Part shown: piece after piece, positions 1-45,540 of the stretch | Layout of the letters: each line of letters starts with the position of its first letter | Numbering within the stretch: the stretch's first letter is position 1 | Assembly: GCA_005223125.1 (NCBI GenBank) | Contig: NJBH01000032.1 | Location: 1 to 45,540 of the forward strand | Reading direction: 5' to 3' | From: Promethearchaeota archaeon Loki_b32 | GTDB lineage: Archaea > Asgardarchaeota > Lokiarchaeia > Sigyniarchaeales > SOKP01 | DNA: 45,540 nt | The notes under the pieces: generated by a model | What the model was told of the DNA's origin: nothing | Seen by the model: only the letters and a program-made list of their open reading frames with translations | Databases searched by the model: none | Translations under genes and position numbers: made by a program

Positions 1-2
1 AT

Positions 3-113
3 GGTATCGACAACGATGGAGACGGGTTGATAGATGAGATCGAGCCCAATAAGCCTGAATTGAAGATTCCCGGGCGGATACCCAACAAAAATTACCGCAT
101 CTTCAGTCGATAG
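3..113 (+). pseudogene. Fragment with an Asp-rich calcium-loop motif, left edge
   Basis: Open frame entering from the left edge and ending at TAG 111-113. It encodes GIDNDGDGLIDE near its start, the Asp/Gly-rich calcium-binding loop typical of thrombospondin type 3 or dockerin-like repeats of secreted proteins. The next fragment (58-564) overlaps it in another frame, so the two may be one exported-protein gene broken by a frameshift or a bad assembly join. Only about 36 residues are visible and no function can be assigned. Confidence 0.3.
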
Positions 114-564
114 CACACAGATTTATTCTTCAAACGACATAAATGGGTTCAGAAGACATAAAGAGATAGCGGCCATAAACGTTGATGGAACAAATTATAA
201 CGTTACGGGGGTCTATTCTCCCCCGATGTTATTTTCTTCTGCTAATTTTAATATTGGAGACATTTCTGCAATGTTCCATAAGTTATATGGATCAGAAGAT
301 GGAAATTATTTTGAGCTTGGATTTGGAAAAGAGTATCCAATTAATGATAGATTTAGGTTTTCAACTTCAATGGGTCTTGCATATAACGACAGGGCATTCA
401 GAGAAGAATCTGGAGTAAGTCATTCTGAAAGCAAACTTGGTATGTCATTAGATCTTACAGATAATGTTAACTTTAGTTCAAATGTAGGATTTGTAAATCC
501 TTGGACAGAAGATATGGAAGGCGGAACTAATTTTACAACCAGTGTTAGTTATAATTTAAGATGA
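58..564 (+). pseudogene. Partial outer-membrane beta-barrel-like protein, no clear start
   Basis: The frame is open from 58 (after a TGA at 55-57) to a TGA stop at 562-564. The first in-frame ATG is at 226, but coding pattern continues upstream, so this is probably the C-terminal part of a longer gene. The product shows alternating polar and hydrophobic residues in several strands separated by turns (for example ELGFGKEY, FRFSTSMGLAYN, KLGMSLDLTDN) and ends in SVSYNLR. That is how C-terminal strands of Gram-negative outer-membrane barrels look, and such proteins are not expected in an archaeon. It is also the only TGA-terminated frame in the window. It may be a chimeric contig end, a transferred relic, or a misjudged archaeal surface protein. 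Confidence 0.4.
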
Positions 565-653
565 AAAATTTAAAAAGGGACATTAGTAAGTCGTTAAAAT
601 ACTTAAGCAAAATAACCGCCGAAAGGTTAAAGATATTAGTTATTATCTTATAA

Positions 654-1019
654 CTAACCTTGAAATGAGGAAAATTGATTAAAAATTGCCTTAGCATCAC
701 CCTCAATCCTTGCAAAGATATTGACTGGGCTAGCAGCAACAGGCTTATCACCCGAACTTGCGGGTGTTGGTCCCCAAAAAATACAGAATCCTTGGCCACT
801 TATCCAATATCCTACATCTCCAACTTCACATTCGGTTTGAGAGTCTTCTTCGGGAATAGAAACTGGACAATCACCATATAGCTCTTCACCCCATCTCGAT
901 AAATTCACATCAAATGGTAGAGCTTCCCCGATTGCTTGGCATGTTTTTGGATTTTTATCTATTAACAGTTTCGCTTTTACTTCTCCAATTTTTTCATTTT
1001 CAATTATTATGGATTTCAT
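654..1019 (-). CDS. Cyclophilin-like fold protein
   Basis: 121 residues, matching in length and motifs the cyclophilin-like family once annotated as DUF369 (PF04126-type). The N-terminus has the beta-strand pattern of a small barrel with the PKTCQAI signature (about residues 25-31), followed by ALPF, a WGEELYG block, VGDVGYW and FWGPTPAS. These conserved blocks occur in the same order in archaeal and bacterial members. The fold resembles cyclophilin, but prolyl isomerase activity is not established for the family. The ATG at 1019 gives a clean N-terminus; I see no ribosome binding site, so the transcript may be leaderless. It is transcribed away from the ATC-hydrolase-like gene, leaving about 155 AT-rich bases between them. 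The stop is TAG. Confidence 0.75.
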   Translation of the reverse strand: MKSIIIENEKIGEVKAKLLIDKNPKTCQAIGEALPFDVNLSRWGEELYGDCPVSIPEEDSQTECEVGDVGYWISGQGFCIFWGPTPASSGDKPVAASPVNIFARIEGDAKAIFNQFSSFQG

Positions 1020-1175
1020 GGTACGATATTAAAAATTAGAGTTTTAACAAATATAATAATCATTTATATTTAAATAGAATAAATAGAACAATACAAATAA
1101 AACTAAAAACCAAATATAATTTTGTTAAACAATAATAATTATAAGTATTATAAAAAAGTAAAAGAGTTTTAGAAT

Positions 1176-1619
1176 ATGGACCAAAATAATGTTGAAAAAT
1201 TACCATCAAATCCAATTGAAGCTCAAGGTTTATTGATTAAAGCTGTGTATAAAAAGTTTGGAGTAGAAGTATTGCCTATTATAAAAGATGTTTGTAGGAA
1301 ACAAGGAAAGTCATTAGGCCTAAAAGTAAAAAAAAAACTTCCAAATAACAATTTAACTACTGTCGCTAAAGCATTTTCGAAAAGTTTTGATCAAAATTTC
1401 GTTAAAATAATTTCGATCTCGGATGAAAAATTCCAAATTCATGGTACCAAGTGTCCATTTGGTCTTGAAAATACCTCTAGAGAATTATGTGAAGCTGTTA
1501 TGGCTATTGACCATGAGTATTTTCGTGAAGCGGTTAGTGATAAGATCGAACTCAAGATTTTTAAAACTGTTGCAGCAGGAGACCCATATTGTGATATCGT
1601 TTACGAAATAAAGAGATAA
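1176..1619 (+). CDS. L-2-amino-thiazoline-4-carboxylate hydrolase-like protein
   Basis: 147 residues resembling the ATC hydrolase-like family (PF14196-type), named after a bacterial enzyme that opens the thiazoline ring on a route to cysteine. Visible marks are the conserved CPFG block near residue 93, an ELCEAVMAID segment, and the C-terminal GDPYCD motif (about residues 135-140) with its conserved Cys. Many members have no known substrate and are used as small sensor or enzyme domains, so the reaction is not certain here. The gene lies 26 bases upstream of the DUF364-type gene on the same strand and is probably cotranscribed with it. Confidence 0.65.
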   Translation: MDQNNVEKLPSNPIEAQGLLIKAVYKKFGVEVLPIIKDVCRKQGKSLGLKVKKKLPNNNLTTVAKAFSKSFDQNFVKIISISDEKFQIHGTKCPFGLENTSRELCEAVMAIDHEYFREAVSDKIELKIFKTVAAGDPYCDIVYEIKR

Positions 1620-1645
1620 TCATATTCCTAGGAATATTATAAACT

Positions 1646-2458
1646 ATGATTATAGAAAAAACAGTAGAATTAATCAACCAAATTTATAAAACCCATAAGA
1701 TTATTCCTCCTAAAGTTACAAAAGTAGTAGTCGGGTTGGGTTATACCTGTGTGGAGGTTTCTGCTTATGCTTATGAACCCTTTTTAGGCTTAGCATCGAC
1801 CCTACAAAGTATTATTACTAAAACTGAATGTAGTAAAATCAATTTTGCTGGTGAACTTACTAATTTCTCTATAAATGAGCTTTTAAACTGGTCTTATGAA
1901 GCACCTAGTCTTAAAAAAATCATAGGGATCGCAACATTGAACGGCGTTTCTCAACATATACTAAAAATATTAAATCCTTATAAAAAATTTAAAGGTAATT
2001 TGGTAGATCTGCTTAATATCAATGAAAAAACTAATGTAACGTTTATAGGATTAATGAAACCTTTAATAAGAGAGATCAGTAAAGCATCACAACTGATTAC
2101 AATAGTAGAGGATTCACTCGTAATTTCTCCAGAACTTAAGAAATTTAAATTCAGGCATGATATTAATCAATTAGACGATAATGACCTTATAACAGATATC
2201 TTATTTTGTACAGGAACAACAATAATTAATAATACTCTTGAATTAATCTTAGAGAAATTTAAAAAAAAAGCTCAAAAAATAATAGTAATCGGTCCAACTG
2301 CGAGTATGATTCCGGATATTTTATTTGATTATGGGGTGAATATAGTTGGCGGTATGGAAATCTTCGATTCACAAGCAACGATACAAATTGTGCAAGAAGG
2401 AGGGGGTACTAAATTATTCAAAAAATATGGAAAAAAATATAACTTAATTAAGGAGTAA
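1646..2458 (+). CDS. DUF364/DUF4213-type putative heavy-metal chelation protein
   Basis: 270 residues with the two-part layout of the DUF4213 plus DUF364 family. The N-terminal half (about 1-110) carries the VVVGLGYTCVEVS strand and an LLNWSYEAPSLKKIIGIATLN helix-strand block. The C-terminal Rossmann-like half has VTFIGLMKP (about 131-139), FCTGTTIINNT (about 190-200) and VIGPTASMIPD with a final GG turn. Family members are linked to molybdopterin, metal-chelation or SAM-dependent roles, none proven for this protein. It follows the ATC-hydrolase-like gene closely, and a hairpin with a T-run follows its stop, which suggests a two-gene transcription unit. Confidence 0.7.
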   Translation: MIIEKTVELINQIYKTHKIIPPKVTKVVVGLGYTCVEVSAYAYEPFLGLASTLQSIITKTECSKINFAGELTNFSINELLNWSYEAPSLKKIIGIATLNGVSQHILKILNPYKKFKGNLVDLLNINEKTNVTFIGLMKPLIREISKASQLITIVEDSLVISPELKKFKFRHDINQLDDNDLITDILFCTGTTIINNTLELILEKFKKKAQKIIVIGPTASMIPDILFDYGVNIVGGMEIFDSQATIQIVQEGGGTKLFKKYGKKYNLIKE

Positions 2459-2462
2459 TGTG

Positions 2463-2490
2463 AATTTTCTATTATATTAGAAAATTTTTT
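2463..2490 (+). terminator. Hairpin plus T-run after the DUF364-type gene
   Basis: A perfect 9-bp inverted repeat (AATTTTCTA at 2463-2471, TAGAAAATT at 2478-2486) with a 6-base loop is followed by T residues to 2490. It starts five bases after the TAA stop. Archaeal termination depends mainly on T-tracts; the stem adds weight but AT-rich DNA forms such repeats by chance. Confidence 0.45.
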
Positions 2491-2523
2491 CTATTGTGTA
2501 AAAAATTTTAAATTATATGTCAG

Positions 2524-2529
2524 GGAGGT
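2524..2529 (+). promoter_or_regulatory. Strong ribosome binding site for the first small GTPase
   Basis: GGAGGT lies nine bases before the ATG at 2539. It is one of the clearest Shine-Dalgarno sequences in the window and supports that start. Confidence 0.6.
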
Positions 2530-2538
2530 AAATAGAAT

Positions 2539-3069
2539 ATGTCTGAACAAATTTTCACTTTTAAAACGATAGTAATTGGTCCCGCGGCTGTAGGAAAGTC
2601 CAGTCTTATACGTAGATTTGTAGAAAATCAGTTCTCTTTACATTACAAGTTCACAATTGGTGTAGACTTTATGAGTAAGGTTGTAGATTATGAAATAGGG
2701 AAATCTGCTAAACTTACATTATGGGATATAGGAGGACAAGAACGTTTTAAAGTGCTACGTAGAAGTTTTTACGAAGGGACTAATGGGGCGATTGTTGTAT
2801 TTGACCTTTCAAGAGCAGGAACATTTTCGAAAATGAAGGAGTGGCTTTCAGATGTGCGTCAAGCAATTGAGATAGATTTTCCTGCTTTAATTGTAGGGAA
2901 CAAATCTGATTTAATTCCAGAAATTGGTATAGTAATTGATCGAAATGAAATTGAACAATATTCTAAAAAGGAAAACACCATCTATATTGAAACATCAGCC
3001 AAAACAGGCGATAATGTAGAAAAAGCCTTTCTTGAACTTACTCAAAGAATGGTACAAAGATGCATATAA
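2539..3069 (+). CDS. Ras/Rab-like small GTPase (first of three)
   Basis: 176 residues with all five G motifs: G1 GPAAVGKSS (14-22), switch I Thr39 in FTIGVDF, G3 WDIGGQE (62-68), G4 NKSD (121-124) and G5 ETSAK (151-155). Spacing matches Rab/Ras proteins, but G3 carries GGQ, as in Arf/Sar and many Asgard GTPases, instead of AGQ. Gln67 sits at the catalytic Gln position. The C-terminus ends in RCI; one Cys lies next to the end, with no CaaX or double-Cys prenylation motif. It should bind and hydrolyse GTP and act as a molecular switch; effectors are unknown. It is closest by eye to the next gene (3274), suggesting tandem duplication. Confidence 0.92.
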   Translation: MSEQIFTFKTIVIGPAAVGKSSLIRRFVENQFSLHYKFTIGVDFMSKVVDYEIGKSAKLTLWDIGGQERFKVLRRSFYEGTNGAIVVFDLSRAGTFSKMKEWLSDVRQAIEIDFPALIVGNKSDLIPEIGIVIDRNEIEQYSKKENTIYIETSAKTGDNVEKAFLELTQRMVQRCI

Positions 3070-3273
3070 TTAACTGGCAAGATTAATTTAATTTTTTATT
3101 TAAATTTCTTCTATTTTTTGTGATCTTTTAAAAAATGATTTAGATTATTTAATTTAACGAATTATTAAGAACGTTCGAAGGACTAACAAATAAATCAATT
3201 TGATTATCGAATAACATGAATATAAATTAAAAAAGTTCTATTCAATTTTTATAAAACAAAATTTTACTCATTT

Positions 3274-3798
3274 ATGGCAGAATATTCATTTAAGATAATC
3301 ATTATTGGTCCTGCTGCAGTGGGAAAATCCAGCTTAATTCGACGATTTGTAGATAATAAATTCTCCTTACAATACAAATTTACCATAGGCGTTGATTTCA
3401 TGGCTAAAATTATCGAGTATGAGCCGAATAAATCCGCTAGACTTATGCTTTGGGATATAGGCGGGCAAGATCGATTTAAAATGTTACGTCGTAATTTTTT
3501 TGATGGAGCTAATGGAGCACTAGTAGTATTTGACCTTTCCCGAGCCCAAACCTTTTCTAAAATGAAAGAATGGATCTCAGATATGCATAAATTAATGAAA
3601 ATAGAAATACCTTTTGTCATCTTAGGAAACAAAGTCGATCTACTTACTGAAATAGGTGAAGTAATAGATCGAAATGAGCCCCTTCAATACTCTGAGAAAA
3701 ATGACAGTGTTTATATTGAATCCTCAGCTAAAACTGGTAATAATGTCGAAAAAGCCTTTGTAGAACTTACCCAAAGAATTGTACAAAAATTCTCCTAA
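3274..3798 (+). CDS. Ras/Rab-like small GTPase (second of three)
   Basis: 174 residues and very similar to the upstream GTPase through the whole G domain. Motifs: G1 GPAAVGKSS from residue 12, switch I FTIGVDF, G3 WDIGGQD, G4 NKVD and G5 ESSAK. The protein starts almost at the first strand and stops right after the last helix, so it is a bare G domain with no tail or lipidation Cys (it ends in QKFS). The 204-base AT-rich gap before it suggests its own promoter. Nearly identical switch regions in genes one and two imply shared regulators or effectors; this is inference. Confidence 0.92.
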   Translation: MAEYSFKIIIIGPAAVGKSSLIRRFVDNKFSLQYKFTIGVDFMAKIIEYEPNKSARLMLWDIGGQDRFKMLRRNFFDGANGALVVFDLSRAQTFSKMKEWISDMHKLMKIEIPFVILGNKVDLLTEIGEVIDRNEPLQYSEKNDSVYIESSAKTGNNVEKAFVELTQRIVQKFS

Positions 3799-3921
3799 TT
3801 TTGCCGATATTCTAATAATATTACAACATAAAACGACTTTTTTAATCTTTTTAAATTCACCGATTTAGAAAATTTTTAAATATAAAATTTAGATTATTTA
3901 ATAAAACAAATTTTATGCATT

Positions 3922-4458
3922 ATGTCACTTTATGTATTTAAGGTCATAATAATAGGACCTGGAGCTGTCGGAAAGACTTCTCTCTTATACAGATTTGTAG
4001 AAAACAAGTTCTCTTTTCGATATAAGATGACTATAGGTGCGGATTTCCTTTCAAAAACTATTCAAGATCATCCTAAAGCAGGAACAACAGTAAAATTGCA
4101 AATCTGGGATATTGGGGGTCAAGATCGATATAAATTCTTAAGATCCAGCTTTTTTGATGGTGCTAACGGTGCCTTTATTGTTTTTGATCTATCACGTTGG
4201 CATACTTTTGAAGAAATTGAAGACTGGTTATCAGATTTGCATGAATTTGCAGGTGAAAACATCCCTTTTGCATTGATTGGAAATAAGGTTGACTTAATTG
4301 ACAAAAAGGATGAACTCTATGAACGAGAAAGTGCTCAAGTATTTGCTAAAAAAGAACAAACTTATTATATCGAAACCTCCGCAAAAACAGGGGAAAAAGT
4401 GGAAGATGCTTTCTTGAATTTAACGGAAAGAATGTTAAAAAACGTAAGTTATAAATAA
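3922..4458 (+). CDS. Ras/Rab-like small GTPase (third of three)
   Basis: 178 residues, more diverged than the two upstream paralogues. G1 is GPGAVGKTS from residue 12, switch I is MTIGADF, G3 is WDIGGQD, G4 is NKVD and G5 ETSAK. An extra loop before G3 (HPKAGTTVKLQ) lengthens the beta-2/beta-3 region compared with its neighbours. The C-terminus ends in Lys with no Cys, so no prenylation is predicted. It converges with the SNF2 ATPase gene, whose stop is only nine bases away on the other strand. With the other two it forms a small GTPase cluster typical of Asgard genomes. Confidence 0.92.
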   Translation: MSLYVFKVIIIGPGAVGKTSLLYRFVENKFSFRYKMTIGADFLSKTIQDHPKAGTTVKLQIWDIGGQDRYKFLRSSFFDGANGAFIVFDLSRWHTFEEIEDWLSDLHEFAGENIPFALIGNKVDLIDKKDELYERESAQVFAKKEQTYYIETSAKTGEKVEDAFLNLTERMLKNVSYK

Positions 4459-4467
4459 GATTTTCTG

Positions 4468-7400
4468 TTAATCTACAATTTTTAGTAATGAAAATGATAA
4501 GAGATTCGTAAAAAATTTTGCTAAATTCCTTCTATTCATTTCGTTTTTTAAATCTTCATTTTCAAATACGAGATTATCTAATTTCTTCTCTATTAACTGT
4601 AAATCTCTCTTAATAAACTTAATATCTTCTTCTACTTTTTTAAGTTTATTTAATCGTTCTTGCTTCTTTATTAAATCTGTCATTTTTTCTATATTTTGAA
4701 GTTGTCGCGGTGTTAATCTTTTATTTTTATTTCGCTCTAATGTTTGATTTAATGATTCAATTTTAAAATTCAAAGTTCTTTTCCTATGCGAGAAAATCTT
4801 TTCTTTTTTCTTTCTTTCTTGATTAAAAATAGTATTATTTAGAGTTTTAATTTCTCTTTTCCAGATTGATGTTTTTGATTTAACGATTTTTTTTGCTTCT
4901 TGTTGAAGTTTACTAATAATATAATAATCAATATTTAATTTCTCTAGAGCATCTTTAACCAGAAATAATTCATTAAAGTTTTCGATATTTAAAATTGTAT
5001 CCGCAAAATTCTTAATTTCATTACCAAATTCATCAACAACAATTGCTATGATTTGATTTTCATTAATGTAGCCTTGAAATTTAACTGAAAATATAAAAAG
5101 ATATAGTTCTTCTTTATATATTGATTCGAAATCATAAAATCTTTCTAATACTTTTCTATTTAAATTCAAGACGCTTAAATTTCCTTTAAATTCATCACTT
5201 ATGCAATAATCCAATATATTATTGATTAAAGGATGTCCTAAAGCAAAAAAATCAATTTCTTCTTTTTTTCTCGCGAGTTCTAAATTAAATGTTCCTTGAT
5301 ATTCGCTTAATAGGTTATAATTAGGATTTTTTAATAAAATATCTTTAATTTTTATTTCTGATTGAAATTCAAAATCATCTTTAACTCTTTCGTATATATT
5401 TGGAATGTCTTCTAAAGATCCATATACCTGATTATCAAGTTTTAAAAATTGTTTTATTAACAAATACAATTCATTATGAGTAAGTTTTACATCTATGCAT
5501 GATGCTAATGAACTGATTAGCCCTTCCATCTGAAAGGATCTTTTATCAATCATTAGATCATCCAATTGCATCTCAATTTCTTTTGCTTTTCTTATTTCAT
5601 CATCTAAAGTTCTATAAAATTCATTTAATTTCTTCCGTTTTTTCCCATCCTCTTCAGCAAAAATCACACCTTTAAAATCTTTTTCAATTCTTCCAATTAT
5701 TGGCTCTAAGATTCCGATAGATTCTTCAAAGAGTGTGATTCTTTTTATAATAGCATGTATTATATCAGTTTCCACTGTTCCTTCCATGAAGATATTGTAA
5801 ATATAAATTTCTTTTGATTTCTGGCCAATTCTATCAAGTCTACCAATCCTTTGTTCAAGTTTCATAGGATTCCATGGTAAATCATAATTTATTAAAACAC
5901 GACAGAATTGAAAATTACGTCCTTCACCACCGATTTCTGTGGAAATTAAGATTGAAAATTTATGATTTGATCTAAATCTTTCAACTGCTTCATCTTTTTG
6001 TGTTTTATCTAAGCCTCCATAAAATAATTCAACTTCAAAATCATGATTACGATTCTCAATCAAAGTTTTTAAAAATTTCAAGGTATCAACAAACTGTGTA
6101 AAAATAATTATCTTTTCTTTATGATTTTGCGAATAGATTTGGTCTAATAATTCCATTAGTTTATCTGATTTTGAATCATAAGGTAAAGTTTTTAATCTCT
6201 CATAAAATTCTTTTAATATTTTCTCTTGATTTAGAAGATCTGTTGCTTCTTCTTCTTTTTTCTTTGATTCTTTATTATTAAATACTTCGTTTAGTTCCGT
6301 ATCGAGAAATTGGTCCTCTAATTCTGATTCATAATATTCAGGATCTCCTTCTTTAATAATATTGGTATCAAGAAAAATATCTTTATATCTATTAATTTGA
6401 TCGAGTCGTCTTTCCAAGCTCTTTAAAAAGGCATATTTTGAACTAGTTAGTAGTTTTTGAAGAGTAGTTATAATAAATCCAATCCCTGCATTTTCTTTAC
6501 TTAGAGAAGAATTATAAATTTTCGCGAGATATAGTCGAATTTCGTTATAAATATCTAACTCTTGTTGAGCAGGATATACCATAATCGTATTTACTATTCT
6601 TTTGCTCAATAACTCTTCAGTAAATACATTTTTCTTTCGGTTTCTGATTAAAAATTTAGATAAAGTATGATCTTCTTCAATTTTTCTCAGTAAATTCAGT
6701 TTATATGAATCCTCTTGAATTTGGGAAAGAACTTGTTTAATCTCTTTATTTTTATCTATGTATTTGAGATCTTTTAGAAGTTTTATTGTATTTTTTACTT
6801 CAAAATTATTCAATTTATCAAGATTATTCAAGTTTGAAGTCAATAAGTTGATAAAAGGGTAGTTCTTTCTAAAATGTTCAAAATCACTAAAATTTTCAAA
6901 TACTTCTGGATGAATAAGCTCAATTAGAGAAAATAAATCAAAAGAATGAAGTTGTAAAGGTGTAGCAGTTAATAAGAGCATACCTTCAGAAGTTATACCT
7001 AAATTTTTTGCTAATTCATAATTAAGAGTTTCTCGGTAATTACCTGTAATTGAATTTATTAGATATCTTCTTAAATGATGTGCTTCATCAAAAACTACTA
7101 TATCCCATGAGATACTCGATAAGAGCTCAATATATTTTCTGTTTCGAGCAAATTGAAGCGAACAGATAATTAAATTATTGTAATAGAAAGGATTCTGGAG
7201 AATTTCTGGATGTTTATAGCTTCCTTTACGTTTTAATTCTTTTACTTTTTTACCGTCATATACAGTAAAAGTGATATTAAATTTATTTTGCATTTCAAAC
7301 TGCCATTGTTTAACTAATGACGCGGGAACTATTATTAAGATGCGTTCTGCTAAGTCTCTTGCCATCATCTCCTTAATATAAATACCTGCTTCAATTGTTT

Positions 7401-8076
7401 TTCCAAGTCCAACTTCATCTGCTAAAATAATTCTTGGGAAGTGTTCTTCAGAGAGACGATGGGTCACATTTATCTGGTGAGGCATTAATGATAATCTTGA
7501 ATTTGTAATACACTTGATTTGATATGATTTATAATAAGAATAGAATAAATTTGCCCAATATTTGATTAAGAAATTTTCAGGAGGATCAAATTTTTGTTTT
7601 GAAATAAGAGTTTTTATAGGCCTTTCATACTTAGAATAGATTTCACTCTCGTAAATTTGAGATTTTTTGCCATTCTCCTTTAGAAATTCATAGGAAATTA
7701 TTCCATTCTTAATTAGGAAATCTTTTTTATTTATATAGCCTATTCCTTGTTTTGTAACGATTTGATCCTCTTCTTGAAAAATATAATGGATAAGATCAAT
7801 CGGATGGATTATTTTAATTATGTTGTTTCTAAACGAGACTTTAAATTTAGTAATAAAATAAGTATCATCCTCATCTAAAGACTTTGAGGTGGGGATTTCT
7901 AACCTTTTTATAATTCGTCCAATCCCTAAATTTGGATTTAACCTATAAATAACTAGATTACCTACATTAAACTTTTGTCCTTGACAATAAATGTTAAAAC
8001 ATTTTGAAAATCTTGATTCTAATTCTTTTCCGCAGAAGGGGCAACTATACTTAAGAGGATTTATCTTTAAAACCAT
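4468..8076 (-). CDS. RapA/HepA-like SNF2 family DNA-dependent ATPase
   Basis: 1202 residues. It opens with a four-Cys zinc ribbon (C12, C15, C26, C31). The SNF2 motor has motif I DEVGLGKT (220-227), motif II DEAH (330-333) and motif III LTATPLQ (about 369-375). The second RecA lobe has FTQFVDTL, STEIGGEGRNFQ and the arginine-finger motif QRIGRLDRIGQ near residue 740. The C-terminal part (about 1065-1180) is a Lys/Glu-rich coiled coil. Layout and motifs resemble RapA, the SNF2 protein that recycles RNA polymerase, and the SNF2 component DrmD of the DISARM defence system. No methylase, phospholipase-D or other DISARM gene is adjacent, so a general transcription or chromatin role is more likely. 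It is divergent from the QueG-like gene. Confidence 0.85.
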   Translation of the reverse strand: MVLKINPLKYSCPFCGKELESRFSKCFNIYCQGQKFNVGNLVIYRLNPNLGIGRIIKRLEIPTSKSLDEDDTYFITKFKVSFRNNIIKIIHPIDLIHYIFQEEDQIVTKQGIGYINKKDFLIKNGIISYEFLKENGKKSQIYESEIYSKYERPIKTLISKQKFDPPENFLIKYWANLFYSYYKSYQIKCITNSRLSLMPHQINVTHRLSEEHFPRIILADEVGLGKTIEAGIYIKEMMARDLAERILIIVPASLVKQWQFEMQNKFNITFTVYDGKKVKELKRKGSYKHPEILQNPFYYNNLIICSLQFARNRKYIELLSSISWDIVVFDEAHHLRRYLINSITGNYRETLNYELAKNLGITSEGMLLLTATPLQLHSFDLFSLIELIHPEVFENFSDFEHFRKNYPFINLLTSNLNNLDKLNNFEVKNTIKLLKDLKYIDKNKEIKQVLSQIQEDSYKLNLLRKIEEDHTLSKFLIRNRKKNVFTEELLSKRIVNTIMVYPAQQELDIYNEIRLYLAKIYNSSLSKENAGIGFIITTLQKLLTSSKYAFLKSLERRLDQINRYKDIFLDTNIIKEGDPEYYESELEDQFLDTELNEVFNNKESKKKEEEATDLLNQEKILKEFYERLKTLPYDSKSDKLMELLDQIYSQNHKEKIIIFTQFVDTLKFLKTLIENRNHDFEVELFYGGLDKTQKDEAVERFRSNHKFSILISTEIGGEGRNFQFCRVLINYDLPWNPMKLEQRIGRLDRIGQKSKEIYIYNIFMEGTVETDIIHAIIKRITLFEESIGILEPIIGRIEKDFKGVIFAEEDGKKRKKLNEFYRTLDDEIRKAKEIEMQLDDLMIDKRSFQMEGLISSLASCIDVKLTHNELYLLIKQFLKLDNQVYGSLEDIPNIYERVKDDFEFQSEIKIKDILLKNPNYNLLSEYQGTFNLELARKKEEIDFFALGHPLINNILDYCISDEFKGNLSVLNLNRKVLERFYDFESIYKEELYLFIFSVKFQGYINENQIIAIVVDEFGNEIKNFADTILNIENFNELFLVKDALEKLNIDYYIISKLQQEAKKIVKSKTSIWKREIKTLNNTIFNQERKKKEKIFSHRKRTLNFKIESLNQTLERNKNKRLTPRQLQNIEKMTDLIKKQERLNKLKKVEEDIKFIKRDLQLIEKKLDNLVFENEDLKNEMNRRNLAKFFTNLLSFSLLKIVD

Positions 8077-8145
8077 TATCTTTATATTGTATTTAATATA
8101 AAACCAAGTAAAAATTTTAGTATTTTAAAATAGAACTGAAATAAA

Positions 8146-9003
8146 ATGTCAGATGCCGGAATTGAACCAACATATATAGGAAAAAATGAGGATTTAATCT
8201 TTATAATTCCTCAAGAATTATTTAATATGAACTTAGGTCCAGCAGAAGTGTTAGACCGTGAAAATGCAAAATTATATAGTACATATATAAGAGGCACCTT
8301 TAAAGGATTTCAGTGTGCAAGAAAAACTAAGTATGGAAATGAGAATAACACTAAAACAAAGATTCCACCCGATTTTTGGGAAAAATTTGAAAATAAGGCA
8401 AAAGAACTTGATATAGATTTCATAGGATATACTCCTGTTAATGAAAATTTTGTTTTTAAAGGTCTAAAAGTATATGGAAAAAATGCTATAATTCTCGGGA
8501 TGGAAATGAAATGGGACAAAATCAAAACAGCTCCCAGCGGAATATGTCAAATTGAAGTTTTTCGCGTATATAAAGTATTGGGAGATATTACGATTGAATT
8601 AACGGAATATCTAAAAGGTCAAGGGTATAAAAGCGAAGCACACCATCCTTTTGGAGGAAAACTTTTAGATGGACCTCACGTTGTAGCTGCAAATTTAGGA
8701 ATAATGGGTAGAAATGGGCTTATTATAACTCCTGAATTCGGACCACGACAAAGATGGAGCATGATTTCTACTGATGCTGAGATACCTAAAACTTTAAAAA
8801 GAGATTTCAATGAATTGGAAGAATTTTGCAAAGGATGTGGAGCTTGTGTAAAAAATTGCAAAGGTGGATCAGTATATGAAGAACCAATAAAAAAACCATC
8901 TGGTATAATTACTCATATTGATCGATCTAAATGCATTGAAAGTTTATTGAAAAATAATTATTGTAGTTATTGTCTTAAAATTTGCCGTCCGAGAATATCA
9001 TAA
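8146..9003 (+). CDS. QueG-like (epoxyqueuosine reductase family) 4Fe-4S protein
   Basis: 285 residues. The C-terminal part carries two [4Fe-4S] sites: C228, C231, C234, C238 and C263, C273, C276, C280. The middle (about 90-220) resembles the catalytic region of QueG and reductive-dehalogenase-like proteins, including the block LGIMGRNGLIITPEFGPR (184-201) just before the ferredoxin part. QueG uses cobalamin to reduce epoxyqueuosine in tRNA, but archaeal relatives often have other, unknown reductase jobs, and I cannot confirm a cobalamin site. It starts 69 bases from the SNF2 gene on the opposite strand and precedes the HdrD-GltD fusion by 150 bases, so a redox partnership with that protein is possible. 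Confidence 0.65.
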   Translation: MSDAGIEPTYIGKNEDLIFIIPQELFNMNLGPAEVLDRENAKLYSTYIRGTFKGFQCARKTKYGNENNTKTKIPPDFWEKFENKAKELDIDFIGYTPVNENFVFKGLKVYGKNAIILGMEMKWDKIKTAPSGICQIEVFRVYKVLGDITIELTEYLKGQGYKSEAHHPFGGKLLDGPHVVAANLGIMGRNGLIITPEFGPRQRWSMISTDAEIPKTLKRDFNELEEFCKGCGACVKNCKGGSVYEEPIKKPSGIITHIDRSKCIESLLKNNYCSYCLKICRPRIS

Positions 9004-9153
9004 TTCCATTTGCCTAAGAAGTCATCTTAAAAATATAGTTATGTATCAAAAGGAGTTATATAAATTTTTAATAATAGAAATATAATAGTTATATTCAAAT
9101 TTAAACAACATTTTTTTAAATAAACTACAAATAACCTATTTTTAGGATATAAA

Positions 9154-11916
9154 ATGACTGAATCAGATGATAAAGTAGCAGATGATAAAATCAAAGGAAC
9201 AGCTTCTATAGAAAAGCTTAGAAAGGTAAATGCTGCTGCTAATTATTGCTATGAATGTAATCGTTGTGTAAATGTGTGTCCAGTAGCATTTTTAGATATT
9301 TTTAATCCCCGAGAGTTAATTACAGATTTAACGTTTCTGACACCAGAAGAAGCTTTAAAGAATAATGATATATGGAAATGCTTAACATGTGGGCTATGTT
9401 CAATTTACTGTCCAATGACTAAAGATAAAACCGGAGTAAATTTCACTGAAATTATTAAGGATCTCCGCTCTCTTACTTCAGAATACAAACCATTACAAGA
9501 TACATTAATAAATTGTAATCACGAAAGAGTATATTCAAGTTTACCAAAATTAATGGCAGAAGATAAAGTTGAATTTACTAATAAAATAGGATTTTTAGAG
9601 GGAACTGGGTTAAAAACAACTAATAAAGGAGAAATTGGCTACTTTATGGGGTGTATTCCATTCTTAACAGGTGCTGCTCCTTGTGTCGTTGGATGCCCTG
9701 CTGGGGTTGACGTTCAAGGTTATGTATCACTTATTGCAGAAGGTAAATTTCAAGAGTCTATCGATCTAATAAGAGAAACAAATCCATTACCATACTTATG
9801 TGGACGGATTTGTACTGCTCAATGTGCATTAAATTGTAATCGTGAACATTTTGATGATCCAGTTGCTATCCGTGAACTTAAGCGATTTGTTTCCGACTGG
9901 GAAACTGAGCATCCTAATCAAAGTAAAATAAAACCTGTTCCACAGAATAAAGAAAAAGTTGCTATTATTGGGGCAGGGCCTGGGGGGTTATCAGCAGCAT
10001 ACTTTCTTGCGAGAATGGGATATAAACCAACCATATTCGAGAAAGGAGATAAAACCGGTGGAGTCGTAAGATACGGTGTTCCACAATATAGACTTTCTGA
10101 TGAAGCTCTTGACCATGATGTAGATTTTATAAAAAGTATGGGAGTAGAAATTGTTTTAAATAAAGAATTTGGCCCAAATTTCACAATAGAAGATATTTGG
10201 AAGCAAGGTTATAGAACAATCTTTATTGCTGTCGGCTTGTATGTACCAAAAACGCTTAGACTTGAAGGTGAAGATTTACCTAACGTGCATGTAGCAATAG
10301 ACTTTCTTTTAGAGCGAAAATATAAATGTGCGGAAAATCCAGAAGAGTTTAAAGGCAAAACTTTTGGAATTATCGGAGGTGGAGCAGTAGCCGTTGATGC
10401 GGGTGAAACAGCTCTTCGGCTCGGAGCAACCAAGGCTGATCTTGTCGATATTTTGACAGAAGAAGCTTTAAAGAATGTACTTAAGGACTTACATGAAGCT
10501 GAGAGAGAAGTAATGGAATACCATTTTGAGACATCAACAACGAAAATCACTCAAGAACCAGATGGAAAATTAGCATTAAATTGTTATAAAATTGAATGGG
10601 GGGATCCCGATCCTGAAACTGGAAGAAGACCTTTAAATAAAATAGAAGGATCAGATTATAAAATTGTGGTGGATCATATTGTTATAGCGATCGGTCAGGG
10701 ACTTGATCCAGAACCAATTAATGCTGCTACAGATAATCAAATAAAAATTGAAAGAGGTAAAATTGTAGTAGATGATTTAACTTATGAAACAGGTATTCCA
10801 GGGGTTTTTGCGGGTGGTGACATAATTTATAATTCGTTAATGTGTGCTGTCGATGCTATTGGAGATGGGAGAGAAGCCGCATTTACAATTGATCGCTATC
10901 TCAGAGGTCTTGATCTAAAAGAAGGGAGAAGAAGAAAAAACGACTTAAAGCGCTCAACAATCCCGAAAAAATACATTCAAATAAACTCATGCCAAGAAAT
11001 GAATTTCATGCCTGGCAATGAAAGACTTGTATGCTTCGATGAGATGGAATTAGGCTATACTGAGGAACAAGCAAAAAAAGAAGCTAACAGATGTCTAAAT
11101 TGTAATTGTTGCTGTAATTCTGATCAGATTCCAGAAGATTTCGAAAACGCGCTTAATGATTCTGGAATTATGATATGCGATTATGGGAGCCAAGATATTT
11201 GGCCTTCAATAAATGCACCTAATTATTATGAGATCCCCAAAAGTGTAATTGGAATTTTAAATCAAAATGACATAACTCCAGTTGTTTTACCAGAAGAAAA
11301 ATGCTGCGGACATGATAGTCTTTGGCGAGGAGATGTTGACACATTTAAGAAATTAGCGGAATATAATGTAAAATTATTTAAAGATGCAGGAGTCAAAACT
11401 CTAATCTTTAGCTGCGCTGAAGGATATTATACCTGGAAAACTGAATATAAAAAGCTATTTGAAGGCAGTGATGAATTCGATTTTGATATTTATCACATAA
11501 CTGAATATATACTAAAAGAAAACCTATTTGATAGCATAACTTTTTCAAACTTTGATAAAATTAAGGTAACTTATCACGATCCTTGCAGACTTGGGAGAAT
11601 GAGTGATGTTTTTGATGCTCCAAGGGAAGTATTAAAACAAATACCATATTTAGAATTAATTGAAATGGAAGACACTATGCAAGATGCAGAATGTTGTGGA
11701 GTTTCAGCATATGTATCATGCAATCAGGATTCAAAAAAATTACAAGAAAAGAAAATAAATCAGGCTATTGAAACTGGTGCAGAATACTTAATTACAGCAT
11801 GTCCTAAGTGTATAGCTCATCTGAATTGCTATTTAAATGAAAATAAAGAAATAAAAGATAAAATAAAAATAGTTGATCTAGTAAGTTTTCTAGGAAAACT
11901 ACTTTTTTTAGTGTAA
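9154..11916 (+). CDS. HdrD-like heterodisulfide reductase with an inserted GltD/NfnB flavin module
   Basis: 920 residues. Residues 25-110 form an HdrC-type ferredoxin (C32, C35, C38, C42; C76, C79, C82, C86). At 161-171 the HdrD family block IGYFMGCIPFL begins the first CCG domain, but it is interrupted by a full GltD/NfnB-type module (about 172-660). That module has ferredoxin-like Cys at 177, 181, 216, 220, 224 and 228, an FAD site GAGPGG (273-278), an NAD(P)H site IGGGAVAV (407-414), AGGD (553-556) and CLNC (647-650). The CCG domain resumes at about 665 with EEKCCGH (714-720). A second CCG domain has DPC811, C847-C848 and C883/C886. In the first CCG domain the usual CxxC reads CAEG (754-757), losing one ligand. 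It probably couples NAD(P)H to thiol/disulfide or ferredoxin chemistry. Confidence 0.85.
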   Translation: MTESDDKVADDKIKGTASIEKLRKVNAAANYCYECNRCVNVCPVAFLDIFNPRELITDLTFLTPEEALKNNDIWKCLTCGLCSIYCPMTKDKTGVNFTEIIKDLRSLTSEYKPLQDTLINCNHERVYSSLPKLMAEDKVEFTNKIGFLEGTGLKTTNKGEIGYFMGCIPFLTGAAPCVVGCPAGVDVQGYVSLIAEGKFQESIDLIRETNPLPYLCGRICTAQCALNCNREHFDDPVAIRELKRFVSDWETEHPNQSKIKPVPQNKEKVAIIGAGPGGLSAAYFLARMGYKPTIFEKGDKTGGVVRYGVPQYRLSDEALDHDVDFIKSMGVEIVLNKEFGPNFTIEDIWKQGYRTIFIAVGLYVPKTLRLEGEDLPNVHVAIDFLLERKYKCAENPEEFKGKTFGIIGGGAVAVDAGETALRLGATKADLVDILTEEALKNVLKDLHEAEREVMEYHFETSTTKITQEPDGKLALNCYKIEWGDPDPETGRRPLNKIEGSDYKIVVDHIVIAIGQGLDPEPINAATDNQIKIERGKIVVDDLTYETGIPGVFAGGDIIYNSLMCAVDAIGDGREAAFTIDRYLRGLDLKEGRRRKNDLKRSTIPKKYIQINSCQEMNFMPGNERLVCFDEMELGYTEEQAKKEANRCLNCNCCCNSDQIPEDFENALNDSGIMICDYGSQDIWPSINAPNYYEIPKSVIGILNQNDITPVVLPEEKCCGHDSLWRGDVDTFKKLAEYNVKLFKDAGVKTLIFSCAEGYYTWKTEYKKLFEGSDEFDFDIYHITEYILKENLFDSITFSNFDKIKVTYHDPCRLGRMSDVFDAPREVLKQIPYLELIEMEDTMQDAECCGVSAYVSCNQDSKKLQEKKINQAIETGAEYLITACPKCIAHLNCYLNENKEIKDKIKIVDLVSFLGKLLFLV

Positions 11917-12084
11917 TTTAGTTTTATTTTCTTTATTTGTAATTTTTTTATTGTTATCATTCTTTATTATAAATCACTTTAATAGCCGTATAATTCTCTG
12001 TAATTAATGTATAACCTTAAAAAGAATAATAACTTACAGAAAAGTTAATGGGTAAATTTCAAATAAACATGAAATTTGATAATT

Positions 12085-13869
12085 ATGAGTGAAAAAGAAA
12101 TAGCGTGGGATTTAAGTAAGATTTTTTCAAGTTGTGATGATCCTAAAATTACGGAAACTATAAATGCTCTTTTGGAAGATGCAGATGATATTATCAAAGA
12201 ATACAAGGGAAAAATTAATATAACCAATTTTACTGCCCAAAATTTACATGATCTTTTAGAAAAACAAGAAAAAATTCTTGCAGATGTAGAAGAAATAAAA
12301 ATATTTTCAGAAAATAAATTCTATGCAAATATGACGCTTCTCGAAACCAAAGCTCTTTATAATAAATTTAAGGATTTTCATAGTTCTATTTTAAAAAAAT
12401 TAGCATTTCTTGAAATAAATATTGGAAAACTTATCGATGAAAATCCACGGTTAATAGATGATGAAACTATTAGTAATTACAAAAATTATCTTGTAAAAAT
12501 TAGGAGGAAATTTCCTTTTAAACTATCAGAGTCAGAAGAAAAGTTAATTCTAGAAAAAGATCAGTATGGTGCAAACGCATGGCAGCAGTTAAAGGAATCT
12601 TGGTTAAGTTCTAGAAAGTTTAAAGTTACTGTGGAAGGGAAAGAGAAAATGGTATCGCTTAGTGAATCAAACTCTCTAAGGTGGCATCCTGATAGAGAAA
12701 CGAGGATATCTGCTACTAAATCAGTTTTTGGTTCAATTGAAAAAGAGATAGAAATATATGCTTCTGCATTACGAAATATTTGCGGTGACTGGGTGAAAAT
12801 TACGAATCATAGAGGTTACAAAAATCCAATTCACCATAGCCTCATTAAAAATGAAATAACTCATGTTATTATAGATAATTTAATGAAGATAGTAGAAGAA
12901 AATGTAAGTATCTATCACAGATTCTTAAAAATAAAAGCTAAACTCTTAAATCTACCAAAATTAAACGGTGTTGATACTTGGGCATACCTCCCTTCTGAGA
13001 AAAAATATACATGGGATGAAACCAAAAAACTTATCCTTCAAATATATGATAACTTTGATAAATCATTTGGGGACATTGTAAGTGATCTTTTCAATAAAAA
13101 TCATATAGATGCTAGTACAAGAGAAGGTAAACTTGGTGCTGGTTACTGTTTTCCTTGGTACAATGGAAAATCTGCTCATATTCTAATATCTTTTAAAGGG
13201 TTATTAAGTGATATTCATACTCTTGCTCATGAATTTGGGCATGCAGCTCATTACTATTTGTCTTCTCAAGAACAGACATTCTTTAATTATATGCCAGGAT
13301 TGGTTATAGATGAGATAGGCGGAATTTTTGGAGAATTATTAATGTATGATGCATTACTTGAAACCATTGATTCTACTAATGAAAAAATAATATTATTAAC
13401 TAATCGATTAAGTACGGAAGGTGGTGCGATTTTTCTCGTAAGTGCTAGTATGTGGTTTGAACAAAATCTTTACGATGCTATTGAAAAGGGGGAATATTTA
13501 GATGGTAACACTATCTCCAAATATTGGTGTGCTGCTAGAGATAAAATATTTGGAGATTCAGTCGAATGGTTTGATGAGATGAAATGGAATTGGGTGGTTG
13601 TACCACATTTCTATTTTCCTCATGATCGCTTCTATAATTACCCCTATGCTTATGCTCAACTTTTTGTTTACGCTTTATATCAAACCTATAAAAAAGAAGG
13701 TGAAAGTTTCGTTCCAAAATTTAAGAAGCTTTTAAGCGCGGGTAGCAACCTATCTCCAGAAGAACTTGGTAAGATCGTAGGTTTGGATATAACTAAACCA
13801 GATTTTTGGAAGCTTGGAATGAAACAATATGAGGAATTCATAGATGAGTTAGAAAAACTCACAAAATAA
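12085..13869 (+). CDS. pepF: M3 family oligoendopeptidase F
   Basis: 594 residues. The zinc motif HEFGH is at 382-386, and the downstream helix DEIGGIFGE supplies the third zinc ligand, as in the M3 family. The N-terminal helical half is typical of PepF, and the length matches (about 600). It is a cytoplasmic zinc peptidase that cleaves short peptides left by larger proteases. I chose ATG 12085 (protein begins MSEKEIAWDLS) over a TTG three codons upstream; neither has a convincing ribosome binding site. It stands alone between two redox regions. Confidence 0.88.
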   Translation: MSEKEIAWDLSKIFSSCDDPKITETINALLEDADDIIKEYKGKINITNFTAQNLHDLLEKQEKILADVEEIKIFSENKFYANMTLLETKALYNKFKDFHSSILKKLAFLEINIGKLIDENPRLIDDETISNYKNYLVKIRRKFPFKLSESEEKLILEKDQYGANAWQQLKESWLSSRKFKVTVEGKEKMVSLSESNSLRWHPDRETRISATKSVFGSIEKEIEIYASALRNICGDWVKITNHRGYKNPIHHSLIKNEITHVIIDNLMKIVEENVSIYHRFLKIKAKLLNLPKLNGVDTWAYLPSEKKYTWDETKKLILQIYDNFDKSFGDIVSDLFNKNHIDASTREGKLGAGYCFPWYNGKSAHILISFKGLLSDIHTLAHEFGHAAHYYLSSQEQTFFNYMPGLVIDEIGGIFGELLMYDALLETIDSTNEKIILLTNRLSTEGGAIFLVSASMWFEQNLYDAIEKGEYLDGNTISKYWCAARDKIFGDSVEWFDEMKWNWVVVPHFYFPHDRFYNYPYAYAQLFVYALYQTYKKEGESFVPKFKKLLSAGSNLSPEELGKIVGLDITKPDFWKLGMKQYEEFIDELEKLTK

Positions 13870-14080
13870 CTGTGTTTTAGAATTTTATTTCTTAAAATTA
13901 ATTATTTACAGATTTGTAAGTTTGTCAACATCCATCTACTATTCATTTTCATTAGTATGAGTTCACTTATTTTAAAGAGAGACATTTTTGGAATTAAGAA
14001 GAAACCTAATAAATATTGATACTTTATTTTTTCATAATTATTTTCTATCAAAAAATAACTCTTAAATAATAGTGAAAAAC

Positions 14081-16006
14081 ATGAGTAAAACTAAGGAAAT
14101 ACCTGTTCCTGATAAAATTTTGGGTTTTACACAAGTTAGACTTGATGTAGATCTAACAGATGGAAAGATTAGTAAGTCTAAACTATCTAATGAATTCTGT
14201 CGCGATTGGATTGGTGGTTATGGTTTTGGTGCCAAAGTATTATGGGATGAATGCCCAGCTGGAGTTGATCCCTTAAGCCCAGAGAACGTGTTTGTATATG
14301 CACATGGTCCATTTCCAGGAACTATTCTTCCTACAAGTTCTAAATATGGTGTATTTGCTAAATCTCCATTAACTGGCCAGTTTGGAATGGCCATTTCTTC
14401 TGGATCTGTTGGTGCTCAAGCTCGACGTGCTGGCATCAATATGATAGTATTCAAAGGTAAAGCCCCAGAACCTGTTTATATGGTTGTTGATGACGACGAT
14501 TATTATTTATTTCCATGTAAAGATTCCGTATGGGGTAAAAGTTGTTGGGAAACAGAAGAAATCTTGAGGGAAGAATTTCAAGATCAACGTCTAGGGATAA
14601 TGACTATAGGCCCAGGCGGAGAACGTATGAGTCGTATGGGATGTATCACAAATGATCGCAACAGGCAAGCAGGAAGGACAGGTATGGGGGCTGTAATGGG
14701 ATCAAAAAACCTTAAAGCCGTATGCTTTAGAGGTACTAAGGGAATTAGTGTAGCCCAACCTGTAGAGTTCTTTAAATTAGCGAAAAAATTAATAAAAGTC
14801 GCTAACGGACCTGCTACAGCTAAATATCGCGATTTAGGTACGCCTGCAGGTATAACAAGCTACAACAAGCTTGGAATGATGCCTATTTTTAACCATCGCG
14901 AAGGAACTTGGGATAAAATTGATGATGGGACATTTACAGGTGATATACTCAATCAAGATTGGGTTATAAAGAAAGTTGCATGTTCACAATGCTCAATAGG
15001 GTGTGATCACATTACTAAGGTACCTAAAGATCATCCAAATTGGCCCAATCTATATTCAAGTATAGACCAAGAACTTTGTTATAGTTTTGGAACCGCGTGC
15101 GGTAATTATGATTGGCCATCCGTATTTAAATGCGTATCATTAACAGATGATCTTGGTATTGATGCTATTAGTGGAGGCGCAACTGCTGCTATGGCTTGCG
15201 AATGTTTCGAGGAAGGTATTATCACCAAAGAGGATTTAGGTTATGAATTACCTTTTGGGTCTACAGTTAATCTTGTGAGATTTACCGAAGAAATGATTCT
15301 TGGTAAAGGTTTCGCAGGTAAGATTTTTGGAGATGGAACAAGAGAAGCTGGAAAACGATTAGAGGAAATGGGTAGAAAAAATGCAAGTTATTATGCTATG
15401 CATGTTAAGGGGTTAGAATTACCTGCTTTTGATGTACATGGAATGAGTTCATTTGCCGTTGGAATGAGTGTTTCTATTCGTGGAGCATGTCATTTACGTA
15501 ATGGAGCATATGGATTAGATGCAAAAGGGAAATTTGACCGCTTCGGTTATGATAAACCAGTTGAACGAGGTAAAGCAATTAAAGATTTAGAAGATATCTA
15601 TGCTATAATCGATTCATATATCGTGTGTAAATTTACTCGAGGAATTTATGAAAATGATGCTGAAATGGCAAAAGTCTTTGAGCTTGTGACAGGAATCCCT
15701 GTGACTGATAAATTTATACAACATAGAGGAGAAGCTATATTGAACCTTTCAAAATGTTTTAACATTCGAGAAGGATGGACACGAGATGATGATAAGCCAC
15801 CTGAAAGGTTCTTCAAACAACCACATACAAGAGGGCCTGCTAAAGGTATTGTTTTGAAAGAAGAAGGGTATCAGAAAGTATTAAGTGGTTATTTTGAAGC
15901 TCGAGGCTGGGATACTAAGACAGGAATTCCTACAGATGAAACGTTAAAGTCTCTTGGATTAGATTTTGTAATTGGCAAATTATCACCTGCAGGAGGTAAG
16001 AAATAA
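14081..16006 (+). CDS. aor: Tungsten-dependent aldehyde ferredoxin oxidoreductase
   Basis: 641 residues, the size of archaeal AOR. The N-terminal AOR domain has GPFPGT, SSKYGVFAKSPLTGQFG and GSVGAQARRAG blocks that bind the tungstopterin. The [4Fe-4S] ligands are C301, C304 and C308 in CSQCSIGC, with the distant fourth at C516; this spacing is close to that of Pyrococcus AOR. The enzyme oxidises aldehydes to acids, or runs in reverse, with ferredoxin as partner; the substrate cannot be read from sequence. A GTG three codons upstream is possible, but ATG 14081 has AGTGA five bases before it. The ferredoxin partner gene starts at the base after its stop, so the two are translationally linked. 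Confidence 0.92.
   Translation: MSKTKEIPVPDKILGFTQVRLDVDLTDGKISKSKLSNEFCRDWIGGYGFGAKVLWDECPAGVDPLSPENVFVYAHGPFPGTILPTSSKYGVFAKSPLTGQFGMAISSGSVGAQARRAGINMIVFKGKAPEPVYMVVDDDDYYLFPCKDSVWGKSCWETEEILREEFQDQRLGIMTIGPGGERMSRMGCITNDRNRQAGRTGMGAVMGSKNLKAVCFRGTKGISVAQPVEFFKLAKKLIKVANGPATAKYRDLGTPAGITSYNKLGMMPIFNHREGTWDKIDDGTFTGDILNQDWVIKKVACSQCSIGCDHITKVPKDHPNWPNLYSSIDQELCYSFGTACGNYDWPSVFKCVSLTDDLGIDAISGGATAAMACECFEEGIITKEDLGYELPFGSTVNLVRFTEEMILGKGFAGKIFGDGTREAGKRLEEMGRKNASYYAMHVKGLELPAFDVHGMSSFAVGMSVSIRGACHLRNGAYGLDAKGKFDRFGYDKPVERGKAIKDLEDIYAIIDSYIVCKFTRGIYENDAEMAKVFELVTGIPVTDKFIQHRGEAILNLSKCFNIREGWTRDDDKPPERFFKQPHTRGPAKGIVLKEEGYQKVLSGYFEARGWDTKTGIPTDETLKSLGLDFVIGKLSPAGGKK
15991..15997 (+). promoter_or_regulatory. 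Ribosome binding site of the AOR-linked ferredoxin gene
   Basis: AGGAGGT lies inside the last codons of the AOR gene, nine bases before ATG 16007. It fixes the start of the downstream gene and couples its translation to that of AOR. Confidence 0.65.
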
Positions 16007-16564
16007 ATGTCAAAAGTTGGAACTAAAAAAAGAGGAGGAGTAGTACACCAGTTTATTATCGTTGACCCAAATCTATGTTCGGGATGCGAGACATGTGAAT
16101 CTGTTTGTTCATTCGTCCATGATGGCGAATTTAACCCAATTAATACGCGAATCCATAGAGTAAGAATTGAACCCATTTTGAATGTTGCACTAGCTTGCCA
16201 AAAATGTGATGACGCACCCTGCGTGCGTGCATGTCCAGAAAAAGCTCTTGAACAGAATAAAGAAACAGGTTCAATTATCGTAGATGATGATAAGTGCAAT
16301 GGATGTGCCTTTTGTATACGTGCATGTGACTTTGGAGTTTTAGGTTTACATATACAATCTCAAAAAGCTCTTATTTGCGATTTATGCGAAACAATGAAAG
16401 AAGACTATATCGATCCAGAAAGAGGGGAACCATATCCTGCGTGTATCGATGTATGCCCAAAAGAAGCTATATCGTTGAAAGATGTTGAACAAATTGGTGA
16501 AGAAAAAAGGATTGATGCTGTAAAAAGGCTATTTGGCGAAATCTTAAAAGAAACTGAAGGTTAA
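16007..16564 (+). CDS. Four-cluster ferredoxin subunit paired with AOR
   Basis: 185 residues with four Cys groups arranged like the electron-transfer subunits of molybdenum/tungsten oxidoreductases (DmsB/HycB type): LCSGCETCESVCS (from about 23), CQKCDDAPCVRACP, CNGCAFCIRACDFG, and CDLCETM with CIDVCP near the end. Such proteins bind up to four [4Fe-4S] clusters. It starts at the base following the AOR stop and has a perfect ribosome binding site, so it is made with AOR and should carry AOR electrons to ferredoxin or the HdrA complex encoded next. After its stop comes a 278-base AT-rich leader before hdrA. Confidence 0.88.
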   Translation: MSKVGTKKRGGVVHQFIIVDPNLCSGCETCESVCSFVHDGEFNPINTRIHRVRIEPILNVALACQKCDDAPCVRACPEKALEQNKETGSIIVDDDKCNGCAFCIRACDFGVLGLHIQSQKALICDLCETMKEDYIDPERGEPYPACIDVCPKEAISLKDVEQIGEEKRIDAVKRLFGEILKETEG

Positions 16565-16678
16565 TTCAATTTTATTATAATTATTTTATTTTAATATTTT
16601 CTTTTTTTGTACTCTGTATAATGAGACCTTTAGATTAATTCATAATTTTCATCTGAGTTTTATTTCATAAATTCATGT

Positions 16679-16695
16679 GAAAATATCGTATTTTC
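16679..16695 (+). terminator. Small hairpin in the AOR-hdrA gap
   Basis: GAAAATA (16679-16685), a TCG loop and TATTTTC (16689-16695) form a 7-bp hairpin. It lies 115 bases after the AOR-ferredoxin stop and could end that transcript, but T-rich DNA here makes this weak. Confidence 0.25.
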
Positions 16696-16756
16696 CTACA
16701 AAAATTTCATAATAATTTAATTTTAATAATATTGACAATTTACAATCACATAATAC

Positions 16757-16781
16757 ATTTCTTAGAAATACTCTAAGAAGT
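16757..16781 (+). promoter_or_regulatory. Inverted repeat upstream of hdrA
   Basis: TTCTTAG (16759-16765) and CTAAGAA (16773-16779) are perfect complements around a 7-base loop, extended by a G-T and an A-T pair to 16757-16781. It lies about 60 bases before the hdrA start in a 278-base leader. It could be an operator or an RNA hairpin controlling the selenoprotein operon. Its loop lacks the AUGA/GA core of the downstream SECIS-like element, so I do not call it a SECIS. Confidence 0.35.
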
Positions 16782-16831
16782 AAGAGCAAAAATGGTTAAT
16801 TTTTAAGAATTAGGAGGTTAGTATTAACAAA

Positions 16832-16836
16832 GGTGA
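16832..16836 (+). promoter_or_regulatory. Ribosome binding site selecting the hdrA TTG start
   Basis: GGTGA sits six bases before TTG 16843, complementary to the 3' end of archaeal 16S rRNA. No in-frame ATG precedes the conserved N-terminus, and the TGA inside this site would otherwise look like another in-frame selenocysteine codon. Confidence 0.6.
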
Positions 16837-16842
16837 ACAAAT

Positions 16843-18819
16843 TTGTCTGAAAAACAGACCAATAAAAATGAAAACGAAGATCAACCAAGAATAGGTGTGT
16901 TCGTGTGCCACTGAGGTATTAATATCGCAGGAATCTTAGATATTCCAAAGATAGTCGAAGAGATAGATAAATTAGACAATGTTTGGGCTTATCCATACAT
17001 CTCTCTATGAACTGAAGGTGGATCCACTGAAATCAAAGAGAAACATGAAGAATTTAAGTTTGATAGAGTTGTTGTAGCAGCTTGTACTCCAAAAACACAT
17101 CAGCCTGTTTTCCATGCTATTTTAACAGAGATGGGCTTACCACCACGTTATTTGGAGTTCGTAAACATTCGCGAGCATTGTTCATTTGTACATCAAGCTC
17201 CGGAGGTGCGTGAAAGAGCAACACTGAAAGCCATAGAATTAATCAAAGCGGGGATTTCTAGATCAAGACTATTAGAGGATGTACCAACAAAAACAGTACC
17301 AGTAAAACCAGCGGCTTTAGTTGTTGGTGGAGGAATCGCAGGATTATCAGCAGCAATCGATTTAGGAGATGCGGGTTATAAAGTATATTTAGTGGAGAAG
17401 AATACGACGATTGGTGGTCGTATGTCCCAACTCGATAGAACTTTCCCAACAGACGATTGTTCGATATGAATATTGGGACCAAAAATGCTTGAAGCCAATC
17501 GCCATCCAAACGTAGAAATATTAACCTACAGTGAAGTCATAGAAATAGATGGGTACATCGGTAACTTTAAAGCTAAATTAAGAAGAAAAGCACGCTTTGT
17601 TGATGAGACAAAATGTATTGGTTGTGGTTCTTGTACAGATATATGTCCTGTTTACACGAGTAATTACTTTGATGAACATTTATCTGCGAGAAAAGCTATA
17701 GATATTGCTTTTGCCCAAGCAGTTCCGGCAGTTTCACAACTTAACCGAGACGTTTGTGTTGAATGTTTTGCGTGTGTTGATGCATGTGAACAAGAAGCCA
17801 TAGATTTCAGCCAACGAGATAAAATTATAGAACTTGATATTGGAACGATAATAGTTGCTACTGGTTGGGACCTCTATAAAGGTGATGATTATGGTTATGG
17901 TATTTATGATAACGTAATCAACCAAATAGAATTAGAGAGGATCCTAGCACCTAATGGACCAACTTATGGTCATTTGAAGCGTCCCTCTGACGGTAAACGC
18001 CCTACTAAAGTATTATTTATTAATTGCGTTGGATCCAGAGATATAAATAAAAATGCTCATTGCAGTGTTATCTGTTGTAATCTTTCTCTAAAAAACTCTA
18101 AATTAATCAAGTCAGAATACCCTGATTCGCAAATTGTTTGTTGTTATATTGATATGCGATGTGCTGGGAAAGATTACGAAGAATATTATAGAAGATCTCG
18201 AGATGCGGGAATTATTTTTGTTAAGGGATTGGTCGGAAAAATAGAACAAGATCCGTTAACGAAAAATCTGAAAGTACAATTTGAACCAGTTGGTACTGAT
18301 AGTATAGTTTCTATGGAATTTCACATGGTGGTTACTTCACCAGCATCATTACCATCTCAAGGAACTAACGAAATTGCCAGAGTTCTGAAAATGGAAAAAA
18401 GCCCTGATGGGTTCTTAAAAGAATATCATGCACGACTCGATCCAATTAGTACAAAAGTCCCGGGAATTTATATCTGTGGTTCTGCCCAAGGTCAAAAAGA
18501 GATTGATAAGACAGTAAGCCAAGCTAGAGGAGCAGCATCAGTAGCAGGCATTCCAATGGGAAAAGGTGAATATACTATGGAATTAATCCGAGCTAAACCC
18601 TCAGATGAACGTTGTGCTAAATGCTATAGATGTATAGAGGCCTGTCCATATACAGCAATTTCAGTAAATCCTGAAGGAAATCTTGTTGTTGACCTCATAA
18701 ATTGTCGAGGTTGTGGAGCTTGTGCATCATTATGTCCTTCAAAAGCAATTGAATTAACATACTTTAGAGATGACCAGTATATGGCATTAATAGATGAATT
18801 ATTACCAATTGAGGAATAA
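16843..18819 (+). CDS. hdrA: Selenocysteine-containing HdrA, flavin electron-bifurcating subunit
   Basis: 658 residues when three in-frame TGA codons are read as selenocysteine (Sec24 at 16912, Sec56 at 17008, Sec209 at 17467). All three replace Cys that are conserved in HdrA: CHUG for CHCG, LUTEGG in the second N-terminal cluster site, and CSIUILGPKM for CSxCILTPKM in the FAD region. The FAD motif VVGGGIAGLS follows residue 160. An inserted ferredoxin has CIGCGSCTDICP and CVECFACVDAC, and the C-terminus has CAKCYRCIEACP and CRGCGACASLCP. HdrA splits electron pairs between ferredoxin and a thiol/disulfide or hydride partner. TTG start with GGTGA six bases before it; mvhD starts 16 bases after the stop, so the pair share a transcript and probably one SECIS. 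Confidence 0.9.
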
Positions 18820-18835
18820 AGAGGTCGAGAAAAAA

Positions 18836-19294
18836 ATGGCAGAAGATAATGATTTAAAAATTATTGTATATGCTTGTTGGAAATGAGGGTATGGTTCAGC
18901 GGATATGGCAGGTACAATTCGTGCACAATACCCGGATTCCATTAGAAATGTCTTAGTACCTTGCGCGGGACGTGTAGGATGTGATCTAATAATGCGGGCA
19001 TTTGGTAGAGGTGCTGATGGCGTAGTAATTAATGCTTGATATCCTAAAGAGTGTGATTATGAAACTGGAAATTACTATGCATATCGTCAAGTCGAATACG
19101 TTAAGGAAATATTAAAAGTTATTGGCATGAGTCCAGAAAGAATCAAAATGATATATTGCACAGCAGCTGAGGGTCAAAAATTTCAAAAGGAAGCTATAGA
19201 AATCGATAAAACTATACGTAAATTGGGACCTAGTCCCTTACGTACAAAAGGCGGCACACCTAAAGAAAAAGCTAAAGCGAAAGCAAAGGCTTAA
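18836..19294 (+). CDS. mvhD: Selenocysteine-containing MvhD/VhuD-like [2Fe-2S] subunit
   Basis: 152 residues with two in-frame TGA codons: Sec17 (18884) in CWKUGYGSAD, where other MvhD have CNWCSYGGAD, and Sec68 (19037) in NAUYPKECDY, where others have GCHPGDCHY. The remaining ligands CAGR and EC are conserved, so the two Sec residues take Cys positions of the [2Fe-2S] site. MvhD carries electrons from a hydrogenase or formate dehydrogenase to HdrA. GAGGT ten bases before the ATG supports the start. The C-terminus ends in a Lys/Ala-rich tail (KAKAKAKA). Directly downstream is the SECIS-like hairpin, then the FrhB/FdhB-like gene, which suggests the electron source here is not a hydrogenase encoded next door. 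Confidence 0.9.
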
Positions 19295-19300
19295 AAAATA

Positions 19301-19373
19301 ATGTGTTTACTGATGAAACTGAGTTAAAAAAATGAGAACTCAGTTGAGGAAATGGGAGCACCATATAACACAT
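19301..19373 (+). promoter_or_regulatory. SECIS element with a eukaryote-like AUGA/GA core
   Basis: Located six bases after the mvhD stop. Outer stem: ATGTGTT (19301-19307) pairs perfectly with AACACAT (19367-19373). Inner stem: AACTGAGTT (19317-19325) pairs with AACTCAGTT (19337-19345), nine pairs, capped by an A-rich 11-base loop (19326-19336). Just below the inner stem, ATGA (19313-19316) faces GAG (19346-19348), which gives A-G and G-A tandem non-Watson-Crick pairs as in the quartet of eukaryotic SECIS. The 3' side of the internal loop is long (about 18 bases against 5). Published work on Lokiarchaeota describes SECIS with eukaryotic features; this one fits. It must serve mvhD and probably hdrA. 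Confidence 0.75.
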
Positions 19374-19483
19374 AAAAAAAATTTTCAGATGGTTTAATCA
19401 AAATTATTGTAAAATATTTCAAAAAATTTGGGAAATTAAGAAAAAAATAAATAAGTTAAATATAATAATTGAGTTGGAATTAC

Positions 19484-20623
19484 ATGGATGCAATAGATGA
19501 GTATCTGATAAAGATAGAAGATTTTTCAAAGATTTTAGCAGCATTGTTAAAAGAGAAAGTAGTAGATAAAATCATTGGCGCTCAATTGAGGGTTGATAAG
19601 AAATCAGGTAATATTGATAGATTTACTGTTCAACCTAAATTAGCAGAAAAAGAAGAGGATGTAAAAGATTTTCCTTTAACTCCTCTAATTGCATTTGGAT
19701 ATGCAAGAACAGATTCAGCTTCTAAATTTTTACATAAATCTGTCGCAGGTGCGATGAATGAAAAAGTTGGGCTAATTGTACGTCCTTGCGATACAAGAGC
19801 ATTAATAGAACTCGCAAAAATCAAGCAAGTAAATCTCGATAACCTCTTTATAATCGGTATTGAAGATAGAGGTATGATGCCTAAAGCAGGGCGAGAGATG
19901 AGATCGAATAAAGATGTTGATCCAACGAAAATCGTAAAAGAAAAAGTAGGAGATAAGGGTCTTATCGTTAAGATGGAAGACGGAAGCACAAAAGAGCTTA
20001 ATCTTACTGTTGCTGAGAATTGTTTGAGATGTTATCGTAAAATTCCGGTAATCGCTGATTTAACAGTTAGTGATCTTGGTATTCCAATTGATTCAGATGA
20101 GATTATCTTAAAAGTATATTCAGATAAAGGAAGTGAAATTTTAGATAAATCAGGAATCAAGAAAAAAACACTACCGGATAAGGAGAAAAAGGCTCATTCA
20201 ACCAAATTTAATGAAATCATTGAAAAAGCTAAAGAAAAACGAGCAAAGGATTTAGAAGAATGGGAAAAACTTTCACAAGAAGATAAAATTGCGGAATTAC
20301 TTAAGTGTACAGCATGCGGGATCTGCATTCGTGGATGTCCTGTTTGCTATTGTGTAGATTGCATTCTAACAAAGAAAAAGAAAGATAAAAACATTGATAA
20401 TGTAACTTATCATTTAACACGAATAGCTCATGACGCAGATCGTTGTATTGAGTGCGGGAATTGCTCAAATAATTGTCCACAGAATTTGCCACTATCATTA
20501 TATTTTCAATCGTTAAATGAAGCCTTTAAAGAGAAATTCGATTATGAACCGGGTATATCTCTTGAAGACATTCCATTTCGATCTGGAAAAGCAATTTCCC
20601 AGATGGAATTAGAAAAAACATAA
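19484..20623 (+). CDS. FrhB/FdhB-like F420 hydrogenase/formate dehydrogenase beta subunit
   Basis: 379 residues from ATG 19484 (a TTG five codons upstream is possible). The central part has VRPCDTRALIEL (about 102-113) and AENCLRCYRKIP, blocks of the FrhB/FdhB C-terminal domain. Ferredoxin motifs follow: CTACGICIRGCP with extra Cys in VCYCVDC, then CIECGNCSNNCP near residue 325. Family members bind F420 or NAD(P) and FAD and pass electrons to Fe-S partners. The gene follows the selenoprotein pair by 189 bases that include the SECIS, consistent with an HdrA-MvhD-FdhB electron-bifurcating set. No FdhA or hydrogenase large subunit lies in the window. Confidence 0.8.
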   Translation: MDAIDEYLIKIEDFSKILAALLKEKVVDKIIGAQLRVDKKSGNIDRFTVQPKLAEKEEDVKDFPLTPLIAFGYARTDSASKFLHKSVAGAMNEKVGLIVRPCDTRALIELAKIKQVNLDNLFIIGIEDRGMMPKAGREMRSNKDVDPTKIVKEKVGDKGLIVKMEDGSTKELNLTVAENCLRCYRKIPVIADLTVSDLGIPIDSDEIILKVYSDKGSEILDKSGIKKKTLPDKEKKAHSTKFNEIIEKAKEKRAKDLEEWEKLSQEDKIAELLKCTACGICIRGCPVCYCVDCILTKKKKDKNIDNVTYHLTRIAHDADRCIECGNCSNNCPQNLPLSLYFQSLNEAFKEKFDYEPGISLEDIPFRSGKAISQMELEKT

Positions 20624-20758
20624 ACCTAATTTTTTTAAATTCTTTATTTTATTATTTTATTTATTTAGTTATTTTAATTAAAAGTCTCAAGTAAAATTAA
20701 ATAGGAATAATTCAAAAGTTAAATTAAAGAGAAATTCTACAATATTTTGAATAAGTCC

Positions 20759-22132
20759 ATGTCGACTAATATTATCGAAAGTAAACCAATTAATAACAAT
20801 ATTTTTTTTGTTATCCCAAGCTGGGGAAATCTTCTCGGATATCCAACTTTAGGTAAATATGCTCATCATAATATATCAAAAATATCTCAAGATCCTGTTA
20901 TCTTCTTGGGAGGAACTGAATGTGCGATTTCAACAGATAAAGGAACGTTGTATTATTTGTTTGGTTTAGGATATTATTATCTTAAGTTTGAACTACAATC
21001 TGGAAGATATATTACCGACAACCGTCAATTAACAGGTTTAATTCTATCTGATTTTGTATATGACCATTTAGCGACATCTAAAAATATAACACTAGAAAAT
21101 GAAAAAGACGTGATTGTTAGTGAAAATTTGTTTAAATTACCAATTGACCTTTCATATAAAACAGAAAGTAAAAAAACATTCATTCAAGGAACTCTTATGC
21201 GGAATTTATTCATACCTTATAAAGATGTTTTTTTGGAATTTATGGAGTCAATTCAGAATCTACAATCTCTCCTTATTGAAAGAAATAAGCATATGTTACT
21301 AAGTACTCACTGGGATTTTTACAATCAGATCTTAATATCTAAGGAAAAAGAATTAAAAACTAATTACTTACAAGCTACAGCGGGTTTAGATAATATTACT
21401 ACCGGAGTAAATATTCTTTTAAATCAACACTTTAATTCTTCTCAATTACAGGAAATAAACAACACTATTAAACATTTTAAAGAGGTTTTTTCTTCAATAG
21501 AATACGATCCAATGTACTTATTTTCTATAATAGAGAATAGTGCCAAATTTTTAAGAGGAGGAACACCGATCCCTTCATTGGAAAAAGAAATCTCAAAAAA
21601 AATGCCTAAAGAATCAATATTGATTTCTGCTGAGTCTGCTATGGAATCTTTTAGAGAGTGGCCTGATATTTTTAGAAGACAATCTAAGGAACAATTGGAA
21701 AAATCTTTTATACCAGAGGAAACCGTTAAATATCAACCTAAAGAATCTATAGGTCTACAAAAGCCAGCAGTAGGGAAATTTAAAAAGAAAGATATAGATT
21801 TTGAACTTAGAACTGTGAAACGTCCATTTGTAGGATTTAAACCTCTCCCAACTATACCTATAGATAATCTATTAGATATTCTCGCTACTTTAAGAAAAGT
21901 AGTTGAAGAAGATTTCGATATTAAGTCGATAGGTAAGACCCTTGAAATTGCTCGAGATAATATTAAAAGAGAAGTTTTACACGCTAATTTTCTTTGGGAT
22001 ATGAGTAAATATTCCAATGATTACCAACGAATAGAACCCAATATTGGATTAGGTTTTAATGAAAAAGAAGATTTATTAAGAGAAATAGATTATTGGATAA
22101 AAATATCTCAGAAACATTATGCCAAATTTTAA
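20759..22132 (+). CDS. Unrecognised 457-residue protein, overlaps the next gene
   Basis: I do not recognise a family. From ATG 20759 (a TTG four codons upstream is an alternative) the product begins with an alpha/beta segment rich in aromatics (FFVIPSWGNLLGYP, about 16-29) and a second such block, YYLFGLGYYYLKFEL. The middle (about 140-290) is mostly helical, and residues 290-380 are charged and probably flexible. The end is again helical. No membrane segment, signal peptide or metal motif is seen. It overlaps the next gene by 14 bases, so the two proteins are made together and may form a complex. Confidence 0.6.
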   Translation: MSTNIIESKPINNNIFFVIPSWGNLLGYPTLGKYAHHNISKISQDPVIFLGGTECAISTDKGTLYYLFGLGYYYLKFELQSGRYITDNRQLTGLILSDFVYDHLATSKNITLENEKDVIVSENLFKLPIDLSYKTESKKTFIQGTLMRNLFIPYKDVFLEFMESIQNLQSLLIERNKHMLLSTHWDFYNQILISKEKELKTNYLQATAGLDNITTGVNILLNQHFNSSQLQEINNTIKHFKEVFSSIEYDPMYLFSIIENSAKFLRGGTPIPSLEKEISKKMPKESILISAESAMESFREWPDIFRRQSKEQLEKSFIPEETVKYQPKESIGLQKPAVGKFKKKDIDFELRTVKRPFVGFKPLPTIPIDNLLDILATLRKVVEEDFDIKSIGKTLEIARDNIKREVLHANFLWDMSKYSNDYQRIEPNIGLGFNEKEDLLREIDYWIKISQKHYAKF

Positions 22133-22784
22133 GTCTGTGGTTAAAAAATTTCAAAAACACTATCCTGATGCTTCCGATGTAGCAATTGTCAGCAATAAAG
22201 GAAAAATACTTTATTCTACAAGTAAATGGAACCTTAAAAAAGATATTGATGGTGTTTTAAATAGTTGGATAAATGGTAATGCACAATTTGTTACCTTAGA
22301 TGGAATAAAATATTCTGTTCTTCAAATGGAACCTGAACGTTTCATAGGTACTAATCGTCAAAAGAAGGGGCATTTAATTGGGGCATCAACTCCAGATAAA
22401 AATAATTATATATTTGCTCATATTAAACCAAAAGCAAAAGTTTGGTTTCATATGGCATATCCGGCTTTAGCAAGAGCAGTAGCGATGCTAAAGAAAGGCT
22501 CAGAATCAGAATTTATTAAGTCTAAAGTTGAACTACCAGATGAAACTAAAGAAGAAATTTCGTATGAGAGCTCAACAGGTCAAGCAATAGTGCATCAAGT
22601 TGCTCCAACTTCACCTACTATTGATCCTTATCTAAAAGCGGAAATCGAAGGTTTCTTACAGTGGCTTAATAACCCCCAAGGACTAGCAGGATATATAACC
22701 AGTATTTTACAACAAAATGATCAACACCGAATTTCTAAACTTGCTGAACTTTGTAATGAGCTATATAGCTTGTTTTATGATTAA
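22119..22784 (+). CDS. Roadblock-like or related alpha/beta domain protein (tentative)
   Basis: 221 residues, starting inside the end of the preceding gene. Residues 15-125 have the strand-turn-strand pattern AIVSNKGKILYSTS followed by helix, further strands and a long helix, which resembles roadblock/LC7 and related sensory folds that are abundant in Asgard archaea. Residues about 127-180 are a flexible Glu/Ser/Thr/Pro-rich linker, and the end forms helices. Roadblock proteins regulate small GTPases, and three GTPases lie in this window, but a link is only suggested. I could not confirm the domain without a profile search. Confidence 0.5.
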   Translation: MPNFKSVVKKFQKHYPDASDVAIVSNKGKILYSTSKWNLKKDIDGVLNSWINGNAQFVTLDGIKYSVLQMEPERFIGTNRQKKGHLIGASTPDKNNYIFAHIKPKAKVWFHMAYPALARAVAMLKKGSESEFIKSKVELPDETKEEISYESSTGQAIVHQVAPTSPTIDPYLKAEIEGFLQWLNNPQGLAGYITSILQQNDQHRISKLAELCNELYSLFYD

Positions 22785-22794
22785 CAGAATGTAT

Positions 22795-23532
22795 TTACTC
22801 TTTTAATTTAAAACCGCATTCTTTACAAAAGTTATCCCAATGATCTTGAGCCTTAGCTCCACACTTTGGGCAAAATATTGTCTCTTTCTGCGGTACCTTT
22901 TCAGGATGTTTTGCTTCATATTTTAACTTCATTCTTTCTACTATTCTCGTGGCTACTCTAACTGAATGCGGTTCTTTTTTTTTCCAAGTAATTATTCCAA
23001 AAATAATAATCCCAATAATAATAATGGGTAATAAAACAATGAGAATACCTAAACCAAAATTCTCTGCATGAAATATCATTGCCCTGAAAGTAAAATATAA
23101 TGTCCCATTTCCTAATGTCGAAGAGTTCGCCCATAGACTGTAGCTTCTAATAGACGATGAATTTACATCAATAGTATTTTCAATAGTACCGTTTAAATAA
23201 TCTTTCCATATTGTTGCGTTATTCTGGTCATTTATCCATATTGAACAATTATTTTCAGAGAAGTTAGCTTTTACATATAAACTTTCAATAATTTGCCCTC
23301 CAAAGATATTACCAGGTGGAACAGACTCCTCCGAAATTAGGGTTGGAACACCATATTCTAACTCAACTTCATGGTCATAGTCTAATTGTGCTTGTTGAAT
23401 ATCATTAGATATTAGTGCATGTACGTAGATATCATTCCAGACTAAGAAGATTCCTAAAATTGATAAAATTGCGATAAAAATAGGCAAATTATTTTTAAAA
23501 AATTTCTTCAATTTAGAAAAATATAATCGCAT
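22795..23532 (-). CDS. Membrane protein with a C-terminal zinc ribbon
   Basis: 245 residues. A hydrophobic N-terminal segment (about 17-38) acts as a signal anchor. A middle domain of about 120 residues would lie outside the cell and carries several Asn-X-Ser/Thr sites. A second strong membrane segment (about 165-190) is rich in Ile, Leu and Gly. The cytoplasmic C-terminus has CPKC and CKEC, a zinc ribbon. This layout is common among archaeal membrane proteins of unknown role. It converges with the overlapping unknown pair, the two stops being ten bases apart. Confidence 0.75.
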   Translation of the reverse strand: MRLYFSKLKKFFKNNLPIFIAILSILGIFLVWNDIYVHALISNDIQQAQLDYDHEVELEYGVPTLISEESVPPGNIFGGQIIESLYVKANFSENNCSIWINDQNNATIWKDYLNGTIENTIDVNSSSIRSYSLWANSSTLGNGTLYFTFRAMIFHAENFGLGILIVLLPIIIIGIIIFGIITWKKKEPHSVRVATRIVERMKLKYEAKHPEKVPQKETIFCPKCGAKAQDHWDNFCKECGFKLKE

Positions 23533-23703
23533 ATTGAGTTTCGCTAACCTTGTTGAATTATTAGAGATAAAGAAAGTCTTATATAAATATATTCTTAATT
23601 CAAGAAAATATCAATTCTAATAAGGTAGCGTTAATTGAAACTTTTATTATCTTATATGAATTATAAATAATTAATTTAAAATTCAAAAGGAATAAGAGAG
23701 AAA

Positions 23704-24474
23704 ATGTCATTACCCTCTAAGAAGGCCATTCAAGTTGATGAGAATACTGTAAGTTATGAATATAAGATGTTGAACCATGTTATGTCGCTCGTTTACCATG
23801 AAGATAAATGTATTGAGTGTGGATTTTGCCATCGTGTTTGTCCTGTTACTGTTTCAATTTATGATGAACCCTTAAAACGAACTGCTATTGGAACCCCTAA
23901 AGAAATGAAAATGGAATCAGATAAAAAAATAGTAGTTGATACTGAAAAATGTGTTTGGTGCGGTAGTTGTACTTGGATTTGTCCCGGTTATACATTAGAG
24001 CTTTTTATTAACGGTGAAAAGAAATTAAATTTAGTAGAAAATGGCTCTTTACCTGAATTTGAGGAAGAAGTACGAACTCTAGACAATGGACAAAAAGTCA
24101 GAAAAGTAGTAGAAGGTTCTATAACTATTACTAGTACGGATAAAGATGCAAAAGTAATAGATGCATTTTGCGACGAGTGTGCCGTTTCTGCAATGGAGAG
24201 AAAAGATAAAGAGATTGAAGTTGATAGGGATAAATGTATTTTATGTTTCAAATGTTCTGAAGCAGCTCAGAATTATGACAACATAAGCGTTGAAATTCAC
24301 CGTGATAGATTTAAGAATATAAAGGGAGATCCGTCTTCTGTATGGGATGGCATCATGTTGCGGGTTCTTGGAAAAGAAGGTAAAATTAAAGGAATTTTAA
24401 GTCGAAGTCAGAATAAACTTGCTGATGCAGTTATTAGATTACTTGGTAGAGAGGAAACAGAAGAAGAAACTTAA
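23704..24474 (+). CDS. Polyferredoxin with two regular and one irregular Fe-S site
   Basis: 256 residues. Two standard [4Fe-4S] sites: C36, C39, C42, C46 and C83, C86, C89, C93. A third group is irregular: C156, C159 and C178, C181, C184, where the fourth ligand of the last CxxCxxC is replaced (SEAAQ). The C-terminal helix has no Cys. The arrangement recalls small polyferredoxins that feed electron-bifurcating or tungsten enzymes. It is separated from the AOR-HdrA cluster by about 3 kb but could serve it. The neighbouring genes are not clearly redox-related. Confidence 0.75.
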   Translation: MSLPSKKAIQVDENTVSYEYKMLNHVMSLVYHEDKCIECGFCHRVCPVTVSIYDEPLKRTAIGTPKEMKMESDKKIVVDTEKCVWCGSCTWICPGYTLELFINGEKKLNLVENGSLPEFEEEVRTLDNGQKVRKVVEGSITITSTDKDAKVIDAFCDECAVSAMERKDKEIEVDRDKCILCFKCSEAAQNYDNISVEIHRDRFKNIKGDPSSVWDGIMLRVLGKEGKIKGILSRSQNKLADAVIRLLGREETEEET

Positions 24475-24556
24475 TTTTCCTTAGTTTTATATTTATTTTT
24501 TTATTTTAGTGCTTGTTTTTGTTTTAATTGTATCATTAAGAATTAAATGAGAAAAA

Positions 24557-25069
24557 ATGGAAGATTCATTAAAGCATTGGTTAACAGACCATAATATTCA
24601 TTATGTATTACACACTCACCCCGCAGTATTCACAGTACCTGAGGCAAAAATACACTGTGGGCATATCCCAGGAACCCATTGTAAAAATTTATTCTTGAAG
24701 AATAAGAAAACAGAGCAACTATATTTAGTAACCATACCTCATGAAAAGCGTCTGGATCTAAATCAATTCCGTAGAATGATTGGTGCCCCAAAAATTCGCT
24801 TTGCTGAGCCTGAAGTTCTCGCAGAAGTATTAGGTATTACACCTGGTGCAGTTTCTCCGATTGGACTAGTTAATGATACAAGTAACAGAGTTTTTTTCAT
24901 TATAGATGAAATTGTATGGAATGCTGAAGAGGTTTGCTGCCATCCAAACATTAATACCGAAACATTACAAATTCCAAAAGCCGATTTCCATAAATTGATT
25001 AAATCTACTAGAACTACATTAGAAATAAAGAATCTTCCATATTTAGAGCCTGCGAATCATGAAAATTAA
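24557..25069 (+). CDS. ProX/YbaK-type aminoacyl-tRNA deacylase
   Basis: 170 residues of the YbaK/ProX fold. It begins HNIHYVLHTHPAVFTVPEA, the typical first strand and helix of ProX, followed by CKNLFLKNKK, the lysine-bearing block of the active site. It continues with GAPKIRFAEPEVLAEVLGITPGAVSP, which is nearly diagnostic for this family. It hydrolyses misacylated tRNA, probably Ala-tRNAPro or a similar mischarged tRNA, in solution. It lies between the polyferredoxin and GAPDH genes; no operon link is evident. Confidence 0.85.
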   Translation: MEDSLKHWLTDHNIHYVLHTHPAVFTVPEAKIHCGHIPGTHCKNLFLKNKKTEQLYLVTIPHEKRLDLNQFRRMIGAPKIRFAEPEVLAEVLGITPGAVSPIGLVNDTSNRVFFIIDEIVWNAEEVCCHPNINTETLQIPKADFHKLIKSTRTTLEIKNLPYLEPANHEN

Positions 25070-25213
25070 TATAAATTTATTTTTTTTTTCAATTAAAAGT
25101 TTCCTATATCATTCTTAGATGTGGAAAAATATAAAACTATAAAATTAAAAAACTATATACCACATATTTAGTTTGAACAAAACTAAAATTAAAAATATAT
25201 AAAGTGAAAACAA

Positions 25214-26224
25214 ATGGCAAAAAGAGTCGCGATAAATGGTTTCGGGCGTATTGGACGGAACTTCTTTAGAGCCCTGTCTGAAAAGTATCCTAATGATATC
25301 GATGTCGTCTCAATTAATGACTTATTTGAACCAAAATACTTAGCTTATGTCTTAAAATATGATACTGTTTTTGGTAAGTTTAAAGGTACTATAGAGGCTA
25401 GAGAAAAATCCTTAATTATAAATGGAAAGGAAATTCCAATCACTGCAGAACGAGACCCAGCAAACTTGCCGCATGCGGGTAATAATATTGACGTTGCTCT
25501 CGAGTCCACTGGATTCTTTACGAAAAGAGAGGGCGCCGCAAAGCATTTAGAGGCAGGAGCTAAGAAAGTGTTGATTAGTGCACCTGCGGTAAATCCTGAT
25601 TTTACCGTTGTAATAGGTTGTAATGACGATAAATTAACTAACGAGCATAAAATCATTTCCATGGCATCTTGCACAACGAATTGTCTTGGACCAATAGTAA
25701 AAGTATTAATGAACAATTATGGAATTGTTAACGGAATGATGACTACAGTTCATTCATATACAGGCGATCAACGACCGGTTGATACAGCAAGAACAGCAGA
25801 TCCCATAAAAATGATTCGTGGTCGAGCTTGTGCAGCAAACATCGTTCCAACATCCACTGGTGCAGCTAAAGCGATTGGTGTCGTGTTTCCAGAATTAAAC
25901 GGTAAAATGGATGGTATCGCAATGCGTATTCCAACCCCAAACGGGAGCGTTGTTGATTTAAAAGTAAATCTAGGGAAATCTACAACAGTAGAAGATGTTA
26001 ACGCTAAAATGAAAGAAGCTGCATCGGGTTATCTAAAAGGAATTTTAGAATATACCGAGGATGCAATAGTAACTACCGATATTGTAGGCAATCCCGCAAG
26101 TTCTATTTTCTCTAGCTTGTGGACCAAGGTAATCGGTGGTACTTTCTGTGGTGTCGTTAGCTGGTATGATAATGAATGGGGTTATTCCAACCGTTTAGCT
26201 GACTTAATCGTTCAAAATTTATAG
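25214..26224 (+). CDS. gap: Type I glyceraldehyde-3-phosphate dehydrogenase
   Basis: 336 residues, the normal length. The NAD-binding turn is NGFGRIGRNF (8-17), and the catalytic Cys is C153 in the block SCTTNC. The C-terminal SWYDNEWGYSNR block is also present. This is the bacterial/eukaryotic type I enzyme, not the type II phosphorylating GAPDH usual in archaea. It interconverts glyceraldehyde 3-phosphate and 1,3-bisphosphoglycerate with NAD(P). AGTGA precedes the ATG by five to nine bases. The stop is TAG. It converges with the methyltransferase gene. Confidence 0.95.
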   Translation: MAKRVAINGFGRIGRNFFRALSEKYPNDIDVVSINDLFEPKYLAYVLKYDTVFGKFKGTIEAREKSLIINGKEIPITAERDPANLPHAGNNIDVALESTGFFTKREGAAKHLEAGAKKVLISAPAVNPDFTVVIGCNDDKLTNEHKIISMASCTTNCLGPIVKVLMNNYGIVNGMMTTVHSYTGDQRPVDTARTADPIKMIRGRACAANIVPTSTGAAKAIGVVFPELNGKMDGIAMRIPTPNGSVVDLKVNLGKSTTVEDVNAKMKEAASGYLKGILEYTEDAIVTTDIVGNPASSIFSSLWTKVIGGTFCGVVSWYDNEWGYSNRLADLIVQNL

Positions 26225-26266
26225 ATATTAACCTAAATATTATTTATTTTTTTTATTTTTCTTTTA

Positions 26267-26932
26267 CTAAATTAATTCTTTTTTTACAAAATTCAATTGA
26301 TATACAAACCAATTTCCAAATTGTTCATCTAAATCAAAGCCAGCTTCTTCTGCCCATTTTTTTTCAGTTTTCCGTCTAGGATAATCCGGGTCAGGAAGCA
26401 TTTCACTTAATGATATCATCCCATCAGGTTTTAAAACTCTTTTTAATTCTTTGAGAACTCTAATAGGATCAGGGATTTCAGGGAGAGAGGCAATCATTAA
26501 AACGCGATCAACACTCTCATCTTCAAATGAAAGATTATAAGCATCATCAATTTTAAGAATTATATTCGTAATCCCTTCCTTTTCAATTCTTTTTTTTAAC
26601 CGGTTAATTATAGATTGTTGAATATCGATCGCATATACTTTTCCATCTGGTAAAATACTCTTAGCAAGCGCTTTTGTATAACTTCCTTTTCCTGGACCAA
26701 TTTCAATAATTATCATCCCAGGCTTGAGGTGCATCCGTTCTGCAACCGTTTCAGGCTTTTGTATGAATTTCCTTCTAATAGGATTATCAATTAATCGGGT
26801 CATAAAACCAGGAATAGGAAATTTATGATATCTTCGGATAATTCTTAGGATTACAAATAATATAAAGAAGAAAGAGCCTAGAATTATTAGAAATATTAGG
26901 AAAATAATTCTTAAAATGAACCAAAAATCCAT
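26267..26932 (-). CDS. Membrane-anchored class I methyltransferase
   Basis: 221 residues. An N-terminal hydrophobic stretch (about 4-33) is followed by Arg/Lys, giving one membrane segment with a cytoplasmic enzyme. The SAM-binding motif I is VIEIGPGKGSYT-like (IIEIGPGKGSY, about 76-86), then YAIDIQ (motif II) and the Asp-bearing DDAYNLSF. The last third carries the usual LKELKRVLKPDG block. Such enzymes act on lipids or small molecules; the substrate cannot be predicted. It is convergent with gap, and the stop is TAG. Confidence 0.8.
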   Translation of the reverse strand: MDFWFILRIIFLIFLIILGSFFFILFVILRIIRRYHKFPIPGFMTRLIDNPIRRKFIQKPETVAERMHLKPGMIIIEIGPGKGSYTKALAKSILPDGKVYAIDIQQSIINRLKKRIEKEGITNIILKIDDAYNLSFEDESVDRVLMIASLPEIPDPIRVLKELKRVLKPDGMISLSEMLPDPDYPRRKTEKKWAEEAGFDLDEQFGNWFVYQLNFVKKELI

Positions 26933-27073
26933 AATTAGTTGAGAGTCTCATTATATAAAAAAGTTTAATCTTGTATAAGATTGTACCTGTACTTTTTAAT
27001 TGAGAAAAAGTAAAATTTTTTATTTGTCCCAATAAAATATATTTAATTGAATGGACATTAGAATTATTATAAA

Positions 27074-27493
27074 ATGAAAATTGAAGAAATAAAGAAGGCA
27101 TTCACAGAAATTTTAGCAGAAAGAAACGAGATAATTGCTTCTTATCTTTATGGTTCTGTATTATACAGTGATTTTTATGAAGATATCGATGTTGGATTAT
27201 TAATTAGCGATAGTTTTAAACCTAAGCTTATGTATGAAGCAAAAGTAGCAGGTAAATTAGAAAAAAAACTTAGAAATAATTTTGGAGAGATTAAACCAGT
27301 AGATGTTAGAATTTTAAATGATAAACCTTTAAGATTTCTTTTTTCAATGCTTAAAAATTCTAAAATTATTTACTCGAGTGATGAGATTAAAAGAGTTCAA
27401 TTTGAAGCAAAAATTATGAAAGAATATTTAGATATTAAGCCACATTTCGAAATTTACGATAAGATGAGAGAGTTGAGATATGCAAATAGATAA
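27074..27493 (+). CDS. mntA: MntA-type nucleotidyltransferase antitoxin
   Basis: 139 residues of the minimal nucleotidyltransferase fold. The catalytic block is GS at 27-28 with D37 and D39 (YLYGSVLYSDFYEDIDV), and VDVRIL near 76 gives the third Asp. MntA antitoxins AMPylate the HEPN toxin HepT. GS and DxD are separated by 8 residues rather than the 10 of the studied Shewanella protein. The reading frame overlaps hepT by 14 bases (27480-27493), as is usual for these pairs. Confidence 0.8.
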   Translation: MKIEEIKKAFTEILAERNEIIASYLYGSVLYSDFYEDIDVGLLISDSFKPKLMYEAKVAGKLEKKLRNNFGEIKPVDVRILNDKPLRFLFSMLKNSKIIYSSDEIKRVQFEAKIMKEYLDIKPHFEIYDKMRELRYANR

Positions 27494-27902
27494 GGAATTA
27501 ATTCATGGTAAAATAGATATCATTGAACGAAATATAACCTTTTTAAGAGAATATAAAGAAAAAAGAGAGGATGAAGTTCTAAGTAGCTATAAAGACATTC
27601 AAGCTATTAAATATTCTCTATTTGAAATAGTTGAAGCTTGTATTGATATTGCTTCACATATAATTTCTGCTAAAGGGTTTCAAAGAGCAGAAAGTTATGC
27701 TGAAATGTTTGAGATTCTTGGAAAAAAGGGAATTATAAAAACTCAATTATGTAAAGAATTATCCAATATGGCAAGATTCAGAAATGTTCTTGTCCATGGA
27801 TATGCTAAAATTGATAATTCTAAAGTTCTTGTTTTTACAAAAGAAAAACTAATTGATGTAGAAAATTTTATTAAAGCAATAATAGATTTAATAAAAGAAT
27901 AA
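27480..27902 (+). CDS. hepT: HepT-type HEPN ribonuclease toxin
   Basis: 140 residues, helical. The HEPN active site RNVLVHGY (101-108) matches the Rx4HxY motif: R101 and H106 are catalytic, and Y108 is the residue AMPylated by MntA in characterised pairs. An additional AIKYSLFEIVEA helix (about 42-53) is the usual HEPN core. It would cleave RNA (tRNA in some systems) unless held in check by its neighbour. Together they form a type VII toxin-antitoxin pair; activity is inferred. Confidence 0.82.
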   Translation: MQIDKELIHGKIDIIERNITFLREYKEKREDEVLSSYKDIQAIKYSLFEIVEACIDIASHIISAKGFQRAESYAEMFEILGKKGIIKTQLCKELSNMARFRNVLVHGYAKIDNSKVLVFTKEKLIDVENFIKAIIDLIKE

Positions 27903-27933
27903 TACTTTTAAAGTTCTTTAAATAAAATAATCC

Positions 27934-28863
27934 ATGGATCTTAGCACGGGAAAACCTATTGAAATAACAGATAAAAAACTATTTGATGAATATTTCCATA
28001 AATATCCACCAGAGACTTCTGAATTTACATTTACAAACCTCTTCATGTGGAGAAATTATTATAATTTCTTATTCATGGAATTTAAGGCGCATTTAATCTT
28101 ATTTTCTAATGGTTATTTGAAAAAGAGAAAAAAACCAATTAATTCTGACTCTAAAGATTATCTTTACTTCTTTCCTCCGATTGGTTCTTCTCCTGACAAA
28201 ATCATTATTGAATTATTTGAAAATCTAGGAAATATAGAAGTTCATAGGGTTCCAGAGGATATCTGTGAAAAACTAACTGAAAACGAGAAATTTAATAATT
28301 TAAATCTAGTTTGCCTTGAAGATCGGAATAATTGGGATTATGTCTATAATAAAGATGAAATTCTTAATTTAGCGGGAAACAAGTACAGGCAAAATAGAAG
28401 ATGGTTACAAAAATTCTTAAGCAATTATAATTATGATTTTAAATTATTAAAGGAAAACGTTATTGAAAAATGCAAAGAACTTCAGCTTGAATGGTGTTTA
28501 TTGAAGGCATGCACTGAAGACGAAAGTTTAGAAGCGGAACAAGAAGCAATATATGAAGCATTGAACAATTTTAGCACACTTGGCTTTAGCGGAGGGTTAC
28601 TATGCGTGGACGATAAATGTGCTGCTTATACATTTGGTGAAATGTTAAATGAATCAACTTTAATAATTCATATTGAGAAAGCTCATGCGGAATATGAGGG
28701 TTCGTATCAAGCAATCAACAATTTTTTCTTAAAAAACTGCTGTGTAGACACTCTTTATGTTAATAGAGAACAAGATTTAGGAATAGAAGGATTAAGAAGA
28801 GCAAAAGAATCCTATAAACCTCTCAATATGGTAAAGAAAAGTATAATCTATAAAAAAGTGTAA
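27934..28863 (+). CDS. DUF2156 protein (lysyltransferase-like GNAT fold)
   Basis: 309 residues. It begins with ITDKKLFDEYFHKYPPETSEFTF-type sequence, the opening typical of DUF2156 (COG4866), and contains LAGNKYRQNRRWLQKFLSNY (about 149-168), the conserved helix of the family. The C-terminal half has the AYTFGEML and IHIEKAHAEYEGSYQAIN strands of a GNAT-like fold, where acyl or aminoacyl transfer would occur. Related bacterial enzymes (MprF type) transfer lysine to lipids, but most archaeal homologues are uncharacterised. It follows the HepT pair by 31 bases but probably does not belong to it. Confidence 0.75.
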   Translation: MDLSTGKPIEITDKKLFDEYFHKYPPETSEFTFTNLFMWRNYYNFLFMEFKAHLILFSNGYLKKRKKPINSDSKDYLYFFPPIGSSPDKIIIELFENLGNIEVHRVPEDICEKLTENEKFNNLNLVCLEDRNNWDYVYNKDEILNLAGNKYRQNRRWLQKFLSNYNYDFKLLKENVIEKCKELQLEWCLLKACTEDESLEAEQEAIYEALNNFSTLGFSGGLLCVDDKCAAYTFGEMLNESTLIIHIEKAHAEYEGSYQAINNFFLKNCCVDTLYVNREQDLGIEGLRRAKESYKPLNMVKKSIIYKKV

Positions 28864-28871
28864 TTTAGTTA

Positions 28872-29678
28872 TTATTTACCTCTCAAACTTCTTTTTTTAA
28901 AAGTATATAAGGCTTTTAGGGGCAAGTTTGCCATAAATGCTACATATTCGCGTTCCTTCACTTCAGGATCGTTATTTTGTGCTGTTAATAATTCAATATT
29001 CTTTTTAACAAAATCACGCTGAGCTTTCTGATATTGCTCATAATATTTTTCACTGAAATAGGTATAACCAAAAAAAGGTGCCAATTTTGAATCAATGCTA
29101 AAATATTTGTCATATATTTTTTTTGCATTTGGGAGATCATCAAGGTATAATTCAAAACTATTTAATAATGGATTTAATAAGTCTAGTAGAATTTTAAAAC
29201 TGTGAATGGCGACTCTACAAAAATTAATTTCTCTTTTGTAGAATTCAACTTTTTTTTTTGGATCTGCTGGTGGTTTTGGATTAATCGGACTATATTCAAG
29301 TACTTGTAGTAATTTTTTATTTAATTGATATAATTTTGCAGGGATTTTTCCTTTTTGATGCTTATCAGCTTTTCGTGAAATAATCATACCGTCTTCTTCC
29401 ATACTTTTAAGATGTCTAGCTACTGTAGATTTACTTTGTTCAACCATATGGCTAATTTGGGTTATATTCAATTCATCAAATACTAATAAAATGTTAAAAA
29501 GATCAAATCGTATATTATGTTTACCAAGTAGATGAAAATAGTTTTCAATTGTTTCTATTTCTTTATCATTCAATTTTATTATAATTTCTTCTCCATTTGG
29601 TAAGGTTATAGTGAATTTTTGTTCCTTATCCACTTTTAGCTTATCCGGTACAACTTCACGGTGTTCTTTTTTAGACAT
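28872..29678 (-). CDS. ArsR-like winged-helix transcription regulator
   Basis: 268 residues. Residues about 55-115 form a winged helix: FDLFNILLVFDELNITQISHM is helix 1-2, followed by the recognition helix QSKSTVARHLKSMEEDGMI (about 81-99). The N-terminal 50 residues are a charged extension with a small strand pair. The C-terminal half is helical and may sense a ligand or mediate dimerisation. The gene faces the DUF2156 gene, whose stop is nine bases away; its own promoter region (29679-29943) is shared with the divergent exported-protein gene. Confidence 0.75.
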   Translation of the reverse strand: MSKKEHREVVPDKLKVDKEQKFTITLPNGEEIIIKLNDKEIETIENYFHLLGKHNIRFDLFNILLVFDELNITQISHMVEQSKSTVARHLKSMEEDGMIISRKADKHQKGKIPAKLYQLNKKLLQVLEYSPINPKPPADPKKKVEFYKREINFCRVAIHSFKILLDLLNPLLNSFELYLDDLPNAKKIYDKYFSIDSKLAPFFGYTYFSEKYYEQYQKAQRDFVKKNIELLTAQNNDPEVKEREYVAFMANLPLKALYTFKKRSLRGK

Positions 29679-29970
29679 TTTTTAATATCATCTCTCTAAA
29701 ATTCATTATTTTTTTTCATATGTGCTAGTTTCAGTTTTTTTCTTTAATAATAATATAGCGTACTATTTTTTAATTTTTTGGTTTGATAAACCGTTTCATT
29801 AATTTGTGTATTCTAACGTTTAAAATGATTTTATCTTCATTGTAATGATCTTTCTCGATATCATATCCGTGATAAGATTTAAATATGAACCGTCCCAGTA
29901 ATATAATGATATATCGAAAATTAATTTAAAAATAAAAAAAAAGTTGATAAAAAAAATAAATAAGGTGAAA

Positions 29971-30606
29971 ATGGTAGTGAAAAAGAAATTAAAAGTGACT
30001 AGAGCATTGCTAGCTACCTCATTTTTAATAGGTATCATCGCAATTGTGACACCAGTGATCGGTTGTGGCACTAATGGCATTTTAATCATTGCGAAAGGGG
30101 ATGACGGAGATATTGCTGGAGCTACTACTTCAATCATAGCAATGATTGAATTCGATAAAGCTAGCGGCCTCCCTTCAGTGGCACAAGTAAAATTCCAAAC
30201 AAAAATCTATGATGAATCAGGTGAGAAAATTTATTCGATGAAGGGAAAGCTTAAAGATGGTTTAGTTATAAGCGACAGCTTTCAATTTTATTGCGCAGTA
30301 AGAGAAGTCACGTGGATTAATCTTTTGCTTGTTATGGGCGAAGGAGTGATTAAAACAACAGATGCAGATTTGGAGATAGAATATCGAGGGGAAACAATAA
30401 CCTTGCCAAATACGGAAGGTCAATATCTCCCATTTTCCATTTGGATGATGGTAAACCCTAAAGGTGAATACGTTTTAGGTGAAGATCCCGAAGTTTTTAT
30501 TTGGCCACAAGGAGGATGGGCTACTGCTATAATTGTGATTGGTGGAATTCCGACCGTCGGTGTGGTAACCTATTTGACAAAATATATGGAAAAAATGATC
30601 CCATAA
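29971..30606 (+). CDS. Exported or membrane-anchored protein of unknown function
   Basis: 211 residues. A Lys-rich start is followed by a hydrophobic segment (about 9-31) ending in TPVIGCG, which could be a signal peptide or lipobox-like end. The middle is a beta-rich domain. Near the end WATAIIVIGGIPTVGVVTYL (about 183-202) is a membrane anchor. No family is recognised. GGTGA lies only two bases before the chosen ATG, so the GTG two codons downstream (29977) may be the true start. It is divergent from the winged-helix regulator, which might control it. Confidence 0.6.
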   Translation: MVVKKKLKVTRALLATSFLIGIIAIVTPVIGCGTNGILIIAKGDDGDIAGATTSIIAMIEFDKASGLPSVAQVKFQTKIYDESGEKIYSMKGKLKDGLVISDSFQFYCAVREVTWINLLLVMGEGVIKTTDADLEIEYRGETITLPNTEGQYLPFSIWMMVNPKGEYVLGEDPEVFIWPQGGWATAIIVIGGIPTVGVVTYLTKYMEKMIP

Positions 30607-30678
30607 CGCTACATCAAGCGTAACAGATAAGAAATAATCATGAGGGTGAATAAGGAAAATTTTAATTTTAAATCAGGA

Positions 30679-30770
30679 TATAGAAAATGGAGGAGTTGGG
30701 TTAGAAAAAATACTTCTAGATGAAGCTACTACTAAACCAATATTCCTCCATTCTATACTTCTTTTTTTTA
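30679..30770 (+). terminator. Long imperfect hairpin with T-run, terminator or small RNA
   Basis: AATGGAGGA (30686-30694) pairs with TCCTCCATT (30744-30752), extended outward by five more pairs (30679-30683 with 30753-30757) past a 2-base bulge and inward by partly matched TTGGGTTAG and CTAAACCAA (30696-30704, 30732-30740). Inside is a small CTTC/GAAG hairpin. A T-run (30762-30769) follows at once. It sits 72 bases after the preceding stop, so it may end that transcript; an independent RNA is possible. Confidence 0.55.
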
Positions 30771-30855
30771 TATTTAAAGCTTGATATGTAATCCGAGAAA
30801 AAAAAACACACAGAAAAAATGTAATTTTCTAAAATTAAAAAAAGTGAAAAAACTT

Positions 30856-31389
30856 ATGGAACAAAAAGTAATGAAGGGAGAAATTGATAAAAAGTTTGAT
30901 GAAGCACTTAAACAATTTGAAGAGATATTTCCTAAACTAAATCCTATGGAAGGAGGTTGTGCGGAAGCAACATTGACAGGTATTTTAAATATACTAGGAA
31001 TCCAAGATGGATTAATCAATAACATTACGATTCCTTTATCTGGTGGACTAGGTGGTTATAAGTCTGAAAAAGACTGGTGTGGTCCATGTGGGGCGGTAAT
31101 TGGAGGGTGTGCTGCAGTAGGGGCAATTTTAGGAGGAAAAGGAAGAGAAAAGATGTCGAATGATTTAATTCCCGTTGCTTATATGAAATCGGCACAATTT
31201 GCGAAAGAATTTGAGAAGGAGTTTGGTTCAGTAGTTTGCCCAGATTTATCTGGGTATGATTTCAGTGATCCAAATGCAATGATGAAATACGTTGAAGACG
31301 GTACTTGGGGAAAAAAGTGTTATAAGTACGCTCTATGGGCGATCGACAACATAAGAAAATTAATGCAGGAGGAATTAGTAAAATTTTAG
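30856..31389 (+). CDS. C_GCAxxG_C_C family redox protein
   Basis: 177 residues from ATG 30856; upstream TTG (30781) and GTG (30844) are in frame but would add a Lys-rich tail unlike the family. Conserved marks are GGCAEATL near residue 33-40, GGLGGYK, and CGPCGAVIGGCAAVGA (about 72-87), then further Cys in VVCPDL and KKCYKYA. Five conserved Cys define the family, thought to be redox-active or to bind a cluster; some members sit beside selenium or sulfur metabolism genes. Neighbours give no hint here. The stop is TAG. Confidence 0.75.
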   Translation: MEQKVMKGEIDKKFDEALKQFEEIFPKLNPMEGGCAEATLTGILNILGIQDGLINNITIPLSGGLGGYKSEKDWCGPCGAVIGGCAAVGAILGGKGREKMSNDLIPVAYMKSAQFAKEFEKEFGSVVCPDLSGYDFSDPNAMMKYVEDGTWGKKCYKYALWAIDNIRKLMQEELVKF

Positions 31390-31607
31390 TGATAAATTTT
31401 TAAGAACATAAAATCAATAGTGGATTTTTAAATCCAAAAGAAAAAATCAAACTAAATTCTTTTTTTTTTATTTTCTTATTTTAAATTGTTAATTATAATC
31501 TGTAATAATAAAAGCTAAAGATTCGCAACTTTGTTAAAAATTCGCTTAGATTTATATTTTTAAAATTTCTAAGATCATTATAACTTATATTAATTTACGT
31601 GGTATTA

Positions 31608-33266
31608 ATGTCAGAAGAAAGTACACAAGAAGAAAAACCTGTAGGTAGATTAACGGGTAAGACAACTACTCATACGGTTACAGTTGTATTTGAGGGTGCT
31701 CCAGTTGAAAGAAATAATTATTTAACTATTTATGGAGAGAGAGATGAAGAAGGAAATAAAGAATATTTTGTGCTTTACATTACTGATATGTGGACCGAGG
31801 ATAAGGGGCGCATGGCTAAATTAGCGATATTAGGTGAAAGACCAAAAAGACCATTTGAAATCGGCCTAGATGTCTTTATGGCAAAAGAGGAACAGATAGC
31901 AAAAATTTTAGGAATATTTAATCCCCCTGAGGAATCAGTTTCTCTTGGAAATTTAATTGGATATCCTTATGAAGTATATTTATTAATTAAAAATTTTGGC
32001 AGGATTTTCATTACTGGGAAATCTGGTTCTGGTAAATCTTATACAATGGGAGTATTATGCGAGGAATTTCTTAAGAAGGGAATTCCTCTTGTAATTTTAG
32101 ATAGACACGGAGAATATGGTAGTTTAAAGGTTGCTGGCGAAGATTTACCAGAAGGTGAAAGTGAGTTTGTAGATAGAATTGTTGAATTTTCTGATTTAAA
32201 GAAAAATAAAGGTGGAGATGTTGATATTGAGTACTTATTTTCATTAAAACCTTCGGATATTGTTGCACCTAATTTATGTACCGTAGTTAATCTAAATGGT
32301 TTAGCTTTAGAAGTTCAAGAAGCTGTAGCAGGTAAATTACTAAAGAAATTATATGATGCAAGCACAACAAGAGGAATACCTCCTTTCTACTTGTTTTTAG
32401 ACGAAGCTCACTTATTTGCTGGAAAGAAACAGACAGAAACGTGTGAGATCGTAAAGTTATTTGCTCAAGAAGGGAGGAAGTTCGGGGCTAATATAGTTAT
32501 CGGGACTCAGCGTCCTCAGTTATTAGATACAACCATTCGAGCTCAAGCAGGAACTTGGGTTGTTCACAACTTATCAGATATAAGAGATATTGGAATTACT
32601 ATATCAAGCGCAGAAGATTTAAGCAATGAAAACAAATCAGATATTTCAGGGCTAGATAAAGGACAAGCTATAGTCTGTGGAGAAGCTGTGAAAGGTATTC
32701 CTCTCTTTGTTAAAATAAGAGCACGTCGAACCAAGCATGGGGGGGTTAGCTTTAATCCTTTAGATTTCCTTTCAGGAAACACCGTAGAAGAGCTTCAAAA
32801 ACGTAAGGAGAGACTTTTAGGGGGAAAATCCGCTGATGAGTTAGAAACGGGAAAATCTATGTTTGAAGAAATGCTGGGACCTAAAAAAGCTGGAGATTAT
32901 TTAAATGAAATTGCCTCGTTAAAAGTGAGAATTAAAGAATTAGAAGATGAAGTATCTCGTTTGAAGCTGAAAGTAGCTGATGTTAAAGAGGGAAAAGAAA
33001 TTCCACTCATAGCTACGGATGAAACTATAGAAGAATTACAAACTCAAATTAACGTATGGAAGGAAAAATACAATTTCTTGAAAGAAATGGCTGAAAAAGG
33101 CGGAGATGACATGATTCCTTTAGATGAAGGTAGTGAACAGGTATTAGATTTGAACAATAAAATTATCGAGCTTGAAGCACAGGTCAGAAAATACAAATCC
33201 AGATCTGATGATGCATTGATATTAGCTGAAAAGACAATAGCTGAACTTAAGAAGAGAAAAAAATAA
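31608..33266 (+). CDS. HerA-like hexameric ATPase with a C-terminal coiled coil
   Basis: 552 residues. The N-terminal HAS-barrel-like region (about 10-100) is followed by Walker A GKSGSGKS (137-144), Walker B FYLFLDEAH (260-268) and the sensor block GTQRPQLLDTTIRAQAGTW (about 304-322), the marks of HerA/VirB4-type ATPases. Residues about 415-552 are heptad-like, a long coiled coil that standard HerA lacks. HerA works with the NurA nuclease in DNA end resection, but no nurA gene is adjacent. I preferred ATG 31608 over GTG 31599. It probably translocates DNA; the coiled coil may tether partners. Confidence 0.82.
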   Translation: MSEESTQEEKPVGRLTGKTTTHTVTVVFEGAPVERNNYLTIYGERDEEGNKEYFVLYITDMWTEDKGRMAKLAILGERPKRPFEIGLDVFMAKEEQIAKILGIFNPPEESVSLGNLIGYPYEVYLLIKNFGRIFITGKSGSGKSYTMGVLCEEFLKKGIPLVILDRHGEYGSLKVAGEDLPEGESEFVDRIVEFSDLKKNKGGDVDIEYLFSLKPSDIVAPNLCTVVNLNGLALEVQEAVAGKLLKKLYDASTTRGIPPFYLFLDEAHLFAGKKQTETCEIVKLFAQEGRKFGANIVIGTQRPQLLDTTIRAQAGTWVVHNLSDIRDIGITISSAEDLSNENKSDISGLDKGQAIVCGEAVKGIPLFVKIRARRTKHGGVSFNPLDFLSGNTVEELQKRKERLLGGKSADELETGKSMFEEMLGPKKAGDYLNEIASLKVRIKELEDEVSRLKLKVADVKEGKEIPLIATDETIEELQTQINVWKEKYNFLKEMAEKGGDDMIPLDEGSEQVLDLNNKIIELEAQVRKYKSRSDDALILAEKTIAELKKRKK

Positions 33267-33395
33267 TTTATATCTACCATTGTTTTTTAAAATTGGATTT
33301 TTTCTATATTTTTTTAGTTATATCAATAATTTGATTAACTAATTTTAATTATCTCAAATTATTTAATTAGATAATAACGTTGTATAATTTTAATC

Positions 33396-34475
33396 ATGAA
33401 TAGTAAAGCATTAAATATTGAAAGTATTAAGGAATTGCAGAAAAAATTATCAACATTACTTGGCGTTTCTGGACATGAAGGGGAAGTGAGTGCTTTTATC
33501 CTTGAAGAGATTGAAAAAAGAGATTTAGCTGATAAGTCGTGGATAGATCCGCTCGGAAATGTTTTAGCCATAAAAGAAGGGAGTGTTGGAGATAACAGGA
33601 TTTTATTAGACGCTCACATAGACGAAATAGGCTTTATGATCTCTCATATTGATAAAAAAGGTTTCTTACATTTTGTTTCAATAGGTGGTTGGGATAACAG
33701 AATCCTTTTAGGACAGTCTATTATTTTGGAATCAGGAGAGGGTAAGATTTTTCATGGTATTATAGGATCAAAGCCGCCTCATCTTTCTACTATGGAAGAA
33801 AGAAAAAAAGTTGTCGATATTCCTAACATGTATATTGATATTGGAATGAGTTCTGATGAAGAAGTACTCGGTAATAGTATTAATATAGGTTCCATAGGCA
33901 CTTTAACGAGTCCTTATGTTGAGTTTCCTAATGGGATGGTTCGTGGCAAGGCTTTTGATGATCGAACAGGATGTAATGTTTTACTCCACACAATGATGCT
34001 TTTAAAAGAAAGAGAATATTCTAACACTGTTGTGTTTAATTTCGCAGCACAAGAAGAAGTGGGAGGATATGGTGCAATGACTGGTGCATATAGCCTTAAA
34101 CCTACAATGGCTCTTGCAATAGAAAATACAACGGCAGGAGATGTACCAGGTATAAGAGATTCTGAAATTCCGGTATATATAGGAAGAGGACCAGCAATTA
34201 CAGTTGCAGATAAGTCAATTATCACAAACCCTAAAATAAATAGAAGATTGATAAAGAATGCGGAATTAGAAGATGTTAAGTATCAATATAAAAAACCACG
34301 ATATGGAGGAACTGATGCTGGTAAAATCCAATTTATACGTAGTGGTGTTCCAAGCTCGGTTGTTTCTGTTCCGTGTAGATATATTCATTCTCCAACATCC
34401 TTATTAAAACTTGAAGATATTGTTGAAACCGTAAAATTACTTGAAGTATTTATACGAAATCCAGCTAACCTCTAG
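33396..34475 (+). CDS. M42 family metallo-aminopeptidase
   Basis: 359 residues, the length of archaeal TET peptidases. Metal ligands are visible as DAHIDEIGF (about 72-80), FDDRTG (about 188-193), EEVGGYGA (about 219-226), an Asp in the segment IENTTAGD, and RYIHSP near residue 330. These proteins bind two metals (usually cobalt or zinc) and form 12-subunit shells that trim peptides. PepF lies elsewhere in this window, and the two could share peptide recycling. The stop is TAG. Confidence 0.9.
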   Translation: MNSKALNIESIKELQKKLSTLLGVSGHEGEVSAFILEEIEKRDLADKSWIDPLGNVLAIKEGSVGDNRILLDAHIDEIGFMISHIDKKGFLHFVSIGGWDNRILLGQSIILESGEGKIFHGIIGSKPPHLSTMEERKKVVDIPNMYIDIGMSSDEEVLGNSINIGSIGTLTSPYVEFPNGMVRGKAFDDRTGCNVLLHTMMLLKEREYSNTVVFNFAAQEEVGGYGAMTGAYSLKPTMALAIENTTAGDVPGIRDSEIPVYIGRGPAITVADKSIITNPKINRRLIKNAELEDVKYQYKKPRYGGTDAGKIQFIRSGVPSSVVSVPCRYIHSPTSLLKLEDIVETVKLLEVFIRNPANL

Positions 34476-34611
34476 TTATTTAACCAAGTTTCTAAATTTA
34501 ATTTATATTTTTGACAATTGTTTCTAAGATCTTAAAAAAGTTAATAAATTCTAACATCAAATTATCTTTAATTTAAGTTTCTAATAAAAACTAAAATGCA
34601 GTGAATTCTTT

Positions 34612-36297
34612 ATGACACGAGTAGATATTACAAAGAAGAGAATTATATTAATATCAATATTTCTCTTGACGTTTATCATAGGTACAATATTAATCTTTAT
34701 CACACCAATTGGAATAAAATCTACTTATGGTAAGACGGTAACAACATCAGATGGGGTTATGATTTCATTTAATGTATTTGAACCAAAAAATGGTGGAACA
34801 AATAAGAAAGCAGTTATTTTGGGCCATGGTGTAATGTCAAATAAAGAGATGTTAAAAGATTTTGCAATAGAATTTGCTGCGGCTGGTTTTGTCGCTGTTC
34901 CTTTTGACTTTAGAGGTCATGGACAGAGCACTGGAGAGCACAGAGGGGGTTCATTAACAAATGACATACAAGCGATAGTCTCATATCTCAATACAAGACT
35001 AGATATTGACACATCTAATCTTGCGTATTTAGGATATTCGATGGGTGGAGTAGGGATACAGGTAGTAAATGAATCAACTGATTTCAAATGTTTCATAGGG
35101 GCAGGAACTAGATTACCTACAGATGTAAGAAAAGGAAATTCTACAGCACCCTTAAATATATTAATGATTCTTGGAAGATATGATGAGTTAATTTCACCTG
35201 AAGATCTAAAAGTTGGATTATACGATTATACGGGTATACCTGCCACTGATCTCGACGTAAATCAATTATATGGAAGCTTTCAAGAAGGTAATGCTTCTAT
35301 GATTTATCTGGATGATTTAACTAATCATGTTTTAGGAAATTGGGATCCAGATTTCATCAGAGAAGCAAGAAATTTTCTAGGAAATGTGTTTCCTGATGTG
35401 AGGCCTGTAGATGAGAATTATATTATGAATACTAGATTATTAATCCTTTCTCTGCAACTTTTCGGAGGTTTAGGATTTTTCGTTCTGATAATTGATCCTC
35501 TCTCTCAGCTTATTCTAAAATCAAAAGAAGAAGAACTATTCAAACTTGAATTAGAAGATGGAAATATTATTAGTATCGGAAGTAAAACATTTGCATATTC
35601 ATTGATACTTGGACTACCAGGAATTTTTATTTTTATACCAATTTTACTCTTGTTATTTTTAGCAGTTGCAGGATTTGTTTCAGCCTTATTATTTGGACAA
35701 GCCTTTGGAATTCTAATACTACTTTGGAGAATTGGAAAGAAAAGAGATATACGTTTAATTGAAACAATCAAAAAACCATTTAAAACTTCAAGAAGTAATA
35801 TAATAAGACAATTTTTATTAGGAATACTTCTAGCTTTTATTTTAACTTTAATAATCTACCTTTCGGGAGGGTTAAATTATATAGGAATGATTCCTTCGGT
35901 TATTAAAATTGTCTGGGTACCATTATTTTTATTTATAAATTTTATAATTTTTATGGTATATGGGCTAGTGTTTCATGGAATTCTACAAAACAAATTCGGA
36001 GAGGATACTAAGTCTCTTATAAAAGTCTCAGTTATGATTTTCGGAACTCTCTTTCTATATTGGTTTACATACTTATTTATCGTTGCCTTAGTTATGGGGA
36101 GCTTTTTTTATTTTGGATCTTTCATTCCTTTTGCGATACCACTTTTCTTACTAAATGCGTTTACCTCTGCCCTAATCTACAAGAAGAGTGGAAATATAAT
36201 TGCTGGAGCTATTGTTAATACATTGTTTTTTACATTAATGATTTGTACAATATCACCATATCAAAGTGGATTAAGTTTCATAATGGGATTTATCTAA
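34612..36297 (+). CDS. Alpha/beta hydrolase fused to a multi-pass membrane domain
   Basis: 561 residues. A first membrane segment (about 10-33) anchors an exported or surface-facing hydrolase domain: nucleophile elbow GYSMGG with Ser143, oxyanion-type HGVMSN, acid GRYDELI and a likely His in TNHVLG. Residues about 275-560 hold six or so membrane segments, with charged loops. Fusion of a serine hydrolase to a polytopic domain suggests action on lipids or surface glycoconjugates; no substrate can be named. The gene stands alone. Confidence 0.8.
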   Translation: MTRVDITKKRIILISIFLLTFIIGTILIFITPIGIKSTYGKTVTTSDGVMISFNVFEPKNGGTNKKAVILGHGVMSNKEMLKDFAIEFAAAGFVAVPFDFRGHGQSTGEHRGGSLTNDIQAIVSYLNTRLDIDTSNLAYLGYSMGGVGIQVVNESTDFKCFIGAGTRLPTDVRKGNSTAPLNILMILGRYDELISPEDLKVGLYDYTGIPATDLDVNQLYGSFQEGNASMIYLDDLTNHVLGNWDPDFIREARNFLGNVFPDVRPVDENYIMNTRLLILSLQLFGGLGFFVLIIDPLSQLILKSKEEELFKLELEDGNIISIGSKTFAYSLILGLPGIFIFIPILLLLFLAVAGFVSALLFGQAFGILILLWRIGKKRDIRLIETIKKPFKTSRSNIIRQFLLGILLAFILTLIIYLSGGLNYIGMIPSVIKIVWVPLFLFINFIIFMVYGLVFHGILQNKFGEDTKSLIKVSVMIFGTLFLYWFTYLFIVALVMGSFFYFGSFIPFAIPLFLLNAFTSALIYKKSGNIIAGAIVNTLFFTLMICTISPYQSGLSFIMGFI

Positions 36298-36403
36298 GTA
36301 CATTTAAATTTCCTTTTTTTTAGATTTTATAATATAATAAAACAGAGTTCAACAAAATCATAATTAAAAATTTTAAATTAGAATAAGTCTTATTTTTGTA
36401 GTG

Positions 36404-37441
36404 ATGAGTCAAAACCAGATATTGTGTATTACGTATTTTGATCAAGTTATTGGACCTAGTACTTTTTATTCCAGTGAGCTGTTAACCATATCCACTGATA
36501 CTCCTGATATAAACAGAATCCTTGAATTCAATGAAGAAGAGGGAACTTTCATTTTTGCTTATAGAAAGTTTCAAACAGTTAATCATATCTTTTTTATAGA
36601 TTCCGATTTAGCACGAGGAGGCAAAGAGTTAATGATGATTACTTATATGATCAAAACGGCGATTTTTAAAGATGAGATTGTAGATGTTTTCAGGTATTTA
36701 GATTCAAAAGGTCCTGTTTTAGAGGATTTTGCTTCCGATATTAAGAGATTAAATGAGTTAACACCATTTTTACACGTAAAGAAGAGTGGTTTAAATAGTG
36801 ATTATGCGTTAGAATTAGCTAATGAAGAATTAAAACACAGCTTTTTGAACATTTTCAATAAATATTTTAAGAAATTAGCCCCTAAATACCGATTAGAAAC
36901 CCCGATAAAAGACAAACGTCTGATAAAAAAAATCTTTATAATTGGAGGTCCAAGAGTTGGTAAAACTACATTTTTGAAAAATATTGAATTAATTCAATTC
37001 TTAAATATTAAAAGAAATGATTTACCAAGTAGAATTTTTGAAGTAGTTATTGAAAACCTCGAAATCTTGAAATATGATAAAAATTTAAGTCAATTTGAAT
37101 GCAAGGAATTTGAAAATTTGGAAAATTGTGTAAGTTTCTCTCAGGGTTTTATTCTTCTATTTAATTTGTCAGACAAAGATTCAGCTCTGAAAACAAAAGA
37201 AATTTTTCAAATCGTTGATAACACTCGACTAGAATTAGAAGCTGATTTGACTCCAATATTAATAATTGGAAATAAATTTTATGATAAGGAAGAATTGGAG
37301 CCAGAATTTATTTATAAAACTTTTGAAATAAAAGAATTAAGAGAATTAGGAGTTAAAATCAAGTATTTTCCAATAAATATTCTCAAAGAAGATGAAAAAA
37401 CTATGGATGCACTAAGATGGCTAATAAAAACCATAGTTTAG
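36404..37441 (+). CDS. Longin-like domain fused to a degenerate GTPase
   Basis: 345 residues. Residues 1-115 have longin-type strands (ILCITYFDQVIGPSTFYSSE) and a helix pair with the pattern seen in many archaeal longin proteins. After a linker the G domain has a sound P-loop GGPRVGKTT (181-189), but I find no DxxG of G3, and G4 is NKFYD instead of NKxD. It may bind a nucleotide without switching normally. Longin-GTPase pairs are known in eukaryotic vesicle systems and Asgard archaea. ATG 36404 was preferred to the overlapping GTG one codon earlier. Confidence 0.7.
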   Translation: MSQNQILCITYFDQVIGPSTFYSSELLTISTDTPDINRILEFNEEEGTFIFAYRKFQTVNHIFFIDSDLARGGKELMMITYMIKTAIFKDEIVDVFRYLDSKGPVLEDFASDIKRLNELTPFLHVKKSGLNSDYALELANEELKHSFLNIFNKYFKKLAPKYRLETPIKDKRLIKKIFIIGGPRVGKTTFLKNIELIQFLNIKRNDLPSRIFEVVIENLEILKYDKNLSQFECKEFENLENCVSFSQGFILLFNLSDKDSALKTKEIFQIVDNTRLELEADLTPILIIGNKFYDKEELEPEFIYKTFEIKELRELGVKIKYFPINILKEDEKTMDALRWLIKTIV

Positions 37442-37581
37442 CTTCAAATTCAAAATTAAAGCATGTCATAAGATTTCTTACCATTCAATTGAGCATCCAG
37501 CAAATCTTATAAATCATTATAAATATAATAAATAAAAACAGTAAAGCATTCAATCTAAAATAACATTCTAAAGCAGAAAAA

Positions 37582-37938
37582 ATGGCATTTAAGGGTATTG
37601 GTTGGGGAATCATATTTGTAATTACTGCGGTAATATATTCTGCAATTCCCACTTACCTAATAATTAGGTTTTGGGTATGGTTAAACAGTTTTCCAGTATA
37701 TACTTTATCATTGTTTATGCTATTTTTATGGATTGTTGCAATCATCATTGTTTTGATTTATATTGTAGCTATGATAAGAGCCTTTATACAAAGAAATAAT
37801 AAAGAGGGTCTAGGTATCCCAAAAGGAGTTAAAGGTTTTGGGTTAGTTTCCAGTATAATAGTTGTATCGTTTATGTTAATATGGTATTTTATATTCAACC
37901 AAATCGCTTTTTTCTCTATGATTCCACCTCCACCTTAA
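37582..37938 (+). CDS. Small three-helix membrane protein
   Basis: 118 residues with three hydrophobic stretches (about 6-28, 38-65 and 88-112), ending in MIPPPP. No catalytic motif or known family is seen. The last 23 bases overlap the end of the geranylgeranyl reductase gene on the other strand, so the genes converge with a shared 3' end. Confidence 0.6.
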   Translation: MAFKGIGWGIIFVITAVIYSAIPTYLIIRFWVWLNSFPVYTLSLFMLFLWIVAIIIVLIYIVAMIRAFIQRNNKEGLGIPKGVKGFGLVSSIIVVSFMLIWYFIFNQIAFFSMIPPPP

Positions 37939-39139
37939 AAAATATCAAAAGCAGCAACCTGACAAGTAATTCTGGATTCTTCATAAGAAATTTAAAGAAA
38001 AAAGAAATAACAAAAGGAAGCTTTAGTAATTGAAATAATAAAGCTTTTGGAAAATCCATATCACCATATAGTGAAAAGTGATTTTCAATTTTTGTGGTTT
38101 TTATTATTTGGAACAATTTTTCGAAGTCTTTTTCAGAAAATCTTTCCAAAAATAACCTAATTAAATAATGAGTTTTCAATTCTCTTCCAATAATAGATCT
38201 ACATGGAATTTCATAATATTTTTTGATTGTTTTCTTTGAGAAATTCTTTTGTTTAAAACATGTTTTAATACAGTTTGCAGCATATTTTGCTGCTATCAAT
38301 AGCATTATAATTCCACCTCCGGTAGTTGCTTTAACTTGACACGCAGAATCCCCTAGTAATAAAATATTTTCAAAAGCAAGCTTATTCATCAAACCAAAGG
38401 GTATAAGTCCTCCTTGTTGATCAATTTTCTGTTTCATGTTAAGGTTAATTCTATTTAAAAAAACACGAAAGTTATTTACGATATTTTTTGAACTTGCTAT
38501 GCCAATACGATAAATTCTTTTTCCTTCTGGAACAATCCACCCAAATAATTCTTTCCATCGTTTATCAAAAAACATTGCCGCTTCGTTTTCATCAAATTGC
38601 CCTTTAATCCGAATTTGAGTAGCATATAAATTCTTATTTTTTATTCCTAATGATTTTGCTACTGATGATAAAGGTCCATCGCACCCAACCAACATTTTAG
38701 CTTTTAGTTTTCTTTTTGAAGTTTCAATTAATACAAGTTTTTGATGATTATCCCTCACATATTTAAAGCTTTTAAATCTTTCTCCAAAAATATATGTGAT
38801 ATTTTCATTTAGTTTAATTTTATTAAAAAATAAACGATCCAGACCAATCCTATCAATTATATATGGTTCTTCCTTTCCAGATAATTTAATATATACTCCT
38901 GATGGCCCAACAATCTTAGCTGTTTTTACACGATTTAATATAATTTCCTTGGGTAAATCAATTAACCTACTTAATTTTTGAGAAACAATACCAGCACATT
39001 GAAAAGGTAGACCTACTTGTTCATGTTCTTCTATAACTATAATTTTCAAATTAGTGTTAGATAATAAATAACATAAATAGTTCCCAGAAATACTTCCTCC
39101 AACGATACAAACATCAAAACTAGCTAAATTTCCATCCAT
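37916..39139 (-). CDS. Geranylgeranyl reductase family FAD enzyme
   Basis: 407 residues. The FAD site GGSISG (14-19) opens the protein, followed by GLPFQCAGIVS (about 43-53), a block conserved in archaeal geranylgeranyl reductases, then VGCDGPLSSVAKSLG near 147 and LLGDSACQVKATTGGGI near 263. These enzymes saturate the isoprenoid chains of membrane ether lipids, or related quinone tails. The protein is a soluble, perhaps membrane-associated, flavoenzyme. A C-terminal hydrophobic stretch may contact the membrane. It overlaps the small membrane-protein gene by 23 bases; the stop is TAG. Confidence 0.82.
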   Translation of the reverse strand: MDGNLASFDVCIVGGSISGNYLCYLLSNTNLKIIVIEEHEQVGLPFQCAGIVSQKLSRLIDLPKEIILNRVKTAKIVGPSGVYIKLSGKEEPYIIDRIGLDRLFFNKIKLNENITYIFGERFKSFKYVRDNHQKLVLIETSKRKLKAKMLVGCDGPLSSVAKSLGIKNKNLYATQIRIKGQFDENEAAMFFDKRWKELFGWIVPEGKRIYRIGIASSKNIVNNFRVFLNRINLNMKQKIDQQGGLIPFGLMNKLAFENILLLGDSACQVKATTGGGIIMLLIAAKYAANCIKTCFKQKNFSKKTIKKYYEIPCRSIIGRELKTHYLIRLFLERFSEKDFEKLFQIIKTTKIENHFSLYGDMDFPKALLFQLLKLPFVISFFFKFLMKNPELLVRLLLLIFFKVEVES

Positions 39140-39197
39140 TATAAAATCTTATGATAATAATCAATTAGAAGTTTATGGAAGGAATGTCAAAAATTTC

Positions 39198-40220
39198 TTA
39201 TTTTATATATTTCATTTCTTCTTTAGGAATTGAGCGAAGTCCCAAAGATATCATCATTCCATATACAATAGCTAATGTTACACTCTTGAAAACAGGATTA
39301 CGGTCAACAGATAAATCAGTTCTTGGAAATAAAATTGGAAAAACCTTCTTAACAATATATTTTGTTTCTGGCTTCTCATCATGATATTTAATAATTAAAG
39401 ATTTAAATAACTCCATAAAAGATTCATGTTCTAAAAGAATTTCTCGAACATTTTTTTTTCCATTTATCACTCCAAAATGGCCAAAACCAGCCATTAAAGG
39501 ATTTAATTGTTTTAGATTTACCAGAGTTCTCATATACTCTTCATGGTTGTAATAGATTGGCATAGATGTTGGCATTGTTAACAATTTTGAGTCGTGATAT
39601 ATTGTACCATTAGCTTCTCCTAGAAAAATAAAATCTATTAAATTATCTTTAATTAAAACAGGAGTTTGGTGATCTGGGGTGTGTCCGGGGGTTTTTAATA
39701 TAGCTAATTTTACCTCTGATCCTTTGGCAGTAAACGTCTCAATCACATCTAATCGATTAGGGTTGGAACTAAAACATGTGCTTGGTTCAATTATTTTAAA
39801 AGCTTGTTCTTCAATAAGCTTCATTTCACCGACCAGATTGCCATATGTACTTCGTCCTCGATTTAAATGATTTTCATAATCATTTAAAAGCGTCTTAGTC
39901 AATTTGTTTGTGAGAATTTTAACGTTTGGATTATGCTGTTTTATTTCCTCATATAATTTCCACATTCCACCATTATGATCAAAATGATGGTGAGATGTTA
40001 TAAGATATTTGAATGTTGATAAAGGAATTTGATTTTTTTTGATATTTCTTAATAATTTTTTAATTTCTAATGATGACCCACAATCAAACAAGATTGAGCA
40101 ATCATCAAATTCCCCAAGGAAAGCAGAAAGCATTCTTGCCTTGCCGTATGCCTTTAAATCAATATGGTGGATATAATCGTTGATCTTTCCTGATTTAAGA
40201 GTTATAACATCTTTAACCAT
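39198..40220 (-). CDS. Metallo-beta-lactamase-fold hydrolase
   Basis: 340 residues. The HxHxDH motif appears as HHHFDH (77-82) preceded by YLITS, and a GHTPDHQ block (about 180-186) gives the next His. EANG and GHFG follow. Such enzymes hydrolyse thioesters, phosphoesters or lactones using two metals, and substrate cannot be read from sequence. The C-terminal 80 residues are helical. It lies 58 bases from the geranylgeranyl reductase gene and is transcribed in the same direction, perhaps as one unit. Confidence 0.82.
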   Translation of the reverse strand: MVKDVITLKSGKINDYIHHIDLKAYGKARMLSAFLGEFDDCSILFDCGSSLEIKKLLRNIKKNQIPLSTFKYLITSHHHFDHNGGMWKLYEEIKQHNPNVKILTNKLTKTLLNDYENHLNRGRSTYGNLVGEMKLIEEQAFKIIEPSTCFSSNPNRLDVIETFTAKGSEVKLAILKTPGHTPDHQTPVLIKDNLIDFIFLGEANGTIYHDSKLLTMPTSMPIYYNHEEYMRTLVNLKQLNPLMAGFGHFGVINGKKNVREILLEHESFMELFKSLIIKYHDEKPETKYIVKKVFPILFPRTDLSVDRNPVFKSVTLAIVYGMMISLGLRSIPKEEMKYIK

Positions 40221-40319
40221 ATAAAAAGAAATTAAAAATACAATAAGAAGTATTTTATTACAAAAAATCTGTAGTTTCAGATTATTCTCTTTAAAAATTT
40301 GACAAAAAAAAGGATTCTC

Positions 40320-42503
40320 TTAAAGGTTTAATTTTTGTTTCCATATTTTCATGGATAATTTTAATTCCTCTCTTTCTGCGCGGCTTAAAATTTCAGGATT
40401 CCCTTTAAGTTCAGAACTAGTATTATGGATATTTTTTAATATGCTATTATATCCCTCCATTTTCACATATTCATTTTGAAATTTCTCTAATGCTAATGAA
40501 ATCTCCGTTCCTGTCATATTTTCCAAATTATTGACAATCCCATCAAATTGGCTTGAAATTACTGGTTTAGCGGTTTCAACAGCTTCTTTTTCTTCTGAAA
40601 CTTCTTCTTCAGGTGGAATTGTTATTACCGGCTCATGAACAAAAGGTTCTTCTCTTAAAGGTTTTTCTAGTACAGATTTTTTTATCATTCGCATTATCTC
40701 TTTCCTTGCAGACACCCAAGCATCCTCCAGCACGGGCACGAAGATTTTGATATGTTCTTCAATTATACTCCCAATCCCTGCAATTTCTGTCACATCTTCT
40801 CCCCTAAATTCGGTTTTAGACAGTACACATAGGATTACTTCTTCATAATCTTTATTAATCCCCCAAAGATTTTGTAAAGCTCTATTTCTATAATCTACGT
40901 TATCCATTTTATCCATTTCTCTCATAATTGCTTCATGTTCAGGTATGGTTGGATCAATATACGTAGCAATTCTGAAATTTATACGGGAAGGTCGGGCTTT
41001 TATCGCCTCAATCTCAATATCTGATAGATTAGGAGCAACGATTAAAACTCTCATTTTAGCCTTCGAAATCTCTTCATTAATATGAGCTCTAGCTGCTTCT
41101 GGAGAGCGAATAAACCAGATATCTTTCATAGTAATGCCTCGTTTACCCTTAGCTTGGTTCCAAAATTCTCTAGTAGTAATTTCGCTCACTTCTAACCTTC
41201 TTAGAATATCTGAAAGTGTGTTATCTAAAGTATCAACAATTCCTTTCGAAAAAATATCTTTAATATTACCAAATGATTGAAAAATCCCTCCAGAAAGGCC
41301 ATCAATTCTTTCTTCTGCTAATTTTACCGCTTTATTAAAATTTTCTGAGATTCCTGAAAAAATCTTGTCTTTATCATCTCCTGATTTTGAAGCAAGTGTT
41401 TCGATGCTTTTTACAGCATCTTGAAGTGAATCTTTTAATTTTGAAACGATTTCAGTATTTATACCTTGTGTTGCTTTTTTCAATTCATCTGCAAATACAG
41501 TTTGACTCACACTTAGTTGTACATTTAAATTGTCAGTAATGTCTTTTAGACGGCTAGCAATGACCTTATCAATTACATCACCAACAGCTTGTTGAATTAC
41601 TCCTAAACGTAATTTCTGTAAATTTTCTGTAATTGTCTTTTTGATGTCACCAAATTGAGATCTTAAATCTTCTACTTGATTTTTAATTATTTGAGATGTT
41701 TTAACGTTAAGATTTTCAAATTGTTTTGTTAGGCTACCAATTTGATCATCGGAAAGAGTTTTAGAAAGATCTCCTATATTTGAGATATCTTCTGTTATTG
41801 TTCTAATCTGATCAATTGCTGAAAGTGTCTCATCAAATTCTTGTTTTTGAGCATGGATTTGAGAAAGCATTTTTTCCTTCAAATCTCCCATCACTTCGCT
41901 TGAATCTTTTAGCTTTTCCATATCTTGTGCCTCTGTTTCAAGCTGAGAGAAAGATTTTTCTAGTTGTTTAGGAATTCTTGATTTTATATCAGAGATATAT
42001 GTATAGAAAGTCTTCAATTGAGCAATTAGGGCAGCATAAGGAGGTAACGCTTGATAGTGAGGTGTTGCGCCTACAATTTCTTTAAATAAGCCTTTTTCAA
42101 CAAATTTATCTGCAATTTCTTTACATTTTTCTTTTGGTTTGTCAATTAAAATTGACATTTCACCAATAGATACTGCTTCGCGTCCTGTAGTTCTAAAATA
42201 TAGGTCTATTTCCTCATCTGATAAGTCTATTTCACTCAATACCTGTTTTGTTAATTCTTTCGAATAAGAAACATCTTTTTCTTTTTCAATAACGTCCTTA
42301 ATTTCAAAATTCTCAACTTCTAGATACTGGTTAATGAAAACAATTAATTTATGAGCAGGTTCACCATGAATATCTTCTTTTTTCATTGGAAACTTTTTAA
42401 TTTCTTTATATTCATCAGCAGAAATCGGAAATTTAACCTCTTTTAAGCACATCTTACACGTTATTGGAACCTCAACTATATCTTTATCTTTAAATAGATA
42501 CAT
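40320..42503 (-). CDS. Winged-helix, coiled-coil protein with a TrmB/PLD-like C-terminal domain
   Basis: 727 residues. The N-terminus has a CKMCLKEV pair and a winged-helix-like segment (about 70-170). Residues about 175-450 are a long coiled coil with heptads. Residues about 465-620 form an alpha/beta domain with the pattern of TrmB effector or phospholipase-D-like folds (PEAARAHINEEISKAK, VLIVAPNLSDIEI), but no HxK active site is seen. The C-terminal tail is acidic, then helical. It looks like a large DNA-binding or scaffold protein. Its start is 34 bases downstream of the end of the next upstream gene (42538), forming an operon. Confidence 0.65.
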   Translation of the reverse strand: MYLFKDKDIVEVPITCKMCLKEVKFPISADEYKEIKKFPMKKEDIHGEPAHKLIVFINQYLEVENFEIKDVIEKEKDVSYSKELTKQVLSEIDLSDEEIDLYFRTTGREAVSIGEMSILIDKPKEKCKEIADKFVEKGLFKEIVGATPHYQALPPYAALIAQLKTFYTYISDIKSRIPKQLEKSFSQLETEAQDMEKLKDSSEVMGDLKEKMLSQIHAQKQEFDETLSAIDQIRTITEDISNIGDLSKTLSDDQIGSLTKQFENLNVKTSQIIKNQVEDLRSQFGDIKKTITENLQKLRLGVIQQAVGDVIDKVIASRLKDITDNLNVQLSVSQTVFADELKKATQGINTEIVSKLKDSLQDAVKSIETLASKSGDDKDKIFSGISENFNKAVKLAEERIDGLSGGIFQSFGNIKDIFSKGIVDTLDNTLSDILRRLEVSEITTREFWNQAKGKRGITMKDIWFIRSPEAARAHINEEISKAKMRVLIVAPNLSDIEIEAIKARPSRINFRIATYIDPTIPEHEAIMREMDKMDNVDYRNRALQNLWGINKDYEEVILCVLSKTEFRGEDVTEIAGIGSIIEEHIKIFVPVLEDAWVSARKEIMRMIKKSVLEKPLREEPFVHEPVITIPPEEEVSEEKEAVETAKPVISSQFDGIVNNLENMTGTEISLALEKFQNEYVKMEGYNSILKNIHNTSSELKGNPEILSRAEREELKLSMKIWKQKLNL

Positions 42504-42537
42504 ATCTAATAATCATCTCTTTTCTATATTTTAAATC

Positions 42538-43791
42538 CTAAAATTTTACTTTTTCGGGATATGTTATTTCTAATAAACTAAGTGCTTTTTTTGCAATTTC
42601 ATGAGTGATTGCTGCATCAGAGTCTTGATTTTTATAAGCGGCTCTAATTTTCGGAAGTAAAAATTCTGGAAAAACTATCAATGGTTTTATGTCGGTTAAT
42701 AGACATATCCATTTTCGATCATTTTCATCGGTAACTTCCGTAATAATATTTAAATTCTTTAAATCTTCTAATAGAATTTCAGTTACAGCGAATTCTGAAA
42801 ATATTTTCGGAATTTTATCCATTGGATAATGATTATGCCTCATTAATACAAAAAAATCGTAAACATCTGGATTCAGAAGAATTGATGCCAATTTTCTTGT
42901 TTCTTCAATTGCTTGTGTATATGGATCATAATTCGCAAAAAAATCAATAACGTTTTGTCTATAAAGAGGTAGCAACTCATTATTTGTTTCTTTAAAGTGG
43001 TTTAATAAATTTTCATTAGGGAAGCGAGCCAACATTATATCTTTAACAAGAAATAAATATTCTCCTTGATGTGTAATTTCCCCTGTTTTTTTATCTTTCT
43101 CACCTTTTATCCAATCACGGCGAATTAAATTTAATTCTAAAAATGGTTGAAGTAGGATGTCTACATTTATAGTTGCAGTCATTTTTTCTAATATATTCTT
43201 CATTTCCTTTTTTGAAATGGGATATTCTCGTAAAATTTCCAAGATTTTCAAGCGTTCTTCACTATTATAGATTAATGCTACTTTCTGAAGTTTATCTAAA
43301 TTGGATAATCTGTCAATTTGAAAAATAGTGAATTTAATTTCATTTTTTAGTCTTATATTTATATTTTCAATTAATGAAAGTTGTTTTGAATTTCTGGCTC
43401 TTGTTAATTTATCAATAATAGTATCTAATCTACTTCCCATATGTCTTATTAGATCCTCAAATATCTCAATTTCATCATCTAATTCAAATATTGAAATTGC
43501 CAAGTATTGCGTTCCGTCAGCAACTTGTTTAAAATAAGATATCACTTGATAAGGTGTTTCTTTTAATCTTCCTTCGTAAAAATTGCTATAACTATATTTA
43601 ACTCCAGAAAGTCCAGTAGTATGCTGATAAAAAATAGCAAAAATGTCGTTTTCAGCAATCAATCCTGAAAATTCATCTTCATCAAATTTTTCCTCACGAA
43701 ATATTAATTGAATTGGTTCAAATTCCGGTTCTATCTCGCCCGACTCTTTTTGATTAATTTTAAACTGAAATGTCAAAATACTTTGGATCAA
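42538..43791 (-). CDS. Longin-like N-terminus with winged-helix domains
   Basis: 417 residues. Residues 1-140 have longin-like features: strands in LTFQFKIN, FAIFYQHTTGLSG and YLAISIFELDDEIEIFEDLIRHM, ending in a helix. After a helical linker, residues about 170-250 form a winged helix (ERLKILEILREYPISKKEMKNIL), and a second helix-turn-helix-like part lies near 310-370. It is first in the operon with the coiled-coil gene. Longin domains joined to DNA-binding domains are unusual; function is unknown. The stop is TAG. Confidence 0.6.
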   Translation of the reverse strand: MIQSILTFQFKINQKESGEIEPEFEPIQLIFREEKFDEDEFSGLIAENDIFAIFYQHTTGLSGVKYSYSNFYEGRLKETPYQVISYFKQVADGTQYLAISIFELDDEIEIFEDLIRHMGSRLDTIIDKLTRARNSKQLSLIENINIRLKNEIKFTIFQIDRLSNLDKLQKVALIYNSEERLKILEILREYPISKKEMKNILEKMTATINVDILLQPFLELNLIRRDWIKGEKDKKTGEITHQGEYLFLVKDIMLARFPNENLLNHFKETNNELLPLYRQNVIDFFANYDPYTQAIEETRKLASILLNPDVYDFFVLMRHNHYPMDKIPKIFSEFAVTEILLEDLKNLNIITEVTDENDRKWICLLTDIKPLIVFPEFLLPKIRAAYKNQDSDAAITHEIAKKALSLLEITYPEKVKF

Positions 43792-43937
43792 CTATATCAC
43801 TGATATATAAGTTTTTTAAATTAAAATAATATAATTATTTCTTAAGTATTATTTATTATTATTATTTAATTAAATTTTATTCAAATTAAAATAAATTAGA
43901 AATTTAGAAATTCCAAATAATTGGTGAAATGTGTTAA

Positions 43938-45540
43938 ATGAAAGCTAAGAACAGTCTTAAAATAATTATTTCTTTTATGTTTGTTATCCTAATTATATCT
44001 TCATTAAGTTTGTTTATAGGAAAAAGTACTTTAAACAAAATTTATATAGACACAAAAGCGTTTGAAGGACTTAAAACATCTCGAACTACATCCCATAACA
44101 ATATTTCATGGGTAGTTAATCCAACTTTTGAAGATCCAGTAGATCCATGGTTTTCATCTATTGACGGAGATATTTCTGATGCTATTACATCAACAAGCCC
44201 AAATCAAGCAAATTTTGCTATTATTGGAAATTCAGGAAAATACAATTTTACTGAAATCCCCGATGAGACATGGCAAGTTAGTTCTAATCCTGAATGGGGT
44301 CCTTTGCCTGATTTAGCATATTATAATAATAATTATAGTACTGATAATTATGGGGCTTTTCTTACTTATACATGGGATGAAAATGGTGCAGGAGGTCAAC
44401 TTGGGCAATTACCTAGTGTACAGTGGAAAAAAATAATTCCCAACGTCCCAGTTGACATGTCAGATTATATTATCACCTCTGCATCGCTTAAAGTAATATT
44501 TAATGCAACAGTTCAAGCCACTGACCATACCAATGGGGGTATAGATTGCCCTGGTGATACCGTTGGTCAATTTTTTAATGGTGATTTTGTAAGATTTTAT
44601 GTTAAGCTTTCCGATCCAAACAATATTACCAGATTTTCCCAAGCATATAATCAATCTCGTTATTTAGGTCAAGATGCTCGAGCTGATGGGTTTGGAAAAG
44701 ATCATTTTCCAAATAGCATATTATCTCCTTCAGAAAGTCGCTTAATTGGAGATTTGGAAAGTTTATTCAAATTGAATCACACCAGTCTTACAATTCTTAT
44801 AGGAATTAATATTTTCTGTGAAGATAATAATGCTGCTTTTGATCATGATTATTGGGAGAAATTAAGAATTAAATATGTTAACCTAACATTCACATATGAG
44901 AAAAAAATTGATGAACATACTTCATTATCATGGAATCAAGAGTTAAATGCAATTAATGGCTCAAATGTTCAAATTACTGATGCTATTCTTAGATTTAAGT
45001 TTAAAATCGATCAAAATTGGACCGAATCCTCCCAAAATTCCCATATCCGAATTTTCATTGATGATAGAAAATATCAGCAAACTATAAGTCTAATCGACTA
45101 TGTGTTTTCATCTTCTTTTCAAGAAGCAAACACAGATGGTTATGATATCAGTTCGAAAATATTACCATATGAAAACTTCACTTTAACAATTCAAGTTTAT
45201 ATAGCTGATGAGTTTGGATTAGCTGAGGATATTACTATTTCTATAACAGATGTCAATTTATACATTTCTTATACAGAAACATTTCCCGATCCGCCTAGTA
45301 TTATTTCTGAACCTTGGTTTTTTTCAGCATTATTAGCCATAGTAAGTGTAGCAACCGTGTGTTTAGGTGGTTATTTCATCGCGTATCAGAGGGTTCTAAA
45401 ATATCCTAGACCTGTTAGAAAAGTGAGAAAATTCAAGAGAACTCTTAATAAAAGTTCTGCACCAGATGTACCAATAATGCCTAGGGAGATAGCTTTTAAA
45501 AAATCTTATAATAAAGAATTAAGTGGTACATCTAAATCTC
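43938..45540 (+). CDS. Large surface protein, C-terminus cut by the window edge
   Basis: At least 534 residues, with no stop before the window ends. A signal anchor (about 8-30) is followed by an ectodomain of about 430 residues rich in Asn, Ser, Thr and aromatics, with many Asn-X-Ser/Thr sites and beta-strand patterns. A second hydrophobic segment (about 458-480; SALLAIVSVATVCLGGYFIAY) crosses the membrane, and a Lys/Arg-rich cytoplasmic part follows (KYPRPVRKVRKFKR), so the ectodomain faces outward. GGTGA ten bases before the ATG supports the start. It is divergent from the winged-helix operon. Function and full length are unknown. Confidence 0.75.
   Translation, partial: MKAKNSLKIIISFMFVILIISSLSLFIGKSTLNKIYIDTKAFEGLKTSRTTSHNNISWVVNPTFEDPVDPWFSSIDGDISDAITSTSPNQANFAIIGNSGKYNFTEIPDETWQVSSNPEWGPLPDLAYYNNNYSTDNYGAFLTYTWDENGAGGQLGQLPSVQWKKIIPNVPVDMSDYIITSASLKVIFNATVQATDHTNGGIDCPGDTVGQFFNGDFVRFYVKLSDPNNITRFSQAYNQSRYLGQDARADGFGKDHFPNSILSPSESRLIGDLESLFKLNHTSLTILIGINIFCEDNNAAFDHDYWEKLRIKYVNLTFTYEKKIDEHTSLSWNQELNAINGSNVQITDAILRFKFKIDQNWTESSQNSHIRIFIDDRKYQQTISLIDYVFSSSFQEANTDGYDISSKILPYENFTLTIQVYIADEFGLAEDITISITDVNLYISYTETFPDPPSIISEPWFFSALLAIVSVATVCLGGYFIAYQRVLKYPRPVRKVRKFKRTLNKSSAPDVPIMPREIAFKKSYNKELSGTSKS

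Follow-up and report, generated by a model that had tools for sequence, protein, structure and literature searches.

A GltD-type flavin module nested within a CCG domain of an HdrD-like protein of Lokiarchaeia

Type III HdrA, reported from ANME-1 and Bathyarchaeota, carries a GltD module as an insertion (Lyu et al. 2025, PMC12054007). The flavins of NfnB and HdrA bifurcate, and in NfnB a pair of conserved arginines binds the phosphate of NADP (PMC6405883). At the proximal cluster, the fourth ligand is a Glu in NfnB and a Lys (K170) in StnC, where the GltD-type FAD has been shown to be non-bifurcating (PMC10482914). AorABC reduces NAD through its FAD subunit (PMC10413684). No published HdrD-GltD insertion was found in a literature search that was thin on subscription journals and returned only the HdrA case (PMC12054007). 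The nesting of GltD in HdrD described here appears to be unreported, and extends a theme known from type III HdrA and StnC.

The gene is located at positions 9154-11916 of the window, i.e. the whole stretch of 45,540 nucleotides that was analysed, and encodes in one uninterrupted ORF an HdrD-like protein of 920 aa; this gene and all features with coordinates given as part of it, as well as the aldehyde oxidoreductase, polyferredoxin and HdrA genes discussed below, are on the plus strand. Its Pfam domains are Fer4_8 (residues 29-88), Fer4_20 (174-253), Pyr_redox_2 (268-572) and two CCG stretches. The host, consisting of the residues before 172 and after 689, is HdrD-like, with an HdrC-like 2[4Fe-4S] ferredoxin domain (the Pfam Fer4_8 match, positions 9238-9417) followed by two CCG domains. 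The cysteines of the ferredoxin domain (32, 35, 38, 42, 76, 79, 82 and 86) are invariant in the 34 sequences aligned. CCG domain 1 is in two parts, a first piece defined by the CCG profile and the structural model (residues 156-171, positions 9619-9666), which contains the strand GYFM and the cluster cysteine C167, and a remainder defined by alignment and the CCG profile (residues 690-790, positions 11221-11523), which contains C717-C718 and C754-A-E-G757. The motif of this domain is incomplete, its fifth cysteine being missing, as it is from the close un-inserted paralogues. CCG domain 2 (Pfam and motif; residues 805-890, positions 11566-11823) carries the complete noncubane-type C/CC/CxxC motif (C811, C847-C848, C883-x-x-C886), which is invariant in the 34 sequences.

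Between the two parts of CCG domain 1 lies an insert of about 518 residues (172-689, positions 9667-11220), at a place where un-inserted paralogues have about 8-10 residues. The un-inserted HdrD of the same genome (G000:C36, 418 aa) aligns to residues 20-171 and 690-920 and has about 10 residues where the nested protein carries 518. When compared to the CCG profile, the post-insert piece alone matched positions 12-78 (33.5 bits), the rejoined host pieces matched positions 2-78 (39.5 bits) and an un-inserted paralogue matched positions 1-78. As the profile match is regained on rejoining, the insert sits after the first strand of CCG domain 1 (residues 161-164 in the AlphaFold model) and its first cluster cysteine, C167, and the block IGYFMGCIPFL does belong to a CCG domain. 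Without the insert, C167 is separated from the CC pair by 31 residues, a spacing that falls in the published range (CX31-39CC). The clean break relative to the paralogues and the split CCG profile rule out an end-to-end fusion. The preliminary description of this DNA, which had proposed a domain insertion of about 490 residues, was thus right on this point as well as on the ORF, its coordinates and the join, and its length estimate was close, as the GltD module itself comprises about 480 residues (173-653). The G+C content of window positions 9501-11500, the region of the insert, is 0.34-0.38, which is higher than that of the flanks (about 0.25-0.33).

An AlphaFold2 model was built on 34 homologues (mean pLDDT 75.8, pTM 0.71). 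Residues 160-920 of the model superposed on HdrB (5odc_B), with 234 residues aligned at 2.4 A and a Z of 21.9, and on LutA (9a6l_A; Z 25), in both cases with host parts from before and after the insert, while the insert superposed on NfnABC/StnC (Z 37-38). Since the model matches HdrB and LutA across the insert, the CCG domain is predicted to close around the module in one HdrB/LutA-like fold.

The insert has the composition of a GltD/NfnB/StnC module, with a Fer4_20 cluster domain and FAD- and nucleotide-binding Rossmann domains. The former, identified by the Fer4_20 profile and a residue table (positions 9673-9912), contains C177, C181, C220, C224, C228 and K243 (9880-9882). The latter (Pyr_redox_2, positions 9955-10869) contain R313 (10090-10092) and V431-D432-I433-L434 (10444-10455), which replaces (V/I)YRR. 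The GltD modules fall into two classes: (V/I)YRR is kept in one and replaced by VDIL in the other, which includes the window. The Rossmann domains are followed by the segment ERLVCFDEMELGYTEEQAKKEANRCLNCNCC (about residues 620-653, positions 11011-11112), recognised by its match to the NfnB N-terminus and containing the predicted distal-cluster cysteines C647 and C650. The linker behind it (residues 654-689, positions 11113-11220) is, according to the alignments, specific for the HdrD-nested form and has an invariant Y677-G678.

The last 30 residues of the module (ERLVCFDEMELGYTEEQAKKEANRCLNC) match the N-terminal part of the local NfnB with scores of 73-78, compared to a maximum of 44-47 in 500 shuffles. 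Similarly, the Fer4_20 profile matches here from 29 to 111 only, its first 28 positions being absent, whereas in the local NfnB the match starts at position 1. Judged from the displaced match and the late profile start, the segments of the module are in a circularly permuted order compared with NfnB. The order of segments in StnC is the same as in the insert, and modules of the StnC/NfnABC type are nearer relatives of the insert than are GltD or NfnB proper. From the homology with dihydropyrimidine dehydrogenase and NfnB, we take C647, C650, C177 and C228 to be the ligands of the distal cluster, and C181, C220, C224 and residue 243 to be those of the proximal cluster; all predicted ligands are invariant in the 34 sequences. 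The distal cluster would then be the place where the two ends of the module come together, ten residues away from C167 of the host; this would account for an insertion that does not break the host fold. The preliminary description had put NAD(P)H oxidation beside the heterodisulfide-type catalytic cluster. The GltD-type FAD/NAD(P) module is indeed placed beside an HdrD cluster site, but not beside the presumed catalytic one: as CCG domain 1 lacks its fifth cysteine and CCG domain 2 is complete, the module joins the degenerate side.

The conserved neighbours, identified by synteny, include a tungsten aldehyde oxidoreductase (AOR; AorB-like, positions 14072-16006), whose best solved relative is 8c0z_A (E 6e-100), and a polyferredoxin (AorA-like, positions 16007-16564), with 8c0z_C and 9mqx_E among its best matches. 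The AOR is most similar to AorB of AorABC, and the polyferredoxin is among the proteins most similar to AorA. Both adjoin the gene in most of the loci whose flanks are long enough to tell, for the VDI as well as for the YRR class. No AOR is present in the stretch read of loci L064, L066, L068, L076 and L077, so that the link is not obligatory, and in the genomes of genus g2 the nested gene faces away from the AOR. NfnA and NfnB (often FrhB-fused) are adjacent in g2 and in one g5 genome. An HdrA gene (positions 17131-18819), found by synteny to be a frequent neighbour, has an in-frame TGA at 17467-17469, at a conserved-cysteine position (DCSIUILGPK). This TGA probably encodes selenocysteine; an Rfam search around the gene found neither a SECIS nor another Rfam match. 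In several loci, the TGA-containing HdrA and an FrhB-like protein follow.

The conserved neighbour at 8146-9003 codes for a short iron-sulfur protein that resembles reductive dehalogenases but scores well below the family cutoff (TIGR02486, 59 bits, cutoff 160; PceA 8q4h, E 1.5e-16). Its identification as QueG is not supported, as the matches, which are weak, are to reductive dehalogenase models. A SNF2/RapA-like helicase (4468-8076) is found near the redox cluster across genera, and three consecutive genes for Rab/Ras-like small GTPases (2539-4458) are conserved in synteny. The gene at 12076-13869, presumably coding for an M3-type peptidase, lies between the nested HdrD and the AOR only in the window and in L037 among the loci read.

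We favour, with modest confidence, the reading that the protein is an electron-transfer enzyme of the HdrD type with a link to NAD(P)(H), in which a StnC-type permuted module serves as a non-bifurcating relay tied to AOR/thiol chemistry. The StnC-type permuted GltD module would have entered a Lokiarchaeial HdrD, in the loop that follows the first cysteine of its CCG domain 1. Its FAD would exchange hydride with NADPH in the YRR-keeping clade and more likely with NADH in the window's clade. Single electrons would pass between the FAD, the proximal cluster (C181, C220, C224, K243) and the distal cluster (C177, C228, C647, C650), the latter lying beside C167 of the host, and then through the CCG domain 1 cluster and the ferredoxin domain to a thiol/disulfide site in CCG domain 2 and/or to the neighbouring AorAB-like aldehyde oxidoreductase. 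The most likely direction is that aldehyde-derived electrons reduce NAD(P)+, with CCG domain 2 as a second, thiol-linked outlet. The degenerate CCG domain 1 may hold no cluster, which would break this path. The simplest model is an NAD(P)-linked redox hub for the neighbouring AOR with a thiol/disulfide outlet, and the gene probably provides a direct connection between NAD(P)H chemistry and aldehyde/thiol metabolism. A fixed complex with the AOR is unproven, because the AOR is not always adjacent and the g2 gene faces away from it.

Another possibility, which we regard as unlikely, is that the nested HdrD replaces HdrBC and works with a separate, bifurcating HdrA, the GltD module supplying only mid-potential electrons. 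The HdrA genes with the probable selenocysteine are nearby, although several kb off and with other genes between. The same family of genomes also contains a GltD module nested in an HdrA of 1648 aa. Four genomes (G005, G017, G033 and G019) have no nested HdrD but a plain HdrD beside a GltD-nested HdrA, which is of the 1648-aa type in three of them and is cut by the contig end in the fourth. Among genomes at least 90% complete, the nested HdrD and the 1648-aa HdrA never occur together (0/28 versus 4/14, Fisher p 0.009), in a comparison of few and phylogenetically related genomes, and there are exceptions for other types of GltD-nested HdrA (G004 and G141). This pattern is suggestive of the nested HdrD and the GltD-nested HdrA replacing one another, and is a lead only.

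The preliminary description had also raised the idea of a new bifurcating enzyme. If the enzyme were self-contained, NAD(P)H would be oxidised at the module FAD, with one electron sent up to the disulfide site and the other down to ferredoxin. The known bifurcation by NfnB and HdrA flavins speaks for such a self-contained enzyme, as do the presence of a cluster chain and a thiol-type site in a single chain and the invariant R313, the counterpart of the N5-binding Arg, which corresponds to R239 of StnC. However, this Arg at the FAD N5 is also present in the non-bifurcating StnC, and the proximal-cluster ligand position is a Lys (K243), as in StnC, in every inserted HdrD examined and a Glu in the local NfnB. 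Moreover, the FAD has a single cluster exit, and the Pfam domains within the polypeptide include neither an HdrA bifurcating FAD nor an NfnA-type partner with its [2Fe-2S] high-potential branch. The idea is weakened by the ligand evidence and by the missing fifth cysteine of CCG domain 1, and we consider it improbable; the flavin of the module is most likely a non-bifurcating relay.

It is also improbable, in our view, that the nucleotide site of the window's clade is dead or takes another carrier, the module being a structural or electron-storing flavin. A D-I motif replaces YRR in every member of the clade and the same change is found in related FrhB-nested modules of the family, but GGGxVAxD is conserved, as is the Rossmann domain overall, and the sister clade, which keeps YRR, has the same host and neighbours. 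Against this reading also stands that NADH sites typically carry an acidic residue behind strand 2. As the two phosphate-binding arginines are gone, use of NADPH by the window's clade is doubtful. The signals for nucleotide specificity are contradictory, the loss of YRR standing against the motif GxGxxA, which has been taken as NADP-type (PMC12054007).

An assembly or frameshift artefact joining two genes has a negligible probability, as chance and assembly error are excluded by the identical join in independent assemblies of 34 genomes, at about 49-90% identity, including the one-contig chromosome CP070831.1. These 34 genomes, out of 227 Asgard genomes in which the architecture was searched, encode the nearly full-length nested protein and all belong to one family of Lokiarchaeia, in which 40 of 65 genomes have the nested gene if fragments at contig edges are included. 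Outside this family, no nested HdrD was found in the 227 Asgard genomes (E 1e-140); in the related family f8, the matches examined were HdrA-nested, L114 (G183) not being among those assigned. A contig scan beyond the Asgard set used patterns of the window's clade and reached no further than close relatives. In a tree of the host parts, all 18 inserted sequences tested formed one clade (91/89), with un-inserted HdrD as its sister (100/99). This is consistent with a single insertion into a Lokiarchaeial HdrD, which is most likely, the support being good but not decisive.

In the module tree, by contrast, the VDI class groups with FrhB-nested modules (100/100) and not with the YRR class from the same host. 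Since monophyly of all HdrD-nested modules was not rejected at the 5% level (p-AU 0.074), a swap of modules between hosts is at most suggested. The FrhB-nested protein of the family has 825 aa, in which FrhB_N (78-149) is followed by the module and then by FrhB_C (658-742). In G000:C47:669-3143 (also L002 and L070), a GltD module 57% identical splits the FrhB_FdhB_C domain of an FrhB/FdhB-type F420 protein, and in relatives (L054) the FrhB-nested gene adjoins HdrA/MvhD-type genes. End-to-end fusions of FrhB with a canonical NfnB were also seen (L005:19-2751 and L047:11759-14515), the L047 copy adjoining NfnA. GltD is nested in HdrA, as type III HdrA, at L059:8982-13925 and in L060, L061, L062 and L071, from Lokiarchaeia and another Asgard family; in L059-L061 the protein additionally contains a second HdrA and an MvhD (FlpD) domain, and its gene has an un-inserted HdrD next to it. 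One may speculate, although we hold it to be rather unlikely as a whole, that the permuted GltD is a transferable plug-in whose ends meet at a cluster, which would allow its insertion next to clusters in hosts that are unrelated, that it entered HdrD, HdrA and FrhB and was exchanged between hosts, and that in HdrD it gives a disulfide enzyme that works with NADH, does not depend on HdrA and may bifurcate in a novel manner.

HdrD can be added to the proteins in which a flavin module is nested, and insertions have remodelled Hdr subunits to a greater extent than HdrA surveys suggest. A testable explanation for the success of such insertions is that the two ends of the module would together form a cluster. 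The finding is also relevant to the question of how aldehyde, NAD(P)H and thiol redox pools could be connected, with no classical HdrABC complex involved, in uncultured Asgard archaea.

Compared to known systems, the protein resembles type III HdrA in having a GltD-type module, with a proposed NAD(P)H entry, nested in an Hdr subunit at an iron-sulfur site. The host of type III HdrA is HdrA, with the insertion in its inserted ferredoxin, whereas here it is a CCG domain of HdrD, the host pieces matching CCG and Fer4_8 and folding like HdrB/LutA. As host and site differ, this is a separate insertion; the HdrA-nested proteins of this Asgard family are those that correspond to the published type III HdrA (PMC12054007). 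The un-inserted HdrD, HdrB, C-terminal part of TfrB and LutA share the CCG domains and their fold, and HdrD and TfrB also the HdrC-like ferredoxin domain, but those found here carry no module inside CCG domain 1. AorABC of Aromatoleum similarly has an AOR and a polyferredoxin adjoining a gene for a FAD/NAD protein, but its AorC is a Rossmann FAD protein and not a GltD-HdrD (PMC10413684). NfnB and GltD have the same fold, FAD and nucleotide domains and Fer4_20 clusters as the insert, but are not permuted, are stand-alone or fused end to end, and in NfnB the proximal cluster has a Glu. The closest solved relatives of the insert are StnC of StnABC and NfnA of NfnABC (8oh5, 9bov, 9n5u), which share the permuted order, with PCxxxCPA first and RCLxC last, the Lys at the proximal cluster (StnC) and the location of GltD within a larger iron-sulfur protein, but whose host is NuoG-like, and from which the window's clade differs by the absence of the NADP arginines.

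Follow-up and report, generated by a model that had tools for sequence, protein, structure and literature searches.

An mvhD gene of Lokiarchaeia with two very probable selenocysteine codons, beside an hdrA gene with three further in-frame UGA codons

Under the standard code, two neighbouring genes of Promethearchaeota archaeon Loki_b32 (Lokiarchaeia), hdrA and mvhD, are truncated by in-frame UGA codons. Are these codons read as selenocysteine (Sec), how much of such an arrangement is already known, and what could the Sec residues do in an electron-transfer unit? The locus lies on contig NJBH01000032.1, of which a stretch of 45,540 nucleotides was analysed as a whole (the window); its features are collected in Table 1.

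Table 1. Features of the hdrA–mvhD locus, in positions of the window.
Feature	Position	Strand	Remarks
Aldehyde ferredoxin oxidoreductase (AOR) family protein, upstream neighbour	14072..16006	+	PF01314, PF02730
Ferredoxin-like Fe-S protein, upstream neighbour	16007..16564	+	Recognisable in some relatives only
hdrA	16843..18819	+	Three Sec codons; TTG start assumed
hdrA TGA, CHU motif, N-terminal cluster Cys column (position 29)	16912..16914	+	U in 44/44 family relatives with the region
hdrA TGA, SLU motif, N-terminal cluster Cys column (position 61)	17008..17010	+	U in 8/44, Cys in 36/44
hdrA TGA, DCSIU motif, known HdrA CxxU	17467..17469	+	U in 46/46; X in 9sfi_A
mvhD-family gene (PF02662)	18836..19294	+	152 residues, two Sec codons
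Sec17 of MvhD = TGA, CxxU motif	18884..18886	+	U in 34/34 aligned relatives; X in PDB 9sfi_K
Sec68 of MvhD = TGA, U-YPKEC	19037..19039	+	U in 34/34 aligned relatives; X in 9sfi_K
SECIS, eukaryote-like type I	19300..19374	+	AUGA core 19313, GA 19346, A-rich apical loop
SECIS lower stem	19301-19307 with 19367-19373	+	Part of the element 3' of mvhD
FrhB/FdhB-like Fe-S protein, conserved third gene of the cluster	19469..20623	+	PF04432

A first-pass annotation had recognised an MvhD with two in-frame TGA codons in the window, and its coordinates proved exact. When TGA is read as U, the frame runs from MAEDNDLKIIVYACWKU through NAUYPKECDY to a TAA; the TGAs are exactly codons 17 and 68, and there is no further internal stop. 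The product matches the PF02662 (MvhD/FlpD) profile over its full length, with 137 bits against a gathering threshold of 22.3 (E 4e-40). Two of the 12 PF02662 matches in the same genome have two TGAs, at least 90 two-TGA mvhD matches are found among the matches listed across 61 family genomes (this genome included), and such genes are also present in other Asgard families and classes. Across 34 aligned MvhD sequences, columns 14, 43, 73 and 108 are always Cys, and both TGA columns are U throughout; an order-level relative (L144) has Cys at the equivalent of Sec68. Nucleotide changes relative to four close relatives are mostly synonymous and at third positions, between the TGAs as well as after the second. 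In the comparison with L074, the changes at codon positions 1/2/3 number 5/0/23 between the TGAs and 4/2/25 after the second, and synonymous and nonsynonymous codons stand at 22:3 and 24:5, respectively. Given this third-position bias past each TGA, translation evidently proceeds past both codons, and the pattern of substitutions indicates that purifying selection persists beyond each of them. Sequencing or assembly errors, or a pseudogene, would account for the in-frame stops themselves and for nothing more; with both TGAs recurring in separate assemblies and selection continuing past them, this explanation has a negligible probability and was rejected.

The SECIS element 3' of mvhD offers a second line of evidence. 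Folding z-scores of -2.6 and -3.0 were obtained for the stretches tested around it. The lower stem, upper stem, AUGA...GA core and A-rich apical loop are all retained in 25 relatives, in which 97% of the cells pair and nine pairs show two-sided changes; such pairing was equalled by none of 500 shuffles, uncorrected for relatedness, nor by slid versions. A search of positions 14000-21000 against Rfam returned no match. On the 3' side of the element (19354-19367) there is also a short hairpin, AUGG...CCAU, which is invariant in 25/25 sequences, so that covariation cannot test its pairing. The study on Asgard hdrA-frhD pairs (PMC11227280) describes a type I eSECIS for these genes and proposes that both share a single element. 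The pairs portrayed there resemble the locus in the short intergenic gap, the shared eSECIS-like element, the AUGA core of Loki members and the A-rich loop. In the methanogen M. maripaludis, a lokiarchaeal SECIS is reportedly inactive (PMC11881835). In the window, hdrA and mvhD are separated by 16 nt, which leaves no room for a SECIS; the downstream element is therefore most likely common to both genes and would serve the three UGA codons of hdrA together with the two of mvhD, the farthest lying 2.4 kb upstream of it. In two relatives (L083 and L085), mvhD seems to terminate on a UGA just 5' of the SECIS. A single mRNA would then have to use one UGA as a stop while recoding two more; alternatively, the terminal UGA may itself be read through, adding a short tail.

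The genome also contains genes for making Sec. SepSecS is present, as are two selD genes with one TGA in each, and a tRNA-Sec candidate with the loop CUUCAAA adjoins SepSecS (contig C57, near 28551). The candidate, detected by means of a relative's tRNA-Sec, scores poorly as it stands; compared with the relative's gene it is interrupted twice, near the D-arm and again in the T-arm, by insertions of roughly 30 bases. For the tRNA-Sec of Lokiarchaeota, an intron in the T-arm has been reported, and no other insertion (PMC9499178). The search of the genome with RF01852 gave weak matches, none of which was accepted as tRNA-Sec. The top-scoring one corresponds to a tRNA that has the anticodon UCC and contains an insertion; three others were identified as tRNA-Gly, tRNA-Arg and tRNA-Leu. 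Taken with the SECIS, mvhD shows the traits of an Asgard eSECIS selenoprotein gene, namely UGA at Cys positions of homologues, a 3' UTR AUGA_GA SECIS with an apical run of A and supported stems, and SepSecS, selD and a tRNA-Sec candidate in the genome.

A different reading of the same codons is that UGA is a sense codon, for Cys or Trp, throughout the genome and that no Sec is involved. UGA is indeed rare as a stop, ending 0/32 genes of the window, 2/38 genes in loci of the same genome and 6/77 in relatives, and both mvhD sites are Cys columns. Nevertheless, UGA does end ordinary genes, so it has not simply been reassigned; in-frame TGAs in the window are limited to two known selenoprotein families, and a covarying SECIS exists along with SepSecS, selD and the tRNA-Sec candidate. 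Reassignment is thus very improbable and was rejected on the strength of the true UGA stops, the SECIS and the Sec genes, and both TGAs of mvhD are very probably genuine Sec codons. At the start of the contig (34-573), the sole long frame, of 179 aa, needs two TGA readthroughs and looks beta-barrel-like by eye; it is possibly spurious, or foreign sequence at the contig end.

Which residues do these codons replace? The first-pass annotation had placed the TGAs at Cys sites of MvhD, and this holds: both correspond to conserved Cys columns in solved homologues and in Cys-only paralogues of the same genome. The delta subunit of PDB 9sfi (chain 9sfi_K) has X at exactly the positions of U17 and U68; we infer that X in the 9sfi chains stands for Sec. 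A predicted model of the protein, of middling confidence (mean pLDDT 75.6, with residues 20-29 below 50), matched 5odh_D, 8rvu_F and 7bkb_F in Foldseek (E 1e-15 to 3e-12), and target-normalised TM scores of 0.88-0.91 were found against the MvhD of Hdr-Mvh, Fdh-Hdr and Elp-Hdr complexes.

A two-Sec MvhD is by itself already known. The earlier annotation was right about the family, the Sec codons and the Cys columns; its view that methanogen VhuD has Sec at the first site only, and that a second Sec is less expected, did not survive comparison with the literature. In M. maripaludis, "vhuD contains two TGA codons" (PMC9622424), and a 2026 review lists MvhD/VhuD with "CxxU" and a number of Sec of 2, and mentions some archaeal FrhD/VhuD with multiple Sec (PMC13188914). 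More generally, archaeal selenoprotein genes have been described with one or two Sec and a single SECIS (PMC9499178). A close counterpart is the VhuD of Methanococcales, the two-Sec delta subunit of the F420-non-reducing hydrogenase (PMC9622424, 9sfi_K), which belongs to the same family, has X or Sec at both identical positions and has an adjacent or partner hdrA with CxxU. The window's gene differs in having no adjoining hydrogenase genes, a SECIS of eukaryote-like type and an HdrA with further Sec sites. The name VhuD was rejected for it, as its protein reaches 139.2 bits against the curated NCBIfam cut-off of 215 for NF045873 and no hydrogenase large or small subunit genes are among the neighbours scanned.

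Do both Sec residues bind the cluster of MvhD? A [2Fe-2S] cluster has four ligands. Five positions (14, 17, 43, 68 and 73, as CxxC, C, C, C) hold nothing but C or U throughout the alignment, whether the protein is a Sec or a Cys form; conservation alone therefore fails to single out the four ligands. Should the ligands all come from these five, one Sec or both must bind the cluster. It is plausible that both do. Alternatively, both UGAs would encode Sec and a single one would ligate the cluster, the other being a redox-active or structural residue beside it. The count of five invariant columns for four ligands speaks for this possibility; in the predicted model, however, the five positions all map to one sheet edge, at or immediately following three strands, so that each could reach the cluster, and neither Sec site is marked out as the odd one. 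It is accordingly a minority reading, although one to be taken seriously, and ligation by both Sec residues is retained as the plausible assignment. The literature search turned up neither a paper on 9sfi nor one that names the cluster ligands of MvhD.

The less expected part of the locus is found in HdrA, and its N-terminal Sec sites are worth a specialist's look. The protein matches 9sfi_A with E 2e-202 over 640 residues, and all six four-Cys sets of HdrA are present; it stays below the cut-off of NF040770 (732 vs 1100 bits), a model that includes a fused MvhD part. In the HdrA of 9sfi, the known CxxU site is occupied by X. Four conserved Cys columns (27, 29, 61 and 86 in aligned-frame numbering) form a set to which the first two hdrA TGAs belong. 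With the HdrA domain list used to assign the Cys sets (PMC12054007), the remaining conserved Cys are all accounted for by two ferredoxin pairs, the reductase-domain set and CxxU; by elimination, 27, 29, 61 and 86 look like the ligands of the N-terminal [4Fe-4S] cluster. This set is Cys in the HdrA of the solved structures compared, 9sfi included. Among the 44 family HdrA sequences with the region, U occurs at 29 in 44, at 61 in 8 and at 86 in 16, and no sequence has U at both 61 and 86 (0/44), the second Sec being at either position or absent. At position 61, close relatives have TGA or TGT, which amounts to a natural Sec/Cys swap. More distant Asgard HdrA show other combinations, e.g., L132 with U at 61 and 86 and C at 29; none of the family and distant Asgard HdrA examined has U at more than two of the four positions. 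HdrA is listed with one Sec in the 2026 review (PMC13188914), and the main text of PMC11227280 gives neither the number of Sec per protein nor Sec at the N-terminal cluster of HdrA. No description of these sites was found in the literature; they may be recorded in the supplements of PMC11227280 or in Mariotti 2016.

Two further hdrA regions were seen in the same genome, both on contig C36. The second hdrA (L010, 1477-3586) has two in-frame TGAs, in CRU and DCAIU, and unlike the hdrA of the window it has its own element, a SECIS match immediately 3' of it (29 bits, E 5e-5). The third region (L011, C36:76574-78903) contains several TGAs and one TAA, adjoins another two-TGA mvhD and may have suffered a frameshift or be split in two.

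On balance, although with considerable reserve, we favour the view that HdrA-MvhD of Lokiarchaeia is a multi-Sec electron-transfer unit, with five Sec in the window. Beyond the known sites of MvhD and the CxxU of HdrA, one or two of the four N-terminal [4Fe-4S] ligands of HdrA would be Sec, the first at a position constant across the family and the other at a site that changes between lineages, and one SECIS would serve five UGAs in two genes over 2.4 kb.

The gene neighbourhood gives some indication of what such a unit does. The order hdrA-mvhD-frhB is retained in 7/7 relatives examined, and the genes upstream are not uniformly conserved among these seven. No hydrogenase subunit genes were found among the scanned neighbours (HdrA, FrhB-like, ferredoxin, AOR family), and no HdrBC genes adjoin the cluster; the partners of MvhD and HdrA are for this reason putative. 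In Elp-Hdr, electrons take a path from an FdhB homologue through ElpC, an MvhD homologue, to the HdrA flavin (PMC12350162). Elp-Hdr and Fdh-Hdr, in which the MvhD homologue sits between the FdhB-like protein and HdrA, have the same components as the cluster and match its MvhD in fold; they differ in being Cys forms, and ElpA/FdhA and HdrBC were not found beside the window's genes. From this precedent, a unit can be postulated in which electrons move between HdrA and a hydride carrier (F420 or a similar one). The 920-residue protein encoded at 9154-11916 has a 4Fe-4S part at its N-terminus, a GltD-like NAD(P)-binding part and, at the C-terminus, a cysteine-rich CCG domain like that of HdrB/D; it could be an electron partner of HdrA.

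The AOR-family gene upstream recalls another system. In class II benzoyl-CoA reductase, the Bam complex, an AOR-type BamB occurs with HdrA-like and MvhD-like subunits. Its BamF has been treated in PMC13119186. The likeness consists in an AOR-family gene near an HdrA-MvhD pair with selenium; the window's upstream genes, in contrast, are conserved in some relatives only, and a Bam-like aryl-CoA reductase was considered for the AOR-family gene and set aside on that ground.

With good confidence, the locus can be read as encoding the Sec form of MvhD in Lokiarchaeia. The protein would be the small subunit that carries a [2Fe-2S] cluster, binds to HdrA and transfers electrons, and its gene would share the SECIS with hdrA. 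By analogy with Elp-Hdr, electron exchange with the hydride carrier would probably fall to the FrhB-like protein, and MvhD would relay the electrons to or from the HdrA flavin of an electron-bifurcating or confurcating unit. Sec would take the place of Cys at the MvhD cluster, the N-terminal cluster of HdrA and the HdrA CxxC. This reading is built on the frame, its conservation, the selection acting on it, the SECIS covariation and the Sec genes; insertion of Sec, sharing of the SECIS, ligation of the clusters and the electron partners are its predicted parts.

If the multi-Sec reading is true, mixed selenolate/thiolate clusters would be a recurrent way of tuning the HdrA-MvhD chain. The many natural Sec/Cys swaps at defined Fe-S positions of HdrA and MvhD offer an evolutionary series in which the effect of a selenolate ligand on a biological cluster could be followed. 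The locus matters in another respect as well, as a lone SECIS seems to direct the recoding of all five UGA codons of the two genes.

Follow-up and report, generated by a model that had tools for sequence, protein, structure and literature searches.

A probable SECIS element with a conserved third helix behind the lokiarchaeal hdrA and mvhD genes, and candidate selenoprotein genes found with a three-helix model

In Promethearchaeota archaeon Loki_b32, positions 1 to 45,540 of the contig NJBH01000032.1 (called the window below) carry two neighbouring genes with in-frame UGA codons, hdrA and mvhD, which are separated by 16 bases and are followed, six bases behind the mvhD stop codon, by a structured element. 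The features of this locus, all on the plus strand, are the following.

16843-18819, plus strand: hdrA with three in-frame UGAs (16912, 17008, 17467); NF040770 HdrA2, 1e-219; the TTG start at 16843 is uncertain
18836-19294, plus strand: mvhD/vhuD (FlpD family) selenoprotein gene, 152 codons plus stop, two UGAs; NF045873 VhuD, 8e-41; PF02662
18884-18886, plus strand: UGA, Sec codon 17 of mvhD
19037-19039, plus strand: UGA, Sec codon 68 of mvhD
19301-19373, plus strand: probable SECIS element, whole, with three helices (fold, homologues, covariation, covariance model)
19301-19307, plus strand: helix 1 (lower stem), 5' strand ATGTGTT, 7 bp with 19367-19373
19313-19316, plus strand: ATGA (AUGA in the RNA), 5' side of the putative kink-turn/SECIS core
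19317-19325, plus strand: helix 2 (upper stem), 5' strand AACTGAGTT, 9 bp without mismatch
19326-19336, plus strand: apical loop AAAAAAATGAG, 11 nt, starting with seven A's
19337-19345, plus strand: helix 2, 3' strand AACTCAGTT, complement of AACTGAGTT, with covariation
19346-19347, plus strand: GA, 3' side of the SECIS core
19352-19364, plus strand: helix 3 (second arm), ATGG (19352-19355) and CCAT (19361-19364) around the loop GAGCA
19367-19373, plus strand: helix 1, 3' strand AACACAT, pairing with 19301-19307

The three hdrA UGAs are codons 24, 56 and 209, and at both mvhD UGA positions all eight aligned Cys paralogs from this genome have cysteine. The genome (4.13 Mb in 71 contigs) encodes a SelB homologue, which at 242.5 bits, its neighbours included, narrowly exceeds the family cut-off, and contains selD genes with UGA. 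A whole-genome search with the tRNA-Sec model RF01852 yielded no match over the cut-off, the matches being tRNA-Gly, tRNA-Arg, tRNA-Leu and a tRNA-Gly-like gene with an insert. The published Loki tRNA-Sec contains an intron, and the tRNA-Sec gene may sit in the missing part of the genome. The tRNA-Gly-like gene with an insert (L192:1501-1601; C29:46414-46514, minus strand) was missed by ARAGORN and matches the tRNA-Sec model weakly. Elsewhere in the window, three consecutive Ras/Rab-like small GTPase genes were recognised from ORF sequence alone at 2539-4458 on the plus strand.

The original prediction, made from the letters of this locus, described two perfect stems of 7 and 9 bp flanking an internal loop with ATGA opposite GAG, an A-rich apical loop and a six-base gap to the mvhD stop codon (TAA, 19292-19294), and read the whole as a SECIS-like hairpin. 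The coordinates and the pairing all proved to be as described, and the SECIS reading gained support; the upstream gene is a selenoprotein gene by homology, with UGAs in place of the Cys of its paralogs. As a drawing of the structure it was correct for both stems and the core and incomplete elsewhere, a third conserved helix having been overlooked. The region 19290-19385 folds with -17.7 kcal/mol, compared to -8.4 +/- 2.4 for 200 dinucleotide shuffles (z = -3.8; 0/200 as good), and in its minimum-energy fold the internal loop's 3' strand forms helix 3, which makes the element a three-way junction.

To see how far this structure is shared, mvhD homologues were collected from 79 genomes of the order Lokiarchaeales and the regions downstream were read. 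Among the orthologs, 32 distinct elements were aligned by MAFFT without structure (alignment A1). In this alignment 9 pairs are double-changed with pairing kept, compared to 4.1 +/- 1.2 in shuffles (0/500 shuffles equal), and pairing amounts to about 95-100% in all three helices (94.6% of cells for helix 1, 100% for helix 3), with seven of the nine helix 2 pairs changing on both sides. RNAalifold predicted the same three helices on the orthologs unasked. The covariation and conservation which the original prediction had proposed as its check are thus present in related genomes, the double-changed pairs being joined by a constant core in the wider set described next.

For this wider set we used a descriptor consisting of the lower stem, [A/G]TGA, an upper stem whose first pair was left free, [G/A]A, a second hairpin and the lower stem. 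At a score of at least 20 it found elements in 66/91 mvhD-type loci compared to 0/455 dinucleotide-shuffled regions; as the descriptor was written after some of these sequences had been seen, the shuffles are a control and the hit rate is not. All mvhD elements have AUGA on the 5' side (66/66) and GA opposite (66/66), where the descriptor also allowed GTGA and AA. The same architecture occurs 3' of selD (22 loci) and of mvhA/vhuU (20-21 loci), with AA instead of GA in 14/20 mvhA elements, and AAA at or beside the 5' end of the apical loop, which the score rewards and does not require, is present in 140/140 elements from five gene groups. No element was found downstream of seven FlpD paralogs without in-frame UGA, and the eighth paralog had only a chance-like match of 18.7. 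On the plus strand of the window 19301-19373 is the sole site scoring at least 20 (25.9), compared to one weaker, chance-like match of 20.8 at 31592 on the minus strand. At L183, L186 and L187, from genomes of family f19, the SECIS seems to start within the mvhD coding region, with the stop codon inside the second arm.

Helix 3 is nearly invariant in the ortholog alignment, so that a broader set of elements was required to judge it. Over 114 elements from mvhD, selD and mvhA loci it has 62 distinct stem sequences (e.g. ATGG/CCAT, ACCTT/AGGGT, AAACC/GGTTT, GCCC/GGGC, CTATCC/GGATAG). Because close orthologs hardly vary there, its covariation rests on the comparison between groups in a structure-fitted alignment (A5), together with the shuffle control for the element as a whole and with the segment counts that follow; pair counts on A5 are illustrative only, as the descriptor demands helix 3. 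When the arm was not required, a hairpin of at least 4 bp was present in 40/50 distinct mvhD segments compared to 14.7 expected from shuffles, and in 14/15 mvhA segments compared to 8.2 expected; the 9/17 selD segments compared to 7.4 expected are by themselves not evidence. The helix 3 loop contains GC or GU in 139/140 elements, which the descriptor does not require, and this conservation of the loop argues for a contact role. Most mvhD loci with UGA from other Asgard families show the arm on visual inspection, its loop frequently being longer (...AAGCG...). A reading of helix 3 as a terminator hairpin was ruled out by the absence of a U-tract directly 3' of it, and a T-loop (UGNRA) is inconsistent with its loop, the fifth base of which varies.

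Lokiarchaeota have been known to contain eukaryote-like SECIS elements since 2016 (Mariotti et al., as cited in PMC9499178 and PMC11227280); AUGA_GA type I elements common to hdrA and frhD/mvhD across Asgards were described by Huang et al. (2024; PMC11227280). A eukaryote-like SECIS of Lokiarchaeota common to hdrA and mvhD is therefore already published and not new, and the element at 19301-19373 is one of the Asgard eSECIS-like type I elements, which share its AUGA_GA core, an upper stem of 7-15 bp, an A-rich apical loop and a place in the 3' UTR. Its mismatch-free 9-bp upper stem and 11-nt loop fit the type I limits (7-15 bp with at most 2 mismatches; apical loop of 8-20 nt), ATGA at 19313-19316 opposite GA at 19346-19347 fits the core 5'-GA_[G/A]A-3' preceded by AU, and, as in type I, it lies in the 3' UTR behind a selenoprotein gene, here mvhD. 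The parts of the Huang 2024 models are a core, an upper stem with its apical loop, an internal loop and a lower stem, with no helix on the 3' side of the internal loop, and a review describes the Loki element with one apical loop (PMC9499178). What is new here, set apart from those models and that description, is the conserved third helix, which the figures of Mariotti et al. (2016) may show.

Compared to eukaryotic type I SECIS elements, with which it shares the AUGA/GA core, the unpaired apical A's, two stems with an internal loop and the 3' UTR location, the Loki element differs by its third helix and by the lack of an Rfam SECIS match, and archaea have no known SBP2, of which no homologue has been reported in them (PMC11227280, PMC9723677). 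The original prediction had proposed standard models as a check; these failed, since Infernal with Rfam's own models misses the element although the element is real, with no SECIS family at E <= 10 for 19280-19400 and none at the gathering threshold across the window. Methanococcal (euryarchaeal) SECIS elements likewise sit in the 3' UTR of the same selenoprotein families and have a kink-turn-like core, whereas the Loki element is without the GAA_A bulge and GC clamp and a lokiarchaeal SECIS is not functional in Methanococcus maripaludis (PMC11881835). This failure fits a lineage-specific partner and is no proof of one.

A first covariance model, built with Infernal from the close orthologs only (R1), recovered near relatives and, at E <= 1, found none of the searched paralog elements, and a broader model (R2) was therefore built from 43 diverse elements in a common frame with N padding. 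Over the whole genome it gave 12 matches at E < 0.2. The window element scored 40.4 bits (E 8e-7 for a genome of 4.1 Mb), the site itself being among the training rows, while the element of an mvhD paralog that had been kept out of training was matched at E 2.6e-5. Seven of the 12 matches lie directly behind known selenoprotein genes, namely the window mvhD, the mvhD paralog, an hdrA, three Prx-like genes and a vhuU, and each of the genes other than the window mvhD likewise has an in-frame UGA upstream of the match. The Prx-like genes, which were absent from training, are L206, L211 and L213 (C3:11692, C31:2744, C3:12432), and one of them has two Sec (WUTYU). A match on C67, inside an ABC-transporter region, is false. 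At L212 (C22:33574-33643, minus strand) the model matched a three-helix SECIS-like element whose upstream gene was not assigned. The remaining three matches follow frames that contain UGA and belong to no known family; we list these frames as candidates.

L216:1501-1935 (C24:226531-226965), minus strand: candidate protein of about 145 aa with tandem UGA-UGA; homologues L217-L245 and L284-L293
L246 (C70:14425-14667): candidate family of about 80 residues with a single membrane span, most members with GG-Sec-x-Cys; homologues L247-L265
L266 (C11:35368-35676) and L267-L269: candidate small membrane protein with an acidic linker and Cys-Phe-Sec or Ile-Phe-Sec, in four genomes

The tandem-UGA family is represented in 57/78 genomes of the order, and nearly every homologue has two in-frame UGAs. 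In an alignment of 33 members the first UGA is kept in 33 and the second in 32, and the pair is preceded by Cys in 30/33 (GCUU; the others HADUU or AUGUU); distant members, at 22-30% identity, keep CUU. Conservation extends beyond both UGAs with a coding pattern (codon positions 0.25/0.17/0.45 after them and 0.31/0.19/0.51 before), and the three-helix element is found downstream in 24/30 loci compared to 0/300 shuffles. Searches against Pfam, NCBIfam and PDB sequences gave no relative and no thioredoxin-like Pfam profile matched; an AlphaFold2 model of moderate quality (pLDDT 79) had no significant match among PDB structures (best E 0.11), with weak ubiquitin-like matches only. For consecutive Sec residues we found one precedent, an algal PDI_e with GUGUU (PMC7539508), which resembles the GCUU and AUGUU of the tandem-UGA family in this respect and to which no sequence relation was found. 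At L285:1949-2981 (C32:56448-57480) two tandem-UGA genes are adjacent with one SECIS after the second, which is likely shared across the cistrons. The GG-Sec-x-Cys family has the element near the stop codon in 17 loci, and in the Cys-Phe-Sec / Ile-Phe-Sec candidate the SECIS and the stop codon overlap. The survey of Huang et al. was aimed at homologues of families reported before, seven of which it lists for Asgards (PMC11227280), and such new genes would have been missed by a search restricted in this way.

We consider it very probable that the element at 19301-19373 is the SECIS belonging to the transcription unit of hdrA and mvhD, and that it is a three-way-junction RNA of the 3' UTR through which the UGAs would be read as selenocysteine. 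Its structure, its covariation, its conserved place behind UGA-containing genes and the equivalence of UGA and Cys were obtained by comparison, from which we infer that the RNA folds in the cell and serves Sec insertion. Helix 1 would close the element. By analogy with eukaryotic SECIS elements, the AUGA/GA pairs (sheared G.A/A.G) at the foot of helix 2 would make a kink-turn for recognition by a protein, and the apical A's would touch the Sec machinery. The element would recruit an archaeal SelB/EFsec-Sec-tRNA complex, probably via a putative kink-turn-binding protein, and the two mvhD and three hdrA UGAs would be decoded as selenocysteine through it, with helix 3 most likely shaping the junction or acting as a second contact point.

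An ordinary 3'-UTR hairpin or terminator without decoding role, with the mvhD UGAs decoded otherwise, would suit the short, AT-rich 3' UTR and the A-tract after the hairpin, but the conserved AUGA/GA and AAA lie outside the paired parts, elements stand behind UGA-containing genes and are absent behind Cys paralogs, and no U-tract lies directly 3' of 19301-19373; this we regard as very improbable. A SECIS of the euryarchaeal type (GAA_A kink-turn-like bulge with GC clamp), which the archaeal host and the protein families shared with Methanococcales might have led one to expect, is hardly conceivable at this site, where 19281-19420 lacks any GAA_A element carrying at least two G/C pairs and such elements occur in 1/91 related loci compared to 1/455 shuffles. 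More weight is due to the question of whether the element serves mvhD only, hdrA using another, unrecognised element or having its UGAs served from elsewhere. The distance from UGA to element is 264 to 2389 nt over both genes, and the 1834-2389 nt of the hdrA UGAs, which moreover lie in another cistron, exceed the about 70-1,500 nt published for archaea (PMC9499178). However, a descriptor scan of the window found no second SECIS-like element in the vicinity of hdrA or between hdrA and mvhD, so that a single SECIS probably serves all five UGAs of the two cistrons; the hdrA-mvhD pair is conserved, Huang et al. (2024) concluded sharing in Asgards too, and the neighbouring tandem-UGA genes at L285, where only the second is followed by a SECIS, offer a parallel. 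We thus hold service to mvhD alone to be improbable, and hdrA would use the SECIS of mvhD across the cistron boundary.

Within the SECIS reading it can be argued that the SECIS proper is the published two-stem element and that helix 3 is a separate nested hairpin concerned with mRNA stability, processing or an L7Ae-type feedback, as eukaryotic SECIS elements and the Huang 2024 Asgard models do without it and the hairpin is short and in single segments often not significant alone. Against this, helix 3 keeps a nearly fixed position, after the core GA and before the 3' strand of helix 1, in mvhD, selD, mvhA/vhuU, Prx-like and the new Sec genes, its loop keeps GC or GU almost throughout, and the arm recurs in other Asgard families. 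A separate hairpin therefore seems rather unlikely to us, and sequence comparison points to helix 3 as part of the functional element, presumably as a junction scaffold or as a contact for a protein or the ribosome. It is likely, with some reserve, that Asgard SECIS elements are three-way-junction RNAs with a previously undescribed, strongly conserved second arm, and that a model containing this arm exposes selenoprotein families missed by homology surveys. We rate this model-based search as a more interesting result than the feature of the original prediction, which is of a known kind with a conserved third helix added.

Lokiarchaeal SECIS elements are the main evidence on the archaeal origin of eukaryotic selenocysteine decoding. 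If the second arm is conserved, the archaeal ancestor was probably a two-armed RNA, of which eukaryotes lost one arm. With the arm, the search for the archaeal SECIS-binding factor, still missing, would have a definite starting point, and the arm is possibly one reason for the failure of the Loki element in Methanococcus. It also lets SECIS elements be found genome-wide without prior knowledge of the protein, as in the three candidate selenoproteins from one genome, and among these the widespread family with two adjacent Sec codons would test the number of UGAs in a row that an archaeal SECIS is able to recode.
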